A stretch of 64,000 nucleotides of DNA from the IMG/VR virus record IMGVR_UViG_3300021963_000063, positions 1-64,000 of that record; one strand, given 5' to 3'. This stretch comes from a virus. Below, in pieces: positions 1 to 64,000 of this stretch (positions within the stretch are counted from its first letter, which is position 1; each line of letters begins with the position of its first letter). The notes beneath the pieces were generated by a model that did no database searches, was not told the origin of the DNA, and was given only the letters and a program-made list of their open reading frames with translations. The position numbers and the translations under genes are program-made.

Positions 1-186
1 AAAGCAAGTGTAGAGATTAACAAGTTTATTAGACATACCATTACTAATCTAGAGGGAGCCTTAGAAAAGCAAGACGACAGGTTAACTCTAGCAGTCTTAA
101 CTAACTTAGCATACACGATAGAAAGTTACATAGAACCATTGGAATTGTCAGTCCTTTGTGATACAATTAGCACTCAAGGAGAGTAA
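1..186 (+). CDS. C-terminal end of a hypothetical protein (start lies left of the window)
   Basis: An open frame runs from base 1 to a TAA at 184-186 and encodes 61 residues ending DTISTQGE. The composition is helical and acidic with no recognisable motif. The stop overlaps the ATG of the next gene (TAATG), the same stop-start coupling used throughout this plus-strand cluster, which is the main support that the frame is real. Function unknown. Confidence 0.6.
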   Translation, partial: KASVEINKFIRHTITNLEGALEKQDDRLTLAVLTNLAYTIESYIEPLELSVLCDTISTQGE

Positions 187-395
187 TGAGAAAACAGGCA
201 AATAAACTATCAGATGTATTTGCTGATGAAAGGGTAAACATTTTAGAGTTAGCCCAACAAACAGCACTTGTATTCACACCAAGTATGACAGCCAGATTAC
301 ACCAGTTTTTGCGTTGGCATACACATAACCAAAATGGAAGAAAATCAGAAATCCACCCAATAACACTTGACAAAGACCACACAGAGGGAGTATAG
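186..395 (+). CDS. small hypothetical protein, 69 aa
   Basis: ATG at 186 overlaps the upstream stop (TAATG), implying translational coupling, and a GGAGAG-type Shine-Dalgarno lies just before it at the end of the upstream gene. The protein is basic and probably helical with no known domain. It ends eight bases before the next ATG. Function unknown; position suggests an early accessory gene. Confidence 0.55.
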   Translation: MRKQANKLSDVFADERVNILELAQQTALVFTPSMTARLHQFLRWHTHNQNGRKSEIHPITLDKDHTEGV

Positions 396-402
396 TATAA
401 CT

Positions 403-714
403 ATGACACATTCATTTGAACAACAAGTACAAATCGTAGCAAGTGCCTTTTACAGCCGTTTTGATGAGGACGGTGAACCTGAAATCTTACAGAAGATTTT
501 TGAGTCACACGACCTATCAGGTGCTATTGCATTAGGCGTAGTTGGTGGAGATGTTGAGATTAAATCAGATGAAGCAAAGGGTTGGATTGAGGAAACTTAC
601 AAGACCCTAAACGCTATCTTTGACTTCCCAGAAGAATTAGAGCAGGTAGAGGTTGAGAAACCCACAGCCAAGAAAAGGGCTGCACCTAAAAAGAAAGCGG
701 AAGCAAATGTCTAA
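403..714 (+). CDS. small protein with a Lys/Ala-rich basic tail, 103 aa
   Basis: The start was set at ATG 403 rather than the in-frame TTG at 367 because the TTG overlaps the previous gene and lacks a ribosome site, whereas GAGGGAG lies at 384-390. The first about 85 residues are acidic and helical; the last about 18 are a Lys/Ala/Pro-rich tail (KKRAAPKKKAEA) like histone H1-type or nucleoid-protein tails. Such a tail suggests nucleic-acid contact, which is inference. It is followed by tandem hairpins, so it is probably the last gene of its transcript. Confidence 0.6.
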   Translation: MTHSFEQQVQIVASAFYSRFDEDGEPEILQKIFESHDLSGAIALGVVGGDVEIKSDEAKGWIEETYKTLNAIFDFPEELEQVEVEKPTAKKRAAPKKKAEANV

Positions 715-731
715 TGTGGCTAGTCAAGCAT

Positions 732-796
732 ACTTATCTTTGATAAGTTAAATAGACTTCCCCATACCTAGATACCTCCCCTGTCTAGGTGTGGGG
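732..796 (+). terminator. tandem hairpins after the first gene block
   Basis: Two adjacent inverted repeats: ACTTATC (732-738) with GATAAGT (742-748) around a TTT loop, then a 13-bp stem CCCCATACCTAGA (760-772) with TCTAGGTGTGGGG (784-796), one G.T pair, 11-nt loop. There is no clear T-run after the second stem, so this may be a factor-assisted terminator or an mRNA-stabilising structure. Confidence 0.5.
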
Positions 797-828
797 ATCT
801 AGCCCGAGTAAAAATTATAAATAGCACT

Positions 829-858
829 ATTACGAACCAACAAAATAAATCACAGGAA
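829..858 (+). repeat. start-associated 30-bp repeat, copy 1
   Basis: ATTACGAACCA, eight variable bases, then AATCACAGGAA. It ends 13 bases before the TTG start of the 45-aa gene at 872. Two more copies with identical internal spacing lie at 1025-1054 and 1327-1356. Confidence 0.7.
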
Positions 859-871
859 TTTGGAGAATATC

Positions 872-1009
872 TTGACAAAAACATATGAAGATGGTATTAT
901 GGACTGTCTTAAAGCCATAGATGCTTATAAGCTATCAGGTATATATGATATCCCTATTAAGTATATAGAGGAAGCTATTAGAAAGCTTCTGCCTACCCCC
1001 GAGCAATAA
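872..1009 (+). CDS. small hypothetical protein, 45 aa (TTG start)
   Basis: The frame opens at TTG 872 with GGAGAA at 862-867, a well-spaced ribosome site, and ends with TAA at 1007-1009. The protein begins MTKTYEDGIMDCLKAIDAY and is mildly acidic and helical. It sits directly behind the first copy of the 30-bp start-associated repeat, just as the next gene sits behind the second copy; that shared arrangement is the best evidence both tiny genes are real. No family recognised. Confidence 0.5.
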   Translation: MTKTYEDGIMDCLKAIDAYKLSGIYDIPIKYIEEAIRKLLPTPEQ

Positions 1010-1024
1010 ATTTGAAAAAAATAC

Positions 1025-1054
1025 ATTACGAACGATCTCAAAAAATCACAGGAA
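1025..1054 (+). repeat. start-associated 30-bp repeat, copy 2
   Basis: ATTACGAACGA, eight variable bases, AATCACAGGAA. The AGGAAG at its right end also serves as the ribosome site of the gene starting at 1064. Confidence 0.7.
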
Positions 1055-1063
1055 GTTTGATCA

Positions 1064-1204
1064 ATGTTTAACAAATTAGTTTGTCATATATTTGGACATA
1101 GCGAGGGTAGTCAATCAGCTTGTCCATATACCCTATATACCTATATATACTGCAAGAGATGTAATGATATGTACTATGCATACCCAAGTAATACACCTGG
1201 ATAA
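1064..1204 (+). CDS. small Cys-containing protein, 46 aa
   Basis: ATG 1064 follows AGGAAG at 1050-1055 by 8 bases. The 46-residue product has Cys7, Cys20, Cys30 and Cys33 with His8 and His12, the last two Cys as a CKRC pair, and is rich in Tyr. The Cys spacing suggests a small zinc-binding fold, which is inference. It lies immediately downstream of copy 2 of the start-associated repeat. Too short to assign to a family. Confidence 0.55.
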   Translation: MFNKLVCHIFGHSEGSQSACPYTLYTYIYCKRCNDMYYAYPSNTPG

Positions 1205-1239
1205 TTATGTTTAAAAATACTTTAATATTCAATTACTTT

Positions 1240-1286
1240 TATGCAGTTTTTATGCATTTATGCACAGTTTATGCATGTTTTATGCA
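1240..1286. repeat. five phased TATGCA iterons
   Basis: TATGCA begins at 1240, 1251, 1259, 1270 and 1281, spacing 11, 8, 11 and 11 bp, most preceded by TTT. Phasing near one helical turn places the sites on about one DNA face, as in iteron origins or cooperative operators. Two further TATGCA sites lie at 1508 and 1540. Confidence 0.6.
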
Positions 1287-1326
1287 AGAAATGTATCATT
1301 ATTTTGGCATATATTCAGGCAAATAT

Positions 1327-1356
1327 ATTACGAACCAGGGGTAAAAATCACTGCAA
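1327..1356 (+). repeat. start-associated 30-bp repeat, copy 3 (degenerate right end)
   Basis: ATTACGAACCA, eight bases, then AATCACTGCAA, so the right half is less conserved. The next ATG (1372) opens only a three-codon frame, so this copy has no associated gene now; it may mark a decayed gene or act as a site on its own. Confidence 0.55.
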
Positions 1357-1482
1357 ATAAAGGGAAAACACATGTCAAGGTAAATTAGATTACGATTATG
1401 TAACAATGTCACAAATACTCATATAAAATCAATATATAATATCAATAGTGTTTTATTATCTTTTGACTTGTGTATTACCTAA

Positions 1483-1548
1483 TATTGTTGTGTATTACGC
1501 AACACTTTATGCATAAATTATTCATATATTGTTGTATATTATGCAACA
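1483..1548. promoter_or_regulatory. paired 22-bp operator-like direct repeats
   Basis: Two copies, 1483-1504 and 1527-1548, start 44 bp apart and differ at two positions. Each carries TGTTG and CAACA arms around a TATTA core, so each is an imperfect dyad of the kind bound by dimeric repressors. A partial third copy (TTGTGTATTAC) lies at 1468-1478. Confidence 0.5.
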
Positions 1549-1603
1549 GATAAACATAAGGTATAGCTTATGTAAAATGGACGGAAACTTACACCAGTAG
1601 GCA

Positions 1604-1632
1604 TTGACTTCTGGATGAATTGTTGATATCAT
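1604..1632 (+). promoter_or_regulatory. sigma70-like promoter for the plus-strand small-gene cluster
   Basis: TTGACT (1604-1609), 17-bp spacer, TATCAT (1627-1632). It lies downstream of the operator-like repeats and about 150 bp before the first gene of the 1779-4338 cluster. Confidence 0.5.
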
Positions 1633-1778
1633 TGACAAGTGAAGAAATATCTCTTGGTTATATGTATATATGTATTGTTCTTTCTATTTACTATGTATAT
1701 GTCATTAAGGGATATTCCTCCTACCCCCGAAAAATTATTACCCAATAAATGTGTTATAGAATATGGATGTATAGAATC

Positions 1779-1949
1779 ATGAGTCTGGTAGCAAAGATTA
1801 AAGAAGTTATGAAGCAAGAGTTAGAAGATAACCCAGATATGACTGATAAAGAATACGAACAGCTATTTGTTTCCTATTATCTACAATATATGGATAGCCA
1901 TATTAAACCCGTCAAATTAGAAAGCAGAGGTAAGAATCGTGTGCGTTAA
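1779..1949 (+). CDS. small hypothetical protein, 56 aa
   Basis: ATG 1779 was preferred over the in-frame ATG at 1749, which would add a Cys/Tyr/Met-rich ten-residue extension unlike the rest. The product is helical and charged with a basic C-terminus (ESRGKNRVR). It overlaps the next gene by 11 bp. No family recognised. Confidence 0.5.
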   Translation: MSLVAKIKEVMKQELEDNPDMTDKEYEQLFVSYYLQYMDSHIKPVKLESRGKNRVR

Positions 1950-2256
1950 TTGCGATACGAATATCCTTAATGAAGTATTAGAAATATTGGATCCAATCTT
2001 CCAACAACATGGTGAATATAATACCCTGTTTATCCTTAATGATTACTATGAAAATAAGTACAGGGATGCCTTTCAACACCCCTCCCGTATTAGTTTAGAT
2101 GCTATTAAGGCATTATTTGAAGATGAAGATTTAAGCCAATGGGAAAGTAATACAAGTCATTCACCGTGGTGTGCATCAATGATGGGACATCCATTAAATG
2201 CACCTGAGTGTGATTGTGGTACTCCTTTTCGCCGAAACGCCGAAGGACAGTCATGA
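1939..2256 (+). CDS. hypothetical Cys/His protein, 105 aa (GTG start)
   Basis: GTG 1939 follows GAGG (1927-1930) by 8 bases. N-terminal Cys2 and Cys5 (CVNC) and a C-terminal cluster SPWCASMMGHP followed by ECDCG give five Cys and one nearby His, suggesting metal binding. The centre is acidic. The stop overlaps the next ATG as ATGA. Function unknown. Confidence 0.6.
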   Translation: MCVNCDTNILNEVLEILDPIFQQHGEYNTLFILNDYYENKYRDAFQHPSRISLDAIKALFEDEDLSQWESNTSHSPWCASMMGHPLNAPECDCGTPFRRNAEGQS

Positions 2257-2438
2257 ATGTAACAGATATGGTGGATACCATTAAAGATGTTATAGCTACA
2301 CAAGAAGAGGCTATGGGTCAGCGATTCACCCTCCAGCAGAAAAGGGAGTTTCTTGTAGGTGCTATTAACAAGTGGAATAGTGTAGAGGGAAATGAGTTTC
2401 TTATCATTCCACCCGTATTTTTGAAGGAAGATATTTAG
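2253..2438 (+). CDS. small hypothetical protein, 61 aa
   Basis: ATG 2253 overlaps the upstream TGA (ATGA) and has GAAGGA just upstream; the longer TTG-started frame at 2214 lies inside the previous gene and was rejected. The protein is helical with no recognised motif. It is coupled to the next gene by TAGTG. Confidence 0.6.
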   Translation: MNVTDMVDTIKDVIATQEEAMGQRFTLQQKREFLVGAINKWNSVEGNEFLIIPPVFLKEDI

Positions 2439-2581
2439 TGGAAGTCCTATTTGTTTTTTGTGTGACTATGTTTATGCTATTCCTATTTATTCTGCCAATT
2501 GCTTTGGTTATGGTGCTGTTAGGATCATTGTGGATGTTGGTTAAATCTAATAGAAAAGACGTACCAAGTGACTTGCAGTGA
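2438..2581 (+). CDS. small membrane protein, 47 aa (GTG start)
   Basis: GTG 2438 shares its G with the upstream TAG, with GAAGGAAG at 2423-2430 as ribosome site. Residues 2 to about 36 are almost wholly hydrophobic, enough for one long or two short membrane spans, followed by a charged tail (KSNRKDVPSD). A phage inner-membrane protein of unknown role. Confidence 0.55.
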   Translation: MEVLFVFCVTMFMLFLFILPIALVMVLLGSLWMLVKSNRKDVPSDLQ

Positions 2582-2687
2582 TTGTAGTGTTAAAAAGCTA
2601 AATATATGGTTTGAATCAAAGGATAACAGCAGGGCTTTGTGTGACAAATGCTTCTTAAAAGACTCACCTGTAAAGCGTGGTAAATAA
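2568..2687 (+). CDS. mini zinc-finger protein, 39 aa (GTG start)
   Basis: The frame overlaps the end of the membrane-protein gene and ends with a TAA that overlaps the next ATG (TAATG). It encodes TCSDC near the N-terminus and LCDKC about 20 residues later, a four-Cys zinc-ribbon pattern, then a basic tail. GTG 2568 is the only start before an upstream in-frame stop; its ribosome site is weak. The paired CxxC motifs are the main support. Confidence 0.5.
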   Translation: MTCSDCSVKKLNIWFESKDNSRALCDKCFLKDSPVKRGK

Positions 2688-2938
2688 TGGCAGCATCAAA
2701 TGCATCAGATATCCCTGAGTCTAAGATTGATTATTGCCCTTGCAATAGGTGTACTGTTGCTCGCAAGCAAGGTATGCAAGAAGCAACTAAACGTGTGCGT
2801 GAACTGCATTATGCCGTGAATGACTATGGGTGTGGAGATCCAGAATGTTGCTCTCCATCAGACTCAGTAGATTTTTGTATTGTATGTGGTGGATATGAAT
2901 ACCCTTGCGAAACCATTAAGGTATTAGAAGGTAAATAA
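2687..2938 (+). CDS. Cys-rich hypothetical protein, 83 aa
   Basis: Starts by TAATG overlap. Eleven cysteines in three clusters: CPCNRC (about 17-22), CGDPECC (about 49-55) and CIVCGGYEYPC (about 64-74). This suggests two or three zinc sites. The helical middle resembles Cys-rich actinophage small proteins whose role is unknown. Coupled to the next gene by TAATG. Confidence 0.6.
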   Translation: MAASNASDIPESKIDYCPCNRCTVARKQGMQEATKRVRELHYAVNDYGCGDPECCSPSDSVDFCIVCGGYEYPCETIKVLEGK

Positions 2939-3048
2939 TGAAATTTTCACACTCAATAGCAGAGATACTTATCTTGACATTTGTAGCACTTAACTGCTAT
3001 GTTAATGTTATTAGATTTAATTGGGATAGAAAGAAAAGGAAACAGTAA
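2938..3048 (+). CDS. single-span membrane protein, 36 aa
   Basis: Starts by TAATG overlap at 2938 and ends by TAATG overlap at 3048. Residues about 6-26 form one hydrophobic span, followed by RFNWDRKKRKQ, giving the usual positive-inside orientation with the C-terminus in the cytoplasm. Role unknown. Confidence 0.5.
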   Translation: MKFSHSIAEILILTFVALNCYVNVIRFNWDRKKRKQ

Positions 3049-3239
3049 TGGGAATAGGAAAAACATATAGGTTTGCCGAGCAAGTATCAAGAAATCAAGA
3101 TCCTTGTATTGTAGTGGTAAATAACAAGCACGATAAAGAGATGCTTAAAACAATGTTTAAGACCTTAAAGTATAATAAGGCAAAGATTGTTACTAGAGAT
3201 AGAGTATTTGATATTAAAGACTATGAGGATAATAAGTAA
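3048..3239 (+). CDS. mini P-loop-like protein, 63 aa
   Basis: The protein begins MGIGKTYR, a Walker-A-like GxGKT placed at the extreme N-terminus, then an amphipathic helix and the strand CIVVVNN, as in the first beta-alpha-beta unit of a P-loop NTPase; no Walker B follows. It may be a truncated NTPase or a convergent motif. Coupled to both neighbours by TAATG. Confidence 0.55.
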   Translation: MGIGKTYRFAEQVSRNQDPCIVVVNNKHDKEMLKTMFKTLKYNKAKIVTRDRVFDIKDYEDNK

Positions 3240-3580
3240 TGGAAAAAGTTGACCGTCCTTGGGGACACTACACCGTCCTTGGCACTAAGAATGATTTACA
3301 AACTAAACAGATTGTAGTCAATCCTAACTCAAGGCTATCCCTGCAGAAGCATGAACATAGACGAGAGATTTGGTTTGTCATTGAGGGAAACCCGTCAATT
3401 GAGGTTGGCGAGGATAGCTTTGTTGGCAGTCCAGGAACCGTTGTAGTTGTAGAAAAGAATGAGGTTCATAGGATCTCTGCCACAGATAATCAGGTTGTTA
3501 TTGTTGAGGTACAAATTGGGGATTATCTTGGTGAAGACGATATTATTCGCCTAGAAGATGATTATGGTAGGATTGGGTAA
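3239..3580 (+). CDS. phosphomannose isomerase type II-like cupin, 113 aa
   Basis: The protein matches the C-terminal isomerase domain of ManC/AlgA-type enzymes: RPWGHYTVL at the N-terminus, SLQKHEHRREIWFV with the metal-binding His pair, the Glu of IEVG, EVHRI, and the family hallmark GDYLGEDDIIRLEDDYGR at the C-terminus. The family interconverts fructose-6-P and mannose-6-P in GDP-mannose supply. The nucleotidyltransferase half is absent, so isomerase only. It could feed the glycosyltransferases and epimerase of the minus strand. Confidence 0.85.
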   Translation: MEKVDRPWGHYTVLGTKNDLQTKQIVVNPNSRLSLQKHEHRREIWFVIEGNPSIEVGEDSFVGSPGTVVVVEKNEVHRISATDNQVVIVEVQIGDYLGEDDIIRLEDDYGRIG

Positions 3581-4098
3581 TGACTTGTATTGTGGCTATT
3601 GCAGATGGTGATAGCGTTGTAATGTGTGCTGATAGAGGCATATCAGATGATGACATTATTACATCCATGAGTGTTCCTAAGATTAGTCAAAATGGTCAGT
3701 ATCTAATTGGATACTCTGACTCACCTGGCACTGGTCAACTGGTTCAATACATGACACTACCTACCCCACCAAATAAAAACCTTGATAAGTTTATGCGTAC
3801 AACATTTGCTACTGCTCTTCGTAAGCAACTTACTGAATCTGGCGTAGACCTAAAAGATAATGCTCATGCCTCACTTCTAGTAGGTGTAAATGGATTACTC
3901 TTTGCTATGGATACCAATGACTGGCAGGTAATCAGATGTGATTATATGTCTATAGGCTCTGGATCCTCTATAGCACTAGGTTCTCTTTACACTACCTCTA
4001 CATGGAAGTCTGCTGAGAAAAGGGCTATAACAGCCGTCAGTGCTGCTATAGAGCTATCTCCGTCCTGTAAGGGTCCTATAGATACCCTTGTTATATAA
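3580..4098 (+). CDS. proteasome beta/HslV-like Ntn hydrolase, 172 aa
   Basis: The N-terminus MTCIVAI followed by VVMCADRG matches proteasome beta and HslV subunits. After removal of Met1 the numbering falls in register with the family: Thr1 nucleophile, Asp17 (in CADRG) and Lys33 (in VPKIS). A later IGSGSSIALGSL matches the family GSG segment. Length is close to HslV. No HslU or Mpa unfoldase is visible nearby, so it may use a host ATPase, act alone, or compete with the host proteasome. Coupled to the cupin gene by TAATG. Known family chemistry is N-terminal-Thr proteolysis; substrate unknown. Confidence 0.8.
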   Translation: MTCIVAIADGDSVVMCADRGISDDDIITSMSVPKISQNGQYLIGYSDSPGTGQLVQYMTLPTPPNKNLDKFMRTTFATALRKQLTESGVDLKDNAHASLLVGVNGLLFAMDTNDWQVIRCDYMSIGSGSSIALGSLYTTSTWKSAEKRAITAVSAAIELSPSCKGPIDTLVI

Positions 4099-4119
4099 AA
4101 TTACTAGAAAGGTAATAAA

Positions 4120-4338
4120 ATGAAAGATGCCATTAGCTTGGTTCAAGGATCAAAAGATAAAGAACTGTTTATTGTTTTTCTAAATAAGTTTATTGATTCT
4201 GAGATACAACATATTCAGAAAACAATGGAAGACGAATCTCCAAATCTTAGAAGTGCTGCTTTATGCTATGAGGCAATGGCAACTGCAACTTTAATGAAAA
4301 ATTATATTAATGGAGAAACTGAATATTTTGAAGAATAA
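4120..4338 (+). CDS. hypothetical helical protein, 72 aa
   Basis: ATG 4120 follows AAAGG by a good spacing. The sequence is alpha-helical with heptad-like hydrophobics, no Cys, and an acidic end (GETEYFEE). Last gene of the plus-strand cluster, directly before the terminator. No family recognised. Confidence 0.6.
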   Translation: MKDAISLVQGSKDKELFIVFLNKFIDSEIQHIQKTMEDESPNLRSAALCYEAMATATLMKNYINGETEYFEE

Positions 4339-4341
4339 GAA

Positions 4342-4374
4342 AGACCAGAGTGGTCGTGAGAATCACCCTGGTCT
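4342..4374. terminator. bidirectional terminator between convergent gene blocks
   Basis: AGACCAGAGTG (4342-4352) pairs with CACCCTGGTCT (4364-4374) with one mismatch and an 11-nt loop. It is flanked by TTAGTTTTATT on the right and, read leftward, CTTTCTTATT, so it can serve both strands. It lies exactly where plus-strand and minus-strand genes meet. Confidence 0.8.
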
Positions 4375-4393
4375 AACTTAGTTTTATTATATA

Positions 4394-4705
4394 CTATTCA
4401 GCCTTTTTGTCAACTGAGCTAAATGCTGAGTTGATTTCACTTGCACTTAGCTTTCCATCGTCTAGGAAGGCTCTTGCAAGCTTTTCTACTACTGTTGCGA
4501 CACCAAGTGTACCTGCCATGATTACAGCAGTTAGTGTATCAATTCCAACAAGGGAACCTGCACCAATAATTGAAAGACCAGATGCTGCAAAAACTGCAAC
4601 TATTCTGAAAAAGATATTCCAAACATTTGTTGCTGCTTTGGATCCGATTACCTCTTCTCCAGTTTCAGCATCTTTAACTGTTATATCTACTTTACTCTTT
4701 GTCAT
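4394..4705 (-). CDS. holin-like membrane protein, 103 aa
   Basis: A cytoplasmic N-terminus (about 1-28), two hydrophobic segments (about 29-50 and 55-75) separated by a Gly/Asp turn, and an acidic tail FLDDGKLSASEINSAF. Small two-span proteins with a DGKLS-type tail occur as actinophage holins, which form inner-membrane lesions to release endolysin. It is the last gene of a three-gene unit with another small membrane protein. Holin function is inferred from topology and context. Confidence 0.65.
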   Translation of the reverse strand: MTKSKVDITVKDAETGEEVIGSKAATNVWNIFFRIVAVFAASGLSIIGAGSLVGIDTLTAVIMAGTLGVATVVEKLARAFLDDGKLSASEINSAFSSVDKKAE

Positions 4706-4889
4706 TTTCTTTTTCCTCCTGTTCCCTAAATTTCATTGAAAGCAACCATACGGCTGTACAAATTAAAACTGCCCACCCTACTACTGTTTTAGCAGACCCA
4801 TCAAGGACTGCCCATGCTACGAACATACCAAGAAGGGTGAATGTTTGGTTTAGTGTTTCACGAAACTTATCTTTTAACCATTTCTTCAT
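4692..4889 (-). CDS. second small membrane protein, possible holin partner, 65 aa
   Basis: A basic N-terminus (MKKWLKDKFRE), two hydrophobic stretches (about 15-30 and 35-51) and a Lys/Glu tail. It overlaps the holin-like gene by 14 bp and starts by TAATG overlap with the secreted repeat protein. Paired two-span proteins at a lysis locus can be holin/antiholin pairs; which is which cannot be told from sequence. Confidence 0.55.
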   Translation of the reverse strand: MKKWLKDKFRETLNQTFTLLGMFVAWAVLDGSAKTVVGWAVLICTAVWLLSMKFREQEEKENDKE

Positions 4890-6802
4890 TATCTTATCCT
4901 CCCTGTAATTAAGTTAGTTGATGCTATTAATTGTCCAACAATTACAGAAGCAACAACTACTGCTTGTGTTTCTTTGCGTTGTTCTGGTGTCATATCTGCA
5001 CCAATACTAGCAAAAGCTTTTAATGCCTTACCTGGATCTGTTAATGCTGTTAGAAGTAATTCACTTGGATTTTCAAATATTTGAAGTGCATCTGCAACTT
5101 CTGCAGTAAGAATTACTCCATTTTCTAACATAACTGGCTGATCTGGTGGCAAATTTTCGTAGTCAAGACCAGACTCTTGAAATGATTCAAAGGATATGGC
5201 ATCCGTAGGACCATACTCTGTAAGCAATTCATTAAGGGCAATCGACTCTTCTGCAGTCAAGCCATCTATGATATTATTGTTAGATGGATCATCAGTGGAT
5301 GAAGGACTTGGACTTGGAACTGGACTCTCAGTTGGAACTGGAGCTTCTGGTGATGGAGATGAAGTCGGTTGCTCAGGAGTTGGGCTTGGAGTTACAACAG
5401 GTATTACAGGGGGCAACGGAGGTCTTGAAGGGCTTAAAGAAGGAGTTGGAGTAGGTGAAGGTTCTAAAGGCGGTTCAGAGGTTTCTGTTGGCTGTGGGCT
5501 TGGCTCTGATGGCTGGGGTGACGGTTCTAATGTTGGCGTTTGTGATTCTGTTGGCTGTGGTTCAGGGCTGGCAGTAGGGCTTGGCTCTACTGGTATGTTT
5601 TCGTAAGAAATAAGAATGATAAGTACCTTTGGTGTTCCTGGTGCTGGATCATTTTCAAAAGTGGTATTTGATACCTCAATTGTTGCAGATGTTTGTCCAA
5701 CTAATAATGCAGAAAGAATAGAAGATACGTCTTGCCCACGAGATCCATCACTTGGATCCCCATAATAACCAAAAACAGATGATACCTTTTTATTATCTGG
5801 AGCTATTAAGTTTAATATAGAACCCTCTTGAATTACATCAGCACCTTCTGGTGTAGTTGGTGGCATTGGTGGACATTGCTCATTCCAATTTACTTCTGAT
5901 CCATTCCAGCACTCAACTAATGGTGGAACCTGTGGACAAGTTTGATTCCAAGAAATTACTGATCCGTCCCAGCAAACAATATCTGGAGGAGTTGGGGGGC
6001 AAGTTTGGTTATAAGGAATTACTGAGTTATCCCAACAAGTTATTGGGGGTGGTTGAGGTGGGCAGGTTTGACTCCAAGTTACCCAGGATCCGTCCCAGCA
6101 CTGTGTGTCAGGTGGTATTGGTGGACACGTTCCATTCCAAGGAACTGTTGATCCATCCCAACATTGACCAGGTGGTGGTTCTGCAGGACAGGTTGATGTT
6201 AAAGGTATAATAGAGTTATCCCAACAAGTTTGCATTTCTACTGGACGACCACCATTGATTGTAAAAGCTTCTGATATAGTAACTACTTCTTGTCCAGGTG
6301 CGAACCTAATACCTCTTCTAAGATCTGATGGGAGCCAACCTGTGGTCTCAATAATTCCAGACCAAGAGGGTAACTTTGAGGTATCAACAGTTAATTTAAT
6401 TGTTGTAAGATTTCCAGTACTTTGAGGAAATGGTCTTACTTTCCATTCAACACAAAATCCTGTGCTTGTAGAGCCATAGCTTAAACTAGCACCTTGACCA
6501 AATGTTACCCAGTCATAGCCAGCTAGGGATATGGATGGAGTATTGGGATATGAGCTAAAATTAGCATCAGGAGTACCAAAAGTAAGGGTTCCATTAGTAG
6601 TTACATATGTTGTATTATATGTGACATCACCAAGGGTTAGGGGATTTGTCAGGTTCATTTGATGAGCAGTGTCATCTTCACCAGACCAAGAGTATGTGTT
6701 ACATGGCTGTTCTTGTATTACCGCATTTGCAGGTAATACTAATAGCGTTGTAAGCGATGCTATAAATGGCATCAATAATATATATGAAAAAATCTTTTTC
6801 AA
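4889..6802 (-). CDS. large secreted protein with six 21-aa CWDGS repeats and a Pro/Ser/Thr stalk, 637 aa
   Basis: TTG start at 6802 with GGGGAG upstream. A Sec signal peptide (about 1-28, cut after PANA) leads to a beta-rich domain of about 190 residues, then six tandem 21-residue repeats of consensus CWDGSxVxWNxTCPPxPP, a long Pro/Ser/Thr/Glu stretch (about 400-500) typical of wall-spanning linkers in Gram-positive surface proteins, and an Ala-rich C-terminal region ending in a hydrophobic segment. Each repeat has two Cys, probably one disulfide. First gene of the holin-containing unit; may act in lysis, superinfection control or as an adhesin. No family assigned. Confidence 0.65.
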   Translation of the reverse strand: MKKIFSYILLMPFIASLTTLLVLPANAVIQEQPCNTYSWSGEDDTAHQMNLTNPLTLGDVTYNTTYVTTNGTLTFGTPDANFSSYPNTPSISLAGYDWVTFGQGASLSYGSTSTGFCVEWKVRPFPQSTGNLTTIKLTVDTSKLPSWSGIIETTGWLPSDLRRGIRFAPGQEVVTISEAFTINGGRPVEMQTCWDNSIIPLTSTCPAEPPPGQCWDGSTVPWNGTCPPIPPDTQCWDGSWVTWSQTCPPQPPPITCWDNSVIPYNQTCPPTPPDIVCWDGSVISWNQTCPQVPPLVECWNGSEVNWNEQCPPMPPTTPEGADVIQEGSILNLIAPDNKKVSSVFGYYGDPSDGSRGQDVSSILSALLVGQTSATIEVSNTTFENDPAPGTPKVLIILISYENIPVEPSPTASPEPQPTESQTPTLEPSPQPSEPSPQPTETSEPPLEPSPTPTPSLSPSRPPLPPVIPVVTPSPTPEQPTSSPSPEAPVPTESPVPSPSPSSTDDPSNNNIIDGLTAEESIALNELLTEYGPTDAISFESFQESGLDYENLPPDQPVMLENGVILTAEVADALQIFENPSELLLTALTDPGKALKAFASIGADMTPEQRKETQAVVVASVIVGQLIASTNLITGRIR

Positions 6803-6815
6803 TTTTATTCTCCCC

Positions 6816-6837
6816 GTTAGCCTTTATAAAGACTAAC
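6816..6837 (-). promoter_or_regulatory. imperfect 22-bp palindrome in the leader of the secreted-protein operon
   Basis: On the minus strand GTTAGTCTTTATAAAG continues to CTAAC, a hairpin with one G.T pair, located between a likely -10 and the GGGGAG ribosome site. It may be an operator or an mRNA-stabilising leader hairpin. Confidence 0.4.
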
Positions 6838-6843
6838 AAGTTA

Positions 6844-6852
6844 ATTATATCA
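6844..6852 (-). promoter_or_regulatory. extended -10 promoter for the lysis-type operon
   Basis: Minus-strand TGATATAAT is a consensus extended -10 (TGN plus TATAAT) just downstream of the preceding gene's stop; no good -35 is visible, as is usual for extended -10 promoters. Confidence 0.4.
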
Positions 6853-6868
6853 TTAAAGAATGCTAAAA

Positions 6869-7900
6869 CTATCTTAGAGCGTGAGGCTTACTTTCATTTA
6901 CCGAGAGGCTAGAAACCTCAATATACATTGCATTATCATATAAATCTCTTAAATTATGTACTCCAGAATACGAGCAACCACTTCCTAAGCCACCACGAAT
7001 ATTATCTAATGTATTAGATACCGATCCTTTATAGGGTACTCTTGTTGCCACACCTTCTGCTACTGCAATATCTTTACCTTCATTAGCTTCCTTAGAAGCC
7101 ATACCTCTAAATGATTTATATTTACCAGTTTCATCAAACATTAGTGATCCTGGAGACTCATCTGTACCTGCCAACATAGACCCTAGCATAACGGCATCAG
7201 CACCTGCAGAGAAGGCTTTAACCATGTCCCCTGATGTTTTGATACCCCCATCAGCAATAATGGCTACATTTGAATACTTAGATTTGTTTCTTATTTCAAC
7301 AATATCTAGGATTGAGGATAAGGTAGGGATTCCATGACCAGATATCAGTCTAGTGGTACAAACAGAACCACCACCAATTCCAACACGAATAGAATTTGCA
7401 CCTGCCTTAGCAAGAGCCTTAAATCCTTCATATGTAGATACATTACCAGCCATAATATGAATGTCTTTAAAAAGCTTTTTTAGGTTTTTTACTGCATCAA
7501 TAGCGTATTGGCTATGACCATTTGCAGTATCAATAAGAATTACTGATGCTCCTGCATCCACTAGTCTTTCTGCATCATGTAAGTATGAACCTTTAGCACC
7601 TACCGCAGCACCAACAATAACCTGATGATAACTAGAAGCAAGCTTAACCTGCTTTATCTGTTCTTCTATTGGCATAAACCTATGAATAATTCCAAGACCG
7701 CCATGCTTTGCTATTGCAACTACCATATCTATTTCACAAACAGTATCCATAGGTGAGGCAATTACTGGAAAACCTAAAACAAGATCTGCCCCAAGGTTCA
7801 TAGAAAGCTTTACATCTTTTCTGCTTTCAATATCAGAGTGCTGTGGCACCATTAAGATATCATCAAAACATAGTTGCTTTTCTTCACTATACTTATACAT
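6869..7900 (-). CDS. IMP dehydrogenase/GMP reductase family enzyme without CBS domains, 343 aa
   Basis: TIM-barrel protein with the family loop [11 protein letters not shown], giving catalytic Cys181, the phosphate-binding IIADGGIK (about 214-221) and GSMLAG, and the C-terminal [14 protein letters not shown] domains are absent and the mobile flap lacks the Arg-Tyr of IMP dehydrogenase, while [12 protein letters not shown] resembles GMP reductase, whose usual length (about 347) also fits. Reaction: NADPH-dependent GMP to IMP if a reductase, or IMP to XMP if a dehydrogenase. It overlaps the epimerase gene by 8 bp, so it may tune guanine nucleotide supply for GDP-sugars or DNA synthesis. Confidence 0.85.
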
Positions 7901-8765
7901 TAACTACTCCATTAAGTGCCATAGAAATTCCATCCTCTAAACTAATCTTAGGTTTATAAAAACTAAACATTTTTGTAGGGTTTGCTACACGATATGTAAC
8001 ACCAACAGGTGCTGTTTCAATATAGTTATATCTTGGGTAGTACCCTTCAATTTCACATACTTGAGCAGCAAGCTTTCTAAAAGAAGTTGCTTCACCTGAT
8101 CCAAGATTTACTGGTCCAGGTATATCCAATTCAATAGCCTTATCTACTGCATCTACAACATCTTGCATATGAATAAAGTCTCTAACTTGATGTCCGTCAC
8201 CCCAGATATCAAACGGGTCATCTCGTCTTGATGCCCTTGCAATGTAAGATGGGAATGGATAGTCAAGGTCTTGATCTGTTCCATACCCTGAGAATGGACG
8301 GAAGATATGTGTACGAATACCTGACTCTTGTGCAAACCTTGATAAGTATTCTCCAGTTAGTTTTGCCCAACCATATGTTAGGTCTGGGTTTGATACTGCA
8401 TAAAGGTCTAGCATTTGCTCTGATAGTTTAGATGGATTTGATCCTGTCTGAAACTTTGTTGGGTATGCAGCAGAAGAACTAAAGTAAACAACTCTACCTG
8501 GTCTTGTACGCATAGCCCAGTTAAACATCTCTGCATCAATAGATAGGTCAGTAGCAACAGAAAGTGGGTTACCTTCAATTGTCATTCTTCCGCCAACAAT
8601 TGCAGCAAGATGAATTACCATATCAAAGTATGAGTTATCTGTTTTAAAGAAGTCACGGCAATCATTACCTTCTTTAAGATCAATTCCAACAATATCGTGT
8701 TGTGCATACTTACGCATGAAGTATCCACCAACAAAGCCTTTATGCCCTGTAATTAAAATTCTCAT
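7893..8765 (-). CDS. NAD-dependent sugar epimerase/dehydratase (extended SDR), 290 aa
   Basis: Rossmann motif GHKGFVGG at 7-14, Asp29 for NAD ribose, HLAA at 52-55, SSS at 96-98 and the catalytic pair Tyr131/Lys135 in YGWAK, followed by RPFSGYG and VRDFIHMQDVVDA. This places it with nucleotide-sugar epimerases and GDP-fucose-synthase-like enzymes; the exact sugar cannot be read. It lies between a methyltransferase and the IMPDH-family gene, overlapping both ends, in a unit with two glycosyltransferases. Confidence 0.85.
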   Translation of the reverse strand: MRILITGHKGFVGGYFMRKYAQHDIVGIDLKEGNDCRDFFKTDNSYFDMVIHLAAIVGGRMTIEGNPLSVATDLSIDAEMFNWAMRTRPGRVVYFSSSAAYPTKFQTGSNPSKLSEQMLDLYAVSNPDLTYGWAKLTGEYLSRFAQESGIRTHIFRPFSGYGTDQDLDYPFPSYIARASRRDDPFDIWGDGHQVRDFIHMQDVVDAVDKAIELDIPGPVNLGSGEATSFRKLAAQVCEIEGYYPRYNYIETAPVGVTYRVANPTKMFSFYKPKISLEDGISMALNGVVNV

Positions 8766-9310
8766 TATTCACATACCCAAATCTGATAGTCGTAGTAGTA
8801 TTTTTTAGCAAGTTCAAGCTTATCATATCTTATAGGATTAAATCCAGCCTGAATTAAAAGTTTTCTTATTCCTTCATTGTCCCAAGCCCAGTAATGTTCT
8901 GGGTTATTATCATCAAACTTTCCTTCAGGAGTTGTTAGCAAAAGCTTATTAGTTTTATTTCTTATCTTTTGAAGAACATATAATGGGTCATCAACATGCT
9001 CAAGGGTTTCTGAACATATGAAAAGATCAACATTTGGTATCTGGTCAATGGTGTCTTCTATAGGACCCTCAAATTCATACTTAGGTGCAAAATCACCAAT
9101 AAACTTGTTAGATACATTTAAGGCGTTTATAATTGTAGCATCACCTGCAGATAGGTCTGCCACGCTTTCTACGCCCTTGATCTGTTTAGCGACTTCTATG
9201 GTGTATTCTACACGGATCCTGTGGTCTTCCCAGTGATGGTGTTCGTGTGGCTTTGCATATACTAGTTTTAGTTCTTGTTCAGAATACTTTTTTCTTAGTC
9301 GTTTACGCAT
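8765..9310 (-). CDS. SAM-dependent class I methyltransferase, 181 aa
   Basis: Motif I appears as VADLSAGDATI and the post-I acidic position follows; FICSETLEHVDDP matches motif IV of the Methyltransf_11/23 type common in sugar O-methyltransferases, and LLTTPEG is motif V. In a unit of glycosyltransferases and an epimerase a sugar-tailoring role is likely, by inference. It starts inside the end of the upstream glycosyltransferase (16-bp overlap). Confidence 0.75.
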   Translation of the reverse strand: MRKRLRKKYSEQELKLVYAKPHEHHHWEDHRIRVEYTIEVAKQIKGVESVADLSAGDATIINALNVSNKFIGDFAPKYEFEGPIEDTIDQIPNVDLFICSETLEHVDDPLYVLQKIRNKTNKLLLTTPEGKFDDNNPEHYWAWDNEGIRKLLIQAGFNPIRYDKLELAKKYYYDYQIWVCE

Positions 9311-9963
9311 TTTAAAATCTTATCTATATCAATATCCATTTGTGTTGATAGGTAGTTATCGTAGGCAATCTTGTCTGCATTGTATACAGCAGCATCATTT
9401 GTTTCTTGATAAGTTTCATCCATCTTTTCTCCAGTTACGCTGAAGTGTTGATGCTCAATAACTACATCATCTAGATAATGAATAGCATTTAATCTAGTAC
9501 CAAGATCAAGCCAAAAGTTATCTAAATACATATGTTTCTGTGCAGGTGGAGCCATATATCCAATAGCTTTAATAATCTTAGAAGACATCATTACTGCTGT
9601 AGGTAAGGCACTGCCTTGAATTAAATCATTTCCATACGCAATGCCAAGGCTACCGATTGCTTCTGCCATCATGATATCCCACCCAAAGGTTCTAATCCTG
9701 TGATCGTCTCCCATAAAAGCAATGTACTTATATTCATCAGAATATTTATTTGCAACATAATTTAGTGTGCCATTCATACCCATTCTAGGATTTACTTCGT
9801 ATAATACACCGTCAATGCGTGGGTAGTTGTCTGCATCATCTTCGTCAATTGCAAACACTAAATTGCTAATCATTGACCTTTCTAAAAACTCTTTATGAAA
9901 CTCTACAGAAGCTTCTGGTCTACCTCTTGTTGGAACGATAATTAATACATCTTTACCAAGCAC
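9295..9963 (-). CDS. GT-A fold glycosyltransferase, 222 aa
   Basis: The N-terminal LIIVPTRGRP is the nucleotide-sugar-binding strand of GT2-like enzymes and FMGDDHR (about 83-89) is the DxD-type metal motif. A later YLDNFWLDLG and DVVIEHQHF are typical of acceptor-site regions. Coupled to the upstream glycosyltransferase by 11 bp. Probably transfers a sugar to virion or cell-envelope targets. Confidence 0.75.
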   Translation of the reverse strand: MLGKDVLIIVPTRGRPEASVEFHKEFLERSMISNLVFAIDEDDADNYPRIDGVLYEVNPRMGMNGTLNYVANKYSDEYKYIAFMGDDHRIRTFGWDIMMAEAIGSLGIAYGNDLIQGSALPTAVMMSSKIIKAIGYMAPPAQKHMYLDNFWLDLGTRLNAIHYLDDVVIEHQHFSVTGEKMDETYQETNDAAVYNADKIAYDNYLSTQMDIDIDKILKCVND

Positions 9964-10693
9964 TTGGTATCTCCTTGTATCCTAAATATTCGTTGTGGTG
10001 AGAAAAGCTTTGTGCAACGCTTGTATGATAATCTTCTTCTCTCATATGAACACCCTTTTTTCCTATATGTTTTGATCTTGATTTTTCAGGGAAAATACAT
10101 TTTAAATTATTTTCTGGAATGACTCTTAATGCAATATTCCAATCCCATCCAGAGTTTTCTGCACCTCCAGATGAGTAGTCTTTATCCCATGTGTCTTTAA
10201 GATAGGTGTTCCATCTATCTTTCCAGGTTCCCCAAATAAGTGGGGAAAAATAAGAACGCTTAAAGTATGTCTTATGATCAGCATTATCTACTTCTATAGA
10301 CCATAGATTACTTGCACAAATAGCTAGTACCTCTTCATCACGTTCATGACGTTCAGACAATTCATCAAAGAAATGTAGGATATCATCTGAAACTTCAATG
10401 TCGTCCTCTGCTAAAACAACAAAATCGTATCCTTGTTCAAACATAGAGTTAAGACCTTCCCAAGGATTGAGCAGGACACCTTTTCTTTCTGGATTGTTTA
10501 TAACATCTCCATACAATTTTTGTTCGCTTAGAAAATTAATCATTTTTTTTTCCATACTTTTTTGCATTGGAGATGGCTCTAATTTAAAAAAGAAATCGTA
10601 TCCATTTTTGTTTGCTACATCTCTCCATGATCTTAATGTTTCTTTGAGATAGTCATTTCTATCATATGAGGTAAATACAACGGCTTTACGCAT
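9953..10693 (-). CDS. GT2-like glycosyltransferase, 246 aa
   Basis: Start chosen at the ATG giving MRKAVVFTSYDRNDYL; the longer frame adds a Met-rich 20-residue leader that lies wholly inside the upstream gene. The first strand VVFTSYDR and the metal motif LAEDDIEV fit a GT-A fold, and the 246-aa length is normal for the group. First of two adjacent glycosyltransferases in the unit that ends with the epimerase and IMPDH-family genes. Confidence 0.75.
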   Translation of the reverse strand: MRKAVVFTSYDRNDYLKETLRSWRDVANKNGYDFFFKLEPSPMQKSMEKKMINFLSEQKLYGDVINNPERKGVLLNPWEGLNSMFEQGYDFVVLAEDDIEVSDDILHFFDELSERHERDEEVLAICASNLWSIEVDNADHKTYFKRSYFSPLIWGTWKDRWNTYLKDTWDKDYSSGGAENSGWDWNIALRVIPENNLKCIFPEKSRSKHIGKKGVHMREEDYHTSVAQSFSHHNEYLGYKEIPSAW

Positions 10694-10877
10694 CATCTTC
10701 ATCATACACTTCATATTCAATGCCAAGTTCATCATATGGAATAAAGTCTTCATTCATAACAATTTCATCAAAAGATGTACCTGCAAAGGTATATTTAACA
10801 CGGGAAGAATGTGCCCCATAGGAAACTAACTCAGCAGTTACCTGCTCTTCAATCATCCAAACTAATCTATGAAACAT
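10686..10877 (-). CDS. hypothetical acidic protein, 63 aa
   Basis: The ATG at 10877 (MFHRLVWMIEEQ) has GAGG at good spacing and overlaps the upstream gene by only 11 bp; the longer frame to 10913 overlaps it by 47 bp and was rejected. The C-terminus is strongly acidic (YEVYDEDDA). No family recognised; lies between the WhiB region and the glycosyltransferases. Confidence 0.55.
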   Translation of the reverse strand: MFHRLVWMIEEQVTAELVSYGAHSSRVKYTFAGTSFDEIVMNEDFIPYDELGIEYEVYDEDDA

Positions 10878-11130
10878 ATGTACCTCTAGGAGGATCTCCT
10901 TTTGCTCCGTCAAAATTTGCCTTTACTCCAAACGACTCAATGGTTGTTCTTAATAACTGCAGATACTCCATTATACTAACTTTTTGCATTTCATTCATAG
11001 CCATAATTTGATTTTCATAGATACGAATACCAATATAATTATCATGCTCAACAAAGTCAATAATAAGACCCTTATATGGTGGCTTTAGTCTATGTACAGT
11101 CATTGACATTTCTTTAGTAAACTTTGGCAT
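10867..11130 (-). CDS. hypothetical protein, 87 aa
   Basis: The start shares a base with the stop of the WhiB gene, indicating coupling. The sequence has a beta-rich N-terminal half (GLIIDFVEHDNYIGIRIYE) and a helical centre. No known motif. Expressed with whiB and the sugar genes from the promoter near 11635. Confidence 0.6.
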   Translation of the reverse strand: MPKFTKEMSMTVHRLKPPYKGLIIDFVEHDNYIGIRIYENQIMAMNEMQKVSIMEYLQLLRTTIESFGVKANFDGAKGDPPRGTYVS

Positions 11131-11402
11131 TACACAGCTCCAAGTATCTCTGTCCAGATGTCTTCTGTTTTATGAAAGTTTTTAGAGGGACTAATCTCTC
11201 CATCAACTAAGTAAACTCCACCCCAAACTCCCCACTCTTCATTAGTGGTACCATGGTTGAAGCAGTCAGATATTACTGGGCAAGTTAAGCAAATGTTGTC
11301 AACTACTTTAGCTAAGTCAGGATCTTCTTCATACTTATCAAAGAATAATTCACGATCCATTGACCTACATTTAGCCTTAACAATCCATTCATGATCTAAC
11401 AT
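11130..11402 (-). CDS. WhiB-like Fe-S regulator, 90 aa
   Basis: Four Cys in WhiB order: KCRSMD, then ICLTCPVISDC (CxxCx5C), and the hallmark turn GVWGG, which WhiB proteins use with a basic tail to contact sigma factor region 4 and DNA. The family binds a 4Fe-4S cluster and is confined to actinobacteria and their phages. Start placed at MLDHEW with GGAGG upstream; an in-frame ATG at 11432 would add ten residues. The basic AT-hook-like tail is weak here. Could reprogram host transcription or affect septation, as described for mycobacteriophage WhiB proteins. Confidence 0.88.
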   Translation of the reverse strand: MLDHEWIVKAKCRSMDRELFFDKYEEDPDLAKVVDNICLTCPVISDCFNHGTTNEEWGVWGGVYLVDGEISPSKNFHKTEDIWTEILGAV

Positions 11403-11601
11403 ACTTTGTGGGAACCTCCCAGCCATTATCATTTAGGGTAAATGACTTTACATAATGCCACTTGCCATTAATTAGTCTTCCATCTTTATTGAACTCTGCT
11501 CCAGCACTTTCTTTTGATTCTAGGATATTCCATCCGTCCCAAGAGAGGGACTTATTTGAATCAACAATCTGATGAGCATAGTCATAACTTGTAACTAACA
11601 T
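11389..11601 (-). CDS. hypothetical protein, 70 aa
   Basis: ATG 11601 with AGGAAA upstream, about 34 bp downstream of a consensus-type promoter. The sequence has several Trp/Gly positions (WDGWNIL, GKWHYV, GWEVPTKYVRS) that suggest a small beta-rich fold. It overlaps the start of the WhiB gene. First gene of the whiB/sugar transcript. No family recognised. Confidence 0.6.
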   Translation of the reverse strand: MLVTSYDYAHQIVDSNKSLSWDGWNILESKESAGAEFNKDGRLINGKWHYVKSFTLNDNGWEVPTKYVRS

Positions 11602-11634
11602 TTTTTTCCTAATTGTTTGGGATACTATTAGACA

Positions 11635-11663
11635 ATAGTATCATTGTTTTATGGATGTGTCAA
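11635..11663 (-). promoter_or_regulatory. promoter for the whiB/sugar-gene unit, with overlapping inverted repeat
   Basis: Minus-strand TTGACA (11663-11658), 17-bp spacer, TACTAT (11640-11635). A perfect 9-bp inverted repeat GATACTATT/AATAGTATC (11621-11642, 4-nt loop) covers the -10, so a dimeric regulator could block it. Confidence 0.65.
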
Positions 11664-11665
11664 TA

Positions 11666-12652
11666 CTATACTATTGCAAGATAGTTTAAAACTACTGATC
11701 CAGATTCTGATCCACTAGAACTTTTAACGTGAAATTTTCTAGTAGTAGTATCTGTTGGAGTTTCTACTGCAATAGAGTAAGTGTTTGAGGATGAGGTATA
11801 TGCACCTGCTGCTGGCTTGTAACTTGCAACAACATTTTGAGTTGAAAGGAATCCATTTACAGTTGCTGTTCCGTATCCAGAGGTTAGGGTGACTGTTGTT
11901 GTTCCTGATCTTAAATCAGCAGAGTTTTCATAAGAGGTAGTATCAAGTTCATATGTATTTGCTGCAGTCTTTTTTAACAGTCCAGAAGTTCCTGCAAGTG
12001 CACCAATTGCTGTTAGGTCTGCATCTAGTGGCTGATAAGAGGCAAGTTGGCTTGTAAGAGCAACAGTTCCTGTGGTTGCTGGCAGTGTAATTGTTACATC
12101 ATCAGCAGTTGGATCTGTTACTGTTAGGATTGTTTCGTAATCATTTGCACTTGCACCTTCAAAAGTAATTGAAGAATCTGAAAGATATAATCCAGAAACT
12201 GTTGGTGTTGTAATTGTTGCAGAAGTAATAGTTTTATTAGTTAGTGTTTGAGCAACATCTGTTCCAACTACTGTTGTTGTAGCATTAGGAAGAGTAATTA
12301 CTCTGTCTGCTGTAGGCTCTGCAACTGTTAAGGTTGTTTCAAAGTTATCTGGAACGGCACCTTCAAAAATAATGTTTCCATTAAATGTTGCATCTGCAGT
12401 AAATGTAGCAGATTCAGCAACAACCAATGTTCCACTCAGATTTGGTAAGCTAATAGTTCTATCAGCTCCAGGATCCAATACCGTTAAGGTTGTCTCAAAG
12501 TTATTCGGTGAAGCACCTTCAAAAACAATATAAGCATCTTCATCAAGTACCAAGGCACCTTGAAATACTGGGTTTACTTTAGGGGCTAAAATACTAGATG
12601 TACTGGTAACAATACCATCATCTACATTAACAATAATTTCTGCACTAGACAT
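11666..12652 (-). CDS. tail-fibre-like protein with triplicated FEGA repeat, 328 aa
   Basis: Three related segments begin FEGASPNNFETTLTV, FEGAVPDNFETTLTV and FEGASANDYETILTV, each followed by DRTISLPNLSGTLVV-type text, a pattern found in trimeric phage fibres. The C-terminal domain is beta-rich and ends VVLNYLAIV. Low-charge, Thr/Ser-rich composition is typical of fibre shafts. Adjacent to a small Ig-like structural gene. Likely a host-recognition fibre component. Confidence 0.7.
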   Translation of the reverse strand: MSSAEIIVNVDDGIVTSTSSILAPKVNPVFQGALVLDEDAYIVFEGASPNNFETTLTVLDPGADRTISLPNLSGTLVVAESATFTADATFNGNIIFEGAVPDNFETTLTVAEPTADRVITLPNATTTVVGTDVAQTLTNKTITSATITTPTVSGLYLSDSSITFEGASANDYETILTVTDPTADDVTITLPATTGTVALTSQLASYQPLDADLTAIGALAGTSGLLKKTAANTYELDTTSYENSADLRSGTTTVTLTSGYGTATVNGFLSTQNVVASYKPAAGAYTSSSNTYSIAVETPTDTTTRKFHVKSSSGSESGSVVLNYLAIV

Positions 12653-13014
12653 TATGTAACATCACTTTCCACATCAATAGTTCCTTTAATAAAAGTTTTC
12701 TTTGTTCCTGTTGAATCATTTCCTGCAGCCATCTGTAAATCATACTTATACTGAGTGCCTGGAACAAGGGCAGCACTAATAGTTGGACTCATGTACATAG
12801 TAATAACATTAGTAGTTCCTACCTGTGTGCAGGTAAAAGTTCCTGCAGAAGTACTATCACTAACCTTTTTAATAGAAGAAGTAAATGTTAAAGTTCCAGC
12901 AGGTAGACCATATGCTGTACCGTCATCATTTTGAAGGGCAACATTCATACTAAGAGAGTCTCCCTTAGTCATTGTAACATTAACCTCTGCTGGTGTAAAA
13001 ACTAGATTAGCCAT
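12652..13014 (-). CDS. small beta-sandwich virion protein, 120 aa
   Basis: Begins MANLVFTPAEVNVTMTKGDS and has alternating beta strands, matching small phage proteins with a BppU-like or Ig-like fold (GDSLSMNVALQNDDGT, YKYDLQM). Starts and stops overlap the fibre gene, so probably a fibre or baseplate accessory subunit. Confidence 0.55.
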   Translation of the reverse strand: MANLVFTPAEVNVTMTKGDSLSMNVALQNDDGTAYGLPAGTLTFTSSIKKVSDSTSAGTFTCTQVGTTNVITMYMSPTISAALVPGTQYKYDLQMAAGNDSTGTKKTFIKGTIDVESDVT

Positions 13015-13028
13015 AAGTATATTATATC

Positions 13029-13394
13029 CTAATATTTGTAGTAAGACGAATTAATATTAAGAATTTCAGCCTTATCCATCAAAACATCAAAGAATTTTGG
13101 GTCTTTCTTGTTATTAAAGGATACAACATGATCAAAGCCATATGACTCAAAGTTATCAATAGCTTCAGAGCGAGGAATCCTACGAAACCGTGTTCTAATC
13201 TTTTTCTGTCTAAAGAATCCTTCAGTCTTATTAATAAATTCAGCAGTGTAACTATTAATTCTTCTTGGTCCAGCGGTGAATACCTCAATTTTACCGTCTG
13301 ACCCCTTAATATTTTCATCAATTGCTACCACAAGACCACGCATGAATGTTGAGTAGTCTTCAAAGGTATCTGTACCATAAACTAAAATTTTCAT
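13029..13394 (-). CDS. hypothetical Rossmann-like protein, 121 aa
   Basis: Begins MKILVYGTDTFEDYSTF, which resembles nucleotide-binding SLOG/DUF2493-type openings (MKILV-G-R-F-D), with a central basic region RQKKIRTRFRRIPR and a second strand HVVSFNNKKDP. The resemblance is by eye. A promoter-like TTGTTT-17-TATAAT lies directly upstream, so it may be transcribed separately. Confidence 0.5.
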   Translation of the reverse strand: MKILVYGTDTFEDYSTFMRGLVVAIDENIKGSDGKIEVFTAGPRRINSYTAEFINKTEGFFRQKKIRTRFRRIPRSEAIDNFESYGFDHVVSFNNKKDPKFFDVLMDKAEILNINSSYYKY

Positions 13395-13425
13395 TATTTG
13401 CTTTCCTTAATTTAACTAGGACTCT

Positions 13426-13454
13426 ATTATATCAAATTTTAATAACTTAAACAA
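13426..13454 (-). promoter_or_regulatory. promoter before the 121-aa gene
   Basis: Minus-strand TTGTTT (13454-13449), 17-bp spacer, TATAAT (13431-13426) with TGA before the -10 (extended form). It starts 32 bp before ATG 13394. Confidence 0.5.
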
Positions 13455-13469
13455 TGTATTTTATATGTA

Positions 13470-14135
13470 TTATTTATTATAAAGATAGTATAGTTTTTCA
13501 TCAACTGCAATAGACTTAATATGCTTAGGGACAATCCCAGTATGCACATGTATTGGGACTGATATATCTTCTAAATGCTGACAAAACATAAGATCTTCTC
13601 CTATAAAATTTGAATGATTATTTATGTCCTGTTCTTCTAGAAAGAAATGCTTATATCCAAATGCGTCTAACAACCTTTTGCCTACCGATCTATGCATTAA
13701 TAACATTCCAAATCCAGTAGCGTCTACTTCTACTATGTCTTTTTTATTTATATCTTCTATGCTAATTTTAGAATATACCTTTTTTATTTTATCTTTCATA
13801 AATGAGCATGGAGTAGGGGTATTATTTATTAATGTAAAATATAATCCACTTAAAACTGGAAACTTATCTTTATCTGCAAGCTTTATGATATTGTTTATAT
13901 CTTCTTGTGATGGATAAATATCTGAATCTATCCAAAGTATCCAGTCAGCATGGTCATAGTCGGAACTCATCCATATGTCAAAAACTTCTTGTCTTTGTGT
14001 TGCAATTTTTTTACCAGAAGATCTTAATATATCTATGATATTATCTGGCTTATTTGATAGTATAGAGAAAGCAAATTCTCCAGTTACCATACCAGTGTCA
14101 CACCAGGCAAGTACAATTTTTTCTTCTTTATTCAT
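13470..14135 (-). CDS. GT-A glycosyltransferase, 221 aa
   Basis: Start set at ATG 14135 (MNKEEK) with GGAAAT upstream; the longer frame uses a TTG without a ribosome site. The metal motif is WILWIDSDIYP, preceded by TQRQEVFD and followed by FPVLSGLYFT and VDATGFGMLLMHRSV, a layout common in phage-borne glycosyltransferases. Next to two unusual paralogous proteins and tail-fibre genes, so a role in decorating fibres is plausible. Confidence 0.75.
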   Translation of the reverse strand: MNKEEKIVLAWCDTGMVTGEFAFSILSNKPDNIIDILRSSGKKIATQRQEVFDIWMSSDYDHADWILWIDSDIYPSQEDINNIIKLADKDKFPVLSGLYFTLINNTPTPCSFMKDKIKKVYSKISIEDINKKDIVEVDATGFGMLLMHRSVGKRLLDAFGYKHFFLEEQDINNHSNFIGEDLMFCQHLEDISVPIHVHTGIVPKHIKSIAVDEKLYYLYNK

Positions 14136-14880
14136 TTTTATTTCCAAAAAAATTATTAAGAACTGTTAGTTTAGAATGATTTAAAATTTTATATTTCTTA
14201 CCCATTGAATTTTCTCCACGAGTATAGAATCCACTTACGCTATTTGGTTTTTTCTCTCCATATTCAGAATTTGATATAGATCTAGTATCATTATAGTGTT
14301 CAAACTCATGCTGTAATTCAGGGTACAAATTTATGTTTGATGACTTTAAATCAAAGCTTTCTATAAATCCTCTTTCAATTGGGAAAAAGGTATAAAGGGG
14401 TTCCCCTTTTATAAAACTAACTTTGCCTGGTTTTGGAAATTTAAAATTATATGTAAAGGTGTACGGGAGCCAATCTGTTTCAACTATTGCATCTAATGGT
14501 TGAACTCCTTCAATATAGGTATTTGCTGGAGACCTTACATACAAAGAAATATTTTCATTTGTTCTAATAATAAAATCCATATTAAATGTTAGGGTTCCAA
14601 ATCCAAAGTGCGATACCATTGGTGCACAATCAACACAGACGGACTCATCATAGCACTCAATTAGTATATCTTCTTGATTGTTACCACCATTCCAGTATGC
14701 GGTAAATGTAAATGGGCATATTACATCCCACCCATATGTGTTTGCTACATTAAGTGGCTTACATTTATATGAATTATTATCTTCTTGATCAAGTAATTCC
14801 TTTTTTATTCTGGAGGGAACAATTTCATACTTTGAATCATCAAATAAATTTATCTTTTCTATAAAATTTTTTGACATCAT
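14128..14880 (-). CDS. DUF6065-like protein, 250 aa
   Basis: Contains CKPLNVANTYGWDV, then a beta-rich centre and FIKGEPLYTFFPIERG. The overall pattern (Cys-x-Pro-Leu, small-residue turn, aromatic-rich strands, KGEP-type turn followed by PIER) is shared with the protein at 15386-16111, so the two look like diverged paralogs. I assign the DUF6065 name by resemblance only. Function unknown. Confidence 0.55.
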   Translation of the reverse strand: MMSKNFIEKINLFDDSKYEIVPSRIKKELLDQEDNNSYKCKPLNVANTYGWDVICPFTFTAYWNGGNNQEDILIECYDESVCVDCAPMVSHFGFGTLTFNMDFIIRTNENISLYVRSPANTYIEGVQPLDAIVETDWLPYTFTYNFKFPKPGKVSFIKGEPLYTFFPIERGFIESFDLKSSNINLYPELQHEFEHYNDTRSISNSEYGEKKPNSVSGFYTRGENSMGKKYKILNHSKLTVLNNFFGNKNE

Positions 14881-15395
14881 TTACCTTTGGGATCATAATC
14901 TATAGCATCATTCCATCTAACAGTCCATTCAAAATCTCCAAATCCATTATATCTTTGGAATTTTTTAAGAACAATAATAGCATCTATAACACCATCAATG
15001 TAATCTTTTGATTTTTTAACTCCTCGATATTCACCATCAACAGCTAATGTAAGTAGATCGTACATAACTTTATATATTGAATCAAAACTAAATAAAGAGT
15101 TTATAAATTCAGCAGATGCTGGTAAATCTAGGCTTGCATTTTTAAGTTCTTTTAATACAGATTCAGCAATGTCTATAAGCTCTGCACCGTCTCCATTCAT
15201 TGCTTTTTTAAAACAAGAATAAATAATAAATATTTTAAATTCATCTTCAGAAAGCTCTTCTCTAGCCAGGGAGTAGTCTATGTAATCAATATGTGAGGGA
15301 TAGCTATTATTGTGTTCATGATCAGCAACCATTTTAATATATTTATCGTATTCAAAATACTTTTCGTCATATGATCTTCCCAAAGTTAATCCCAC
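14877..15395 (-). CDS. hypothetical helical protein, 172 aa
   Basis: Alpha-helical acidic protein with no recognised motif, overlapping its neighbours by a few bases on both sides, between the two paralogous beta proteins. Conserved co-location could mean the three proteins form one functional unit. Function unknown. Confidence 0.6.
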   Translation of the reverse strand: MGLTLGRSYDEKYFEYDKYIKMVADHEHNNSYPSHIDYIDYSLAREELSEDEFKIFIIYSCFKKAMNGDGAELIDIAESVLKELKNASLDLPASAEFINSLFSFDSIYKVMYDLLTLAVDGEYRGVKKSKDYIDGVIDAIIVLKKFQRYNGFGDFEWTVRWNDAIDYDPKGK

Positions 15396-16111
15396 TTTTT
15401 TATTGTTCTAAAAAATGATTTATATCTATTTCCAATCTTTCCTTCTGCTGCAAGCCACTTTTTATTATTAATCTGAGTTAAGTCTTCAAATACCTCATGG
15501 CTCCATTCTTCTCTTTTAAATGGAATTATTTGCATAATTGGTGTACCCATTTCAAGAGTTCCTTCAAAATGTTCTTTAATAAAAAATGGAAAATTTACTT
15601 TAATAGGATGCTTATCAGTATCTACAATTGCTGGAATAATTTCAAATGGGAGATCATCTCTTAGTGCTGGTTGCATAAATAAACAAGAGTATCCTGGTGG
15701 GGTTTCAACAACCCAAGGTTGAATAAATTTAAATGCAGTTTTATGATATCCATCTGGAACTTTATACTCTTGATACTGAGTGGGTGCATGAGACTCAATA
15801 GGTCTAAGATGATTTGTGCTCCATTGAGATGTAATATTTCCATTATGATCGTTAGTAAAATGTATGTCAGCTGAAAGCTTAAAAATATATCCAGCAGTAA
15901 TTACATCAAAAATTGGCATACAAGCTTTAATAGTATGATTTGGATTACCATTATCTCCAATTGAAAATTGTCCTGGTGTTGTTAGCTTGTCCTGATTCTT
16001 ATACCATTCTGGTATTATTTTTTTTGCAGGTACAGGTGGCTCAAAAACATTAAAAACATTTTCATCTATTGATTTAAATTTTATTACTTGTTTGTTTGTT
16101 TTGTTAAACAT
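15386..16111 (-). CDS. paralog of the 250-aa DUF6065-like protein, 241 aa
   Basis: Shared text with the 14128-14880 protein: PAKKIIPEW near the start, KACMPIFDVITAGY, YSCLFMQPALRDD, and MGTPIMQIIPFKRE near the end. Proteins of this shape recur in aquatic phages next to tail genes. First gene after a good promoter and downstream of the collar genes. Function unknown; an oxygenase-like or sugar-binding beta fold is conceivable but unproven. Confidence 0.55.
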   Translation of the reverse strand: MFNKTNKQVIKFKSIDENVFNVFEPPVPAKKIIPEWYKNQDKLTTPGQFSIGDNGNPNHTIKACMPIFDVITAGYIFKLSADIHFTNDHNGNITSQWSTNHLRPIESHAPTQYQEYKVPDGYHKTAFKFIQPWVVETPPGYSCLFMQPALRDDLPFEIIPAIVDTDKHPIKVNFPFFIKEHFEGTLEMGTPIMQIIPFKREEWSHEVFEDLTQINNKKWLAAEGKIGNRYKSFFRTIKKWD

Positions 16112-16134
16112 TTCCTATTCTTTCTGTTAGAAGT

Positions 16135-16163
16135 ATTATATCATTAAGACTTAATAAAGTAAA
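16135..16163 (-). promoter_or_regulatory. promoter for the 16111-13470 gene group
   Basis: Minus-strand TTTACT (16163-16158), 17-bp spacer, TATAAT (16140-16135), preceded by TGA (extended -10). It overlaps the last codons of the collar gene at 16144. Confidence 0.5.
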
Positions 16164-16929
16164 GCATATTTATAAAGGAAGGATATACGGTTACAGAATT
16201 GCTGTTAAATGTTGGGGTAGTTGTTATTTCTGCACTAGAATGCGAATGAGATCCACCACTTACTTCACTAGAGGTAGCTGTATTTCCAGCATGTGAATGA
16301 TTTCCAGCATTTTGATTTTCCGATACTGTAGCATTCATATTAAATGTTCCATGTGAATGGCTAGGAGATGCTGCTGTTGGTCCAGATGCATCATTTTTTT
16401 GAACTACGGAACCGCCATTGCCAGCACTTGAAGCATTTCCTGCAGGATAATTATGATTATGAGCATTCATTGCAACAGCATTAGAGCTTGCAGAAAAATT
16501 ATGATAGTGATTCCACGCTGTAGCATTTGCTGTTAAGTTTGTAGCAACAGTATGTGTGTGTGTATGTCCAACTGTATTGGATACTGAAACATTTGATGCT
16601 GTTCCAGACAAAAAGTATTTTGTAGTATACATATTTGGCAAAACAAAATGTGTAGATCCTGCAACACCAGATCCATTTGTATTTACTCCAAATGGAAAAA
16701 CGGAACCATTTTGTGTAATTATGTTATAAAGATCTTGATATGTTGATATGCTCCATTGAGTACCGTTACAAGGAAGAAGACCAAGATTTATGTAGCTTTG
16801 TACTGAAGGAGCTGAGTATAAAGAAACAGGACCTGCCATAGGTACCAATGCTCCTGTTGGTATACCTGCATAAAGGTTTTGATATGTATCTAACACAATA
16901 TCTATTTTATCTGATTTAAAAGTTGACAT
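16144..16929 (-). CDS. tail-collar-domain protein 3 with His-rich tip, 261 aa
   Basis: A phage collar-type opening (PTGALVPMAGP...LPCNGTQWS...TYQDLYNII) is followed by FVLPNMYTTKYFLSG, as in the Tail Collar family, then a region dense in HxH pairs (HTHTHTV, HSHAGN, HSHSS) ending YPSFINMLYFIKS. In T4 gp12 such His pairs bind metal in a trimeric receptor-binding tip. The classical GWLLCNG is changed to GLLPCNG. Third of three tandem paralogs. Confidence 0.8.
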   Translation of the reverse strand: MSTFKSDKIDIVLDTYQNLYAGIPTGALVPMAGPVSLYSAPSVQSYINLGLLPCNGTQWSISTYQDLYNIITQNGSVFPFGVNTNGSGVAGSTHFVLPNMYTTKYFLSGTASNVSVSNTVGHTHTHTVATNLTANATAWNHYHNFSASSNAVAMNAHNHNYPAGNASSAGNGGSVVQKNDASGPTAASPSHSHGTFNMNATVSENQNAGNHSHAGNTATSSEVSGGSHSHSSAEITTTPTFNSNSVTVYPSFINMLYFIKS

Positions 16930-16932
16930 AAT

Positions 16933-17649
16933 TTAAAACTTTATAATAAAGTATGCTCTCACCGCCCCTGGAGTATATGTGCTTGATGTAAAGCTAAAAG
17001 TATTGCTTCCTATGGTATGTGCTGCTGCTGTGCCACTAGCATTGAAAGATGCTGCTATATTCATAACATTATGGTTATGATTATAATCTACTGATGTGCA
17101 AGCTGTTGATCCACCACCTGCGTTATGGGGGTGCCCTACCCAGGCAGCTTGGGGTGAGGTATTTGCTGGACCTGGATTAATTGCTCTATTTGCAAATGAG
17201 TTTGCGTTTGATCCTGGAGTTGTTCCACCATTAACACTATTAGCATTAGTATCATGATTGTGTGTTGCTGCTGCCACATCAATTCCAGTAGTTCCTCCTG
17301 TGTGTGTATGGGTTATTGCATGATCAGTAGAAGTGGCAACATGAGACATATTTCCGTTATGTGTATGATTTGTTGGGTAATTTGTTACATTATCAATATT
17401 GCTTGATGCTGGATAACGATCATTCATGCTTGGCAACAAAAAGGTGCCAGATCCAGATCCATATGTGGTTCCAATAACATCAAATAAATCTTTATAGGTT
17501 CCAGTGGTGGATAGGGCTTGACCATTACATAGGAGCCACCCACTTGGAATAGATGAACTAAAGAATGGAACAATTGAACCTATAGGAAAATTTTGTATTT
17601 TATCATTTTTATCAACAACATTGTCAGCAGATAATTTAAAGTCAACCAT
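16933..17649 (-). CDS. tail-collar-domain protein 2 with His-rich tip, 238 aa
   Basis: FPIGSIVPFFSSSIPSGWLL then CNG, SGTFLLPSMNDRYPASS, then His pairs (NHTHNG, HTHTGG, HNHDT, YNHNHN) and a final beta segment VRAYFIIKF. This is the Tail Collar architecture: a conserved N-terminal docking domain and a variable His-rich metal-binding end. Start and stop overlap or abut the other collar genes, showing recent tandem duplication. Confidence 0.8.
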   Translation of the reverse strand: MVDFKLSADNVVDKNDKIQNFPIGSIVPFFSSSIPSGWLLCNGQALSTTGTYKDLFDVIGTTYGSGSGTFLLPSMNDRYPASSNIDNVTNYPTNHTHNGNMSHVATSTDHAITHTHTGGTTGIDVAAATHNHDTNANSVNGGTTPGSNANSFANRAINPGPANTSPQAAWVGHPHNAGGGSTACTSVDYNHNHNVMNIAASFNASGTAAAHTIGSNTFSFTSSTYTPGAVRAYFIIKF

Positions 17650-18374
17650 TAGTTATCTGCCTTAATTATATAGTTAACAAAGATTGTTGGTATTGAGTTA
17701 GATGGAGTACCTATAGTACTTGAAGAGCTTGCAACATGGGTATGAGTAGAAGCAGCCCCCTGTGTAATTCCAGAAGCTGCCCTAGTAATCGTGTGGGCAT
17801 GATTATCATTTGTTGCCCCAGAGGTTCCTGCTACACTGAGTGAGTGCGTATGTGTTCTTAAATGAACATTTGCTTGATTTCCAGTGACATAGTTAACAAA
17901 GGTTGAAGCAAGATAATCAATATTAGCAGAAATAGTATTTGGGTGAGTATGGTTTGTTGCAGAAGCTCCAGATCCTACTGTTCCAGATGCCGATTCATGT
18001 GCAGCCATTGCCACGCTACTTACTGTTGGTGTTCCATATGAGGCAGTATGAGTATGTGTATTGTTTCCAAAAACACTAGAAATAAGTCCTGATGTAGTTG
18101 TTCCAACAACATATCTAGTTGTTAAATTTGGCAATGTTGTAGTTCCTAGAACTGCTGCAAGTCTAGGATAAACTGTATTTAAAAAAGTATTTCCATTGCA
18201 TAATAGCCACCCTTCTGGTGCTGTTGATGTTATTACACCAGATGCAGAACTCTGAGTAACTGGACCTAAAAATGGTAATACCATTCCTATCTGAGCAAAT
18301 GAATTTAAAACTTCTCTGGTTTGTGAATCAATTCCAGAAAGTGTTACACCCTCTTTGATTGTTAAATTAGCCAT
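17649..18374 (-). CDS. tail-collar-domain protein 1 with His-rich tip, 241 aa
   Basis: QIGMVLPFLGP, then APEGWLLCNG, YPRLAAVLGTTTLPNLTTRYVVG, then HTHTAS, NHTHPN, HTHSLS and HTHVAS pairs, ending IFVNYIIKAD. Most canonical member of the tandem trio. It starts by one-base overlap with the upstream small fibre gene. Probable receptor-binding or short-fibre subunit. Confidence 0.8.
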   Translation of the reverse strand: MANLTIKEGVTLSGIDSQTREVLNSFAQIGMVLPFLGPVTQSSASGVITSTAPEGWLLCNGNTFLNTVYPRLAAVLGTTTLPNLTTRYVVGTTTSGLISSVFGNNTHTHTASYGTPTVSSVAMAAHESASGTVGSGASATNHTHPNTISANIDYLASTFVNYVTGNQANVHLRTHTHSLSVAGTSGATNDNHAHTITRAASGITQGAASTHTHVASSSSTIGTPSNSIPTIFVNYIIKADN

Positions 18375-18940
18375 TAGATCTCCAACAATGTTCTAGCTAA
18401 TGTTATTGTTGCATTTAATGGAGCATTAACAGATAGTCTGGGTGCTGAGGCACTACCTCCTGCTGCCACGGTAACAGATGGAGCAGTTCCTATTGTTAAA
18501 ATTCCATACTCTGTAATTTTTACAGCATTTGTTCCATCACAAATTAATAATACTTTTGATACATATCTTCCTGTTGCGGTTTTAACTGCAACTGCATATT
18601 CTGCTCCTACATTAACCGTTTCATCAATAGCAGTGTCAATATTTTGTGCAGAGCCAGTTCCAGTAGCATTAAATACTAATGTAGGAAGATCTGACCATGA
18701 TGCAGTAGAACCATCTGTAGTGAGGTATTTTCCAGAATTTCCTGATTGAGAAGGTAGGGCATCTAATGTTGCCCATTCAACTCCATTACCTTGAGAGTTT
18801 ATGGCAATTACTTGATTAGGATCACCGAGTTGACCGTCTAATAAAATTCCATCCAAGATATCTATATCATTAGTAGCCAGCAAAGACTCTACTGTCAAAG
18901 GTTCAGTAGTATAGATGTGGTTTAGTTTATTTAACCCCAT
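18374..18940 (-). CDS. small tail-fibre-associated protein, 188 aa
   Basis: N-terminal LNKLNHIYTTEPLTVES and QVIAINSQGNGVEW followed by GKYLTTDGSTASW are typical shaft motifs of phage fibres; the C-terminal half is beta-rich. It directly precedes the collar genes. Likely an adaptor between the large structural proteins and the collar-domain tips. Confidence 0.65.
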   Translation of the reverse strand: MGLNKLNHIYTTEPLTVESLLATNDIDILDGILLDGQLGDPNQVIAINSQGNGVEWATLDALPSQSGNSGKYLTTDGSTASWSDLPTLVFNATGTGSAQNIDTAIDETVNVGAEYAVAVKTATGRYVSKVLLICDGTNAVKITEYGILTIGTAPSVTVAAGGSASAPRLSVNAPLNATITLARTLLEI

Positions 18941-18953
18941 TTATTACGCCTCC

Positions 18954-21893
18954 TTAAGCTTGTGCTTCCGTCCATGATAGTCTGGCATTTACAGATGAAC
19001 TTGAAACATTACTACCGCTAAGGTTTCTAACAGTAACAGTAACAACATCTGGTCCATCTGGGAATACGTTAGTTTCTGATATTGGAGAAGTATTAACTAA
19101 TCCACCACCCATAATGCTGTTTCCAAGATCTCTAACTAGCTGCAAGTCTTGCTGTATAACAGAAGCTTCGTTTGTTACAGTACTTACAAAGAATGAGAAA
19201 ATTGGTTCTCCACCCGTAAATGTTGTACTTGCAGCATGGTAACAAATTTGAGACAAACTAGATCCACCAACATTTGTCCAATTATTATTTGTTACTGTAT
19301 TTACTCTACCATTAAGCATTAGCTCAACAAGATATACACCAGGGCTGTTTGTTGTTGATGCTGTTGATTGAGCAAGAATATCCATCTGTCTTAAAGTTAA
19401 CTGCATTCTATTAATAAGTTCTCTTTCTCCAAATAGACCAACAACTCCGTTATCTACGGATGGAGCAAGTCTTAAACTTAGCAAAGCATATCTATTTGCA
19501 GGTTGTCTTGGAACAGCTAATGTTGTTACCATACCACCCTGGAAAATGAATGACTTGTCATCATCATATCTACCATCCATAATGATAGAGGATCCCCAGT
19601 GACTAGTTCCTGTTGCATACTGTCTTGTGTATAGTTCAACCTTTACTGGTGCTGTAGCAGAATATGTAAATGACTGAGCAGTTCCATTTCCACCGCCAGT
19701 TGCACCTGACACAGGATTCACTACCACATTTGTAAGTGCTCTTGTAAGACCTGTAAATGTTGTAGCAGTTTTTCCTGTATAAGATACATACTCAATTTCT
19801 TGTGTTGTATTTCCAGCCTTTGTAACAACAAGTGTTCCAGAAGTTGGGAACCCTACAGTTGAGTCAACACTCATTGAGGTTGCAACATTAGAAAGAGTTG
19901 CAGAAAGTTTTGTAATTGCAGGATCAGAAGATGCTTCATAACGTGCAGGTAAGTTACCAGTTCTCATATATGCTTCGGTTTTAACATTTGCATGTGTCAT
20001 TCTATGACAATAAATTACTTCTCCACGCTCATCCTTAAATCCAAATCTAATTGCACCTGCACCATACCAGGCATAGTCAATATAGAACATTTGCATTTTA
20101 GAAAGATTTAAAGTTACTCCAGATGGACCATTGCCGTCCATTGTGTCAATATTCCAGTCCTCTTGATTTACCTTGTAATCCACTACCTTGCTAACAATTC
20201 CACCAGAGGTGATGCTTTGTCCACGGTACTCTGGGAATACATATAGCTCAGTGTTACTTGTAATTGACTGAACAACATATGTTGCTCCACGAATAACAAT
20301 CTTATCACCTGGATTAAGTTGTTCTGCAAATCTTGTGTCTGTTCCTGTAATAGTTGGAGATCCGTTTGTTGCAGAAACAATTCCTGAAATTTGATCTGTA
20401 CTTGAACGTCTTACAGCCCATAGATCTTGACCATCAAACTCAAAGAAGAAGCCATTCTGTTCATCAAACATACCAATTCTTGTTTGACCACCAAACCAAG
20501 CGGTTGGGGCAACTTCAATTGGGAATCCAGTTGCAGGTGTTGCAGATGGAACAGATCCTGCTGTATATGTAAATTCTTTAGAACTTGTAATTCCAGTTAC
20601 GGTGAATGTTCCATTGTATGCTGTCTGGTCTGCACCAGATACTGTTACCTGAGCTCCAATGCCTAGGAAGTGTTCGTATCTTGTTTTTACAGTTACTGTA
20701 GTTGAAGAAGATGTAATTAAATCTACTGCCATAACAGGCTTTAGCATAGATCCAGTAGAGAACTGGATACCTTTACCTGACTGATAACGGAAATATCTAC
20801 GAGTTTGACGAACAATCTTTGCACCAGGTGCTGAGGATCCAGTTGTAAACCTTACTCCACCATCAAATGGACGGTGAATTGAAAGCGTTCCTGGTCTTCC
20901 TGTAAGAGAGTTAGCTGCTGCAGTAATTGCACCGACTGGAGCAGTTACTACATCAAAAGTGAAAGTATTTGTTGTTGGAGTTGTTTTAACTTCCCATGCA
21001 CCATTTGGTGGATTAGAAGTTGCTGCAGTTGTTCCAGATACATAGATTAGATCTCCACAGCCTAATCCATGTGCATTTGTTGTTGTGCAGGTTACTGTAA
21101 TACCAGAGTTTGTAAATGCTGCACCTGAAGATACAGATACAGGAATAATAGAACCTGAATAGTTAAATGCTTTATAGGCAAAAGTTTTTGTAGTATCAAG
21201 GATTGATCCGTTTGTAACATTTGCTCTTGCAATATAGGTAAATGTATCGTTTGATACGGTTGTTGTTGTTACAGATGCTACTAAATACCATCCATCAGCA
21301 TTTACATCTAATGTATCTTGAATAAAGAACTTATCCCCAACAGCAAGTCCATGTGCAATATTAGTAACAACTGTTACTACTCTTGTTGATCCCGTTCCTG
21401 CAACGGATACAAAGTTTCTTGTTCCGCCTGAAGGCTGTGCAACTGGTGTTTGAATGTCATAATAGCAACTTGGCTTATTATTTGTTAGTGATAGAACTTC
21501 CCATTTTGTAGGCTGAGTTCCATACTCAAAGTCTGTGTCAATAAGAGATTGTGGTAAAGATACACGCATTTTGCCAACAGGGTCCATGAATGACTCATCT
21601 GGTTGGAAACTTTCTGCATATTCGTCTACAGTAATTTGAAGCTTATCTGTAGAGTCCATTGAAGATGTATTATAGTTAAGTACAACTGTAGTTGTAGCTA
21701 CGTTGTCAGAATCAATCTGTGCTGTATAGGATGTCGCTTTTAGGCTAGGGTCAGAGAAGTTATAGATAACTTGGTTATCTGTTACATTTGTAATAAGGAT
21801 CAAACGCTCCCTTGGAATGTGATCTGGAATTACTACTGTTCGTGTAGATGGGTCAAATGTATAACCTGTCTCAAATAAAATTTTTCTAGCCAT
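18954..21893 (-). CDS. large virion structural protein (baseplate or fibre), 979 aa
   Basis: Begins MARKILFETGYTFDPSTRTV, an opening seen in large tail-associated proteins of T4-like and other aquatic phages. Repeated beta modules contain TNAHGLGCGDLIYVSG, IAHGLAVGDKFFIQD and YEHFLGIGAQVTVSG, three copies of a HG-or-HFLG-(x)GD-type module; the C-terminal half has REVIYCHRMTHANVKTEAYM and a jelly-roll-like end. ATG 21893 has AGGAG upstream. Probably displays or links the fibres encoded on either side. Confidence 0.7.
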   Translation of the reverse strand: MARKILFETGYTFDPSTRTVVIPDHIPRERLILITNVTDNQVIYNFSDPSLKATSYTAQIDSDNVATTTVVLNYNTSSMDSTDKLQITVDEYAESFQPDESFMDPVGKMRVSLPQSLIDTDFEYGTQPTKWEVLSLTNNKPSCYYDIQTPVAQPSGGTRNFVSVAGTGSTRVVTVVTNIAHGLAVGDKFFIQDTLDVNADGWYLVASVTTTTVSNDTFTYIARANVTNGSILDTTKTFAYKAFNYSGSIIPVSVSSGAAFTNSGITVTCTTTNAHGLGCGDLIYVSGTTAATSNPPNGAWEVKTTPTTNTFTFDVVTAPVGAITAAANSLTGRPGTLSIHRPFDGGVRFTTGSSAPGAKIVRQTRRYFRYQSGKGIQFSTGSMLKPVMAVDLITSSSTTVTVKTRYEHFLGIGAQVTVSGADQTAYNGTFTVTGITSSKEFTYTAGSVPSATPATGFPIEVAPTAWFGGQTRIGMFDEQNGFFFEFDGQDLWAVRRSSTDQISGIVSATNGSPTITGTDTRFAEQLNPGDKIVIRGATYVVQSITSNTELYVFPEYRGQSITSGGIVSKVVDYKVNQEDWNIDTMDGNGPSGVTLNLSKMQMFYIDYAWYGAGAIRFGFKDERGEVIYCHRMTHANVKTEAYMRTGNLPARYEASSDPAITKLSATLSNVATSMSVDSTVGFPTSGTLVVTKAGNTTQEIEYVSYTGKTATTFTGLTRALTNVVVNPVSGATGGGNGTAQSFTYSATAPVKVELYTRQYATGTSHWGSSIIMDGRYDDDKSFIFQGGMVTTLAVPRQPANRYALLSLRLAPSVDNGVVGLFGERELINRMQLTLRQMDILAQSTASTTNSPGVYLVELMLNGRVNTVTNNNWTNVGGSSLSQICYHAASTTFTGGEPIFSFFVSTVTNEASVIQQDLQLVRDLGNSIMGGGLVNTSPISETNVFPDGPDVVTVTVRNLSGSNVSSSSVNARLSWTEAQA

Positions 21894-21897
21894 GTTT

Positions 21898-24800
21898 TTA
21901 TGCTCCTAATAATATATCCACTGCTTTGAATGGATATCCTTTCTTTTTTGTATTGACGTTTGGACCTAGCATTACTCTAGCATCAAATGTTGATCCAGGT
22001 GGTGGAACTTCTGAATATGCAATGTATCCGTCTGAATCTACCATGAAACCTTCTCTTGGTAGCATAGATTGCCAGACATATTCTGGAAAGTCCACTGTTT
22101 GTATTATACCATTAATTGTTAGTAATAGTCTAAGAGGGTTATAAATATTTACCATTTGTCCTTCAAACTTTGGCATAAATCTACTATTAATTCCATCAAA
22201 TTCGTATCTCATATCATCTAGTGGAATAATGTCTGGTAGGTAGGGTAAACTAGCAAAAATTAAATCATCCACATATTCTTTACTTGCTGCATCTGCATCA
22301 TTAGTAGGAGATGGAACTGTAACATGACCAGTAAATACTGGATCATTAGTTCTTGCTATTTCAGTATCAATGAAGTCTTTATCAATTGGGGTTGCTGCCC
22401 AAGTTCCTGTTGTTACATATCCAAGAGTGCTAATATTTGATGGGACACCTGAGTATTGTGCAAGTAGAATATCATCCGTTCCAATCTTTATTGCTCCATT
22501 TGGACTAGTAGAAGTTCCTGCTTGTGATACTACATAAGAGTCATTGGCAGATATAGTTCCAGATGTGACAAAGATGTAGTCTCCTGGTTTAATTAATCCA
22601 TTTGTTGGACTATTTCCATTAAAGTCTGTTGCTCTTGTAAGAATATATGGACTATCTCCATCTCCAGGATCAGTTACAATGTATATACCATTGTGTCTTT
22701 CTTCTGTTTGATTCTTTAAAAGAACTCTTTGATTTATTTCTACTTCTGGACCATCTAATATCAAAGCTCCATTTATATTTGATGTAATATATGCACCAAC
22801 CCCAGTTCCACCAGATGAATCGGATGTTCCTGCGGTATAAGTACCTGCCACATTTGCTTGTGATACATAAACAACTTGAGTCTTTATGTTAATTCCTGCA
22901 GCAACAGTATCAACATAAGACTTTGTTGTTGCATGATTAGCACTTGTTGGATAAGGTACATTTACAATCCCACTAAATGTTGTTGTTGGATAAACGCTTA
23001 CTGTTCCAGTTGCTCCTGAAGTTGAGGATCCAATATTTATATTTGTAACAGAACCAGATGCACCACCAGTACCGATGTTTATAGTTTTAGTATTTCCAGT
23101 TGAAGTTGTATTACCAAACAGTGTTGCTGAAACAGCCCCAGTTGGAGTTCCTCCAACTACAAGTGTGGTTGCAGCACCTACAAGATTAACAGTAGTTGCA
23201 ACTGTATTAAATAAGTCTTGAGAAGTTGCTGTTCCTACAATTGCTGGAGCTCTTAATGTTAGTATAGCTGCAGCATCATTTGAACCAATAGTTAGTGCTG
23301 TTGCTGCACCTGCAAAGTTTACAGTAGTTGCGGTTGAATTTATTAAATTAAATGTAGATGTTCCTGAAATTATTGATGTATTTATAGTTGGGGAGTTTGC
23401 CGTAATATATGTATTTGTATCAATAGTCCAAGTATCCTGAGATACTCTTTTTAATAAACCAACTCCACTTGATATAGCTGCAATTGCACTTAGATCTCCA
23501 TCTAGCGTTTGATATCCAGACAAAGATGCTGATGTTGCATATGTAGAAGCAGCAGTAGATGTTGTTAAGTATCCTGAAATATCTGCACCTGCAGGAATTG
23601 TTACAGTACCAGTGAATGTTGGTGAGGCTAGGGGTGCATATGTTGAGTTGTCATACGACCAAGTTCCTGCAGTATTTTTTAAGAATCCAGTTCCTGATCC
23701 AAGAGTGTTTATTCCTGCCAGTGTTGCACTATATGCTTGAACACTTGATCCAATGTCTTCTGTTATTACCAGTGTCTTGGAAGATGGTATGGTTGTTCCG
23801 TTAATAGATGTTGCTGTTGCTACTCCAATCGTTGGAGTAACAAAAACTGGAGAGTCTGGAATTCCAATTGTAACACTACCAGTTGAGGCACTTACAACAA
23901 TTTCATTTGCTGTTCCAGTTAAACCAGTTACACCAGAGTTAGAGATAGCTCCTGTACTATCATTGTAAGATAGTCCAGTTCCAAGATTGTTTCCAACTGC
24001 ATCTTGTGCTCTTTCATCAGTAAAATAAAGATTTGTTCCTTCAGATAAGTTTGTTGTACTGTATGAGGACATTCCCAAGAACGCAGTAGCTTGAACTGAT
24101 TCATCTGGAAAAATTAAGTTTCCACTATTATTAAATGACCAAATCTTTGGAACGCCTACGCCATTGGTTGTAATGCTAAATCCTGTATCTTCGGATATTC
24201 CTGCATTATTATTTGCTGTATTTAGTGCAACTACTTCGTCATTTGATATAACAAGGTTTAGTCCTGTTGAAAGAATTTCACTTGCTACAGTAAGATCTCC
24301 ACTAAGTATTAAATTACCAGTTTTTGTTTGCTCTGTTGCAGATGTGTCAATAAGACCTGCCTCAATAGATGTTTGATTAATCCATAAACCAGAAGCTGTA
24401 TCGTAAGCAAGGACTTCATTATCTGTTAAGGCTCCATCGTTTTCAATAGCAACGCCATGTAGCTCATTTAGCTCATAACCGTTTTGAATGTTAACAAAAA
24501 TTTCACCAGATGATATGTGAGCCTTTACTACATAACCAATAAAAACTGAGTGTGCTGGTTCTGCTGGAATAGTTGTAGTATAACCACCTGCAGTAGAAGA
24601 TAGCCAAAGAGGGGCACCTTCAGTAAGACCGTCTGTATTTACTCCACGAAGAACACCAAATGTTGTAACAAATCCTTCTGCTTCATCTGCAATTGTTTCT
24701 GCTGTAAGTCCAAAAGTTTTTGATGAAGTTGCTTCTGTGTCTGCATCAGAAAGCGTAATGGTTGGTCTTTGTCCTTGAGCACCATTAATATAAACAACTT

Positions 24801-25326
24801 TACCTTTAGCAATAGAGGCTCCAGTTGCATTTTTTACAAGAGCAACCTGTTCTTGTCCTAGTCCGATACTTACATTTGGACTAAGAATTGTTGCTGGAAC
24901 ACCATCTCCAGAGTCCCAATAAATACTTCCCGTAGCGGTTGGAATAGTTTCTGGGGTGGTATCAAAAGTAATATAATCTGGATATGTAATAGAATCAACA
25001 GATGTATATGCTCCAGTGGAGTTAATTGTAATAGAATCAGTTGTGGCATCTGTTGTAATAGATACGTTTGTACCTGCAACTAGGTTTAAGGTATCTGTGG
25101 ATGAGTCTGCTACAACACTAGATTGACCAGTAACTGCAATAGTTTTAAAGGAGTCTGATGCTACTCCACCACCGCCAGATGGGGCTACATCATACCATGA
25201 TCCATCATAATATACTCTAAGCTTATTGTCTGCGGAGTTCCAATAGATGTCACCCTCTATACCTCCTGAAGGGTCAGAAGTTAGATTAACTAAATTAATT
25301 GGTACCTTAAATTGCTTAGAAGCCAT
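21898..25326 (-). CDS. large tail-fibre protein, 1142 aa
   Basis: N-terminal GDIYWNSADNKLRVYYDGSW is a common fibre attachment motif. Long Thr/Ser/Ala-rich repeats follow (SPTFTGTVTIP, TLAGINTLGSGTGFLKN), then ATTKSYVDTVAAGINIK, INQRVLLKNQTEERHNGIYI and DAASKEYVDDL, all typical of trimeric fibres of T4-like and related phages, with a distinct C-terminal domain. Longest fibre in this module; expected to mediate host adsorption. Confidence 0.8.
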   Translation of the reverse strand: MASKQFKVPINLVNLTSDPSGGIEGDIYWNSADNKLRVYYDGSWYDVAPSGGGGVASDSFKTIAVTGQSSVVADSSTDTLNLVAGTNVSITTDATTDSITINSTGAYTSVDSITYPDYITFDTTPETIPTATGSIYWDSGDGVPATILSPNVSIGLGQEQVALVKNATGASIAKGKVVYINGAQGQRPTITLSDADTEATSSKTFGLTAETIADEAEGFVTTFGVLRGVNTDGLTEGAPLWLSSTAGGYTTTIPAEPAHSVFIGYVVKAHISSGEIFVNIQNGYELNELHGVAIENDGALTDNEVLAYDTASGLWINQTSIEAGLIDTSATEQTKTGNLILSGDLTVASEILSTGLNLVISNDEVVALNTANNNAGISEDTGFSITTNGVGVPKIWSFNNSGNLIFPDESVQATAFLGMSSYSTTNLSEGTNLYFTDERAQDAVGNNLGTGLSYNDSTGAISNSGVTGLTGTANEIVVSASTGSVTIGIPDSPVFVTPTIGVATATSINGTTIPSSKTLVITEDIGSSVQAYSATLAGINTLGSGTGFLKNTAGTWSYDNSTYAPLASPTFTGTVTIPAGADISGYLTTSTAASTYATSASLSGYQTLDGDLSAIAAISSGVGLLKRVSQDTWTIDTNTYITANSPTINTSIISGTSTFNLINSTATTVNFAGAATALTIGSNDAAAILTLRAPAIVGTATSQDLFNTVATTVNLVGAATTLVVGGTPTGAVSATLFGNTTSTGNTKTINIGTGGASGSVTNINIGSSTSGATGTVSVYPTTTFSGIVNVPYPTSANHATTKSYVDTVAAGINIKTQVVYVSQANVAGTYTAGTSDSSGGTGVGAYITSNINGALILDGPEVEINQRVLLKNQTEERHNGIYIVTDPGDGDSPYILTRATDFNGNSPTNGLIKPGDYIFVTSGTISANDSYVVSQAGTSTSPNGAIKIGTDDILLAQYSGVPSNISTLGYVTTGTWAATPIDKDFIDTEIARTNDPVFTGHVTVPSPTNDADAASKEYVDDLIFASLPYLPDIIPLDDMRYEFDGINSRFMPKFEGQMVNIYNPLRLLLTINGIIQTVDFPEYVWQSMLPREGFMVDSDGYIAYSEVPPPGSTFDARVMLGPNVNTKKKGYPFKAVDILLGA

Positions 25327-25343
25327 AATACCTATTTTACCAT

Positions 25344-25616
25344 TTAATCGTCATAGATGATATACGAAATAGGGCTATTTACTTGATCATCAAGACTTTT
25401 TTGAACTCTAATTTTATGTTTTGCAGCACCTTCTGCTTGTTCTTTAGATGCAAAATTAACACCTTTAAGACCGCATTGTACTTTTACCCATTCATTGATA
25501 CCAATTCTACGTTGTACGGATGCTCTATATGATTGTTTTTGTGGTAAGTATGTAATAACTGCACGATACTGATATTCTTCTACTAACATGTTGTCTTGCT
25601 TTTTATTTCTAAACAT
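25344..25616 (-). CDS. hypothetical protein, 90 aa
   Basis: ATG 25616 has GAGGAA at good spacing. Basic, beta-rich protein (YRAVITYLPQKQSYRASVQRR first strands, then ASKEQAEGAAKHKI helix), resembling a small double-stranded-RNA-binding or AP2-like fold in pattern only. Lies between the large fibre and a small basic protein. Function unknown. Confidence 0.55.
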   Translation of the reverse strand: MFRNKKQDNMLVEEYQYRAVITYLPQKQSYRASVQRRIGINEWVKVQCGLKGVNFASKEQAEGAAKHKIRVQKSLDDQVNSPISYIIYDD

Positions 25617-25625
25617 TAAATTCCT

Positions 25626-25892
25626 CTACTTTTTAAATGCTTTGCTAAATGCTGATCCTACCCAGGGGCTGGGCTTTAATACTTGTTCTTGATATTCTTT
25701 AATAATTGCCTCTTCTGCTGCTGCAATTTCAGATGCTTTCTTTTTATTTGCTGTTGCTGCATATAAAGCTCGTTGCTGACGAACAGCCATACGTCTTGTT
25801 TTCATACAACCGTGTGATTTTCCATCTGCACTAACTACTGAATACCCAGAGCATCCTCTGTAATTTCTACGAACATTATACGGGGCTGGCAT
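25626..25892 (-). CDS. small basic protein with CSGYSVV module and SPWVGSAF tail, 88 aa
   Basis: CSGYSVVSADGKSHGCMKTRRMA followed by RQQRALYAAT resembles a short module found in actinophage head-protein regions (CSG-AVV-dG-v-GCH-T). The helical C-terminus ends SPWVGSAFSKAFKK; the SxWxGSAF motif recurs at the end of the unrelated 31202-31921 protein. That suggests a shared docking or packaging tag. AGGAGA ribosome site is strong. Confidence 0.6.
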   Translation of the reverse strand: MPAPYNVRRNYRGCSGYSVVSADGKSHGCMKTRRMAVRQQRALYAATANKKKASEIAAAEEAIIKEYQEQVLKPSPWVGSAFSKAFKK

Positions 25893-25900
25893 AATTTCTC

Positions 25901-26188
25901 CTAATCAAAAAGAACTTTTTTAAGTGCTGGTTTTGGCTTTGCACCTACAATTGATTTTGTTCTTACACCATCATTATACACCATAATTGCTGGAATTCCA
26001 GAAATACTAAACTCTTTTGCTAGTTCTGGGTTTGCATCAACGTCAATCTTAATTAGCTTTGATCCAGTCTCTTCTGCAATTTCATCTAGGACAGGGGAAA
26101 CCATCTTACATGGTCCACACCATTCAGCCCAGAAGTCTACGATAGTAGTTCCTTCTTTAACTAGCTCATTAAACTCTTCGATATTCAT
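25901..26188 (-). CDS. trxA: thioredoxin, 95 aa
   Basis: Compact thioredoxin with the active site AEWCGPCKM (Cys24, Cys27), buried Asp, and cis-Pro loop FSISGIPAIMVY. It reduces disulfides in the cytoplasm; phage thioredoxins often serve ribonucleotide reductase or polymerase processivity, neither of which can be proved here. A strong AGGAG lies upstream and the leader holds a long structured element (26211-26308), suggesting post-transcriptional control. Confidence 0.92.
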   Translation of the reverse strand: MNIEEFNELVKEGTTIVDFWAEWCGPCKMVSPVLDEIAEETGSKLIKIDVDANPELAKEFSISGIPAIMVYNDGVRTKSIVGAKPKPALKKVLFD

Positions 26189-26210
26189 ACTTTCTCCTAT
26201 TTAAATAGAC

Positions 26211-26308
26211 GGTGACAGGAAGACCTTATTTACCTACACTGGCAAACGTGTCTCTCTGGACTCGTAACTGTAACTATCAACCATCACTAAGGACGACTTC
26301 CTGCCACC
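26211..26308 (-). ncRNA. structured RNA element in the thioredoxin leader
   Basis: On the minus strand a 12-bp closing stem pairs GGTGGCAGGAAG (26308-26297) with CTTCCTGTCACC (26222-26211), one G.U; an inner CCTTA/TAAGG pair extends it, with further short helices inside. It lies between tRNA-Thr and the ribosome site of the thioredoxin gene. No coding frame explains it and no terminator T-run follows. A cis-regulatory RNA or small ncRNA processed from the tRNA transcript is likely. Class unknown. Confidence 0.5.
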
Positions 26309-26311
26309 TAG

Positions 26312-26383
26312 AGCCCCTTATCCGATTTGAACGGATGACCTACGCTTTACAAGAGCGTTGCTCTACCACTGAGCTAAAGAGGC
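26312..26383 (-). tRNA. tRNA-Thr (anticodon TGT)
   Basis: 72-nt cloverleaf: acceptor GCCTCTT/AAGGGGC with one G.T, D-stem GCTC/GAGC, anticodon stem ACGCT/AGCGT with loop CTTGTAA, T-stem ATCCG/CGGAT. CCA not encoded. Confidence 0.93.
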
Positions 26384-26393
26384 GAATATTTAA

Positions 26394-26624
26394 TTATACT
26401 ACTGCAATGTCTACAATATTATTGACACGAAGCCAATTAAAAGTAGCCATCAGATGTTCACGGGTTTCACATACATGGCATCCACAATACATTTCTACAT
26501 CAGAAAGGTAATCAGGAAGGTCTTCACCATCATGATCAATTACTTCATAGCAAAGCATCATATGGTCATCAACAGCATTTTGTAGTGCCTCTGCCTGAGC
26601 TTCTGTTAAATTAATCTCAATCAT
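26394..26624 (-). CDS. hypothetical protein, 76 aa
   Basis: Start set at the ATG one base after the upstream stop (MIEINLTEAQAEAL); an in-frame ATG 15 bases earlier overlaps the upstream gene. N-terminal helix LTEAQAEALQNAVDD, a C-terminal CGCHVCETREHLMATFNWL with three Cys and two His that may bind zinc. Ten bases upstream of tRNA-Thr. Function unknown. Confidence 0.55.
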   Translation of the reverse strand: MIEINLTEAQAEALQNAVDDHMMLCYEVIDHDGEDLPDYLSDVEMYCGCHVCETREHLMATFNWLRVNNIVDIAVV

Positions 26625-26625
26625 A

Positions 26626-26799
26626 TTAGTACTTTTCATGTTTTAGTTGATGGGCATTATCAATATATTTGTGAATCTTTCTTAGTGCTCTTGCCTTAGA
26701 AAAAGTTAAGACTAATATAGCAAAAACAGCATTCCAAAAGAATTCTGATAATACATGCTCTAGTCCAAACATTACTTCCATTAAGTGTTCTGTATGCAT
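26626..26799 (-). CDS. small membrane protein, 57 aa
   Basis: ATG 26799 follows GGAGT closely. Residues about 19-34 (EFFWNAVFAILVLTF) form a hydrophobic span, followed by KARALRKIHKY. First gene behind the promoter at 26828-26856. Role unknown; a membrane gene beside cell-wall lytic genes could assist lysis, but that is a guess. Confidence 0.55.
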   Translation of the reverse strand: MHTEHLMEVMFGLEHVLSEFFWNAVFAILVLTFSKARALRKIHKYIDNAHQLKHEKY

Positions 26800-26827
26800 T
26801 TTACTCCTTAATTGTAGTTACAAATAT

Positions 26828-26856
26828 ATAATATCATATTGATATAAAGTTGTCAA
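26828..26856 (-). promoter_or_regulatory. promoter for small genes, tRNA-Thr and thioredoxin
   Basis: Minus-strand TTGACA (26856-26851), exact consensus, 17-bp spacer, TATTAT (26833-26828). It starts just after tRNA-Met and drives the genes down to thioredoxin. Confidence 0.7.
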
Positions 26857-26859
26857 TAG

Positions 26860-26933
26860 TAGGGTGAGTCAGACTTGAACTGACGATTACCGAATTATGA
26901 GTTCGGGGCTTTAACCAACTAAGCTACCACCCC
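26860..26933 (-). tRNA. tRNA-Met (anticodon CAT)
   Basis: 74-nt cloverleaf: D-stem GCTT/AAGC, perfect anticodon stem CCGAA/TTCGG with loop CTCATAA, T-stem GTCAG/CTGAC. The acceptor GGGGTGG/TCACCCT has G.T at positions 1 and 7. A CAT tRNA could also be tRNA-Ile2; the pattern favours elongator Met. Confidence 0.88.
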
Positions 26934-26940
26934 ATATGGT

Positions 26941-26969
26941 GAGCAGTTTAATGTCTTTGCTCAGGACAC
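26941..26969 (-). ncRNA. 29-nt pseudoknot, copy B, upstream of tRNA-Met
   Basis: Minus-strand helices GTGTC/GACAT and GAGCA/TGCTC interleave as an H-type pseudoknot with loops CT, AA and TAAAC. It ends 7 nt before the tRNA-Met 5' end and lies just after the stop codon of the lytic transglycosylase gene. A second copy with compensatory change sits at 29147-29175. Confidence 0.6.
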
Positions 26970-26972
26970 AGG

Positions 26973-27476
26973 CTAATACCAGCCCTTTTTATTAGAATGC
27001 CCTAAAGCATTACATGGTGTTTTATATCTCCCCTTTATATATTTCAAACCCCACTTAATTTGTGTTTCAGGGTTTGTTCTCCAGTCAGCCCCCATTGATG
27101 CCATCTTTTTGCCTGGCAAGGACTGAGGTATTCCATGTGCTCCAGAGCTCTTATTATGTGCGTTTGAACGCCAACCGCTTTCACGGTTCCAGAGCTTAAC
27201 TAAACAGGAATGTTCTTTTGATCCCCAACGATATTTATCTTGCATATAATAAGCAGCAAACTGTTTGTTATATGCTGGGGTTCCGAAGGCAAATCTTTTT
27301 GCAGATCTTGATGCTGCATTTTGCCTTGTTTCATCTACGTCAGTTGTTCTTACAACTAACTTTACTTTCTGCGGTGCCTCATTAGCACTGGTTTGACTCT
27401 GGGTTACTGGTAGGGATACAACAAATGTTGCAAGAACCGCAATAACGGGAATCAAAACCAAGGTTTTGAATCGCAT
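26973..27476 (-). CDS. secreted lysozyme-like transglycosylase, 167 aa
   Basis: N-terminal signal or anchor (about 5-24, Leu/Val/Ala-rich), a linker, then the actinobacterial secreted transglycosylase pattern LWNRESGWRSNAHN, with likely catalytic Glu99, followed by SSGAHGIPQSLPGKKM and WGLKYIKGRYKTPCNALGH. It would cleave peptidoglycan glycan strands. As its gene has its own promoter and a signal peptide, it may be a Sec-exported endolysin or a virion entry enzyme. Two Cys (CLV, TPC) may form a disulfide. Confidence 0.8.
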   Translation of the reverse strand: MRFKTLVLIPVIAVLATFVVSLPVTQSQTSANEAPQKVKLVVRTTDVDETRQNAASRSAKRFAFGTPAYNKQFAAYYMQDKYRWGSKEHSCLVKLWNRESGWRSNAHNKSSGAHGIPQSLPGKKMASMGADWRTNPETQIKWGLKYIKGRYKTPCNALGHSNKKGWY

Positions 27477-27482
27477 TATTCT

Positions 27483-27512
27483 AGTCTAACATGTTTAGTA
27501 TTGACTTGTCAA
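27483..27512 (-). promoter_or_regulatory. promoter of the secreted transglycosylase gene
   Basis: Minus-strand TTGACA (27512-27507), 18-bp spacer, TAGACT (27488-27483), ending 7 bp before the ATG at 27476; transcription would therefore begin at or next to the start codon, as in leaderless mRNAs. Confidence 0.5.
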
Positions 27513-27516
27513 ACTA

Positions 27517-27645
27517 TTATTTATTCTTTGCGTATCCAGTTTTCTTTTTATTCATTGATCCAGGTGTATTATATCCACCTCGATTAGGAACATTTCTAAT
27601 TCTAATTTCTAAAGCTCTTGCAACTTTATCGTGATGCTTACCCAA
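27517..27645 (-). CDS. small basic protein, 42 aa (TTG start)
   Basis: TTG 27645 follows GGAAGGAAG by 9 bases and overlaps the end of the upstream gene. The product is Lys/Arg/Asn-rich (RIRNVPNRGGYNTPGS, KKKTGYAKNK) without a hydrophobic core. It could be a nucleic-acid-binding peptide. Last gene of the 28875-27517 group. Confidence 0.5.
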   Translation of the reverse strand: MGKHHDKVARALEIRIRNVPNRGGYNTPGSMNKKKTGYAKNK

Positions 27646-27778
27646 TTTGTTTTACTTCCTTCCACATATCTTTTGTATTTTCAATTAATAACATTGCTTC
27701 TATCATTGTCATTTGTAATAATTCTTCTTTATCTAAACCCAAGTGTTCTGCATATCTTAGAATTTTTTGTATCATCAT
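27638..27778 (-). CDS. small helical protein, 46 aa
   Basis: Starts by ATGA overlap with the gene upstream and ends 8 bp inside the next one. Amphipathic helices (ILRYAEHLGLDKEELLQM) suggest an oligomerising or partner-binding protein. No family. Confidence 0.5.
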   Translation of the reverse strand: MMIQKILRYAEHLGLDKEELLQMTMIEAMLLIENTKDMWKEVKQIG

Positions 27779-27945
27779 TTTAATTCCGTTTTAATAAATT
27801 CAATAGCATGATCAATTGATCCACCATTTTCTTTAATCCATTCTAATTTATTCAAAATAGTTCTTAAAGTATTTACTCTTACAAAAGCATTTACATTTTG
27901 TAGTTCACGCATTTGATCTCTGTAATAGTATTCATTGTCTGACAC
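27775..27945 (-). CDS. small helical protein, 56 aa (GTG start)
   Basis: GTG 27945 shares its G with the upstream TAG stop (TAGTG), and GAGGAT lies upstream. The protein is helical and charged with no motif. It is joined to the next gene by ATGA. Confidence 0.5.
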   Translation of the reverse strand: MSDNEYYYRDQMRELQNVNAFVRVNTLRTILNKLEWIKENGGSIDHAIEFIKTELK

Positions 27946-28187
27946 TAAATTAAATCCTCTGTTAGTCTTTCAAACTGTGGTAACACTTCTAAATCTTCAA
28001 ACAGTCCCATTTGATTGTGTGGCACAGAAAGATTATCTTCATCTTCATAGTCATCCCATACTGCTGTATACATATCTGCATATGGGTGTGCCATTCTTGC
28101 CATACGTCCAGAAAGATTCATAAGCCTATTTGCAATCCAACGGACTATTGGACCCTTATCAACTTCATGTTCTACTTTAAATTCCAT
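27945..28187 (-). CDS. hypothetical protein, 80 aa
   Basis: N-terminal MEFKVEHEVDKGPIVRWIANRLMNL, an Asp/Glu-rich centre (WDDYEDEDN), helical end. Coupled to the downstream gene by TAGTG. Part of a run of five small genes read toward the transglycosylase. No family recognised. Confidence 0.6.
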   Translation of the reverse strand: MEFKVEHEVDKGPIVRWIANRLMNLSGRMARMAHPYADMYTAVWDDYEDEDNLSVPHNQMGLFEDLEVLPQFERLTEDLI

Positions 28188-28188
28188 A

Positions 28189-28377
28189 TTAATCCTTTGG
28201 TAATGCTGTCATTGTAGCATAAAAACATTCTGCAAAGTTTGCAGCCTCTACCGCAAAATCTTCCATGTGCATTTCAGTTTCACCTAAACGATTTTTAGTA
28301 TAAGTTCTTAACCCTTTTACGAAAATTTCTGTAAGCTCATCTGTTGATTTAATAAAGTAACTTTTCTTATCAGCCAT
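28189..28377 (-). CDS. hypothetical protein, 62 aa
   Basis: ATG 28377 with AAGGGAAA upstream. Helical protein, with DELTEIFVKGLRTY and DFAVEAANFAECFYA helices. One base separates it from the next gene's start. No family recognised. Confidence 0.6.
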   Translation of the reverse strand: MADKKSYFIKSTDELTEIFVKGLRTYTKNRLGETEMHMEDFAVEAANFAECFYATMTALPKD

Positions 28378-28386
28378 TGTTTTCCC

Positions 28387-28683
28387 TTACAACAATCCGT
28401 TTAATTCTGCCATCCTGCGAATTGCTGGATAGTGCTGAAAAACATATTGAAGAACAGCTTTTGGACCAGACTCTACTACATCTTTTGTTTGTTGTTCAAA
28501 CGCAATACGTTCAATCTCTTCATGTGTAGCAAAACCCGAAGGCTTAAACTTGGCGGTAGAAAGATCTTTAGTAACCTTTTTAACCATCATATTAATAGTA
28601 TTAGCCCTGTGAGTATATGTCATTTCTTCTGGTCTAATTTGGACTCCGTTACTAGTCCAAAAAATTTCTTCTGTATCAAACAT
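28387..28683 (-). CDS. hypothetical protein, 98 aa
   Basis: The start at MFDTEEIFWTSNG was chosen because AGAAAGAGAA precedes it; two in-frame ATGs lie up to 33 bases earlier and cannot be excluded. The basic middle (MVKKVTKDLSTAKFKPS) and C-terminal helices show no known motif. Downstream genes follow closely. Confidence 0.55.
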   Translation of the reverse strand: MFDTEEIFWTSNGVQIRPEEMTYTHRANTINMMVKKVTKDLSTAKFKPSGFATHEEIERIAFEQQTKDVVESGPKAVLQYVFQHYPAIRRMAELNGLL

Positions 28684-28722
28684 TAAGTTCTCTTTCTGAT
28701 TTGTCATTATATACATTAAACA

Positions 28723-28875
28723 TTACCATCCTCCAAGACAGTTATTTGAGTGTGTGTGGATCCAGAAGTTGCCTTCTAGATGTTTTCTAGTTGGTGCATA
28801 AAGATCTGTTCCACAAGCACCACAGGTGTGTGACCATTCTTCTGCAAAGAAATCGTATTGAAATCCTCTAGACAT
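28723..28875 (-). CDS. small zinc-finger-like protein, 50 aa
   Basis: ATG 28875 has AAAGGA upstream; the longer frame to 28929 would run into the tmRNA 3' end and was rejected. The protein carries CGACG, then GNFWIHTHSNNCLGGW, giving two Cys, two His and a third Cys in a C2HC-like pattern. Thirteen bases downstream of the tmRNA gene. Function unknown. Confidence 0.6.
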   Translation of the reverse strand: MSRGFQYDFFAEEWSHTCGACGTDLYAPTRKHLEGNFWIHTHSNNCLGGW

Positions 28876-28887
28876 TTTAATCCTTTG

Positions 28888-29140
28888 TGGAGATGTGCGG
28901 ATTTGCACCGCAGTCCTATATGTTTTCAATTATACACTTACACAGCAATATTGTCTAGCCTTTTCTTACATTTTCTTTCATACACGACTTTCTGTTCCTA
29001 TCTAGTCGTCAGACGGCTTTAGTTTATGCAGCTAAAGCGAGGGCAGTTTGTGTTGTGCCGTTTATATTTATTTAGTTTTACAAGTAACTCTCTTGTGCTG
29101 GTGTATAAGTTTCCACATACAGTCGAAACTTTTCATCCCC
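28888..29140 (-). ncRNA. ssrA: transfer-messenger RNA (tmRNA), 253 nt
   Basis: 5' end GGGGATGAAAAGTTTCGAC carries the tmRNA hallmark GTTTCGAC. The 3' end has the T-arm CTGCGGTGCAAATCCGCAC and CATCTCC, which closes the acceptor with GGGGATG (one G.U). The tag frame ends GCT TTA GCT GCA TAA (ALAA). At 253 nt it is short for a bacterial tmRNA (usually about 350-400), implying lost or shortened pseudoknots. It rescues stalled ribosomes and tags products for proteolysis. Only the discriminator and CA follow, so CCA would be added after transcription. Confidence 0.92.
29024..29059 (-). other. tmRNA tag reading frame
   Basis: GGC at 29059 opens GTTQTALALAA then TAA (29026-29024). If the resume codon is the preceding AAC the tag gains an N. 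The C-terminal ALAA matches tags read by ClpXP in bacteria. The exact resume codon is not decidable by eye. Confidence 0.75.
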
Positions 29141-29146
29141 TTGTGT

Positions 29147-29175
29147 GAGTAGTTTAATGTCTGTACTCAGGACAT
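29147..29175 (-). ncRNA. 29-nt pseudoknot, copy A, upstream of tmRNA
   Basis: Minus-strand helices ATGTC/GACAT and GAGTA/TACTC with loops CT, CA and TAAAC, the same layout and length as copy B (26941-26969). It ends 6 nt before the tmRNA 5' end and follows the stop of the gene at 29182. The second helix differs from copy B by a compensatory T-A to C-G change. Confidence 0.6.
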
Positions 29176-29181
29176 CGTTTA

Positions 29182-29571
29182 TTAAGGAATCCACATCTTG
29201 AATTCACGAGTAGTAACTGTCATGTCTGACTTACCTGCGTGATAAACTTCAAGACCAACTGGCTGTCCCTTGTTTGCTTTGAAGAACCATGTTCCACTAT
29301 GAATATTATCTAGTCCTAAATCTAGCATTCTTTGACCTGTAAAGTCTGCCTCCTTAGTTCCAATATCTCTGGTAAAACGGATCTTCATGTTTGCTGCTCC
29401 ACCAAGCTCTGCTACATTAATGTAAAAAGCCCAGTTTGCAATTCCTGTAGTCTTTGGAACAATAGAATCTTCTGCTCCAAAGTCTAATTGTGTCCATGTC
29501 TTAGGACGTATTTTTTGTGGTGCTGGTTTAATTTTTGGATCGCCAGCTTTCCAAGATACATATTCGCTCAT
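29182..29571 (-). CDS. hypothetical beta-rich protein with FKMWIP end, 129 aa
   Basis: Start set at ATG 29571; the longer frame would lie in the promoter. The pattern KTWTQLDFGAEDSI, MKIRFTRDIG, SGTWFFKA and a C-terminal REFKMWIP parallels the protein at 30076-30582 (RWVTLKFKGQDHI, FIKIRLARVG, RQFKMWTP), so they are diverged paralogs flanking the M23 peptidase. It lacks the other's signal peptide. A cell-wall-binding or virion role is inferred from context. Probably translated from a leaderless mRNA. Confidence 0.65.
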   Translation of the reverse strand: MSEYVSWKAGDPKIKPAPQKIRPKTWTQLDFGAEDSIVPKTTGIANWAFYINVAELGGAANMKIRFTRDIGTKEADFTGQRMLDLGLDNIHSGTWFFKANKGQPVGLEVYHAGKSDMTVTTREFKMWIP

Positions 29572-29577
29572 GACCCA

Positions 29578-29607
29578 ATTATAACAAAAACCCTTAACAA
29601 AAGTCAA
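29578..29607 (-). promoter_or_regulatory. promoter giving a leaderless mRNA for the 129-aa protein
   Basis: Minus-strand TTGACT (29607-29602), 18-bp spacer, consensus TATAAT (29583-29578), then six bases to ATG 29571. The expected start point is the A of the ATG. Confidence 0.7.
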
Positions 29608-29630
29608 GGGTAAATGTTATTTTAGTTTGA

Positions 29631-30038
29631 TTAAGATGCAAGAATCTTAGCAGGATCAATATCCTTGCCAGCACTCCATCTAATGTTGTCTCTCATTTCA
29701 AAGTGTAAGTGAGGACCAGAGGAGTTGCCTGTATTACCAGATTCTCCAATGTGCTGTCCCTTTGTTACTTTGTCCCCAGCCTTAACTAGAGCCTTTGAAA
29801 GGTGTGCATAGATTACCCATCCACCTTCAACTTTTTGAACTAACTGTGTGCCGTAGCTGGCACCCCAGGATGCATTTTCAATCTTGCCATCTGCAACAGC
29901 AACAATATTTGTTCCTTCTTTGCAAGCATAATCTACTCCTGTATGGTAGCCCTTAGACCACATTTTACCAAGCTTCTTGTAAGGTGTTGTAACCTTACCG
30001 CCAACGATTGGTGAACCCATTCGAATCACTCTTTTCAT
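29631..30038 (-). CDS. M23 (LytM-type) peptidase, probable endolysin, 135 aa
   Basis: Single-domain M23 metallopeptidase: HTGVDY gives zinc ligands His32 and Asp36, YAHL the catalytic His79, and GPHLHFE His110/His112. The family cuts peptide cross-bridges of peptidoglycan. There is no signal peptide, so export needs a holin or it acts from the virion. It lies between two paralogous FKMW proteins and beside a secreted transglycosylase, so together they form the lytic set. Confidence 0.88.
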   Translation of the reverse strand: MKRVIRMGSPIVGGKVTTPYKKLGKMWSKGYHTGVDYACKEGTNIVAVADGKIENASWGASYGTQLVQKVEGGWVIYAHLSKALVKAGDKVTKGQHIGESGNTGNSSGPHLHFEMRDNIRWSAGKDIDPAKILAS

Positions 30039-30075
30039 AATAAATTAGGGGTTTTATTCCCAACTACATTATATC

Positions 30076-30582
30076 CTAGAGTGTACCCTCTGGAATAAAG
30101 TCAGAAAAATCAGCAGGGTAATCTGCACCTGGAGTCCACATTTTAAACTGTCTCATATCTGAAACATATGTATTGCTACCACCAGTAATTCTAATTTGTA
30201 CAATAACTGGTGAGTTTGTTTCAATTGCCCAGCAACCAGAGTTTACCCATATCTTATTTGGTTTACCTGTAACTGGATAGGTATTTGTTGCTGTGCTATT
30301 TAGACCATTTGATCCTACTCTAGCTAATCTAATTTTAATAAACTTAGGCTTCTTTTTACCTTTTGTTTTTACTGCTGCTTGATAACAAAACAAGGACCTA
30401 TTTCCATTTCCTTTAATATGATCTTGTCCCTTAAATTTAAGAGTTACCCACCTATCTTTTTTAATAGTTTGGCTAAACTCAGCTTTCTTTCTAATAGATT
30501 CTTCTGCGTTTGCAGGAATTACTGTTGATACTGCTAAAGCTAAAGCAGTAATAACAGCAATAATTGCCTTATAAATATTCAT
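30076..30582 (-). CDS. secreted FKMW-family protein, 168 aa
   Basis: Signal peptide (about 1-26, cut near NANA-EE) and a beta-rich domain with RWVTLKFKGQDHI, FIKIRLARVG, WVNSGCWAIE and RQFKMWTP, sharing the plan of the 29182-29571 protein. Two Cys (LFCYQ, SGCW) may pair outside the cell. Export plus proximity to the M23 peptidase suggests wall targeting or a surface role; function otherwise unknown. Confidence 0.65.
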   Translation of the reverse strand: MNIYKAIIAVITALALAVSTVIPANAEESIRKKAEFSQTIKKDRWVTLKFKGQDHIKGNGNRSLFCYQAAVKTKGKKKPKFIKIRLARVGSNGLNSTATNTYPVTGKPNKIWVNSGCWAIETNSPVIVQIRITGGSNTYVSDMRQFKMWTPGADYPADFSDFIPEGTL

Positions 30583-30666
30583 TTTTATCTCCCCTTAAAA
30601 TGCTATATATCTATCCTAGCATAGTAAGAGTTAAAAGACTGATTATTTAGTTATACATTTTATACG

Positions 30667-30739
30667 TCCCCAATAAGAGATTCGAACTCCTGACCTGTAG
30701 GGTAGAAACCTATTGCTCTATCCACTGAGCTAATTGGGG
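30667..30739 (-). tRNA. tRNA-Arg (anticodon TCT)
   Basis: 73-nt cloverleaf: acceptor CCCCAAT/ATTGGGG, D-stem GCTC/GAGC, anticodon stem ATAGG/CCTAC with a mismatch at the outer pair and loop TTTCTAC, T-stem AGGAG/CTCTT. Reads AGA/AGG codons, which are frequent in an AT-rich genome. Confidence 0.9.
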
Positions 30740-30743
30740 TTTG

Positions 30744-30816
30744 CTCCCCAACCTAGACTTGAACTAGGAACATGCAAATTAACAGTTTGCCGCTCTGCCG
30801 ATTGAGCTATTGGGGA
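30744..30816 (-). tRNA. tRNA-Asn (anticodon GTT)
   Basis: 73-nt cloverleaf with all stems paired: acceptor TCCCCAA/TTGGGGA, anticodon stem GCAAA/TTTGC with loop CTGTTAA, T-stem CCTAG/CTAGG, discriminator G. Four bases upstream of tRNA-Arg. Confidence 0.93.
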
Positions 30817-30835
30817 ATGATATTTAGTTATATCG

Positions 30836-30916
30836 TGGTAGAGAATGGAATCGAACCATCACAGCGAAAGCGATTGATTTACAGTCAATGGGGCTCACCA
30901 CCTGCCCAACTCTACC
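30836..30916 (-). tRNA. tRNA-Tyr (anticodon GTA)
   Basis: 81-nt cloverleaf with a short extra arm: acceptor GGTAGAG/CTCTACC, D-stem GGGC/GCCC, anticodon stem ATTGA/TCAAT with loop CTGTAAA, T-stem GATGG/CCATT. Six bases after the stop of the DUF7455-type gene, so likely processed from the same transcript. Confidence 0.92.
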
Positions 30917-30921
30917 TTTGT

Positions 30922-31131
30922 TTAAACAGAAGACGCTGAGTGATCGTTAATAAAATCTCTTTTATCAACAATTTCAAAAGCAAACTTAACTAATGCTTTT
31001 TCATTTTTTGTAAAGTGATGACCGCAGAAATAAAGTTCTCCAGTAACGCCTCTAACTAGAACAAAGGCTTGTGCTGCACATCTATCACAACGGTCTGCAA
31101 TTTGCAGTTGTCGTTCTTTTGTTTCTGTCAT
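30922..31131 (-). CDS. DUF7455-like Cys/His protein, 69 aa
   Basis: ADRCDRCAAQAFVLVRG followed by LYFCGHHFTKNEKAL matches a small actinobacterial family with a CxxC plus CxHH zinc site, seen widely in host chromosomes and their phages. It is therefore a host-lineage marker. Preceded by a consensus-type promoter and followed by three tRNA genes. Biochemical role unknown; the zinc site suggests a transcription-associated or structural function. Confidence 0.75.
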   Translation of the reverse strand: MTETKERQLQIADRCDRCAAQAFVLVRGVTGELYFCGHHFTKNEKALVKFAFEIVDKRDFINDHSASSV

Positions 31132-31156
31132 ACCAATCTCTTTTCTATTAGATTAT

Positions 31157-31185
31157 AGAATACACTAAAAAATAATAAATGTCAA
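31157..31185 (-). promoter_or_regulatory. promoter for the DUF7455-type gene and tRNA-Tyr/Asn/Arg
   Basis: Minus-strand TTGACA (31185-31180), 17-bp spacer, TATTCT (31162-31157), about 25 bp before ATG 31131. Confidence 0.7.
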
Positions 31186-31201
31186 TACAAACTATATGTC
31201 T

Positions 31202-31921
31202 TTATTTATTTATGCCGAATGCAGATCCAGCCCAAAGGCTTTTATTCATATCTGACTTGTTTTCTCTTCTATTTTTAATGCTGTTCCACTTAGCAGTTGA
31301 CCAAGTATATCCAGCGTCACCGCCCCAAAGATCCCAGGCAACTCTTCCTGGACTTGGGAAACCTTCTTCACCAGAACTAAATCCAGTGGCTTTCTTGTCT
31401 ACTTCGTGACGTGAGAAGAAAGAATACATACGAGCAACAGTAGACTCAGACAATTCTGTTCCATTAACAATTTGATTTGCTCTGGCTAAACCAACTCTTG
31501 TTCCACCACGCTTACCTTCTTTTTTCCACTCTAACGCTCTTCTAGCTGCTGACCTCATGCCATCTGTTGGTGTTAAATTAATATCTGCCTTAGACATATC
31601 ATCCATATCATTTGGATTATTATCTTCATCATCCATTTGACCAGATACATCTACATAGCCATCTGGAATAACTGCAAACCTACACTTGCCTTCTGGCTCA
31701 ACTTCAAATGCAATAATCTCACAAACATTTCCACCAGCATACAAGGCACAGTTGGAGCACTTAACACCAATTGCTTTTTCTTCATTAGATTCTGCAGGTT
31801 CGTAACCTGCCCAAATACCTGAACCATCTTCGTTGAATTTACCATATTGCTGTGCAATTTCAGCGAGGGCATCATGTAAAGCCTTTTCGTCAGGGGTAAG
31901 CAAGTTTTCTAAGTTATCCAT
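31202..31921 (-). CDS. actinophage head-region-type protein with SLWAGSAF tail, 239 aa
   Basis: Start at MDNLENLLTPDEK, since the longer frame overlaps the upstream gene. Residues about 53-86 hold a four-Cys site (CSNCALYAGGNVCE, EGKCRF). The central part SAARRALEWKKEGKRGGT, then HEVDKKATGFSSGEEGFPSPG and RVAWDLWGGDAG, is a recurrent actinophage domain of unknown role usually found near head genes. The C-terminus SLWAGSAFGINK shares SxWxGSAF with the 25626-25892 protein. Just after the terminase, so a packaging or head function is plausible. Confidence 0.7.
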   Translation of the reverse strand: MDNLENLLTPDEKALHDALAEIAQQYGKFNEDGSGIWAGYEPAESNEEKAIGVKCSNCALYAGGNVCEIIAFEVEPEGKCRFAVIPDGYVDVSGQMDDEDNNPNDMDDMSKADINLTPTDGMRSAARRALEWKKEGKRGGTRVGLARANQIVNGTELSESTVARMYSFFSRHEVDKKATGFSSGEEGFPSPGRVAWDLWGGDAGYTWSTAKWNSIKNRRENKSDMNKSLWAGSAFGINK

Positions 31922-31928
31922 AGTAATA

Positions 31929-32291
31929 TTATATACTATTTTCGTCAATCATAGCATTGACTTCAGCCATTAAAAGCCATTCTTCTTTAGTTAAATCATT
32001 TTCGTAATCTGCAAATTTTCTTGTTTTTTCATTCTCTTGTATGGTCCATGTACCGTTAGGATTCATTACAACCTCAAGCAATCCCTTTTGCCAGACATCA
32101 AAAACTAGGGCATTAGTAATAGCTAAATGTTCTTCAAAAACTTCAGGAAAATGCTCACCCATTTTTTTGGTCATCTTATAGACAAACTCCCCATCTGGAT
32201 CTATTCCAGAAATTTCAACATATCCGTTTTCAATCATGAAGGCAAACATTTCTTCTTCATCATATTCTTCTTCATCAAAATTATCAAACAT
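31929..32291 (-). CDS. hypothetical acidic protein, 120 aa
   Basis: Strong GGAGG ribosome site before ATG 32291. Very acidic N-terminus (MFDNFDEEEYDEEEMF), helical rest with DPDGEFVYKMT and NPNGTWTI, giving two beta-turn units. Between the terminase and the head-region-type gene. No family recognised. Confidence 0.6.
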   Translation of the reverse strand: MFDNFDEEEYDEEEMFAFMIENGYVEISGIDPDGEFVYKMTKKMGEHFPEVFEEHLAITNALVFDVWQKGLLEVVMNPNGTWTIQENEKTRKFADYENDLTKEEWLLMAEVNAMIDENSI

Positions 32292-32317
32292 TATACCTCC
32301 ATAATACTAGTATACAA

Positions 32318-34099
32318 CTAAATAAAACCAATTCCACTTAAGAAATCTGATATGTCATTTGGCATATCCTTAACACTTTTTTTAGGATCCTGATAAAAAG
32401 TATCCACTTTTTCTTTGTGGCTTGTATCTCTTGAGTCTCTAAAAGTATGTACTTCAATTTCTCTTGTTCCACGAGAAGTGTTTAAGATTGAATTATAAAT
32501 AGCACCGCAGACAGCATCTGCTAAATCTTTAGATCCTTTTCTTGGGTGATCTACTTTATCACGAATAATTCTTAATTGCAATAGCTCATCTACTAGCAAA
32601 TCAATTCTAGGTCCATAGATTCTTTCTTCTGCAACCAGCATCTGCATATCTTCGTAATGCTTTTTGGCTACAGACAAAGTTTCAGAATTCATTCCAAGAG
32701 ATTTGAGTTCATTCATAATATCAAATGAGTTCCATCTATCGAATGTAACCTTCTTAATTCTAAACCCTCTTGATCTAAGTTCAAGAATATAATTCTTTAC
32801 ATCCTTAAACTCAACAGTCTTATCTGCTGTTGGAGTCCACCACCTAACTGCATCAACAACAACAAATGGATTAATTACTTCATGATCATTAAAAGTATTA
32901 ATTGTTACCCACTTATCAACGTGTGCAAGGGCTACCGCACAGTGGTCATGCTTTTGTGCAAGGTCAACGTGAATATAATATTCTTTATCTTCTTGTGGCT
33001 TAAATGATTCAAAGAATCTTCCAGAGGCATCTACACCATTTGTACCACTAAAACAAGTTTCAATCTTTTCTCTTGAACGGAAGAAAGCATCAACAGCGTC
33101 TGGTGGCATACAGGCAAAACGAGAAAGAGCATCAATTGGATTTGTGTAAAATGCAATTTTAAAATCATCAATACTTCTTGTAGGATTGATTTCCCAAGTT
33201 GGTCTGCGTAATGCAAAAACTTTAGGAAACTTGTATGCATTGATATGATCTTCTTCCCATTCAACTGTAAATTCATTTGACGTTACGTTGTCTTCTACTG
33301 TTTCGTCAAGCTTAAATGTGTAGTCTTTAATCTTTACATCTTTGTCTGCAATTACAGCATCATATCTAGTTTGAATATAATCATTTTTATAACGAGGGAA
33401 GGAAAGCAATACTACTTTTCCAAAGTCAGGGAAACGAGAATCTACGGATGCACGATACATCTCATAGATTGCAGAAGCTGTTTTTGCTTGATCATGTCCA
33501 GATGTTGATTCTGTTGCAAAGCCTGAGATCTCATCAAGAATTACACATAGTACGTTGTATCCTTCCCATGATTCTCTTTCAGAGTGACCTGAGTGACAAG
33601 TAATACCTTTGTCAAAAGTTACAGAACCTGCAGTAGGAGTATACCTACCCTGGAACCAAGGTGACTTATCCAATCTTGTTTTAAAACCTTTAAAGAAAAC
33701 ATTCTTAGCCTGTTCAGAGTTAATAGCAATATTAAGAATATCAATAGAGTCACCTGGAGGCTTTCCATAATACTTTGCAGGGTCTTTTAGACACAACAAT
33801 AAATAAACCATATAGCTTACAGAAATGGTTGACATATAATCTTTTCCTGAACCCTTGCCAAGTTGTAAGATTACTTCGTTGCAGGTTTGATTCCACCTGT
33901 CTAATCCAGTTCTTTCTCCATAAAGATTTATCAAAGTTTCTTTTTTATAAATTTGACTCATTGCTTTAATAGCATCGTACTGATATTTTGATAGTGGAGG
34001 AAGACCTAGATAATCTTCTGATGTAACAAACTCTTCAAGTTCAACTGGATTTTCTTCAAACTCATCACCGCCAAGAAGACCAATAATATCTTCAAACAT
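32318..34099 (-). CDS. terL: terminase large subunit, 593 aa
   Basis: Packaging ATPase with Walker A GKGSGKD at about 81-87 and Walker B VLCVILDE with Asp189/Glu190, then the C-terminal RNase-H-like nuclease starting HVDLAQKHDHCAVALAHVD and with a later DAVCGAIYN acidic position. It drives DNA translocation into the prohead and cuts the concatemer. Starts by overlap with the upstream small-subunit candidate. Length is normal for the family. Confidence 0.93.
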   Translation of the reverse strand: MFEDIIGLLGGDEFEENPVELEEFVTSEDYLGLPPLSKYQYDAIKAMSQIYKKETLINLYGERTGLDRWNQTCNEVILQLGKGSGKDYMSTISVSYMVYLLLCLKDPAKYYGKPPGDSIDILNIAINSEQAKNVFFKGFKTRLDKSPWFQGRYTPTAGSVTFDKGITCHSGHSERESWEGYNVLCVILDEISGFATESTSGHDQAKTASAIYEMYRASVDSRFPDFGKVVLLSFPRYKNDYIQTRYDAVIADKDVKIKDYTFKLDETVEDNVTSNEFTVEWEEDHINAYKFPKVFALRRPTWEINPTRSIDDFKIAFYTNPIDALSRFACMPPDAVDAFFRSREKIETCFSGTNGVDASGRFFESFKPQEDKEYYIHVDLAQKHDHCAVALAHVDKWVTINTFNDHEVINPFVVVDAVRWWTPTADKTVEFKDVKNYILELRSRGFRIKKVTFDRWNSFDIMNELKSLGMNSETLSVAKKHYEDMQMLVAEERIYGPRIDLLVDELLQLRIIRDKVDHPRKGSKDLADAVCGAIYNSILNTSRGTREIEVHTFRDSRDTSHKEKVDTFYQDPKKSVKDMPNDISDFLSGIGFI

Positions 34100-34614
34100 T
34101 AGATCTCCTCTGCTTGACCTGTTACTTTGCTAAGCTTTCCAAATACAATTGGCTTACATCTTTCACAACCAGAAACTACATCACGAATAATCTCAACAAG
34201 CATCTGTTGCTTTTCTTCTGTCTCAACAATCTTTTCAGCCATCTCATTGTTATCAAGCATACCTGCTTTTTGAAGCATATCTATTTGTTTTTGTTGAACA
34301 TCTGCAACAAGTTTTAGTGCTGCAGTTTGTTGCGGAAGCTGTCCTTGTCTTTTAGCTTCTTCAATAACTTCCCACGCCTCTTTAATAAGCATCGAGTAAT
34401 GTTGGTCTGCACCTGCTAGTGCCTCACGAGCACGAACCTGAACTTGCCTATCGCTACGAATAACCATACGCCATTCGTCAAGGTATTCAATAACTTCAGC
34501 CCTCTTAAAGCCTGTTGCTTTAGAAATAGTTGTAGGGTTTGTATTACCCCTTAAAAACTCTTCCGCAACCTTATTAATGTTTTCCCAGCGATTTGCTAGT
34601 TCAATTTCAGACAT
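34099..34614 (-). CDS. putative terminase small subunit, 171 aa
   Basis: N-terminal helix-turn-helix (about 25-48, TTISKATGFKRAEVIEYLDE), long helical centre (about 60-140), and a C-terminal VSGCERCKPIVFG with a CxxC. DNA binding plus oligomerising helices directly upstream of the large terminase fit a small subunit that recognises packaging sites. Homology not certain. Confidence 0.6.
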   Translation of the reverse strand: MSEIELANRWENINKVAEEFLRGNTNPTTISKATGFKRAEVIEYLDEWRMVIRSDRQVQVRAREALAGADQHYSMLIKEAWEVIEEAKRQGQLPQQTAALKLVADVQQKQIDMLQKAGMLDNNEMAEKIVETEEKQQMLVEIIRDVVSGCERCKPIVFGKLSKVTGQAEEI

Positions 34615-34876
34615 TCTTCTTTACTCTTTTCTTCTTAGGTTTAATTATACCCTTAAAGTCGTGCAAATAAAAGGATCTATAGCCAGTTTGACCAATTACG
34701 TCAATCCATTCCTTGCCTGATTCAATGTTTTTTACATGCTTTTCAAACTTAAATTGTCCACGAACACTCTTTATTTTAACTAATGTTCCTGGAGTAATAA
34801 GTTCTTTGCCGTATTGATATTCAAATGATACCTCCCAGTTAGGGTTGTAGTTCATCTGAACTCTTTTCTTTGCCAT
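34607..34876 (-). CDS. hypothetical protein, DUF7246-like, 89 aa
   Basis: Start at MAKKRVQMNYNPNW, which follows the previous stop by one base. NPNWEVSFEYQYGKELITPG and RGQFKFEKHVKNIESGKEWIDV match a small actinophage protein that keeps an SH3-like beta barrel; the C-terminus is Lys-rich. Usually linked to replication or packaging genes. Family name by resemblance only. Confidence 0.6.
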   Translation of the reverse strand: MAKKRVQMNYNPNWEVSFEYQYGKELITPGTLVKIKSVRGQFKFEKHVKNIESGKEWIDVIGQTGYRSFYLHDFKGIIKPKKKRVKKNV

Positions 34877-34877
34877 T

Positions 34878-35051
34878 TTAACGGAATCCACCAGCAGTTG
34901 GAGCCCAAACAGATACGTTACCCAGAGTCCAACTACGCTTTAAGATATCTCCACATTCATTACAAACTTGATGGTCTCTATCATCTACATTAACTCCAGA
35001 CATTTCAATTGACTTATCACACTTAATGCAGGTATATTCATAAGTAGGAAT
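34878..35051 (-). CDS. FmdB-type zinc-ribbon protein with an ATT start codon, 57 aa
   Basis: From ATT 35051 the frame gives PTYEYTCIKCDKSIE and later CNECGD, the standard opening and two CxxC knuckles of FmdB-type zinc ribbons, which start M-P-T-Y-E-Y. GGAAGG lies eight bases upstream and no ATG, GTG or TTG in this frame precedes the motif before an in-frame stop. So ATT is very likely the start. Coupled tightly to the genes on both sides. Role probably regulatory or structural. Confidence 0.75.
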   Translation of the reverse strand: MPTYEYTCIKCDKSIEMSGVNVDDRDHQVCNECGDILKRSWTLGNVSVWAPTAGGFR

Positions 35052-35052
35052 T

Positions 35053-35298
35053 TTATTTACCTTCCAATCTATTTATTTCATCATTAATGTAAAATATTGC
35101 TTTTTGCAAATCTTCAATTTGTCTTTTATCATCTTTAATTCCAGCTCTCCAAAGATACTTGAAGGCATTACCAATGTTAAAATTTCTGTGACGAGTAATC
35201 TGAATGCATTCAACACCAGAGGGGTCTGATGTGTAGTGCATTGGGTGGTTTACCTGATCAACTTCAATGTGAAACTTATCATTCTTATATTCGTGCAT
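35053..35298 (-). CDS. DUF3310 protein, 81 aa
   Basis: The family motif VNHPMHYTSDPSGVECIQIT is followed by GNAFKYLWRAGIKD and IEDLQKAIFYINDEI, covering the full DUF3310 module. It is widespread in phages next to nucleotide-metabolism and replication genes; biochemical role still unclear. Overlaps the glycosyltransferase gene upstream by 14 bp. Confidence 0.9.
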   Translation of the reverse strand: MHEYKNDKFHIEVDQVNHPMHYTSDPSGVECIQITRHRNFNIGNAFKYLWRAGIKDDKRQIEDLQKAIFYINDEINRLEGK

Positions 35299-36328
35299 TT
35301 AAATCTCCATATATTTCTTTAATTCTAGGTACAGCGTGTCTAGCCGTAACATCTTCCCAGTTCCATTCTTTATGAATATCAATTGACTTATTAAAAGAAT
35401 CCTGGAATTCTTGTTCTCTATTATTATATACCTCTCGCATATTATATCTTACTGAATCAATTTTTGGAAGGTATATTTGTCCTAAATAGGTATCTTGTAG
35501 GTAATCTGGAAGACCATCTGGCACATCTACTAAATCACTTTCAATCTTATGAGATATAAAATCTTTATATTCTGCCCATTCCCAAGTTGTAATTGTTGGA
35601 AGTCCCGTTGCCATTGCTTCAAGTGGCATCATACCAAAACCCTCCCCCCAAGAAGGGTATACTAAGCAGTGAGTATTATGTAGCATCTTTAAGTAATCAT
35701 TAAAACCTAAAGACTGTTTTATTGTTTTAACATTCTTGTATGCAACTTCTGGTGCAACCTTTTTACCTGTACCATCATCAACTAGGATTGTATGACCACG
35801 ATCATATGCTTTAATAATCATAATTACATCTTCGTTATCTGCAAACTCTTCTAGGAAAGCTTCAACTGCTACCTGACCACCTTTACGAACATATGGCTCT
35901 CCAGTATGCAGGAAGAAAAACTTATCTTCTCTTAACTTTCTTTTTGCAGGAACAAACTTTCCAGATACTCCGTGTGGGTAAACATTGATTGGCTTATCAA
36001 CTTTCTTTCTAAAAACATCTGCTGTCCATGTTGATGCAGCCCATACCTCATCTGCTTTGTTTAAGCACTCTGCCCAGTAGTCAGATATCTCTGTTGTCTC
36101 ATGAGAGGAATAAGAAATATTATATGCTCCTGAAAACATAATGTGTTGATGTGGGGTAGCAAATGAAAGATTAACTTTAGAGTTTAGATCAAAGTTAGAT
36201 AAATGAAAACCATTATCAACAAAGCCCTGAGCCATATTTGCAGCAGCAGTTGGGTATCCCATATCCTGCTTACTAAAACCTTTATGAAGATTAACTCCCG
36301 TAAGATTTAACTTTATCTTTTCTTCCAT
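35285..36328 (-). CDS. GT4-like glycosyltransferase, 347 aa
   Basis: GT-B fold enzyme: HTGEPYVRKGGQVAVEAF in the nucleotide-binding domain and PSWGEGFGMMPLEAMATGLP with the catalytic-type Glu229 and Glu237 of the EX7E motif. N-terminal part has the YPTAAANMAQGF helix. It lies inside the replication block, apart from the other sugar genes, perhaps to glycosylate DNA or a host target, but no modified-base gene is visible. Confidence 0.85.
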   Translation of the reverse strand: MEEKIKLNLTGVNLHKGFSKQDMGYPTAAANMAQGFVDNGFHLSNFDLNSKVNLSFATPHQHIMFSGAYNISYSSHETTEISDYWAECLNKADEVWAASTWTADVFRKKVDKPINVYPHGVSGKFVPAKRKLREDKFFFLHTGEPYVRKGGQVAVEAFLEEFADNEDVIMIIKAYDRGHTILVDDGTGKKVAPEVAYKNVKTIKQSLGFNDYLKMLHNTHCLVYPSWGEGFGMMPLEAMATGLPTITTWEWAEYKDFISHKIESDLVDVPDGLPDYLQDTYLGQIYLPKIDSVRYNMREVYNNREQEFQDSFNKSIDIHKEWNWEDVTARHAVPRIKEIYGDLNARI

Positions 36329-36477
36329 GTCCTCTGATCCCTAATTAATCCAAAGTCTACCAGATGCCTGTATATGGTCTGATGACTTGTATCACATTCT
36401 TTTGCTATCTCTTCGATGGTCTTCTTATCTGTTAAGTACCTCTTAGATAGCCACACCTTTGACTTGTAGAGCTTCAT
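36313..36477 (-). CDS. small helix-turn-helix DNA-binding protein, 54 aa
   Basis: ATG 36477 overlaps the RuvC stop as ATGA. The motif KKTIEEIAKECDTSHQTIYR followed by HLVDFGLI is a canonical HTH of the resolvase/homeodomain-like type. The end overlaps the glycosyltransferase start by 16 bp. Probably a regulator or an accessory factor in DNA processing. Confidence 0.75.
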   Translation of the reverse strand: MKLYKSKVWLSKRYLTDKKTIEEIAKECDTSHQTIYRHLVDFGLIRDQRTWKKR

Positions 36478-37043
36478 ACACGCTCCGTAAGCGTTTTATA
36501 TGCGTAATAGGCTATTCCTACTGCATCGCCAACATCATTGTCTGAGATTGATGTACCAAACTTATCATTGAAGAAATCCATAGTCTTTTGTTTTCTAATT
36601 TCTCTAATTTTAGACTTGTACCATGTTACTGATTTACCTGGAAATTGATTTTGAATCTCAAGCTTTTGTGCCTTTGTGAAATTATTGTTTCCAATATAAG
36701 ACTGCCAGGAAATTGGAGCAACTGTTACTACATTAGTTTCTGGCTTTAAGATAACTGACAAGATAGCACCAACTACCATAGCAATCTTAATCCCAGCATC
36801 TGGTGACTTAACCATAATTGCTGATTCAACCGCAACATAATCTGGATTACAAAGTTTTGCAATTGCCTTAGCCTTGTTGTTAGCATCCTTAATTTTATCA
36901 TATATGTCTGAGCCTAAAATTGGAAGCTTACCCATTAGCACTGGTGTGCCATCCTCAAATAAACAAAACGCAACAGATGCAGTAGAGGCATCTATTCCTA
37001 ATACTCTATCTGCTTTTTGTTTTAGAAGTTTTGATAATTGCAT
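36474..37043 (-). CDS. RuvC-like Holliday-junction resolvase, 189 aa
   Basis: Start at MQLSKLL because AAAGGAGG precedes it; the longer frame sits in the upstream gene. RNase H fold with the acidic set: RVLGIDAST (first Asp), YVAVESAI (Glu), and SDNDVGDAVGIAYYA (C-terminal Asp pair). RuvC enzymes nick four-way junctions; phage versions help resolve recombination or packaging intermediates. Lies with the Cas4-like nuclease and RecA. Confidence 0.85.
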   Translation of the reverse strand: MQLSKLLKQKADRVLGIDASTASVAFCLFEDGTPVLMGKLPILGSDIYDKIKDANNKAKAIAKLCNPDYVAVESAIMVKSPDAGIKIAMVVGAILSVILKPETNVVTVAPISWQSYIGNNNFTKAQKLEIQNQFPGKSVTWYKSKIREIRKQKTMDFFNDKFGTSISDNDVGDAVGIAYYAYKTLTERV

Positions 37044-37308
37044 TTTGAATTGCCTCCTTTGCATGATTTGCTTTTTCCTTTTTCTTTTTATTTTGACACA
37101 TTGCACATGTAGAATCTGGATTATGCATACTTAAAGGAGATCCGCAAGAACATAGCCTTACCTTTCCTGCAAGTCTTTCTTTCTTTGCATAATACTTTTC
37201 CATAATTCTTTTGTTTGTAGAAACTCTGCAGCATGTTTGCGAGCAGTATTTTTGATTATGAGTCCTAAACTCAAAATCATTTCCACATTCAATACAGGCT
37301 TTGATCAT
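37006..37308 (-). CDS. double zinc-knuckle protein, 100 aa
   Basis: CIECGNDFEFRTHNQKYCSQ gives one four-Cys ribbon, and LCSCGSPLSMH with CAMCQ gives a second, followed by a basic KKKKEK tail. Resembles zinc-finger halves of HNH-type and MYM-type proteins without the nuclease core. It overlaps the RuvC start by 38 bp and is coupled to the Cas4-like gene. Confidence 0.65.
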   Translation of the reverse strand: MIKACIECGNDFEFRTHNQKYCSQTCCRVSTNKRIMEKYYAKKERLAGKVRLCSCGSPLSMHNPDSTCAMCQNKKKKEKANHAKEAIQNAIIKTSKTKSR

Positions 37309-38081
37309 TGACTGCGTACTTTCAGAGAGTCAATCTTAGTCCTACCATCTGGCTTTGACCAGCAAGATTCTTTGATTGGGCAATATGTACATGGGAAAGC
37401 GTTTTCCTTAAATGGTCTTTTAATGTTTTTACCATCTATCCACGCCTGATATACTTCTTTCATCCAGTCAAAGATGTAATCTGCATAGACTTTATTTTCT
37501 TCTGACATGACAATAGGAACAACTGCAAGCTCATGAGAGTTCTTATTCTCATATAAGAAGAATCCTTCATCAAGTCCTAACACTTTCATATAAATTAAAA
37601 GTTGTACAACGTGGCTATCTGCTCCAGTTGAGGTATCTTTACGAATATCAAATCCTTCTGCTTTAATGGTTTTAATTTCTCCAACAACCTCTTCTCCGTC
37701 AATTTCCATAATGATATCTGCGAAGCCACGAATAGGTGGGTTAACTGACTTGATCTCACGCTCTAGTTCTTTTACAAGACCAGCCTTTTCCATTGCACCC
37801 TGAATACGCTCATGAGCCTGTGTACCTGCATTCATTGCAGCCATTCCCTGAGCGTTAAAACTATCCTTAAACTCTGTTCCAGTAAAGGCTAGGCTCCAGT
37901 ATCTTGCACAGGTTCCGTAACCATAGCCAACTGTAGATGGAGAGAAGGTTTTCTTTTTCTTAAACTCTGTACCATTCTTACCTTGTAGATAAGCCTTACC
38001 GATTGCAAGACGAAGCTTTTTGGCATCAACCTTTGTATCTCTTGGTTTTGTTGTTAGTGTCTTTATTAAGTTTTTAGCCAT
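37305..38081 (-). CDS. Cas4/RecB-like PD-(D/E)XK nuclease with Fe-S cysteines, 258 aa
   Basis: Cys58 in GTCARYW and a C-terminal CTYCPIKESC give the four Cys of the 4Fe-4S site in Cas4/AddB-type nucleases. Catalytic residues are His90 (AGTQAHERI), Asp122 (GFADIIME), Glu135 and Lys137 (VGEIKTIK). Such phage exonucleases process DNA ends for recombination or degrade host DNA. No CRISPR genes accompany it, so it is a phage recombination enzyme. Confidence 0.85.
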   Translation of the reverse strand: MAKNLIKTLTTKPRDTKVDAKKLRLAIGKAYLQGKNGTEFKKKKTFSPSTVGYGYGTCARYWSLAFTGTEFKDSFNAQGMAAMNAGTQAHERIQGAMEKAGLVKELEREIKSVNPPIRGFADIIMEIDGEEVVGEIKTIKAEGFDIRKDTSTGADSHVVQLLIYMKVLGLDEGFFLYENKNSHELAVVPIVMSEENKVYADYIFDWMKEVYQAWIDGKNIKRPFKENAFPCTYCPIKESCWSKPDGRTKIDSLKVRSQ

Positions 38082-38082
38082 A

Positions 38083-38418
38083 TCATGCTCCTAAGTTATA
38101 TCTTGCTACATACTTTAATGCATCTACCATTTTATCAAGACTATCTTTCATTGTATAGTAGACGTTCTTCTTTGTGTTATTAATACTTCCAGATGGACCT
38201 TTTGCTACTGTTGTGTAGTATGTTGCAAGTACAGCAAACTTAACACTCATTGCTTGTAGTTTTCCAATTAGTGCTACTGCTTGAACAGATGGAATGTCAG
38301 GCTTCATCATAATTTTAACAATGATTGCCATTGCCTCATCAAGTTCTGGATCATTCATAAACTCATGAATGTCGTTAAATTCTGTTACTTGGTTAATATA
38401 ATCAAGTGTTGATTCCAT
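38083..38418 (-). CDS. hypothetical helical protein, 111 aa
   Basis: All-alpha protein with VQAVALIGKLQAMSVKFAVL and a basic C-terminal helix, seen between recombination genes. Six bases of overlap-free spacing to the Cas4-like gene. Similar short helical proteins accompany phage recombination operons but I cannot name the family. Confidence 0.6.
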   Translation of the reverse strand: MESTLDYINQVTEFNDIHEFMNDPELDEAMAIIVKIMMKPDIPSVQAVALIGKLQAMSVKFAVLATYYTTVAKGPSGSINNTKKNVYYTMKDSLDKMVDALKYVARYNLGA

Positions 38419-38707
38419 TTGCTCTCTCCATTAAATCTTCTAGTGCAGCCCATTCAATGACTGCTAATCTTATCTTTTGTGTTTCTCCAATAGCTAGTAA
38501 TAGGGCAGGATATTTGTTTTTATCCGTTCTCAATGTGTCTGTGACAATCTTAGCCCACACATCTTGATTGATAGTAAAACTTTTACCTGCTTCTTTTACA
38601 TCTACAATAAACTCATCTGTATTGCCGTCACCCTTATAGTACTGACCACGACCAGAGTTTTTATGTGGCTTGGCACCAATTCTTTTTAGTTCTGCTGCTT
38701 CACTCAA
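38402..38707 (-). CDS. Holliday-junction-resolvase-like PDDEXK protein, 101 aa
   Basis: Opening ELKRIGAKPHKNSGRGQYYK then GNTDEFIVDVKEAGKSFTIN gives the Glu, Asp, and Asp-x-Lys set typical of Hjc-like and phage resolvase folds; VWAKIVTDTLRT and PALLLAIGE complete the pattern. It probably binds or cuts branched DNA. Second junction-type nuclease besides the RuvC-like protein. Confidence 0.7.
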   Translation of the reverse strand: MSEAAELKRIGAKPHKNSGRGQYYKGDGNTDEFIVDVKEAGKSFTINQDVWAKIVTDTLRTDKNKYPALLLAIGETQKIRLAVIEWAALEDLMERANGINT

Positions 38708-38889
38708 AGTGTTGCCTCATTATCGTGACCTGCTGCACAAGTATACTTTAAAATCATAGAGTCTTCATCTAAAATAGCAAACCCAATTGATTCCATACAG
38801 TTTTGGCATACAAATGTTCCTGTAACCTTAAGACCTTCTTGCTCTTCATTGTTTTTTAATTTAACAAAATCATTTGGATTTATACTCAT
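38704..38889 (-). CDS. small zinc-ribbon protein, 61 aa
   Basis: FVCQNCMESIGF and TCAAGHDNEATL give a CxxC plus CxxxH zinc site in a short beta protein. Coupled by 4-bp overlaps to RecA upstream and the resolvase-like gene downstream. Function unknown; a recombination accessory is plausible. Confidence 0.65.
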   Translation of the reverse strand: MSINPNDFVKLKNNEEQEGLKVTGTFVCQNCMESIGFAILDEDSMILKYTCAAGHDNEATL

Positions 38890-39893
38890 AGCTTTGAATA
38901 CACCTGAGATTCTAAGGTATCAAATACTTCTTGGTTTTCTCTAACATATTCTACTACCTTTGCACGACCCTGAAGTCTTTGATCTAGAACTGTATACCAT
39001 GCTCCACCACGCTCAATAATTCCCATGAGTTCTGCTGTATCAACGAGGTCTGCAACCTTATCAACTCCAACATGGTCTCCCTGGAAATAGAAGTCATATG
39101 ATCCACTAATGAACTGTGGTCCTGTTTTATTGTAATCAATTGTCCAGTTTACTGGACGACCTACACGCTGTTCAATTAGTCTGTCTCCAACAGAGACCTT
39201 GTCCTTGATAGAACTTGCTTCAGATTCTGATGACCATAACTTTACAATTGTGCTAGAGAAGAACTTAACAGCCATACCTCCAGTTGGGATATGAGTAGCG
39301 TGCATTCCACCAAAACTGTTTCTCTGTTGTGAAATTAAAACTAGCAAAGTATTTTCATTTACATAGTTAAGCATCTTTACTGCATGTGTCATGTCTTTTG
39401 CTTCAGCACCAATCTGCTTGGTGTCTTGAAGATCTTTTAGTTCGTTACCATCTTTTTCAAAGTAAATAGCAGGAAGAAGTGCAGAGATTGAATCAACAAC
39501 AATTAAATCTACTCCAGCCTTCATGAGGTCTACTGCTACATCTACCATGTCATTGATTGTTTTAGCAGAAGAATAAATTAATTTGCTTGAGTCTACTCCT
39601 AGCTTTTCAGCCCACTCTGGAGAATAAGATGCTTCTGAATCAATCCAGGCACACATCTTTCCTTCTTTTTGTGCTTCACCAATCATCTGCAAACAAAATG
39701 ATGATTTACCTGCAGACTTATTTCCCCATACAAGGATTTGTCTACCGTATCCAAAGCCACCCTTTAGTCCAACATTAAGACTGAGGCTTGGTGTTGCTTG
39801 TTTTTCTGTTTCTACTTCTGTTGCTGCTTGTACCCTTTTTCTTGTTTTGGGGTCTAGCTTTGACAGGATTTCTTCCATTGCTAATTCGGTCAT
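38886..39893 (-). CDS. recA: RecA-like recombinase, 335 aa
   Basis: RecA core with Walker A GNKSAGKS at 57-64, CAWIDSEASY, the Walker B-like DLIVVDSISALLP and the L1/L2 region LISQQRNSFGG followed by the TGGMAVKFFSS segment. Strand exchange protein for phage recombination-dependent replication or repair. GGAGAA precedes ATG 39893. The 5' end overlaps the basic tail of the upstream gene by 119 bp. Confidence 0.93.
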   Translation of the reverse strand: MTELAMEEILSKLDPKTRKRVQAATEVETEKQATPSLSLNVGLKGGFGYGRQILVWGNKSAGKSSFCLQMIGEAQKEGKMCAWIDSEASYSPEWAEKLGVDSSKLIYSSAKTINDMVDVAVDLMKAGVDLIVVDSISALLPAIYFEKDGNELKDLQDTKQIGAEAKDMTHAVKMLNYVNENTLLVLISQQRNSFGGMHATHIPTGGMAVKFFSSTIVKLWSSESEASSIKDKVSVGDRLIEQRVGRPVNWTIDYNKTGPQFISGSYDFYFQGDHVGVDKVADLVDTAELMGIIERGGAWYTVLDQRLQGRAKVVEYVRENQEVFDTLESQVYSKL

Positions 39894-40053
39894 TAAAATG
39901 ATTCTCCAATACTTCCGCTAATTCTTTTACTTCTTGATCACGCATTGATTCTAATTTTTTAATAATAGAATACATTTGCTCTTCATTATATCCTCTAATT
40001 ACAAGTAACAGTTCTTCGTTTACTCCTTCTAAAAGATATCCTCTTATTTTCAT
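39775..40053 (-). CDS. small protein with a basic tail that overlaps recA, 92 aa
   Basis: Residues 1-53 (MKIRGYLLEGVNEELLLVIR onward) are folded-looking and fill an otherwise empty 160-bp space. From about residue 54 the text becomes Arg/Lys/Asn/Ser-rich (KKKGTSSNRSRNRKTSN) and runs 119 bp into recA in another frame. Either the tail is a true overprinted nucleic-acid-binding extension or the gene has lost an earlier stop. No family recognised. Confidence 0.55.
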   Translation of the reverse strand: MKIRGYLLEGVNEELLLVIRGYNEEQMYSIIKKLESMRDQEVKELAEVLENHFNDRISNGRNPVKARPQNKKKGTSSNRSRNRKTSNTKPQS

Positions 40054-40065
40054 CTGTCTATTATA

Positions 40066-40410
40066 TCATCCCAGTACGCCATGCATTTTTGGGCGTTCTG
40101 TATTGATATTAATCTTTTTCATTAAGGTATCTTCTAGTGAGTCTTCTACTTCTCCATACATTCTTAATCCCTCATAAAGATCAAGTACACGGATTAAGAT
40201 ATCAGCAAGCTCTTCTACGACCTCACCCTTACCTTTTTGCTTACGAAGGGCTTCAAGAACCTCTGTAACCTCTGAGTGAATCATTGCTAACTGCTTACCA
40301 AAGAAGATAAATGTTTCACCTACTGGTTCAGCGTTTGAGTACATATAATCCCAAAAACCTTTTTCTGTTGCATTTCTATGAATTTCTTTTGCTAAATTAT
40401 CTAAGTTCAT
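40066..40410 (-). CDS. MazG-like nucleotide pyrophosphohydrolase, 114 aa
   Basis: HSEVTEVLEALRK and VVEELADILIRVLDL form the ExxE(12-28)ExxD metal site of all-alpha NTP pyrophosphatases. These clear non-canonical or excess NTPs and can lower (p)ppGpp in phage-infected cells. It overlaps dnaE by 4 bp, linking it to replication. Confidence 0.85.
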   Translation of the reverse strand: MNLDNLAKEIHRNATEKGFWDYMYSNAEPVGETFIFFGKQLAMIHSEVTEVLEALRKQKGKGEVVEELADILIRVLDLYEGLRMYGEVEDSLEDTLMKKININTERPKMHGVLG

Positions 40411-43400
40411 CGTTCAAACTCCTTTACTGTTACGCTTCCTGATGATGTTGTCTGTAAGACTGGCTTACAGTGTGTTCCTGGCTTCATGTTAATCAAAGAC
40501 GTAGCATACATATTAGGGAAGATAACTAAAGAGTATAACTCTTTATCTTTATCTGCCAAAACTGCGTTAGCCATTTTCTGTCCTGTTTTAGTTTTGCGAG
40601 GAATAAAACTAATGGTATACATTTCATTGTCAGCAAGTGTCATTGTCTTTGCCTGAATGTACTTAATGAAAGGATCATTAATATCTTTCATATTATCTGC
40701 TGTTGCATATGCACCAATTCTGTTATCTGCTACCAAGAATATGTAAATCTTTCCTGGCTCGATTACAGTATCTGATCTATCAAAGATTCCAACTGATCCT
40801 GTCTTGTCAACAATTTCAATTCTGCTCCAGCCGTCTCCACGCTTAATAGATTTTACCATAGCGACAACAAGGAAGGAACCCTCTTCTGAATATTCTTCAA
40901 GTGGTCTTGAATATGCTTCAATCCATCTTGGAATATCACTAGTGAATTCAGGAATGTTAAGATACTCATAGTAGTTATCTTTTTCATCTCCGATTCTTGG
41001 GTTATCAGTAAATGCTGCTGCACCAACCTTGTTTAAGGATTCAACCGCTCTGTTATTTACTCCAGAGCCTTTTGCAGTTGCAAATTCTTTAAACTGCTGA
41101 TAGCTACTGAATGGTCTTTCAGCAATAATCTTACTTCCAATGTTTTCGGAAATAAACTTAATATTACCTAGACCAAATCTAATTGCATCACCGTCAAGGG
41201 CAAAGTCAATATCAGATTCATTGATGTGTGGAAGACGAATAGATATACCCATACGCTTTGCTTCAATCAGGTAGTCTGTACGAGTATCCTTATCTTTTTC
41301 ATTCTTTAACAAAGAATACATAAACTCATGTGGGTAATACTTCTTTAACCAAGCAGTCCAGTAAGACAGCATGGAATAGGCAACAGCATGAGATTTATTA
41401 AATGAGTAACCTGCGTGAGCTTCAAAGTCATGCCATAATTTTTCTGCTTGTTTCTTTTCAATATGCTTAGAAGCACCTGTAACAAACTGCTCTTTATACT
41501 GATCAAATTCTCTAGCATCTTTTTTCTTACCAATAATTTTACGGACTTTATCTGCTTCTGCCATAGACATACCCCCAAGATGCACACAGGCAAGCATTAC
41601 CTGCTCCTGATATAGAATACATCCGTAGGTATCTTTTGTAAATTCCTTTACAATCTCATGAACATAGTTTACTGGAGCCTTACCCTTTTTACGCTTAATG
41701 TATTCTGCACCAATAGTATTCATAGCACCTGGTCTTACAAGTGCGTTAGATGCAGCAAGTTCATCAAAGTTATATACACCCATCTTAATTAAAAGGTTAG
41801 TATATGGAACTGCTTCTGCTTGGAAAACACCCTTTGTAAACCCTGCCGTTAAGTCTGCATAAACTTCTTTATCGTCTAGTGGAATTTCACGAAGGTTTAT
41901 TTTTTTCTTTTTACGCTCTACAATAATATCTAATGTATCGTGAATTACTGTAAGAGTCTTAAGACCAAGTGCATCAATCTTAATCAAACCAATATCTGCA
42001 GCCTGTTCCATATCAACAGCAACCACCTGAACTCTTTCATCTGATTGTGTGTCCTTACGAGTCTCCATAGGAGCATAACGCCAGATCTCATCTTTAGATG
42101 CAACAATACCAGCAGCGTGCATTCCAGTTCCACGAATACGTCCACGAAGCCTCTCAGCATACTTTACGACCTCTGGATATTTATCACGGAACTCTTTACA
42201 GGTTGATGCTGTCATAAACTCATCCCAAGTTTCAACACCCTTAAGTGCTTTATTAACTTCTGGAAGTGGAACGTGGAAAGCTCTAGCAACGTCACGAACA
42301 ACACCCTTATCTTTAAATGTTAAGAATGTAGCAATAGATGCAACATGAGTATATTGATCTGAAAGATATTCTTTTACTTGACCACGTTTACGATCTTCAT
42401 AGTCTGTATCAATATCGGGAAAGTCATTGCGTTCTGGATTAATAAATCGGAAGAATAGCAATCCATACTTAATTGGATCTACTTCGGTAATTCCTAGAGC
42501 ATAGCAGACAAGTGAACCTGCAGCAGAACCACGACCAGGACCAACAAGGATGTTATTATCCTTTGACCAGTTAATCATATTGCCTACAACAATAAAGTAA
42601 GATGAAAAGTTTTTAGACTTAATGATATCTAACTCTTCATTTAGTCTTGCTACATATTCTTCATTGTCTGCAAACCCACGCTTAGCAAGACCTGTTAATG
42701 CTAATTGCTCAAGCTCGTAGTCTGGATCTTTATATTCTGCAGGAAGTAAGTCAAGGTTTTCTTTAAAGTCATAAGAGCCAATCTTATCAGAAATCTCAAC
42801 TGAGTTTTCATATAAATCATCACGATCAATACCTTGGTCAAGCATAAGGTCTTTAACATCCTTGTGACCCATAAGAAAAATTTCTAAGTCTTTGAAAGAC
42901 ATAAATCGATCACCATATAAGTAATCAAGACGTTCAATAATATCTTTAATCTTACGACTATCCTCAAACTTTGCTTCTTTACGAATGTTTGGATGTGTTC
43001 CAAGAATAAGCATAATTTCTTCTGCCACACGATCTTCTGGAGATGCATAATGACAATCAAGGGTAACAGTGCTTTTAATATTCATTGAGTCTGCTAGTTC
43101 TAGCATTTGATGGTTAAGTTCTGCAGGATTATGTGGTTGTAGTTCCATGTAGAAGTTATCTCCAAACACTTCCTTAAACCATGCTGTGTGCTTCTTAGCC
43201 ATTTCTAAGTTACCATTTTGAATAGCCTTAGCAATAATTCCATTCATGCAGCCAGATACGATTACTAAGTCTGACGAATGCTTTTCTAATACATCAAAGT
43301 CAATACGAGGCTTGGAAAAGAAGCCTTCATTCCACCCGATCTCTGATAGTTTAGATAGGTTTTGTAATCCGTTTTCATTCTTTGCTAAAACAATTAAGTG

Positions 43401-43667
43401 ATTGTAAATTTGATCATCTGCACCACGATCTTTCCTAGCTCTTTTATCAAGACGGTCAGGTGTAAAGTATGCTTCTAAGCCAAGTATTGGTTTTACTTTC
43501 GTGTCTTTTGCTGCAATAAGAAAATCTCTATGACCACTAAGTGTTCCATGATCTGTAAGTGATAGTGCTGTCATCCCCACCTCTTCTGCACGTTTCAGAA
43601 GCTCTTCTGGTGAGGAGAATCCATCTAGCAAACTATAGTATGAGTGCGAATGGTGATTGTGATACAT
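40407..43667 (-). CDS. dnaE: DNA polymerase III alpha subunit (DnaE type), 1086 aa
   Basis: N-terminal PHP domain (HNHHSHSYYSLLDG, LTDHGTLSG) and C-family polymerase core with Asp418 and Asp420 in FPDIDTDYED and Asp565 in LIKIDALGLKTL, matching the three catalytic Asp of E. coli DnaE. Tyr-Gly-x-x-x-Tyr-Gln-Glu-Gln region (TYGCILYQEQVM) and HhH follow, and an OB-fold near 945-1010 (FLVVAMVKSIKRG). Complete replicative polymerase of the phage, read from a near-perfect promoter inside a hairpin. Confidence 0.95.
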   Translation of the reverse strand: MYHNHHSHSYYSLLDGFSSPEELLKRAEEVGMTALSLTDHGTLSGHRDFLIAAKDTKVKPILGLEAYFTPDRLDKRARKDRGADDQIYNHLIVLAKNENGLQNLSKLSEIGWNEGFFSKPRIDFDVLEKHSSDLVIVSGCMNGIIAKAIQNGNLEMAKKHTAWFKEVFGDNFYMELQPHNPAELNHQMLELADSMNIKSTVTLDCHYASPEDRVAEEIMLILGTHPNIRKEAKFEDSRKIKDIIERLDYLYGDRFMSFKDLEIFLMGHKDVKDLMLDQGIDRDDLYENSVEISDKIGSYDFKENLDLLPAEYKDPDYELEQLALTGLAKRGFADNEEYVARLNEELDIIKSKNFSSYFIVVGNMINWSKDNNILVGPGRGSAAGSLVCYALGITEVDPIKYGLLFFRFINPERNDFPDIDTDYEDRKRGQVKEYLSDQYTHVASIATFLTFKDKGVVRDVARAFHVPLPEVNKALKGVETWDEFMTASTCKEFRDKYPEVVKYAERLRGRIRGTGMHAAGIVASKDEIWRYAPMETRKDTQSDERVQVVAVDMEQAADIGLIKIDALGLKTLTVIHDTLDIIVERKKKKINLREIPLDDKEVYADLTAGFTKGVFQAEAVPYTNLLIKMGVYNFDELAASNALVRPGAMNTIGAEYIKRKKGKAPVNYVHEIVKEFTKDTYGCILYQEQVMLACVHLGGMSMAEADKVRKIIGKKKDAREFDQYKEQFVTGASKHIEKKQAEKLWHDFEAHAGYSFNKSHAVAYSMLSYWTAWLKKYYPHEFMYSLLKNEKDKDTRTDYLIEAKRMGISIRLPHINESDIDFALDGDAIRFGLGNIKFISENIGSKIIAERPFSSYQQFKEFATAKGSGVNNRAVESLNKVGAAAFTDNPRIGDEKDNYYEYLNIPEFTSDIPRWIEAYSRPLEEYSEEGSFLVVAMVKSIKRGDGWSRIEIVDKTGSVGIFDRSDTVIEPGKIYIFLVADNRIGAYATADNMKDINDPFIKYIQAKTMTLADNEMYTISFIPRKTKTGQKMANAVLADKDKELYSLVIFPNMYATSLINMKPGTHCKPVLQTTSSGSVTVKEFER

Positions 43668-43686
43668 TTTTCTCCGATAATAATAA

Positions 43687-43732
43687 GTGAGGGTGATAAG
43701 CTATTATAGCCCATCACCCTCACGCTTGTCAA
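43687..43732 (-). promoter_or_regulatory. consensus promoter of dnaE inside an 11-bp inverted repeat
   Basis: Minus-strand TTGACA (43732-43727), 18-bp spacer, TATAAT (43708-43703): both hexamers exact consensus. The perfect inverted repeat GTGAGGGTGAT/ATCACCCTCAC (43687-43697 and 43713-43723) lies across the spacer and just beyond the -10, with TATAAT in the loop. The same repeat, transcribed from upstream, would form a terminator-like hairpin after the ssDNA-binding gene. Confidence 0.8.
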
Positions 43733-43739
43733 CTAACTT

Positions 43740-44396
43740 TTACCAGTCAACCGATGCACTTGCAGTTACGTCTGCATCAAGACCCATAAAGAAAGCTTCC
43801 TGGTCTGAATACTTTACTTGACGTACAGCAGTCTCATCAAGATTGTAAAGGTCAAGACCCTTAAAATCAAAAGGTGATTCATCTGTAGTTAGTGGGAATA
43901 GGGAGTAACTGGTTTGAGTTCCAGTTCCTGTTCGCTTTAATCGCCAGATTACATTTGTAATTGAACCTGTATCTCCAGCATACTCAACGATTGTCGTTGT
44001 TGTTGGGGACTTTGGACCAACACCTTGCGACCAAATAGCAACGTATGGTTCATCTGTACCCTCGTCTACTAGCACGTTTGTGTAGTAGCGAAGACGAGCC
44101 TTCCATCCTGCCTTTGGATCACGGCGATTCATCTCACAACCGTAGCAACGACCTTCCTCGTCCATTGAACATACTGCCTTACGGCGATAGTCTTTTGGAT
44201 TTGTGTGTTCTGCTACAACGATTGCAAGACCACGTTCTGTATTGTAATTTTTTGAGTCTGCATCAACTTCGTTCATAAAACGAATCTTTACGCTCTGTCC
44301 ATCTTCTAGCTTAAGCCAGCGAGCCTTTGGACCACTTTCGGTCCTTGGACGATCAATTAGGTTTTTAATATTTGCTAAACCTGTAATACTTGCCAT
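43740..44396 (-). CDS. single-stranded DNA-binding protein, actinophage type, 218 aa
   Basis: WLKLEDGQSVKIRFMNEVD opens an OB-type fold; VCSMDEEGRCYGCEMNR is a zinc-like Cys loop like that of gp32-type SSBs, and the sequence RVYYTNVLVD-like strand (ARLRYYTNVLVD) follows. The C-terminus is acidic and Trp-ended (ASASVDW), as in proteins that recruit partners. Expected to coat ssDNA for the DnaE polymerase. It has its own promoter. Confidence 0.75.
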   Translation of the reverse strand: MASITGLANIKNLIDRPRTESGPKARWLKLEDGQSVKIRFMNEVDADSKNYNTERGLAIVVAEHTNPKDYRRKAVCSMDEEGRCYGCEMNRRDPKAGWKARLRYYTNVLVDEGTDEPYVAIWSQGVGPKSPTTTTIVEYAGDTGSITNVIWRLKRTGTGTQTSYSLFPLTTDESPFDFKGLDLYNLDETAVRQVKYSDQEAFFMGLDADVTASASVDW

Positions 44397-44444
44397 AATA
44401 TATTTCTCCTTAATAGTTGGTTCGATAAGTGAACCTGTCTAAAC

Positions 44445-44473
44445 ATTGTATCAGATTGATAATGCTAAGTCAA
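44445..44473 (-). promoter_or_regulatory. promoter of the ssDNA-binding protein gene
   Basis: Minus-strand TTGACT (44473-44468), 17-bp spacer, TACAAT (44450-44445), 49 bp before ATG 44396. The leader carries a small GGTTC/GAACC hairpin, then a good AAGGAG. Confidence 0.65.
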
Positions 44474-45401
44474 GTGACTTTATTTGTTTATATGAAGATA
44501 AGATTTGATCATCTTTCATATCTCCAATGTCTTTTACTCCATCTGGGAAGTCCATTGACAACACTGGAACAGTTAGGTTGTTATTTAGATTTTGCATTAG
44601 TTTCATTCCTGCTTCATCCTGATCCATAGCAAGGATAACTCTAACAGCATACTTATTTAAAAGTTTTATTTGATTCTTTCCAAGGTTGGCACCAAGGGTT
44701 GCTACCGCAGGAATATTTAATTGCCACAAACGAATTGCATCAAAAGAAGACTCTACAATAACTATGTCTTTAAACTTGCAATTGTTTAGATTAAAGAGTA
44801 CCTTGTTCCTTGGTAGACCAGTTGAGTTCTTGAACGACTTTCCTTCTACCGAACGTCCCACAAATCCAACGCATATGTTTGTGTGTGAGTAAACAGGAAC
44901 CGTAACCATGTCTTGCTTTTCTGAGTACCCAAGCTTAAAATGTTTTATTGCATCTGAAAGAATATTTCTACCATTAAAGTATGCTAGGGCTCTTTCGTTT
45001 TGCATCAAAGAGTTATGTAGCCTGTTTACAGTTGCTGAATCAAACTCCTCAAACTCTTCTTTCACCTGGATATCTTTTTCAATAACTGAAGAAAAGTCAA
45101 TGCTTTTTTCTGAAGATGAAATTATTCTACTGGCTTCAAAGTAGTTTCTATTAGTTGTTCGCATAACTAAATCTAATAAGTTACCACGCTCTCCGCAGGA
45201 GAAGCAAACAAACAAACCTTTTTCTTTACTTACTTCACAAGCAGGGGTATTTTTGTTATAGTGAAATGGGCAGAATACAAGATAGTCAGAGTCTAACTCT
45301 GAACCTATTTCGACTCCACAGACTTTGAGGACTTCTCTGATTTGATCTGGGTCGTATGACTCATTGGAACTAGGCTGTTTCCACTTACTCCTCTGTAGCA
45401 T
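44451..45401 (-). CDS. DnaG-type primase, 316 aa
   Basis: N-terminal CHC2 zinc finger with Cys44, His47, Cys66 and Cys69 (FCPFHYN and FVCFSCG), then a TOPRIM core with IVIVESSFDAIRL (Glu) and ILAMDQDEAGMKL (DxD). It synthesises RNA primers for the lagging strand. Shorter than bacterial DnaG because the helicase-binding C-terminal domain is missing. Follows the DnaB-like helicase gene, overlapped by 97 bp with a small gene. Confidence 0.88.
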   Translation of the reverse strand: MLQRSKWKQPSSNESYDPDQIREVLKVCGVEIGSELDSDYLVFCPFHYNKNTPACEVSKEKGLFVCFSCGERGNLLDLVMRTTNRNYFEASRIISSSEKSIDFSSVIEKDIQVKEEFEEFDSATVNRLHNSLMQNERALAYFNGRNILSDAIKHFKLGYSEKQDMVTVPVYSHTNICVGFVGRSVEGKSFKNSTGLPRNKVLFNLNNCKFKDIVIVESSFDAIRLWQLNIPAVATLGANLGKNQIKLLNKYAVRVILAMDQDEAGMKLMQNLNNNLTVPVLSMDFPDGVKDIGDMKDDQILSSYKQIKSLDLALSI

Positions 45402-45640
45402 TTAGCTTTTACCTTTCCTAGATATATACCATACCATGTTATCTTAAATTCGTAAGAATGTCCAGTGTAACTTGTACTAAAAATTGGATCTAAATCAAGG
45501 TGAGGAACATAACCTTTTATTCTCATATATTCCTCAACAATAACCATATATTGTTCACGCAGTCTTGGGAAATCGGCATCATCATAGATTTGACCATCTA
45601 TTGAAAAGTCTTTAATTTTCCTGTGTCCTGCAAACTCCAT
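45305..45640 (-). CDS. hypothetical protein between helicase and primase, 111 aa
   Basis: A folded N-terminal part (HRKIKDFSIDGQIYDDAD, EEYMRIKGYVPHLDLDPIF) and a beta segment TGHSYEFKITWYGIYLG; the last about 30 residues are Ser/Lys-rich (SEKSSKSVESK) and run 97 bp into the primase. Position suggests a replication accessory such as a primase-helicase linker. No family recognised. Confidence 0.55.
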   Translation of the reverse strand: MEFAGHRKIKDFSIDGQIYDDADFPRLREQYMVIVEEYMRIKGYVPHLDLDPIFSTSYTGHSYEFKITWYGIYLGKVKAKCYRGVSGNSLVPMSHTTQIKSEKSSKSVESK

Positions 45641-45657
45641 ACATCCATTATATTGTA

Positions 45658-46887
45658 CTAAAAGCTATCAGAAGGATCTTCTATTTCTTCAAACTTTCCT
45701 TTATCAAAATCAGCAAACATAATAAAGTCACCCAAAAATCCGTGACGATTCTTTCTAAAGGCACACTCCAATGCATCAGAGTTCTGTTTACGACCCATAG
45801 CAAGCACCCAGTCAGCATCGTAGGCAATTTGGCGTGACCATGCTACCTGACCTAGCTGTGGCACAGATTCAAGGTCTGAGGCATCGTCAGGGGTCGCTGA
45901 GGCGATTGCAACAATAGGTACTTGTTCAGATATGGCTAAAAGTTTAAGTTCTCTAGAGAGATTCTTAATCTTAACAGTCTCATTCTGACCAGTACCTGCG
46001 TTATCTTGCATCAACTGTAAATAGTCAATGAATACAATATCTGGCTTATATTGATCAATTTTTGCACGAATAACATTTGGTGTTACTTCACTGCCACCGT
46101 CATTTGAAATAATCTTAAATGGCTGTTTACCAGCAACATTCTTTTCAGCCCAATCTTTAAACTCTGATTCATCAATACGACCTGCACTAATTGCACGATG
46201 AGAAAACTTTCCATCACCTGCAATTGTATAAATACGATTACGAACTTCTTGCTCTGTCATTTCAAGAGATAGGATCATTGGAACACGACCATTCTCCCAA
46301 GCCTTTACAGCAAGATACATAGCCATCCATGACTTACCAATAGCAGGATATGCTAATAGAATACCTAACTGACCCTTAGAGATACCCATGGGCAAACAAA
46401 TATCAAATGCTGCAATACCAGTCTTAATACCAACGTCACCATTCTTTGCTGCCTGACGAGTCTTTTCAAAATGTGCAAGTGCATCCTCAACATCTGTTAC
46501 ATCAATGTCTCTAACTTTTGCAGTTAATCTAGATATTGAAGAGATGTCAGAATTAAGTGAACTTAATGCGTTTGAAGATTGATTGTCTTGAAGCAATTGA
46601 GCAGCCTTTTTAACAGCACTTCTTAGTGAGTCATCAAGGAATGTTTCCTTTAATCTATTAACGTGATAAATTGTTGGTCCAGAGTCAACTGGTTCAAAGT
46701 CACGGAATCTAGTTGCAAGTAAATCTTTATCTGGAATCTGCTTGGTTTCATTGTAGTACTCTTTAACAAAGTACCACACATCTGCACAGCTTTTAAGCAT
46801 TGAGTCTACATTGTTTTCATATAGAACATGTATGTCTTTATTCTTACATACAGCAGAAATAACTTCTACTTCTTCACGCATTCCCAT
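45658..46887 (-). CDS. DnaB-like replicative helicase, 409 aa
   Basis: RecA-type helicase core: TGIAAFDICLPMG, Walker A YPAIGKSW (about 180-187), LSLEMTEQEVRNRI, Walker B PDIVFIDYLQLM, and the sensor loop near RQIAYDADWVL. N-terminal about 130 residues are helical as in DnaB. It unwinds DNA ahead of the DnaE polymerase. Overlaps the preceding hypothetical gene by 14 bp. Confidence 0.92.
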   Translation of the reverse strand: MGMREEVEVISAVCKNKDIHVLYENNVDSMLKSCADVWYFVKEYYNETKQIPDKDLLATRFRDFEPVDSGPTIYHVNRLKETFLDDSLRSAVKKAAQLLQDNQSSNALSSLNSDISSISRLTAKVRDIDVTDVEDALAHFEKTRQAAKNGDVGIKTGIAAFDICLPMGISKGQLGILLAYPAIGKSWMAMYLAVKAWENGRVPMILSLEMTEQEVRNRIYTIAGDGKFSHRAISAGRIDESEFKDWAEKNVAGKQPFKIISNDGGSEVTPNVIRAKIDQYKPDIVFIDYLQLMQDNAGTGQNETVKIKNLSRELKLLAISEQVPIVAIASATPDDASDLESVPQLGQVAWSRQIAYDADWVLAMGRKQNSDALECAFRKNRHGFLGDFIMFADFDKGKFEEIEDPSDSF

Positions 46888-47209
46888 TTAAATACTCCTG
46901 CTTTAACCTTGCTGTTTGTGCTCTACGCTCTGCTCTTAATTGTTCATCTCTAATGTTTGATTCATAAGAATTATACACTATGTCAAAGTTATTAAACAGC
47001 CACCCAAGAGGATGACCGTCTTTATTTAACTTAAAGTAGTACTCAACACCTATAATTACTTTTTCTTTGCCATAGTCATCTAGGAGTGAGATGGCTCCCC
47101 ATTTTTCTTTATACTTATTCAGTAAAGGCTTCTTGCCATACTTTTTCTCATAGCATTTTTCATAGTGGGCAAGGATCCCAAATGCAGCACCTACTGATTC
47201 TTTAGTCAC
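46874..47209 (-). CDS. hypothetical protein, possible helicase loader, 111 aa
   Basis: Helical protein with VGAAFGILAHYEKCYEKKYG, WGAISLLDDYGKEKVIIGVE and a C-terminal basic helix LRAERRAQTARLKQEY. Directly upstream of and overlapping the DnaB-like gene, where phages often place helicase loaders. The role is inferred from position only. Confidence 0.55.
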   Translation of the reverse strand: MTKESVGAAFGILAHYEKCYEKKYGKKPLLNKYKEKWGAISLLDDYGKEKVIIGVEYYFKLNKDGHPLGWLFNNFDIVYNSYESNIRDEQLRAERRAQTARLKQEYLNGNA

Positions 47210-47427
47210 TTACCAAGATCCTTTTCAATCTCTTGAACTTTTTCTACTAACTTTGATGAAACAAATTCATAAATGCGATCTACTGCAGCATCTGTGTTGG
47301 CATCAATGTCACGAACAAAATCATCTACGCCAATATCAATATGGATACTTTCATAGTTACCTAGATTTTTTACGAACTTTAGATCTACCTTTACTCTTGT
47401 TAGATCTTTCTGTACTGATTTCTCCAT
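47206..47427 (-). CDS. hypothetical protein, 73 aa
   Basis: Beta-alpha pattern RVKVDLKFVKNLGNYESIHI then DIDANTDAAVDRIYEFVSSK, ending in a charged helix. It overlaps both neighbours (71 bp on one side). No family recognised. Present in the replication transcript. Confidence 0.5.
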   Translation of the reverse strand: MEKSVQKDLTRVKVDLKFVKNLGNYESIHIDIGVDDFVRDIDANTDAAVDRIYEFVSSKLVEKVQEIEKDLGK

Positions 47428-47677
47428 TTACTTCACTTTCTTCTTCGACTCCAATAAAACCAAATGTTTTATTTTTAGAAAACTCTTCTTCAAGAACTAG
47501 AACCTTAGAGATACTAAGCCATCTATCTGATATTGATAAAAGCATTTTAGTGTCTGCATTTATTCTTGCTAGTTCTTCAGCGTAAAGCAAAGAGCTCGCT
47601 GCATTAATTATTGCATACTCCTGTGTTATTGTCAACACTTCTTCTTTGTCTTTACTTTTCTTTTTATGCTTACTCAT
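47357..47677 (-). CDS. basic-tailed hypothetical protein, 106 aa
   Basis: Start at MSKHKKKSKDKE (ATG 47677, 8-bp overlap with the gene upstream); the longer frame to 47704 was rejected. A helical centre (YAIINAASSLLYAEELARIN) is flanked by Lys-rich ends (KKKSKDK and KGRSKVRKKSR). The last 23 residues overlap the next gene. May bind DNA. Confidence 0.5.
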   Translation of the reverse strand: MSKHKKKSKDKEEVLTITQEYAIINAASSLLYAEELARINADTKMLLSISDRWLSISKVLVLEEEFSKNKTFGFIGVEEESEVNGEISTERSNKSKGRSKVRKKSR

Positions 47678-48212
47678 ATTCTTCAGCACTCCAAACTGGA
47701 ACAAAATTTCCTTCTTTCGTTCTCATATATAGCATAGGCTTTTTACCAAGGACTGCATCTATCTCAGATATCGTTGGTACATTTTTAGATACCACTATGC
47801 CATCATTTCTTGGTCTACCACGATGAACATTTGCAAAGTAGTCTCTAAGTTCATAAATGTTTTCTTCTGAAAAATAGTATACTCCACTTCTATTTTTATA
47901 CTCAACCATATAAGGCTTTGATACATCCAGGTTCCAGATAGCAATTCTTATTCTATCTTCATGCCTTCTTAGAATTTTAGAAACCTCGCTTATTCTAAAT
48001 GCTGGCTTTCTAAACTTTTTGTAGTCATAGTATGTATACTTAACTACTTTATTTTGATGATAGTTAAATGCATGACAGACATTTCCAGAGGCATTTGTCC
48101 TAACAACTCTATGTAGTTCTCCATTAAGGAAAAATATTAGATTGTTGTTTTTCTTGACCAGCTGCCCATTGCTGAAAGCTTTAGTACCTGTCTTTCCATT
48201 TTCCATATCCAT
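47670..48212 (-). CDS. putative DNA-binding protein with MerR/excisionase-like domain, 180 aa
   Basis: GAGGAAG lies 9 bases before ATG 48212. The central FRISEVSKILRRHEDRIRIA followed by RSGVYYFSEENIYELRDYF resembles a winged-helix excisionase/MerR domain, with SKPYMVEYK in the wing position. A Arg/Gly turn HRGRPRNDG follows. It may regulate transcription of the replication block. Confidence 0.6.
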   Translation of the reverse strand: MDMENGKTGTKAFSNGQLVKKNNNLIFFLNGELHRVVRTNASGNVCHAFNYHQNKVVKYTYYDYKKFRKPAFRISEVSKILRRHEDRIRIAIWNLDVSKPYMVEYKNRSGVYYFSEENIYELRDYFANVHRGRPRNDGIVVSKNVPTISEIDAVLGKKPMLYMRTKEGNFVPVWSAEEYE

Positions 48213-48349
48213 AACGCAAAACTTCCTCTATTTTGTGGATGATTAAATATCCATCTCTTGCCACAAGTAAAACAGTATAACTCTATATGAGTTTCAGAGC
48301 TAAAAACTCTATCAACTAAAACTCTTCCATTACACTTCTTACACCACAT
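48137..48349 (-). CDS. small zinc-ribbon protein, 70 aa
   Basis: WCKKCNGRVLVDRVFSSETH and CFTCGKRWIFN give paired CxxC knuckles of a zinc ribbon; the last 25 residues overlap the next gene by 76 bp and look less constrained. A TATAAT-like element just upstream may start transcription, but its -35 is poor. Likely nucleic-acid binding. Confidence 0.6.
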   Translation of the reverse strand: MWCKKCNGRVLVDRVFSSETHIELYCFTCGKRWIFNHPQNRGSFALWIWKMERQVLKLSAMGSWSRKTTI

Positions 48350-48369
48350 TGTTAAATTATAGCGTAAAG

Positions 48370-49179
48370 TTATACTTTAAACATCTTTCCATCAACAATA
48401 CAAGAGTAATCTGGTGATACATGAACTAGTTGAATGTGTGGATAATTACCATTTTCAATGTGAGCAATAGCAAATGCTTTTTGCCAATTGTGATTATTTG
48501 TATACATCATTCCTGTAGACTTTTCATCACACATATGACCAATTTCATATCCTCGTAAGGTCTCACCCTTACCACCATTTCTAAGCTCATAAGTATTAAA
48601 GTATACACCTGCACGATGTGAGTGACCACGAATAAGTGATACGCCAAAGTTATCTACGTCTTTACGAACAGACTCACCTGCATTTTGAGAGATAGCATTG
48701 CCATGATGAACGTGAATATCTCCAAAGCGATGTGCAGGTGGCTGGTTGTAATAAATATAATCATAACCAAGGCTGTCTAAGTTCCACAAACTTTCTGGAG
48801 TAGTAACCTCAATGTAATCTGGTAACTTTGCATCTACATAATCAAACACACGAATATCGTGATTTCCAAGTGCGGAAAACAGTTGTGCATTCTTAGCAAC
48901 TTTACGAGTCTTAGTATAAAAATCCCTTGCTAGTTTTGCTTCATGCTTCATAAGAGGAACAATAGCATCACCATTGTTATCTTTGTGCATCTTTAAAAAC
49001 TCTGCTGAGCGACCTTCTGTGTACTTGCTATAGCAAGCCTGATCGTCAGTATCACCTAAGTAGTCAATAACATCTGGCTTAAACCATCTCATTACTTTAA
49101 ACCATAGTTCAATCATCTTATCGTCTTGATAAGGGAATTGCTGATCGGATGATATCATCCACTTTAAATCGTTTGTCAT
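48370..49179 (-). CDS. calcineurin-like metallophosphoesterase, 269 aa
   Basis: Motif order of the superfamily: SSDQQFPYQDD, DYLGDTDD (about 40-47), ALGNHD (Asn-His-Asp), then HVHHGN and GHSHRAG. Two metal ions hydrolyse phosphate esters; the substrate could be nucleic acid (as in SbcD/phage nucleases) or a nucleotide. First gene of the replication block downstream of the HNH gene. Confidence 0.88.
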   Translation of the reverse strand: MTNDLKWMISSDQQFPYQDDKMIELWFKVMRWFKPDVIDYLGDTDDQACYSKYTEGRSAEFLKMHKDNNGDAIVPLMKHEAKLARDFYTKTRKVAKNAQLFSALGNHDIRVFDYVDAKLPDYIEVTTPESLWNLDSLGYDYIYYNQPPAHRFGDIHVHHGNAISQNAGESVRKDVDNFGVSLIRGHSHRAGVYFNTYELRNGGKGETLRGYEIGHMCDEKSTGMMYTNNHNWQKAFAIAHIENGNYPHIQLVHVSPDYSCIVDGKMFKV

Positions 49180-49194
49180 TGTAAACCTTTCTGT

Positions 49195-49671
49195 TTACGC
49201 AGCTTTGGCTCTAAGGCGACAAACCTTAGAGCAATACTTGTAGTGCTTATCTGCAGTTGCAGGTATAGTGTAACTAGTGTAACAGTGCAAACAAATTTTA
49301 TCAATAGTTTTTTTACTTTTACACATAGAATTACATCTTTTTCTTTTCTTCATAATACTAGGAGTACCATAAAATGTTTTGCCACAAGATTCACATTGTT
49401 TTCCTACCCATGTTTCATGCACTCTATAAAGAGATACATTCTTCATTCCGTGGGCTTTGTCATGCTCTTGCCTGTGGCAAACAAAAAGATTATCTATTCT
49501 GTTATCTGTTTTTATTTCATTTATGTGGTGAACTGATTCATACTCTTTTAAGTATCTTCCAAGTTCTTTTTCTATATTTATGACGTGCTCAAAATACCAG
49601 CCTCCATGAAAGGCTTTTGGATGCTTTGTCTCTTTTACCAAAACATATCCGTTTAGTATTTTATGGAGCAT
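49195..49671 (-). CDS. HNH endonuclease with C-terminal zinc knuckles, 158 aa
   Basis: ATG 49671 lies in the end of the upstream structural gene with GGTGGGGG immediately before it. The homing-type HNH core is ESVHHINEIKTDNRIDNL followed by CHRQEHDKAH. C-terminal CESCGKTFYGTP, CLHCYTSYTIP and CSKVCRL add zinc knuckles for DNA binding. Free-standing HNH genes of this type are mobile in phages and probably inserted between the tail and replication blocks. Confidence 0.85.
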   Translation of the reverse strand: MLHKILNGYVLVKETKHPKAFHGGWYFEHVINIEKELGRYLKEYESVHHINEIKTDNRIDNLFVCHRQEHDKAHGMKNVSLYRVHETWVGKQCESCGKTFYGTPSIMKKRKRCNSMCKSKKTIDKICLHCYTSYTIPATADKHYKYCSKVCRLRAKAA

Positions 49672-50119
49672 CCCCCACCGCAATGTAATTAATAATTACA
49701 TCCTGTCCTGCTTTTAATGATTCGCCATCAATTGGAGTAACTGTGCAAGTAAATCCATCTTTTGTAACATTGGCTACTGATACAGCAAGCTGTTCTGCTG
49801 ATGTTTTATTCTTACGCATATCTGCGGTAGCAACAACAATTACACTTGCATCTTTAAATCCATTTCCAGGGAAGTCAACGTATGCATTAAATGCTGCTTT
49901 AGACTTTCTAGCATCACCAATTTTTTGCTGATCAGCAATAACTTTAATCTTACCTGCAGAAGCAATTGCGTCTCCAGCATAGGTAATTGGTCTTGCTCTA
50001 TTTTCTGCATCTGCTTTAGTATTGGCTGCAAGTTGTGATTGCAATGTATTAATTTCAGACACAAGACTATTAAGCCACTCAAAAGTAATTGGCTGTCCGT
50101 CACTTAGTTGTGCTGCCAT
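49661..50119 (-). CDS. virion structural protein, 152 aa
   Basis: N-terminal coiled-coil-like segment ITFEWLNSLVSEINTLQSQL followed by a beta domain (GKIKVIADQQKIGD, ASVIVVATADMR, GFTCTVTPIDG). This coiled-coil plus jelly-roll plan is common in short fibres. Its end overlaps the HNH gene. Transcribed with the tail genes. Confidence 0.6.
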   Translation of the reverse strand: MAAQLSDGQPITFEWLNSLVSEINTLQSQLAANTKADAENRARPITYAGDAIASAGKIKVIADQQKIGDARKSKAAFNAYVDFPGNGFKDASVIVVATADMRKNKTSAEQLAVSVANVTKDGFTCTVTPIDGESLKAGQDVIINYIAVGDAP

Positions 50120-50124
50120 TAAAA

Positions 50125-50289
50125 TTATTCTCCTTTAGATTCCTTGAGACTTGCAATTTCTGCATCCTTTGCCTCAAGTGCCTCTGTTGCTTGTGCCTTA
50201 AGCACAGCCATTTGTGTTTCATAGTTACTAGTCATTTGTCCAATTCTGCTTTGCAGTTCTTGTACTACTAGTTCTAGTGTTTTTGACAT
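50125..50289 (-). CDS. small coiled-coil protein, 54 aa
   Basis: AAAGGAG precedes ATG 50289. Heptad-rich sequence (LELVVQELQSRIGQMTSNYE, MAVLKAQATEALEAKDAEIA) predicts a single coiled coil of trimeric or dimeric type. It has its own promoter and precedes the 152-aa structural gene; it may be a fibre chaperone or a virion coiled-coil. Confidence 0.6.
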   Translation of the reverse strand: MSKTLELVVQELQSRIGQMTSNYETQMAVLKAQATEALEAKDAEIASLKESKGE

Positions 50290-50313
50290 TATTGTCTCCT
50301 TTGTCTCTTGTAC

Positions 50314-50342
50314 ATTATAGCATTTATAAAGTGTTTCTGCAA
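50314..50342 (-). promoter_or_regulatory. promoter before the coiled-coil gene
   Basis: Minus-strand TTGCAG (50342-50337), 17-bp spacer, TATAAT (50319-50314), about 25 bp before ATG 50289. Confidence 0.5.
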
Positions 50343-50346
50343 CCTT

Positions 50347-50571
50347 TTATTCTGCTTCTATTTCTTGAATTTTTTCTTTTAACCAAATTTCTTTTGACTC
50401 TAAAGATTCAATTATTTCATCCTTTACTTGGTTAAAGTCAAGATAAAACCATGGAATGTCTTCGTGTGGAACACCTTCAAAATAATTAAAAATACCATAG
50501 TATGTTTCTTTTTCTGAGTTATTAAATTTTAACTGTTTATTTAGAAATAATAGTTTTTCTTCTTTATTCAT
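50347..50571 (-). CDS. hypothetical acidic protein, 74 aa
   Basis: Helical acidic protein (KKLLFLNKQL-like start MNKEEKLLFLNKQLKFN, aromatic centre YYGIFNYFEGVPHEDIPWFY, coiled end SKEIWLKEKIQEIEAE). This size and Trp/Tyr centre match small tail-fibre assembly proteins often placed after fibre genes. Strong GGAGGAAA-type site upstream. Function unknown. Confidence 0.55.
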   Translation of the reverse strand: MNKEEKLLFLNKQLKFNNSEKETYYGIFNYFEGVPHEDIPWFYLDFNQVKDEIIESLESKEIWLKEKIQEIEAE

Positions 50572-50579
50572 TTTTCCTC

Positions 50580-53500
50580 CTATCCTGCATATATAATAAA
50601 GTATACAGCAAGATATGGTGGTATCGTTGCAACCGAAGCTGTTGCTGCTGTATTTGCTCCTGCATTACCAATAATTGATCTGTCTGTTATAGAGAAATTA
50701 TGATTAAATGCGTTAAGTGTGTGAGAGTGTCCATTTCCAGCATTTGCTACATACGTTCCATCTCCGTGGGTGTGGTTAACGGTAGGAGTTAAAATAGTTG
50801 TTCCACTAATTCCTCTTGATCCAGCTTCAGCATTTCCTGCGGCTGAGGAGGTACCTGTTACAGAGTGAGTATGATTATTTGTACCAACTGTTCCTTCTGT
50901 AACGCTTCCAGATATACCTCCGATTACATTTGCATTGTTTGTAGCAGCAGTGGCATCTGATGCCATTGTGTGCGTATGTGCAGTTACTGTTGTATATGTT
51001 GCTGATGCAGCACCACCAACGTCTCCCAAAGGATAGGTTGTTCCACTTACGCCAAGTGGGAATCTTCCTGTTAGATTTGGAGTAGTAGTCATTATTGCAC
51101 GAAGCTGTGGATATAGTGTTGAGCTAACTGCCTGACCATTACATAATAGCCACCCAGCTGGTGGGGTTGCTGTGTACCACATAACAATAGATCCAATTGG
51201 TACAGCACCCTTACCAGAAAATTCTGGGGCTAGAAGAACTCCATCATTTCTAAAATAGAATTTTTGATCTTCTGTTCCATCGCTATTTAAATTATGAAGT
51301 ACGGTATGAATTGTATTATCAGTATTATGAATTTGACCTAAAACAGATATTCTTGTTTTTGCAGCTCCTTGAACTCTTGACTTAATTAATGGCACAAAAG
51401 ATGATCCTGATATTCCAGTGGCTTTTGCTGTAAATGGTGCAAATGTTGATTCAACTGACTGACTTACAAAAGATTGACCCAGAGCTCTATTTTCAATAGT
51501 AAGGCTATTCAATCCAGTGGCGGTAGACTTTTTTATTGTAAATGGAGCTAGGTCTGCGTCATCATCACCTGCCCACATATAATAGAATCCATCAGCCAAG
51601 GGAGATGTTACTAGTTCATCATAAAATGATAACTTAGGTTTTGTTGTGGTATATGAATAAAATCCCTCTGAACCTGTATCATGTACAACAATACCAGAAT
51701 CTTCTGGATAAAATACTAATGTATAGTATCCAGCGGTGTCTAATAAACTAAGACCTCCTCCAGATGATTCTTGTAAAGATATTGCAGATCCGCTTCTTGT
51801 TAAAGTAAGTTTTCCAAACCTGGCATTATATCCATCAGCTTCTCCATATAAAATTGTTCCTTCGTCTAAATCTTGTGTTCCAATAGCTGCAATTACATAG
51901 TTTCCAGCAGCCACTCCAGGTAGAACATCTGATTCAAGAACTAAAGTATTTCCTACAGCTAGTCCTCCTGTGGATGACGTAAACTCATCATCTGTAAAAA
52001 TTTCTGTAAAATATAGTGATAGCTGAGTTGTTGTTGCAGAACCGTATACAGGATAAATATCTGTAGCAGCCTGTGGTGAACTTATCTCTGGAAAACCACC
52101 ATCTGGATCATAATTATCTATTTCTTTTACAAAAAAAACTCTTTTTCTATCAAGTACATCAGTAATCGAAATACTTTTTCCATCAAAAACTGTTGTTAGA
52201 TTATTTGTACTAATCCCCTGGAAATCAAATTTCATAATTTTTCCATACAAAATATCTGGTAATTGTGCTTGCATTTCTGAAGAGAATCCTGATGTTGCTA
52301 CCGTAACATATATAGAAGCAAAATTTTCTTCATAATCTTCAAATTCATCATCAAGAAGAATTCTTTCAATATTAATTGTTGCAAGTCCACCAGTAAATTC
52401 TGCTGCAGATGAAGCTAAGGCTAATCTTCCTTCTCCAGATCCAGTTTGTAAAATTCCAGCAGCATCAAATTTCCATCCTTTATCTCTACTTCCAATAGAT
52501 CCTTGAAGAGCTTGGATTGTTCCAGTTACGGTAACGGTTCCCTTACCGCCAATTCCAATATCTGGCTGATAAGTTAAAGAAGAGTCTCTATCTCCAACCG
52601 AGAAATATCCTTGAGAGTCTACATAAAATGGGGTGTCAGCACCATTCCAGCTGGCGGTTTCAGTTGGTCCAATAAATATCTTTGGGTTATTTTCATCTGT
52701 TGCTCCATCAGATAAATGAATATTTTTATTGTCTTGATTTGCAATTGATTTAATTAGTCCACTTGAAATTTCCCATCCACTATCTGTTCCACCAATATAT
52801 CCTGATGTGGCTCTAATTTGACCTACTACATCAAGTAGTGGCTCTGGTTCAGTTGTCCATTTAATATAAGAATCCACTGATCCTACTCTAAATTGATTAT
52901 TTGTAAACCACCAATTAAATTTATCAAGTCTAATTCCAGTTCCATTTGAATGAGAATATGATCCTGTTCCTTGTGCAGGATGAAGACCTAATGTTAACTC
53001 TCTTAGCGTAACTGTTCCTGTAAGACTATTATTTGTTGAGTTTGTTACCCCTGAAACTCCAGACAGTTTTATAGTAAATGTTACGCTATCTGCAAGAGTG
53101 TCAATAGCAAATTCTCTATTAAGATTATTTAATCCATTAGTTGCTGGAAGGTTTTCAATTAATACTTTTTCTCCAGCTATAAATGCGTGTCCTGTTGTAG
53201 TAATTGTTGCTATTTGATTTCCTGCTGTTCCTGAAATTACTACTGAAGTTGCGGTTGTTTGAAGTCTTGGGGTAGAAATAGATGTTGTTGATTCAAGGAC
53301 ACCTTTAATTCTTCCTTGAACTTGAAGCTCTGAAAAATCTGCAAGGCTAAATGTTAAACTTACTCCTGATCCATTTGCAGTGTGATTATTTGTAACAGTT
53401 ATGGTTGTTCCTGAAATATTTGTTACTGTAGAGTTTGATGCAATACCAGTTCCGATAACAAGCATTCCCTTTACAATTCCAGTAGCACTGGAAACTGTTA

Positions 53501-55331
53501 TGGTATTATTTCCTGAAGTAAATGTTCCTGTTGTTATTACTTCTGGGGTATCTACATCTGGGGAAAAGGTAAGCTGATCTGATAATGAAAACTTACCTGT
53601 TGAATCAACATAAAATCCTGTACCTGCTGATGAGTGTACACCAGATCCAATATATATCTTTGGCGTTGTACCTGCGTTTAATGCAATCTTAGAAGATCCG
53701 CTGCCTTTAAATATTTCATCTGAGCCAATTGACCAACCTGCTATGCTTCCACCTGCGGAAGCATTAATTACACCAGTTACATTTAGTGCTGAGCCATTCC
53801 AAGTTAGACCTTTTGTACCGTCCCCAATTCCAAATAATCCATTACTATACCAATAGTTGTGTTGATTTACATAAATACCATCATAAGAATATTCTGTAAT
53901 ACCATTACTCCATCCAGCATCGGTAGAGTCATATGTTCCATTAATTGGACTAAACGTAATAGATACATCAGATAGTGCTTGTGTGGTTGCATTTGAAATT
54001 GTTATTACTGTTGCAGTTGCACTAACTACAGTTGTATTTGACGGAATTCCTGTGCCTGACACTGACATTCCTGCATATACTCCAGTAGAGGATACTACAG
54101 CTAGTGTGGTATCTGAATTATCTGCATTTACATTTATAGATTTTGTAGAACTACTAGCATTAACATTAATTATATTAGAGCTAACAGAAGCTACTTGGAA
54201 AACTTTATTTAAAGATCCTAATCCACCACCACTATTGCTTAACCCCGATAAGTAAATAAAATCTCCTGCAACAAAAGGATGTGAAGTTGACGTAGTAATT
54301 TCTGCTAACTGAGGAGAAGTTCCTGATAGTATAACTTTTGTTATAGTTCTTTGTGAAGAAGAAATTGGATTATGGTTTGCTTTAATAGACATGCTAAATG
54401 CACCACTGGTAAGAAGTAGAGAGTTAGCACTAATTTCACCAGCAATCTGTACACCCGTTCCAACAACAATATTTGAACCATTAAATGAGATAGTATTTGT
54501 TCCAGTTCCAAGCGAGAAGTTTCCATCATCATACCAGTAGTTTGTTGCATCAATATAAATTCCATCTTCTAAAGATGGGGAAGCATCTACACCAAGGAAC
54601 ATGTCTCCAATTCTTACTTTTCCTGTAAAAATTCCACCTGTTGCATTTATATCACCAGTGACGGCTAGGTTTGTGTTATTCCAGGTAACATTTTTTGTAG
54701 CATTTCCAATTTTAAATAGTCCAGAATCATACCAGTAATTATGCTCATTTATATATATACCATCATTGGTGCTATTTACATTTGTTCCAATTTTCATAGA
54801 CCCTGGAGAATCTGGATCTAATGGATCTCCAATTACTAGGAACCCGTCAAAATATCCATCTGTTGCTTCAATTGTTCCTCTTACTGCAACATTAGAAAAT
54901 ACTGAATTTCCTTCTGTAGTAATTGTCCAACCTGAATCACCTATAGATTTATTACTCCAGTCATCTTTTCTTATTTGAAGCTCTGTACCATCTGTAAATA
55001 TCTTTACACCATTTAATATTGTTTTGTATCTTTCTACTCCACCTGCTGTATACCAGACGTTGTAAGATATGGTATCTGTTGTTGTTGGATCAATGTTTTC
55101 ATCAACTCTAGTAATTAAATAATAAGTATCTGATATTAAAAAGAATCTTCCTGGAATCAAATCATCTGTTACAGCATCTGGATATTGTACAACTAAGTCT
55201 GGAATTGCTCCATTAAAGTTTGCAGAAGAAATTGTTGAAAGCAATTTAGAGGAACCATCAAAGGGATCAAAAATTGCTTCTAGATAGCTAGACTGTGGAG
55301 AACTTAAAGAGTCCTGTGTTTGATTAGTCAT
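50580..55331 (-). CDS. giant tail-fibre/side-fibre protein with C-terminal collar domain, 1583 aa
   Basis: N-terminal domain DSLSSPQSSYLEAIFDPFDG, a long beta shaft with modules that repeat IYINEHNYWYDSGLFKIG, IYIDATNYWYDDGNFSLG and IYVNQHNYWYSNGLFGIG (three copies of one unit), then TVVSATATVITISN, and a C-terminal Tail Collar domain (GAVPIGSIVMWYTATPP, then GWLLCNGQAV, and HTHTMAS, NHTHSV His pairs). It probably forms a trimeric fibre ending in a metal-binding tip similar to the 16144-18374 proteins. Confidence 0.8.
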   Translation of the reverse strand: MTNQTQDSLSSPQSSYLEAIFDPFDGSSKLLSTISSANFNGAIPDLVVQYPDAVTDDLIPGRFFLISDTYYLITRVDENIDPTTTDTISYNVWYTAGGVERYKTILNGVKIFTDGTELQIRKDDWSNKSIGDSGWTITTEGNSVFSNVAVRGTIEATDGYFDGFLVIGDPLDPDSPGSMKIGTNVNSTNDGIYINEHNYWYDSGLFKIGNATKNVTWNNTNLAVTGDINATGGIFTGKVRIGDMFLGVDASPSLEDGIYIDATNYWYDDGNFSLGTGTNTISFNGSNIVVGTGVQIAGEISANSLLLTSGAFSMSIKANHNPISSSQRTITKVILSGTSPQLAEITTSTSHPFVAGDFIYLSGLSNSGGGLGSLNKVFQVASVSSNIINVNASSSTKSINVNADNSDTTLAVVSSTGVYAGMSVSGTGIPSNTTVVSATATVITISNATTQALSDVSITFSPINGTYDSTDAGWSNGITEYSYDGIYVNQHNYWYSNGLFGIGDGTKGLTWNGSALNVTGVINASAGGSIAGWSIGSDEIFKGSGSSKIALNAGTTPKIYIGSGVHSSAGTGFYVDSTGKFSLSDQLTFSPDVDTPEVITTGTFTSGNNTITVSSATGIVKGMLVIGTGIASNSTVTNISGTTITVTNNHTANGSGVSLTFSLADFSELQVQGRIKGVLESTTSISTPRLQTTATSVVISGTAGNQIATITTTGHAFIAGEKVLIENLPATNGLNNLNREFAIDTLADSVTFTIKLSGVSGVTNSTNNSLTGTVTLRELTLGLHPAQGTGSYSHSNGTGIRLDKFNWWFTNNQFRVGSVDSYIKWTTEPEPLLDVVGQIRATSGYIGGTDSGWEISSGLIKSIANQDNKNIHLSDGATDENNPKIFIGPTETASWNGADTPFYVDSQGYFSVGDRDSSLTYQPDIGIGGKGTVTVTGTIQALQGSIGSRDKGWKFDAAGILQTGSGEGRLALASSAAEFTGGLATINIERILLDDEFEDYEENFASIYVTVATSGFSSEMQAQLPDILYGKIMKFDFQGISTNNLTTVFDGKSISITDVLDRKRVFFVKEIDNYDPDGGFPEISSPQAATDIYPVYGSATTTQLSLYFTEIFTDDEFTSSTGGLAVGNTLVLESDVLPGVAAGNYVIAAIGTQDLDEGTILYGEADGYNARFGKLTLTRSGSAISLQESSGGGLSLLDTAGYYTLVFYPEDSGIVVHDTGSEGFYSYTTTKPKLSFYDELVTSPLADGFYYMWAGDDDADLAPFTIKKSTATGLNSLTIENRALGQSFVSQSVESTFAPFTAKATGISGSSFVPLIKSRVQGAAKTRISVLGQIHNTDNTIHTVLHNLNSDGTEDQKFYFRNDGVLLAPEFSGKGAVPIGSIVMWYTATPPAGWLLCNGQAVSSTLYPQLRAIMTTTPNLTGRFPLGVSGTTYPLGDVGGAASATYTTVTAHTHTMASDATAATNNANVIGGISGSVTEGTVGTNNHTHSVTGTSSAAGNAEAGSRGISGTTILTPTVNHTHGDGTYVANAGNGHSHTLNAFNHNFSITDRSIIGNAGANTAATASVATIPPYLAVYFIIYAG

Positions 55332-56158
55332 TATGCTGCTCCTGCTGCTGATACTATAATATCATCAATTGACGATGCCCTAACAGAGTCTCCTAAAAGC
55401 ATTGGAAAGTATCCAATCCAGGATCCTGAAGAATTTTTATAGTATCTAACTATAACATATCTAAACTTATAATTTCCAGACTCAATTCTAGTTTCAGCAT
55501 TTGCTCTTTTTCTAGTAAGTCCTGAAGGGTATGCTGGTGGGGTGGTAGTGAATGCTGTTCCTCCATTTGATATATCTGAATCTAGATAATAAAGCTCTCC
55601 AGGATTTTCTTCTTCTTCCCACAAAAAGAAAACTACATCTCTTAGTGTTGTTGTCCATTCTAAACTGTTTCTAAGATTTGTTGGAAGATATGTTTTAATT
55701 ATAAAATAGTCTGGAACGCTTACCGTTTCAGATAAAGATATTGTTCCAGCGTCTGTGGTCTTAGCAAAATTTGATCCTTTTCTATTAAACTTTATCATTT
55801 TTGAATTTGGAACAGTTGTAACCGTATGAGTTGCGTTTAAATTTGCAACTGTCATACCATTTAACAATATCCTATTTCCCTTTTTAAGACCATGGCTTGC
55901 TGTGGTCCATAGGGTTACTACATTTTTTGATCTTTGTCTATATCTAACAGTGTCTGTATAAGTTCTTGTTATTTGTTTTTTTACCACTCTTTTTGTTACT
56001 GTGGGTGCAAATTCTGGATTTGAAATAAGTGGTGGAGCTTTTGGAGTTTCAATAAACAAGGCTCTACTAAACGAAGAATCTGTTACAGAAAATGGATCAG
56101 AGTACTTTAAAAGAACTCTATGCTTTCCTGGTTTTAAGTTTGGTACTGTAATATCCAT
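55331..56158 (-). CDS. virion structural protein, 275 aa
   Basis: Beta-rich protein with RTYTDTVRYRQRSKNVVTLW, a basic segment, then HGLKKGNRILLNGM and KFRYVIVRYYKNSSGSWIG; HGL-x-KGNRILLNGM resembles the HG(L/F)xxGD module in the 18954-21893 protein. It starts by overlap with the upstream 312-aa gene and its end overlaps the giant fibre gene. Fibre or baseplate component. Confidence 0.65.
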   Translation of the reverse strand: MDITVPNLKPGKHRVLLKYSDPFSVTDSSFSRALFIETPKAPPLISNPEFAPTVTKRVVKKQITRTYTDTVRYRQRSKNVVTLWTTASHGLKKGNRILLNGMTVANLNATHTVTTVPNSKMIKFNRKGSNFAKTTDAGTISLSETVSVPDYFIIKTYLPTNLRNSLEWTTTLRDVVFFLWEEEENPGELYYLDSDISNGGTAFTTTPPAYPSGLTRKRANAETRIESGNYKFRYVIVRYYKNSSGSWIGYFPMLLGDSVRASSIDDIIVSAAGAA

Positions 56159-57096
56159 TATTCATTAAATCCTAAAACTAAGTAATACTCAATTGTAATA
56201 GGTTCTCCTGCTGATTTTTGGATAGGTGTTGCAAGTGCTGTTCTAGAAATTAATCCGTAGTTTACATCTACGTTATCTGTATCATCAAATTTAATTCCAT
56301 CAAGAACTAATCCAGTTGATGTCATTGTAATTGATATTTTATTTATGTTTGCCCATGAAGGTGCTCCAGTTGCTAGAATTTCATCTTTTGCACAGTTTAA
56401 TATCTGATACCCTCCAGAGGATATTGTAAAAGTTTTTGAGTAAAAGTTTGTATCATTTGTTTCAAACTTAATTAATAAAGTTCCACTTGTACCTGTTGGG
56501 TCAACTGCTAGTTTAAGTAAATCTTTATCACTAAAATCTGTAAAGTTTTTAGAAAATACGGTACTAAAGACTGTTGATCCAGCATCTATGTATACTGCTT
56601 CGTTTCCAATTCTGTATGTGCCATTGGCAATGTTTTCTGAAATCATTCTTGATCCAGTTGTTTTTGATGATAGTTCTTCTACTCCCTCCGTCCAGCCATC
56701 ATCGCTTTCTCCATTAAATAAAAGTAAATCTGAAAATTGAATAATCTGATTTTGGATAGCTTCTGGATAAAGACCAACCTCATAGATTGTGTATTTTAAC
56801 GGATCATTAATTGTTGTTTTAAAAATTAAAGCATCAACATTATCTGTTCTATTTAATGTTGCAAGCTGTACTGGGGATTGACCAATTGAGAACCCCATTG
56901 TATTTAGGTCAATTAACTTATTGGCATTTAGTGCTGGATTTGCTTGACTGTCAACTCCAATAGCAATAGATCCTCCCACTGAAGGAATAAGACCTAGCAA
57001 ACTTTTAAGGATAAGGGATCTTCCAACTACTGTCAAAGCATTATCTTGTTCACATACAAGAGTGTCTCCCTTATAAATTCTATAAAAACCTCTCAT
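56158..57096 (-). CDS. virion structural protein, appendage-type, 312 aa
   Basis: Opening FYRIYKGDTLVCEQDNALTV and SLILKSLLGLIPSVGGSIAI match N-terminal domains of phage appendage or receptor-binding subunits. The centre TIYEVGLYPEAIQNQIIQFS is typical. C-terminal beta-sandwich. Overlaps the next gene by one base. Baseplate role is inferred from position. Confidence 0.65.
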   Translation of the reverse strand: MRGFYRIYKGDTLVCEQDNALTVVGRSLILKSLLGLIPSVGGSIAIGVDSQANPALNANKLIDLNTMGFSIGQSPVQLATLNRTDNVDALIFKTTINDPLKYTIYEVGLYPEAIQNQIIQFSDLLLFNGESDDGWTEGVEELSSKTTGSRMISENIANGTYRIGNEAVYIDAGSTVFSTVFSKNFTDFSDKDLLKLAVDPTGTSGTLLIKFETNDTNFYSKTFTISSGGYQILNCAKDEILATGAPSWANINKISITMTSTGLVLDGIKFDDTDNVDVNYGLISRTALATPIQKSAGEPITIEYYLVLGFNE

Positions 57097-57118
57097 AATA
57101 TACTATTTTACCACCTTA

Positions 57119-57664
57119 TTAGGATACATGTTCTGTCCTAACTTCAGCTTCTATTTCACCTATGGTATTGCCAATAGATACCCTCATATCGTACACAGGA
57201 TTACCCTCAGCATCATATTTTATAATTGTTGGGTAAAAGGTTCCCGAAGCTGTATCTATCTTACCAAAATAGTTAATCAGGGAAGACTTATTACTTTTAC
57301 CAAACTTTACCAATGATTCTATAGACCTTACAATTGTATTTATTTTTTCAAGGTACTGGTTTTTAGTTATACTAACCTGTGCAGTTGCTGCTGCAAATGC
57401 CTGTGGTATAGTTCTATCATTTAGCCTAGTAATACTATCATTCGCTGGAATAATTGATTCTGGAATAGAGTTTACAGTACTAGCAGTAAATGTATTTAAT
57501 AACCCTTCACCGCTTTTTATAAGAGACATTTGAAATTGATTAATAACTTCTTTGTATTTTTCATCAACATTTGGATCATTAAAAACCTTGCTTGATCCTG
57601 CAGGAGTTATTTTCTTTGAAGCTTTAGCTCTTGATGTAAAGTATTTAGATGCCATTATGGACAC
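57119..57664 (-). CDS. small tail protein, 181 aa
   Basis: Basic N-terminus (YFTSRAKASKKITPAGSSKV), helical centre and a C-terminal beta strand set (DMRVSIGNTIGEIEAEVRTE). Overlaps the large tip protein by 10 bp. Seems a connector of the tail tip. No family recognised. Confidence 0.55.
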   Translation of the reverse strand: MSIMASKYFTSRAKASKKITPAGSSKVFNDPNVDEKYKEVINQFQMSLIKSGEGLLNTFTASTVNSIPESIIPANDSITRLNDRTIPQAFAAATAQVSITKNQYLEKINTIVRSIESLVKFGKSNKSSLINYFGKIDTASGTFYPTIIKYDAEGNPVYDMRVSIGNTIGEIEAEVRTEHVS

Positions 57665-60600
57665 TCCCTAATAACTATAGAAGTTGTTGGACCAGCTTCG
57701 TTTACTTCCCTGTTAATTTCAGCAACAACATATGTCTTGTTTCCAATATCATCTACTGAGTAACCTGCGTCTGAGTAAAATACTCCTACCTTGTCACCTA
57801 GTTCTAGTAGGGGATTACAAAAGGCTGAAATATTTAATTCTTTTCTTTCTTGAGATGCATTCTTAACAATCCATTGCATCATTTTTTCTGCCTGTCTTTC
57901 TGTTGCAATATACTCAGATGCAATACCTACAGAAACATCACCATACATTTGTTTGTTTTGATATAACCTATTTTGTAAGATATCGTATTCGTTATTATCT
58001 TCAAGATCTTCAATATATTTCTTTAGACTTATTTCTCCGTCTGCAATATAATCTAATTTAATGCCACTAATAAATAGTGGTGTCAGAGAATCTTCTCCAA
58101 GAGTTATTGTAGAGTTTGATGTATTGTATACCCAGAACTTAGCACCAAAGGCATTTGGATAATAGTTTTTAACAAGGTAGTCTGAACTTACTGATGAAAA
58201 ATCTATCATAGATGAAGTAAATGTTGGTGAATCAAACTTAACATCAAACTTTTTAATTTCTCTAGCCATCGTAGCAAAGTCTTCAAAGTAAACTTTTTTA
58301 TTATTCTGTGATCCTATAGCAGCCATCTTTACTGCTTTACCCACACTCATCTGACGATATCCCAGTGAGTCTTCAAAAGATGATGTAATTTTATTTTCTG
58401 CATCAGAATAAGCATAGATGTGGTCATATATTGCTTGGCTATCATCTCTAACAAACATTCCAATTCTATTTGTTCTTGGCAATCTTGATGCGTTTTTATC
58501 AATGATTTTAAATAATCTTTCACCTTGCCAATATACACTAAACTCTAAATCAAACTTAGAACCCTTTTTATTTACTACTTTACACTTTAAATCTAATTCA
58601 AAAATTGTGGCAGTAACTCCATCCTTTAAGGACTTTGAATTTTCAGATATACTTCCAATAAAATTGGTTGTACTTATATTAGCTCTAGCGGTTCCTAAAA
58701 CAAAACATTCAGTTGTATTAGATGTGGTTGTCATTCTATAAAGCCTTATATTTCCAGTTGCCTCTCCGTCTCTTGATGGAGCAACTTCAAGAAAATATCC
58801 ACTCATATATTTGCCATCGCCAACTATTCCAGAGTCTGTTAAATGCATTGCTATTCCTGCAATGTGAGAAGAGGTATCCTTTTTAGGATCACCGTCAGTC
58901 ATTACAAGTCTCATTCTTGTTCCAACTGCTTCTGGGATAGCCTCTAGATTATTTGAATATCCATGAATGAATCTTTGACCATAGTCATCTATTTGTAAGT
59001 TCTTTACTGCTGCACCTGGTTTTTGATTTTCTTTCTTTAAACTTGATGGTCCTGAAAGTCTAGCATATCCTGATTGATTTCCATTAAGTGTGTAAGATAA
59101 GGAAGCTTCTCTATTTCCTAATCCATCTAATTTTTTATCAGCAATAATTGTTGACATATGTTTCCAGTCATCGTTAAAGTCTGATGAAGACCTTGCAACA
59201 TGTTTTTGAGCACTAGTGCCATTTTGAGCTCTTCCATCGCTTTGAATAGTATATCTAAAACTACTATCTGAAAGAGTTGGCTTTCCAACAAACTTAAAGT
59301 TCATATAAACAATTAAGGCTTTTGGCAATACTTTTGATCCACTAGGGATAGTTCCTCTAAGGGATTCAAGTTCATCTTGATTAAAAATAAATCTAGAATA
59401 TGATTTTGCAGGCTCTGTAACACTAACCAGGATTCCATTATATTTAATAACTTCATTATTAATATAAACATATCCTTCATATTTATTTGACTGTAAAAAT
59501 AGATATGCTGAGTCGTTATCAATGTTAATTAAAAGATCGTCATCTGTATATCCAGGATTTTGATATATGGTACCAAAAGCTTTTCTTATGGCATCTTCTT
59601 CATTTATGGCAGGTATTGTTTTTCCAGATAGTGCTTTTAATGGTCTACCGTCTTTTGACATACTTTTTTCTAAGATTGCTGAAATTAAAACTGATTGAGA
59701 ACTATCTGATTGAGTTGCTTCCCAAAGTATTCCTGGTACATAGGAAAGCTCTGTTAAAACTGTAGTTGGGCTGGTAGATGCCCTATCAATAAGTTCTTGT
59801 CTTTTTACTGGATCAAATTCTTCTGCAAGTGCTGTTGGCTCCTTTTTAATATTAATAATTTTGTACTGAATAGTACCATCAGTAACTGGAGGAATAGATG
59901 TTTCACTAATTGATTCAATGTTAGAAAACTTACCATCAATATAAGAATATTCAGCATCACTAGAAACTGGTTGATTTCCAATAAACCAGTAATTCTTTCC
60001 TCGTATTTCTGCAGAGTTTATATCAAATGCAGTTCTAGAAGATATTCTATCTTTTGTCATAACCACAAAGTTATTATCTGCATCCATGAACATTGATAGT
60101 TGTACCGAAGTTGCAATATCATTAAGTGCTTCTGCAACTGTAAAATCATTTGAGGAATAAAAGAAATTCATTTCTGGATCAATACCATCTTTTGTTTCAA
60201 AAGAAAACTTATTATATCCAATGTTATCTAGCAACATTCTAATAGCTAGAGATGACTTTAGTGGATTCTTATATCCAATAAGTAAGTTTGGTGCCTGAGT
60301 CTCTCTAAAGAATTTAATATAGTCTTCTAGGTTAACTGATGTAGTAAATTCTGAAGCCTGGGACCATTGGGTTGAATACATAGTTTTAATTGGAACAGCA
60401 TATTCATTTAAATCATTTATAAGTATTTGATAAAATACAAACTTAACATTTGCCCTTAGCATTGTCTCTAATTCATAATTTGCCACACTAGAATCTTTTA
60501 CATATGTAAAAATAGAATCTGGATTCATCTTATCAAATATTCTAGTTTCATTTGATAAGACCATGCTTCCATTAGAGCTTACAAGTGATCCTAAAGGTAA

Positions 60601-61578
60601 TCCATACTGACTATCTCCAATGCTTGAACTTATTGAAAAAGACATAACATGGTTTGTCATATTTACAACTAACCTTGGTGAAATTTCAATAAGTTCTAGT
60701 GGGATATACTGTCTTGACATTCCATAAACAAGAATCCTTACACCCTTCATTGTTACAGCCTGTGTTGTATTTTCAGAAAACTGATCTAAATAAGACTGAG
60801 AACTTGATGAGCTTACAAAATACCAACTTGTTCCATTATAAGATATCTCAATTTTTCCATTAATTCCAGCAGTGGTTGCAGATGAGGATCTATCAATTGC
60901 TGTTACCCAGTTATTACTTGTATTTAGATATTGAATCTTAAATTTATTTGGATATCCTTTATCTTTTTGAGTTTTAATTGTTATCTTGTTAGCTTTAAAG
61001 CTATTTGAGTAAACAACAAAAGGATTAGCATTTGATATGTTTAAAGAAGAGTTAGATAAGCCAACATTGGCATTATCTAAACTTCTATAAGAATTCCAAT
61101 ACTTAAAGGATGAGTCTGCAGATACTGGGTATAGCCTAGTTTCTGAATTAGAAAAATTTGCCTGTTTAGTATAATTGCTATTAGATATAATTCTTCCAGG
61201 TGTGCTGTCTTTATATCCATTAATTGCTACTCCGTGAATAAGACCAGCATCTGGTCTATTTGGTTTAAAGCATTCTCTTAATGGGCTTACCTTTAATCTA
61301 TCATCATTATCAGTATAGATGTTACCTATGTCATCCGAACCAAATGCATTTTTATCATTTCCATTATCCCATCCACTTGCCGTGTAAGTTTGTGGAACAG
61401 CTGAGGGTGCACCAGTGTAGCATCCAAGCTTTGCAATCTCATAGTATGAATTCATATTGAACTCAGCAACTACAACATGAGATGATTTAAGAGATGCCTC
61501 TGTATCAAATAATAAATCTACAGAACTATTTCCTGTGGTTTTCACTAGACCTCCACCAAAGAAATATTTACATTCCAA
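57655..61578 (-). CDS. large tail-tip/baseplate protein, 1307 aa
   Basis: Follows the Dit-like gene, the standard place of a tail-associated hub or Tal protein. N-terminal TTGNSSVDLLFDTEASLKSS, then jelly-roll text (YSNSFKANKITIKTQKDKGY, MKGVRILVYGMSRQYIPLEL), a hub-like centre and a C-terminal VASEYIATERQAEKMMQWIV, GDKVGVFYSDAGYSVDD module typical of hub proteins. Expected to form the distal tail and contact the host. Confidence 0.75.
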   Translation of the reverse strand: MECKYFFGGGLVKTTGNSSVDLLFDTEASLKSSHVVVAEFNMNSYYEIAKLGCYTGAPSAVPQTYTASGWDNGNDKNAFGSDDIGNIYTDNDDRLKVSPLRECFKPNRPDAGLIHGVAINGYKDSTPGRIISNSNYTKQANFSNSETRLYPVSADSSFKYWNSYRSLDNANVGLSNSSLNISNANPFVVYSNSFKANKITIKTQKDKGYPNKFKIQYLNTSNNWVTAIDRSSSATTAGINGKIEISYNGTSWYFVSSSSSQSYLDQFSENTTQAVTMKGVRILVYGMSRQYIPLELIEISPRLVVNMTNHVMSFSISSSIGDSQYGLPLGSLVSSNGSMVLSNETRIFDKMNPDSIFTYVKDSSVANYELETMLRANVKFVFYQILINDLNEYAVPIKTMYSTQWSQASEFTTSVNLEDYIKFFRETQAPNLLIGYKNPLKSSLAIRMLLDNIGYNKFSFETKDGIDPEMNFFYSSNDFTVAEALNDIATSVQLSMFMDADNNFVVMTKDRISSRTAFDINSAEIRGKNYWFIGNQPVSSDAEYSYIDGKFSNIESISETSIPPVTDGTIQYKIINIKKEPTALAEEFDPVKRQELIDRASTSPTTVLTELSYVPGILWEATQSDSSQSVLISAILEKSMSKDGRPLKALSGKTIPAINEEDAIRKAFGTIYQNPGYTDDDLLINIDNDSAYLFLQSNKYEGYVYINNEVIKYNGILVSVTEPAKSYSRFIFNQDELESLRGTIPSGSKVLPKALIVYMNFKFVGKPTLSDSSFRYTIQSDGRAQNGTSAQKHVARSSSDFNDDWKHMSTIIADKKLDGLGNREASLSYTLNGNQSGYARLSGPSSLKKENQKPGAAVKNLQIDDYGQRFIHGYSNNLEAIPEAVGTRMRLVMTDGDPKKDTSSHIAGIAMHLTDSGIVGDGKYMSGYFLEVAPSRDGEATGNIRLYRMTTTSNTTECFVLGTARANISTTNFIGSISENSKSLKDGVTATIFELDLKCKVVNKKGSKFDLEFSVYWQGERLFKIIDKNASRLPRTNRIGMFVRDDSQAIYDHIYAYSDAENKITSSFEDSLGYRQMSVGKAVKMAAIGSQNNKKVYFEDFATMAREIKKFDVKFDSPTFTSSMIDFSSVSSDYLVKNYYPNAFGAKFWVYNTSNSTITLGEDSLTPLFISGIKLDYIADGEISLKKYIEDLEDNNEYDILQNRLYQNKQMYGDVSVGIASEYIATERQAEKMMQWIVKNASQERKELNISAFCNPLLELGDKVGVFYSDAGYSVDDIGNKTYVVAEINREVNEAGPTTSIVIRECP

Positions 61579-62066
61579 AGATCGTTGTAGTGCCCTCTTC
61601 TAGACACGGAATAATCAAAAGACTGGAAAAATACATGATACATTTCTGCGGAAACATCTACATTGTCTGATGCATCTGTATCATATACAAGCAACATCCA
61701 GAAATCTCCAGTATTTGTTTCATGCCAATTTTTAATGTCCAGACCTGCACCAAATGTGTCTGAGGTTAGTGATTCTGAACCATTTAATTTTCTTGATGGA
61801 ATATCCGACCAAGATGTGGAGAATGTTTTCTTATCTGCAACATGGTATGAACGCATGGTGCCATCAATCATTCTTCTTTTATATTCAATTCTTTCTGGGT
61901 TAATTTGCAAAGGAGCTCTATTGTCATCTGTTAAATATAAAGTAGTTCCACCTTTGAAGTCCCACTTATTTGCATTTATGCCAATGCCTTCTTCTGGCTC
62001 TACAGTAGAAAAAACAATTAGAGAGGGTCTTCTCCAAACTTTATTTAATGAACTATATGTTGCCAT
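61545..62066 (-). CDS. distal-tail-type protein, 173 aa
   Basis: MATYSSLNKVWRRPSLIVFS opens a beta-sandwich similar in place and size to phage distal tail proteins; HETNTGDFWMLLVYDTDASD and SFDYSVSRRGHYNDLWNVNI complete it. Its ATG overlaps the tape-measure stop (TAATG), matching the usual gene order tape measure, distal tail, tip. Confidence 0.65.
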   Translation of the reverse strand: MATYSSLNKVWRRPSLIVFSTVEPEEGIGINANKWDFKGGTTLYLTDDNRAPLQINPERIEYKRRMIDGTMRSYHVADKKTFSTSWSDIPSRKLNGSESLTSDTFGAGLDIKNWHETNTGDFWMLLVYDTDASDNVDVSAEMYHVFFQSFDYSVSRRGHYNDLWNVNISLVEV

Positions 62067-64000
62067 TACCCTATGCTCCTGCTAAACTTTCTTCTATTCA
62101 TTTCTGAATTAATTAATTGAGCTGCTCTATCTGCTGCCTGTTTAGGATCATTAACACCATTTACAGTAACATTAATCTGTGGTGAACTTGATACCATGCT
62201 ACCATTCATTATACCACCACTAGCCATTGCTGGAACATTATATTTAATTGGAACAACTTTACCACCTGAACCATAAGGCATCACGATTTCAGGACCATTT
62301 TCACCAACCATGTAAGGTTTATTCATTGTCATTGATCCACCGAACCTGCGACCAACTAAGGATGCAACTCCATCCTTAATAACCTTATTGTATGTAGCTT
62401 CAGTAGTTCCCATTGCTGTTGCGATTTGAGCAACAGATGCTTCAAGTTGTGTATCTGATTGTGAGATTTCTTGTGTTCCAGTTGGACCATTGTAGTTTCC
62501 GCTAATGGCAGCCAGAGGGTTCATTCTTCTTCCACCCTTAAAAACTTCAAAGTGAAGGTGTGGTCCCGTTGAGTTTCCTGAATTTCCAGAAAGGGCAACA
62601 ACTTCTCCTTGAGATACATTTCCAGTTTTTAATACTTTTCCAAGGTGGGCATATTTTGTTTTCCATCCATTTCCAGTAATTGTTAATAATCTTCCGTAGC
62701 TGGCTAAACCGTCACCATAATTTCTTCCAGCCATTGGGTTTGATGCTGAGTTTATTCCATTTGGATCCATTTTAATAGTTTGAGATTCAACATTTCCACT
62801 GTGTGCTGCAACAACAGATGCTCCTGTTGGACCGCTAAAGTCTGTTCCAAGGTGTCCGTTGTCTCCGTAAGGATATCCCTTGTTTGCTCCATAACTAATT
62901 GGTTTTACAATTCCACCATCAGCAAACTTTTGCTCGTTAATAGCATCCATCATGCCTACGCCATACTCATCTACTGCAGATGCTTGCACAACATATTCTC
63001 CATTAGATAAGCGAGCAGGGATTAAATCAGCCTTTGGTCCACCTGCACCTGAAATGTATCCCCCCGATGCGTAGCCTCCCTTTGATTCTCCACCAGATGT
63101 AGGACCATTTGATCCTGATCCAGAGTTTCCTGCAGTTGTTCCTGTTGTAGTATAGGCAGAAGATCCTTCACCACCATTTGAGTTTTGAACTCCATAGGTC
63201 TGCTTCATGTATGCCTGACCAGCTGCTATTGCTTCTTCAATAGTTTTACCCTTTGCTAATTCAGCAATTGCAATTTGAACGGCTACAACTTTTCCAGCTT
63301 CTGTTGCTGCTTTGCTATACCCACCCATCATTGAGTCAAATGCTCCACCAGACATTGTGCTTAATGAGCTCCAAGCACCTTGCTGATCCTGTAAAGATTT
63401 CATTTCTACAGCATTTGCTGCTACAAGAGCATCTCTTTGGGCTTGAATTGCTTCCAGTCTATTTTGATGACGCTCATCTTCTGTTGCAGCTAGTTCTTGT
63501 TCTTTCTTTATTTCTTCTTGTTTTGCATCTACTGCTGCTTGTCTTCTATCATCAATAGCTTTTATTTCAGATTCAAAACCAAATTGTTGTGCTGCTCCAG
63601 CCATGTTTTCTTGTGCCTGAACAAATCCAAATACGTCTCCACTTGCAAGTGACTTTAAGCCACCAACTGCGGTATCTCTTTGTTGATTTGCAAAATCATC
63701 TGCTCTTTGTTCATCCTGAAGTGCCTTAATATAAGCATCAGCACTCTTATTAATTTCTTCAATTTCATCTTGCTTTTGCTTAATAAATTTTTCATGTGCT
63801 TTTTGAGCATTTTCATATCTTTTATTTTCAGCTTCTGTTGCATTTTCATTAGCAATTATCTCTTGATCAAATTTTGCTTGTTGTGCTGTTATTTGCTTAT
63901 CAAGATCTTTAAGGGCAGCTTCAGCTGCTTCTTTATTTTGAATATCAATATTTATTTTAACATCTCTATTTCTTTCGACCTCATCAAGAATTGAATTGAC
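62066..64000 (-). CDS. tape measure protein, C-terminal 644 aa, with LytM peptidase domain (5' end outside the window)
   Basis: The frame is open to base 64000, so an in-frame ATG at 63604 is internal. The visible N-terminal side is a charged coiled coil (EVERNRDVKINIDI, KFIKQKQDEIEEINKSADAY), followed by GGYASGGYISGAGGPKADLI, an M23 domain (GHLGTDFSG, YAHLGKV, GPHLHFE) and a C-terminal GGSMTMNKPYMVGENGPEIV module common in tape measures. It sets tail length and the peptidase may cut wall peptides during DNA entry. Confidence 0.9.
   Translation of the reverse strand, partial: VNSILDEVERNRDVKINIDIQNKEAAEAALKDLDKQITAQQAKFDQEIIANENATEAENKRYENAQKAHEKFIKQKQDEIEEINKSADAYIKALQDEQRADDFANQQRDTAVGGLKSLASGDVFGFVQAQENMAGAAQQFGFESEIKAIDDRRQAAVDAKQEEIKKEQELAATEDERHQNRLEAIQAQRDALVAANAVEMKSLQDQQGAWSSLSTMSGGAFDSMMGGYSKAATEAGKVVAVQIAIAELAKGKTIEEAIAAGQAYMKQTYGVQNSNGGEGSSAYTTTGTTAGNSGSGSNGPTSGGESKGGYASGGYISGAGGPKADLIPARLSNGEYVVQASAVDEYGVGMMDAINEQKFADGGIVKPISYGANKGYPYGDNGHLGTDFSGPTGASVVAAHSGNVESQTIKMDPNGINSASNPMAGRNYGDGLASYGRLLTITGNGWKTKYAHLGKVLKTGNVSQGEVVALSGNSGNSTGPHLHFEVFKGGRRMNPLAAISGNYNGPTGTQEISQSDTQLEASVAQIATAMGTTEATYNKVIKDGVASLVGRRFGGSMTMNKPYMVGENGPEIVMPYGSGGKVVPIKYNVPAMASGGIMNGSMVSSSPQINVTVNGVNDPKQAADRAAQLINSEMNRRKFSRSIG

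Follow-up and report, generated by a model that had tools for sequence, protein, structure and literature searches.

A group I proteasome-like threonine protease gene in a clade of WhiB-bearing, probably actinobacterial, phages

The window, that is, the whole stretch of 64,000 nucleotides analysed here from a virus record of 96,730 b (G000), carries a gene for a group I proteasome-like threonine protease. Its product is a phage member of the BPH/AAH/PPH neighbourhood of this family and belongs to a kind, the phage group I proteasome homologs, that was already catalogued in 2021; new here is its breadth in WhiB-bearing phages, a large clade of which carries the protease gene. Profile matches, many relatives and a low ratio of nonsynonymous to synonymous substitution (dN/dS) confirm that the observation is real and more than chance. 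We consider it most likely (probability about 0.6) that the protein is a BPH-like ring protease working without a dedicated unfoldase, a reading in which we infer the ring, the activity and the substrate. The initial annotation had described it as "proteasome/HslV-like". The first half of that label holds: the protein is a threonine Ntn hydrolase of the proteasome superfamily whose active site is intact. The second does not, since the protein is not specifically HslV-like and BPH is nearest. The features to which we refer are:

3239..3580, + strand: upstream cupin gene, mannose-6-phosphate isomerase C-terminal family (PF01050, 5e-29)
3580..4098, + strand: group I proteasome-like threonine protease gene, 172 aa (ORF, profile and predicted fold)
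3583..3585, + strand: Thr1 codon, the nucleophile, N-terminal after Met removal (invariant, 87/87, a count partly biased by a second scan seeded on MTCIV)
3631..3633, + strand: Asp17 codon (Asp in 76, Glu in 11, n = 87)
3679..3681, + strand: Lys33 codon (87/87)
3709..3711, + strand: Gly43 codon, matching by alignment the oxyanion-hole Gly47 of the proteasome (Gly in 84, Ala in 3, n = 87)
3832..3873, + strand: region equivalent to the pore loop of HslV and BPH, residues 85-98, net acidic
3955..3963, + strand: GSG segment (GSG in 85, GAG in 2, n = 87)
4120..4338, + strand: downstream gene of 72 aa, function not assigned (absent in L001 and L031)
4342..4374, no strand: terminator-like inverted repeat AGACCAG...CTGGTCT between converging genes (kept in L001, in L030 with one change, and in L031)
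11130..11432, - strand: WhiB-like regulator (PF02467, 8e-13; PHROG 472, 8e-15)

The ORF at 3580-4098 (+) gives a product that starts MTCIVAIADGDSVVMCADRGIS, with VPKISQ later. As first described, Thr1, Asp17 and Lys33 fall in register with the proteasome once Met is removed, and the later GSG segment is present as well (ORF residues 126-128); its Ser corresponds to BPH Ser139, which hydrogen-bonds Thr1 (PMC5777263). Upstream of the ATG, the frame stays open for just three codons before a stop is reached (open frame of 175 aa). The protein therefore has no propeptide, and the Thr would become N-terminal through ordinary Met removal.

The PHROG 1040 profile ('peptidase HslV family') matches the protein over its full length (residues 1-171, 6.3e-23), and the Pfam Proteasome family PF00227 scores 24.5 bits against a gathering cut-off of 22.4. 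The single protein used as query found 19 loci in IMG/VR, and with a profile at least 545 IMG/VR stretches were confirmed. The closest relatives, 70-95% identical, are uncultivated viruses; two restricted scans of GTDB genome contigs, one with the protein and one with an alignment of eight sequences, found no relative. The counts given above refer to the window protein together with 86 IMG/VR loci. Loss of the Thr or the Lys in related phages had been named at the outset as an observation that would speak against the assignment, and neither residue is lost in this set; both are also invariant among 17 sequences that include four records from an annotated phage collection (three isolates and one uncultured). 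At position 17, Glu replaces Asp in L002, L003, L004, L005, L006, L032, L033, L040, L041, L085 and L095. These sequences span more than one sub-group, which suggests that Asp and Glu have been exchanged repeatedly. Glu17 is likewise found in the proteasome beta subunit of Thermoplasma, so that Glu at this position is compatible with activity. Between the window gene and its relatives of 70-95% identity we obtained dN/dS values of 0.08-0.20 (Nei-Gojobori), which are approximate, synonymous sites being near saturation in all relatives but L001. Judging from these comparisons of sequence, the protease gene is under purifying selection.

AlphaFold2, run on 31 window and IMG/VR sequences, predicted for the window protein a monomer with pLDDT 93.6 and pTM 0.90, its strands and helices in proteasome order. 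The model is that of an Ntn hydrolase, in which helix pairs flank the beta sheets, and not one of the other folds that the initial annotation had regarded as counter-evidence. Among solved structures, Foldseek placed BPH first (TM 0.80-0.83, E 7.7e-12), followed by HslV (about 0.74) and then the 20S beta subunit; viral models matched the predicted fold with TM up to 0.91, and one model-level match was in Gordonia phage Daredevil. Profile searches also ranked BPH first (3.9e-10), before archaeal beta (1.2e-7) and HslV (1.2e-3). The model is compact, with helices at 49-57 and 68-86 and no insertions that would block a ring. After the second helix, the pore-loop region carries a net charge of -1 to -5 in 31/31 sequences; set against the long acidic loop of BPH, it is acidic in every sequence, yet short in the group of the window protein itself. 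The pore of HslV, in contrast, has a basic cluster (Arg86/Arg89/Lys90) that is altered on HslU binding, whereas BPH has an acidic pore loop and is without a known unfoldase (PMC5777263; PMC8665760).

Fuchs, Alva and Lupas (2021) listed HslV, BPH, AAH, CPH, PPH, RPC and DPH as group I homologs, and reported PPH and AAH in tailed phages with no co-occurring AAA+ protein found (PMC8665760). The window protein resembles these two in being phage-borne and compact, with Thr1/Asp17/Lys33, no propeptide and no AAA+ partner found. PPH, however, is described as about 140 aa long with helix H2 missing, whereas the model of our 172-aa protein has two helices there; the protein thus does not match PPH as published. 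AAH was found by the survey in no actinobacteria-specific phage (PMC8665760), whereas the window clade carries WhiB. With BPH, a tetradecameric double ring of solved structure (PDB 5ovs, 5ovt, 5ovu; PMC5777263), the protein shares the best profile and fold match, a net acidic pore-loop region and the lack of an unfoldase partner found. It differs in that identity is 18-21%, BPH is bacterial and chromosomal, and the window protein is known as a monomer model. HslV (ClpQ) shares the fold and the active-site register, but has a basic pore and HslU as partner; HslV proper was rejected on the score of NF003964 (NCBIfam; 12.1 bits versus a cut-off of 137), the acidic pore region and the lack of an HslU match (PF07724) in the record, which is perhaps incomplete. 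PrcB, the bacterial 20S beta subunit, was rejected on TIGR03690 (22.7 bits versus 191.9) and the missing propeptide; a second match to the window protein, as a companion alpha subunit might give, was not found in the record. Connectase is marked by a helical insertion between strands 3 and 4 and by a missing first helix pair; the model lacks such a two-helix insertion and has both helix pairs, so connectase was rejected too. The annotated phage proteins of PHROG 1040 agree in size, N-terminal MTCIV and active site, but are only 25-35% identical; the same annotation is found on Moorella phage MTATph1 and T5-like phages. Two actinobacterial-phage cases had been named previously, Actinomycetia phage DSL-LC01 (annotated HslV) and Daredevil (the model-level match). 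WJZ48484 of DSL-LC01 (PMC10611076) is likewise group I-like and comes from a lake phage in which WhiB is the next gene; it is distant from the window protein and longer, with a basic C-terminal tail.

WhiB marks Actinobacteria and the phages that infect them (PMC10611076), and the regulator occurs in 16/16 related IMG/VR records as well as in DSL-LC01. The initial proposal of an actinobacterial phage is thereby supported: the host is very likely an actinobacterium, as read from WhiB alone, and the virus probably infects freshwater actinobacteria. The protease ATG overlaps the last base of the cupin stop codon (one base), and both genes are probably on the same transcript. Of the relatives compared, only L001, L030 and L031 have the cupin gene upstream as well. 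The downstream gene of 72 aa, being absent in L001 and L031, is not essential to the protease. Gene neighbours vary between relatives generally: the protease gene is part of a block of phage genes that are small and variable, and those of the relatives lie among nucleotide-metabolism or small genes. A perfect sigma-70 match (TTGACA-16-TATAAT) at 4386-4413 (-), seen 0 times in 100 shuffles of 5 kb, was set aside as it is not conserved in L001, L030 and L031. Further along the minus strand are a 637-aa protein (4889-6802) that has a start resembling a signal sequence, a proline-rich stretch and CWDGS...CPP repeat units, without a PHROG match but with related ORFs in 22/32 sequences compared; an IMP dehydrogenase/GMP reductase domain protein (6869-7900; PF00478, 2e-106); and, between phage tRNA genes, a tmRNA predicted by ARAGORN (28887-29140) with the tag GTTQTALALAA. 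Outside the window, the record encodes an HSP20 small heat-shock protein (G000 88045-88479, L029:5546-5980, -; PHROG 432, 5e-36), which is found in 10/16 related protease-bearing records, a fraction that comes with no control frequency from protease-less phages. Terminase is also in the record, as is a head maturation protease (PHROG 9427, 6e-116) next to portal and capsid.

The remark that no unfoldase lies next to the gene stands, and it holds for all 96,730 b of the record, perhaps incomplete, in which neither PF00004 nor PF07724 (HslU) has a match. The canonical Walker A motifs in the record belong to RecA, primase, a DnaB-type helicase and a 2,132-aa ORF. The 16 related IMG/VR records gave PF07724 in 0/16 and PF00004 over cut-off in 0/16, with one weak PF00004 match (16.8 bits) under it. 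PF00004 exceeded the cut-off in 2/4 annotated phages searched, DSL-LC01 and MTATph1. In DSL-LC01 the AAA-domain protein (OQ999401.1 27507-27929; 30.8 bits) lies about 10 kb upstream of the HslV-annotated homolog and is a possible partner of it.

The 2021 table marks no HslV for Actinobacteria (PMC8665760). Relatives of the protease occur in actinophages and also in phages that infect E. coli, Salmonella, Vibrio and Aeromonas. These latter hosts possess HslU, but to our knowledge none of the four has a 20S proteasome. Any function common to the family would thus depend on neither HslU nor the 20S proteasome. T5-like E. coli phages of the BASEL collection carry homologs (e.g., TrudiRoth bas30_0067); in phage T5 no homolog is annotated in the region searched, 66-80 kb. 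The homologs of Vibrio phage 166E36-1 (L024:6001-6984) and Pseudoalteromonas phage J2-1 (L025:6001-7167) have long acidic C-terminal extensions, and both genes come shortly after a PhoH gene. In Vibrio phage 2.058.O, a polypeptide deformylase gene lies three genes upstream of the proteasome homolog (L022:4498-4995); deformylation precedes Met removal, which would free Thr1. A 570-aa protein resembling NodU-type carbamoyltransferases by eye is encoded just downstream of the protease in L009 (3887-5599), and a similar neighbour is found in L034-L038. In papers on phiR2-01 (T5-like), the BASEL collection and phage SIY1lw the homologs are not assigned a function, and we found none for any viral proteasome homolog in the open-licence PubMed Central literature.

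On the reading that we prefer, host methionine aminopeptidase would remove the Met and free Thr1, and the subunits would assemble, by analogy with BPH, into a homo-oligomeric double ring. Such a ring may cut unfolded or disordered host or phage proteins during infection, either unaided by an unfoldase of its own or relying on a housekeeping one that it borrows. Because the gene lies in a block of small variable genes, an accessory role in takeover or protein turnover fits it, rather than a structural one; cutting of host proteins is possible. BPH, on the other hand, was inert on standard peptides and casein, though inhibitors (epoxomicin) bound its Thr1 (PMC5777263). A good active site is thus no guarantee of general protease activity, and narrow specificity or a missing cofactor becomes a serious rival.

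The protein could accordingly be a connectase-like Ntn hydrolase or ligase with one or few partners, acting as a monomer or an unusual oligomer. Connectase itself shows that the proteasome family can be of narrow specificity, and the authors of the 2021 survey anticipate unusual quaternary structures (PMC8665760); the inertness of BPH on general substrates (PMC5777263) and the lack of an unfoldase point the same way. Yet the connectase hallmarks are absent from the model, whose compact fold leaves a ring unobstructed, and we regard this alternative as rather unlikely. Less probable still is that the protein takes the place of, or teams up with, the proteolytic component of a host AAA+ protease and receives substrates from a host unfoldase such as Mpa/ARC, ClpX or ClpC. 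Housekeeping partners have been suggested for such homologs (PMC8665760), and the record encodes no unfoldase that we could find; but neither HslU nor Mpa is common to the hosts across the family, no C-terminal docking feature was recognised, and pull-downs with BPH and genome searches gave no ATPase partner (PMC5777263).

The other proposals fare worse. Processing of virion proteins, suggested in the initial annotation and an activity for which phages commonly encode enzymes, is now disfavoured and very improbable: the phage has its separate head maturation protease beside the head genes, about 70 kb off and on the opposite strand, and the genes of relatives lie in other surroundings, as described above. 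Poisoning or alteration of the host 20S proteasome by mixing in, also suggested there, would suit a WhiB-inferred actinobacterial host and a protein of the same superfamily. We nevertheless give it hardly any credence, since the protein is closer to BPH, scores far below the cut-off for the bacterial beta subunit and lacks a propeptide, its active site has been preserved, for which a poison would have no use, and it has relatives in phages of E. coli, Salmonella and Vibrio, hosts without 20S. That the gene is inactive or decaying cargo with no role in infection, as its changing neighbours might hint, is just as improbable in view of the dN/dS values and the invariant catalytic residues.

A clade of WhiB-bearing, probably actinobacterial, phages thus keeps the gene under purifying selection and with its active site intact, close to the gap left by the 2021 survey, which had no actinobacteria-specific phage with AAH (PMC8665760). 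Homologs in the E. coli phages of BASEL make the function of a phage proteasome homolog testable in E. coli K-12. A bolder version, which we put forward tentatively and think rather unlikely in full, is that the large actinophage clade uses a ring threonine protease with an acidic pore, independent of any unfoldase, to remove particular host regulators, perhaps with help from the phage's own HSP20 chaperone. If true, this would be a viral protein-degradation system distinct from both HslUV and the 20S proteasome.

What the first reader, a model, noticed from the sequence alone, without database searches (positions are those of the whole stretch)
26941..29175. Twin 29-nt pseudoknots 6-7 nt upstream of tRNA-Met and tmRNA with compensatory change
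Copies at 26941-26969 and 29147-29175 are identical in length and layout: helix 1 GTGTC or ATGTC with GACAT, helix 2 GAGCA/TGCTC or GAGTA/TACTC, loops CT, AA/CA and TAAAC. Helix 2 shows a compensated C-G/T-A swap and helix 1 a G.U that is valid only on the minus strand. Each follows the stop codon of a secreted or lysis-type gene and ends 7 and 6 nt before a structured RNA. It may be a processing or self-cleavage signal, an exonuclease block protecting upstream mRNA, or a maturase site for the stable RNA.
Basis: partly seen in the sequence, partly recalled or inferred. Interest (0 to 1): 0.75.

Follow-up and report, generated by a model that had tools for sequence, protein, structure and literature searches.

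The report
Widespread phage RNA pseudoknot between genes
Two small RNA knots beside a phage tRNA and tmRNA turn out to belong to a large, apparently undescribed family of knots that many unrelated bacterial viruses place between genes, and they resemble a plant-virus RNA known to stop RNA-chewing enzymes, so they may control which parts of phage messages survive.

Summary
In detail: two 29-nt H-type pseudoknots on the minus strand, 7 nt before tRNA-Met and 6 nt before tmRNA. The tRNA link is only part of it. Relaxed scans show one covarying element in 332 fetched loci, most of them IMG/VR contigs, and in named phages of Firmicutes, cyanobacteria, actinobacteria and alphaproteobacteria. Consensus: P1 (3-5 bp, any sequence), CU, GRNYA, 1-2 nt, P1', NNAAAC, URNYC. 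With P1 left free its inner three pairs form in 111 of 112 and 75 of 76 copies. With P2 left free all three free pairs form in 111 of 116. Rfam 15 gave no family for it. Copies often sit 5-10 nt after a stop codon and before a co-directional gene or tRNA; 16 of 449 lie 3-9 nt before a tRNA or tmRNA. With a common stem it shares CGUC-C...-GACG-UUAAACU with the plant-virus coremin motif, which stops the 5'-3' exonuclease Xrn1. Best reading, inferred: a coremin-like RNA roadblock at cistron borders that lets downstream RNA outlive upstream RNA. Hosts lean towards RNase J lineages, with real exceptions (crAss-like, Vibrio, Acinetobacter). Function is untested.

The parts
26941..26969 (-). Element 1: H-type pseudoknot GTGTC-CT-GAGCA-AA-GACAT-TAAAC-TGCTC
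   Evidence: covariance model R1 39.9 bits, E 5e-8 over the window
29147..29175 (-). Element 2: H-type pseudoknot ATGTC-CT-GAGTA-CA-GACAT-TAAAC-TACTC
   Evidence: covariance model R1 33.9 bits, E 1.5e-6 over the window. Both window copies were among the 76 rows of R1, so these scores are not independent.
26859..26933 (-). tRNA-Met, begins 7 nt after element 1
   Evidence: ARAGORN, Rfam RF00005
28887..29140 (-). tmRNA (tag GTTQTALALAA), begins 6 nt after element 2
   Evidence: ARAGORN, Rfam RF00023
26973..27476 (-). Upstream gene of element 1, lytic transglycosylase (SLT domain); stop codon 3 nt before the element
   Evidence: Pfam PF01464, E 3.6e-6
29182..29607 (-). Upstream ORF of element 2 (...FKMWIP*), no Pfam family; stop codon 6 nt before the element

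Best explanation
The two knots are members of a large family of cis-acting mRNA pseudoknots placed by phages at cistron borders. The 5' hairpin P1 (3-5 bp), whose eight- to nine-nucleotide loop usually begins CU, pairs through that loop (GRNYA) with URNYC beyond the conserved NNAAAC strand, giving a compact knot. I propose that the knot works like the coremin exonuclease-resistant RNA (xrRNA-C) of plant viruses: a 5'-3' exoribonuclease, in most hosts probably RNase J, degrades the upstream cistron and stops at P1. The RNA beginning at the knot (a capsid operon, another gene, or in this window tRNA-Met or tmRNA) then survives longer. Placement just past the stop codon would leave the knot intact during translation of the upstream gene. 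Shown here: the sequence, its covariation, its strand, its positions, its spread, and its shared letters with coremin. Inferred: that it folds in vivo, that it stops exonucleases, the direction of the block, and the effect on gene expression.
For: Structure: with P2 fixed and P1 free, among copies with five bases between P2 and TTAAAC, the inner three P1 pairs form in 111 of 112 (GAGCA set) and 75 of 76 (GGGCA set), against shuffle means 28.5 and 18.0, maxima 43 and 31. With P1 fixed and P2 free, all three free P2 pairs form in 111 of 116 (shuffle mean 52.6, maximum 66). With loop 3 free, 80 of 87 keep NNAAAC and 86 of 87 end in C (51 are TTAAAC). Strand: among the P2-free copies 27 carry a U-G at the fourth P2 pair (paired only in RNA of this strand) and 3 a C-A there, which would pair only on the other strand. 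Likeness to coremin: Dilweg 2023 (PMC10520033) gives GUCCGAAGACGUUAAACUAC, reports resistant loops YGAD, YGNNAD, a heptaloop CGAGUAA and an octaloop CGCAAAGC, and calls spacer nucleotides 18 and 19 (C and U) crucial for stopping Xrn1; by my count these are the C and U of AAAC-U, which the phage family keeps (C in 86 of 87 with loop 3 free; U in 449 of 449, though most loci were fetched with patterns fixing that U). xrRNAs can be general mechanical blocks: a flaviviral one stops bacterial RNase J1 (PMC5760640, passages). Position: upstream stop to P1 has mode 5 nt and none under 3 (44 of 221 at exactly 5). The next feature 3' of the element is co-directional in 345 (325 genes, 20 tRNAs) and convergent in 29, where 23% convergent is expected from gene ends in the same loci (my arithmetic). 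In five Staphylococcus, Lactobacillus and Streptococcus phages it lies just before the scaffold gene, or the gene in its place, and the major capsid gene. Flanking genes are otherwise diverse (178 downstream and 180 upstream clusters), as expected of a general device. Hosts, counted by kind of phage, lean to RNase J lineages (exceptions below).
Against: No biochemical evidence. Coremin needs a second hairpin (hp2) after the spacer (PMC10520033); the phage element has none as a rule: the first 25 nt downstream fold hardly better than shuffled. Its loop starts CUG, whereas coremin loops start YG, and loops CCGAA and CCGAAA lost resistance. The tetraloop form of coremin gave only 4 stretches in viral contigs, no more than my rough estimate of chance. 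RNase J is not universal among hosts: cr7_1, a crAss-like phage (Bacteroidota hosts, recalled), carries two copies, and RNase J was found in 0 of 61 genomes of the sample centred on a Flavobacterium bin. Vibrio phage D456 (L1 is CC) and an Acinetobacter plasmid carry well-paired copies and two Chaseviridae (Escherichia Bp7, Pectobacterium PM1) carry ones with a broken P1, while 0 of 56 genomes of the Rheinheimera-centred class pass the RNase J cut-off, 4 of 56 having weaker matches. By records these exceptions are many: 27 Vibrio records, of near-identical length and place in the rows shown, among 149 and among 96, where 9 Escherichia, 5 Acinetobacter and 5 Prevotella records are also counted, some of them not shown. 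Of 15 genomes or bins with a motif match, 11 have RNase J and 4 do not. Phages of RNase J lineages can lack the element (80alpha, P-SSM2, Gilson). In the window's own clade the element stays with the upstream transglycosylase gene in 36 of 38 copies while the downstream unit changes, which would also suit a 3'-UTR role.
Confidence: 0.45

Rival explanations
1. 3'-end element of the upstream gene: the knot blocks 3'-5' exonucleases (PNPase, RNase R) and so protects the upstream mRNA, for instance after RNase P has cut at the following tRNA. These exonucleases are nearly universal in bacteria (recalled), so the host exceptions would be explained.
For: Tight spacing to the upstream stop; 36 of 38 copies in the window's clade stay with the same upstream gene while the downstream unit changes; copies 3-9 nt before tRNAs would sit at the 3' end left by RNase P; copies in phages or plasmids of hosts without a found RNase J.
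Against: If it served only upstream ends it should be at least as common before convergent genes as other gene ends are; it is about three times rarer (29 of 374 against 23%). The likeness to coremin concerns a 5'-3' block. A plain hairpin would be expected to suffice, not conserved loop letters.
Confidence: 0.2
2. Ribosome barrier: the knot just after the stop codon keeps terminating or drifting ribosomes from moving to the next cistron, so uncoupling the two genes. Coremin variants also stall scanning ribosomes.
For: Stop-to-P1 distance peaks at 5 nt with nothing under 3; coremin stalls scanning eukaryotic ribosomes (PMC10520033).
Against: Copies occur before tRNAs and tmRNA, where no downstream ribosome matters; 46 of 408 have a divergent gene as nearest upstream feature and so no upstream stop.
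Confidence: 0.13
3. Binding site for a protein or small ligand that regulates the neighbouring gene (leader or riboswitch type).
For: Loop letters AAAC kept in 80 of 87 copies with loop 3 left free, more than pairing needs; many copies 20-30 nt before a start codon.
Against: 178 downstream and 180 upstream gene clusters, very wide host range, several copies in one phage (9 in G398, 8 in G399), no regular hairpin or terminator downstream.
Confidence: 0.1
4. A transcription terminator built on a pseudoknot.
For: Downstream positions 3-9 are T-rich and G-poor; a T-run of 5 or more occurs in the first 14 nt of 52 of 449.
Against: 397 of 449, the window copies included, lack such a run; copies 3-9 nt before tRNAs leave no room for a new promoter after the element; convergent ends are depleted.
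Confidence: 0.04
5. A maturation signal specific to phage tRNA and tmRNA, or a self-cleaving RNA.
For: 16 elements end 3-9 nt before a tRNA or tmRNA, 10 of them outside the window's clade.
Against: 433 of the 449 distinct elements have no tRNA or tmRNA found within 12 nt; no Rfam ribozyme match.
Confidence: 0.03

Closest known systems
Coremin motif, xrRNA-C (BNYVV RNA3 and other plant and fungal RNA viruses; PMC10520033 sections and passages, PMC5869530 passages)
   Same: With the phage family's common stem CGUC/GACG: same stem, first loop base C, a loop G and a loop A, and the same seven letters UUAAACU after the stem; coremin's crucial spacer C and U are kept in the phages; a natural heptaloop CGAGUAA resembles phage loops such as CUGAGUAA in L017. 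Intergenic or 3'-UTR positions.
   Different: Phage loops are longer (8-9 nt), begin CUG and pair over 5 bp with the sequence after AAAC; no hp2 hairpin; stem sequence is free; carried by DNA phages of bacteria, not eukaryotic RNA viruses. Exonuclease resistance of the phage form is untested.
Flavivirus and tombusvirus/solemovirus-type xrRNAs (for example WNV xrRNA2, ST9a)
   Same: Small viral RNAs with pseudoknots that stop 5'-3' exonucleases; a flaviviral one also stops RNase J1 in vitro (PMC5760640, passages).
   Different: Larger, with stacked helices and a ring around the 5' end (PMC12412911, section 2.1 read); I know of no sequence likeness to the phage element and did not test for one.
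preQ1-I riboswitch and T4 gene 32 pseudoknot (recalled)
   Same: Small H-type pseudoknots in bacterial or phage mRNA leaders.
   Different: Different loops and consensus (recalled); gene-specific regulators, whereas this element has no gene preference; no Rfam match at the elements.

Membership tests
Coremin / xrRNA-C | 3-4 bp hairpin hp1 directly followed by a spacer starting UUAAACU | tested here: met
   P1 then NNAAAC-U; TTAAAC in 51 of 87 and NNAAAC in 80 of 87 when loop 3 was left free (the U was fixed in that pattern)
Coremin / xrRNA-C | hp1 loop YGAD, or YGNNAD in hexaloops | tested here: not met
   phage loops read CUGRNYA plus 1-2 nt; a G and an A lie in comparable places but the loop is longer and starts CUG
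Coremin / xrRNA-C | second hairpin hp2 right after the spacer | tested here: not met
   mean fold of 25 nt downstream -1.11 against -0.89 kcal/mol shuffled, 14% below -3; the spacer end pairs with the loop instead
Coremin / xrRNA-C | stops a 5'-3' exoribonuclease at hp1 | not testable with these tools
   needs an in vitro digestion assay
H-type pseudoknot RNA family | both helices supported by covariation | tested here: met
   on scans that left one helix free; one search agrees but its rows were preselected for pairing
Rfam 15 families | match to any of 4227 covariance models at the element | tested here: not met
   Searches (window; 18 loci; 10 loci): no family at the elements, except a sub-threshold permuted-tmRNA hit that spans element 2 (22.7 bits against a cut-off of 47)
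Intrinsic terminator | U-run directly after the helix | tested here: not met
   T-run of 5 or more in 52 of 449; absent at both window copies

The most novel reading that the evidence does not exclude
DNA phages across many bacterial lineages carry a coremin-like exonuclease-resistant pseudoknot. They use it to cut polycistronic transcripts into parts with different lifetimes: before capsid operons to raise capsid dosage, before tRNA and tmRNA to shield them from decay of the upstream message. The likeness to plant-virus coremin would be a convergent or exchanged solution, and the phage alignment would give the loop-to-spacer pseudoknot that coremin, for which the 2023 paper reports no solved structure, may also form in a shorter version.
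Probability: 0.42. Interest if true: 0.93.

Novelty: new variant of a known kind. Interest (0 to 1): 0.82.

Why it matters
The element is common, tiny, and present in phages that can be grown (Staphylococcus SA13, Lactobacillus KC5a, Synechococcus S-EIVl), yet it matched no Rfam family and I found no description of it in the ten paper searches made. If it blocks exonucleases it would be, as far as those searches show, the first exonuclease-resistant RNA known in bacterial viruses, and a simple post-transcriptional way to set gene dosage within phage operons. It would also link bacterial phages and plant RNA viruses through one RNA solution. Even if the function differs, a strongly covarying RNA family this widespread is new material for phage annotation.

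Tried and rejected
Rfam at gathering and relaxed thresholds gave no family for the element. blastn of the window loci in named phages found tRNA likeness and weak or partial matches for the first, and nothing for the tmRNA region. Stop-codon readthrough or frameshift stimulation was considered because of the 5-nt spacing and rejected: spacing varies and the downstream unit can be a tRNA, a promoter-like stretch or a gene with its own start. Terminator: rejected on T-runs. Gene-specific regulation: rejected on flanking gene diversity (the PHROG scans used 63 of 178 downstream and 68 of 180 upstream cluster representatives, longer ones preferred, and of the families listed none matched more than 2 members). 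An upstream hairpin (CTGGT/ACCAG) in part of the window's clade is not consistently kept (by eye). Tetraloop coremin in viral contigs: 4 stretches, one viewed, which looks coding. Host-genome scans with the model were weak: 1 of 185 genomes in the Rheinheimera-centred class and 5 of 200 in the Planomicrobium-centred class (one being the centre, chosen for its match), with about 40 candidates scored per genome, so they decide little. E. coli genomes: no blastn match for one stem variant, low sensitivity. T4, lambda, T7, 80alpha, P-SSM2 and Gilson: 0 of 6 hold a match at E 0.01; three of the six infect bacteria of RNase J lineages. The count and the invariant columns of A1 rest on rows chosen by a finder that demanded pairing, CT and AAAC, so they are not independent; searches are. 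Loop 1 was left free only inside loci already fetched, mostly with CT fixed: 343 of 350 copies have CT and 5 CC, 0 in the reversed control, so its conservation is less well tested. ORFs were called mechanically; 18 of 269 and 41 of 449 elements fell inside an ORF and were set aside. Literature: 10 searches of the PMC library listed no report of the element in phages; preprints and most subscription papers are not held, so this is weak evidence of absence.
Full report
What was checked. The window is 64,000 nt of a 96,730-nt virus record. Its terminase is about 62% identical to those of Streptomyces phages such as Gilson, so an actinobacterial host is likely. None of 100 shuffles of the window reproduced either. 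No third copy exists in the record at up to 3 mismatches. A covariance model built later, with both copies among its rows, finds the same two at 39.9 and 33.9 bits, the next best match having E 0.18.

Near relatives. An exact pattern covering both copies hits 37 stretches of IMG/VR contigs with 38 copies. By eye 36 of the 38 follow the same small transglycosylase gene, judged from its start or its end. What comes next differs: tRNA-Met at 7-9 nt in 6, tmRNA at 6 nt in 1, tRNA-Asn at 4 nt in 1, tRNA-Thr at 32-33 nt in 11, and in the other 19 a promoter-like stretch, a gene, a tRNA that ARAGORN did not report, or the contig end. In L017 the element lies between what looks like the end of one tRNA and the start of another. 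So the tRNA setting is recurrent but not defining.

Far relatives. Leaving P1 free in a scan returned many other phages in which the free bases pair with each other in new combinations, beside some chance hits. Two tests without circularity were made. With P2 fixed and P1 free, among copies with five bases between P2 and TTAAAC, the inner three P1 pairs form in 111 of 112 and 75 of 76 distinct copies, against shuffle means 28.5 and 18.0. With P1 fixed as CGTC/GACG and P2's three middle pairs free, 111 of 116 copies pair at all three, against a shuffle mean of 52.6 and maximum of 66; types include GAGCA, GGACA, GAGUA, GGUCA, GGGCA, GGGUA and GGCCA. With loop 3 free, 80 of 87 read NNAAAC. A finder for the whole element gives 545 hits (449 distinct) in 4.66 Mb of fetched loci and none in the reversed sequence; the loci were chosen by pattern, so only the contrast matters. 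U-G pairs that exist only in RNA of this strand outnumber the mirror type 27 to 3. I take this as a genuine RNA structure family on the strand stated.

Spread. Covariance model R1 (76 sequences, 28 positions) finds it in named phages of Staphylococcus, Lactobacillus, Synechococcus, Mycobacterium and Corynebacterium, in a microvirus, and in one Vibrio phage, and in Celeribacter, Bacillus, Streptococcus, Roseobacter SIO1, Lactobacillus KC5a and crAss-like cr7_1 records; Rhizobium TM30 scores only marginally. All of these were picked because blastn had pointed to them. Cyanophage S-EIVl has 7 matches at E 0.01 or better; for six of them I compared positions with annotated genes, and all six lie in gaps, five of them 5-11 nt after an annotated stop and 20-26 nt before the next start; some have a pair or loop letter off the consensus. 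Two viral contigs hold 9 and 8 matches. T4, lambda, T7, 80alpha, P-SSM2 and Gilson, picked without regard to the element, have none.

Position. In 251 distinct elements outside long ORFs, an upstream stop was found for 221; the distance to P1 is never under 3 nt, with mode 5 (44 of 221), and 123 of 221 lie at 3-10 nt. In a second mechanical analysis of 408 elements the next feature downstream is a same-strand gene in 325, a same-strand tRNA in 20, a convergent gene in 29 and nothing in 34. Gene ends in the same loci, from 1337 co-directional and 198 convergent gaps, would give 23% convergent. Sixteen elements end 3-9 nt before a tRNA or tmRNA, ten of them outside the window's clade. In Staphylococcus SA13 and B166, Lactobacillus phiEF-1.1 and KC5a and Streptococcus Javan271 the element comes just before the scaffold gene and the major capsid gene; in SA13 and B166 the gene in the scaffold's place is annotated minor structural protein GP20 and hypothetical protein. 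Otherwise flanking genes are very diverse.

What it resembles. No Rfam family was found at the elements tested (one sub-threshold permuted-tmRNA hit spans element 2). The closest match is the coremin motif of plant RNA viruses, GUCCGAAGACGUUAAACUAC (PMC10520033; abstract, introduction, part of methods, results part 1, discussion part 1, two further sections and find passages read). I recalled coremin first and then checked it there. With the common phage stem, the letters CGUC-C, GACG and UUAAACU coincide. The 2023 paper names spacer nucleotides 18 and 19, the C and U, as crucial for stopping Xrn1; by my count from a stem written CGUC these are the C and U of AAAC-U. It reports resistance with the heptaloop CGAGUAA, close to phage loops CUGAGUAA. 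Its held text has no occurrence of words beginning phage or bacteri, nor of RNase J. Membership fails on two defining features tested: the loop consensus and hp2. So I say it may work like coremin, not that it is one.

Mechanism. A flaviviral xrRNA stops RNase J1 (PMC5760640, passages), so a viral RNA knot can in principle stop the main bacterial 5'-3' exonuclease. In the rows shown, blastn hits covering at least 80% of the query fall, counted by kind of phage, mostly on Firmicutes, actinobacterial, cyanobacterial and alphaproteobacterial phages. The gammaproteobacterial exceptions at that coverage are one Vibrio phage type (27 records), Chaseviridae of Escherichia and Pectobacterium with a broken P1 and Erwinia jumbo phages in a coding region at E 8; other gammaproteobacterial rows shown cover 53-73% of the query. 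RNase J passes its cut-off in 59 of 61 genomes of the Planomicrobium-centred class, 0 of 56 of the Rheinheimera-centred class (4 weaker matches) and 0 of 61 of the Flavobacterium-centred phylum (groups inferred from the centre genomes' record titles). But cr7_1, Vibrio D456 and an Acinetobacter plasmid carry paired copies, so either another exonuclease is met there or the block is general. The host contrast is therefore supportive, not decisive, and was not corrected for phage relatedness or database make-up. My confidence in the 5'-3' block is 0.45; in the existence of the RNA family it is above 0.95.

Noticed in passing
window 28887-29140 (-): Phage-encoded tmRNA with tag GTTQTALALAA; a relative with the same tag lies in L032.
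   Followed up: partly
window 32318-34099 (-): Terminase large subunit about 62% identical to Streptomyces phages (Gilson and others), pointing to an actinobacterial host for this metagenomic phage.
   Followed up: partly
window 29631-30038 (-) and 25901-26188 (-): Peptidase M23 domain protein and a thioredoxin near the tRNA and tmRNA genes.
   Followed up: no
L003-L039, 3' of the element: In several relatives a TTGACA-like promoter stretch or a TATAAT-like box follows the element closely (by eye).
   Followed up: no
L323: A contig with a long tRNA array and a ROOL RNA also holds an element 7 nt before tRNA-Ala.
   Followed up: no
L374: The element lies 23 nt after the peptidase gene of a 6-kb microvirus, an ssDNA phage.
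   Followed up: partly
L535 (Acinetobacter plasmid p86G): A well-paired copy lies about 660 nt before repM on a plasmid, so the element is not confined to phages.
   Followed up: no
elements in fetched loci, +2 to +8 after the element: Downstream bases are G-poor (4-9%) and T-rich over about seven positions; unexplained.
   Followed up: no
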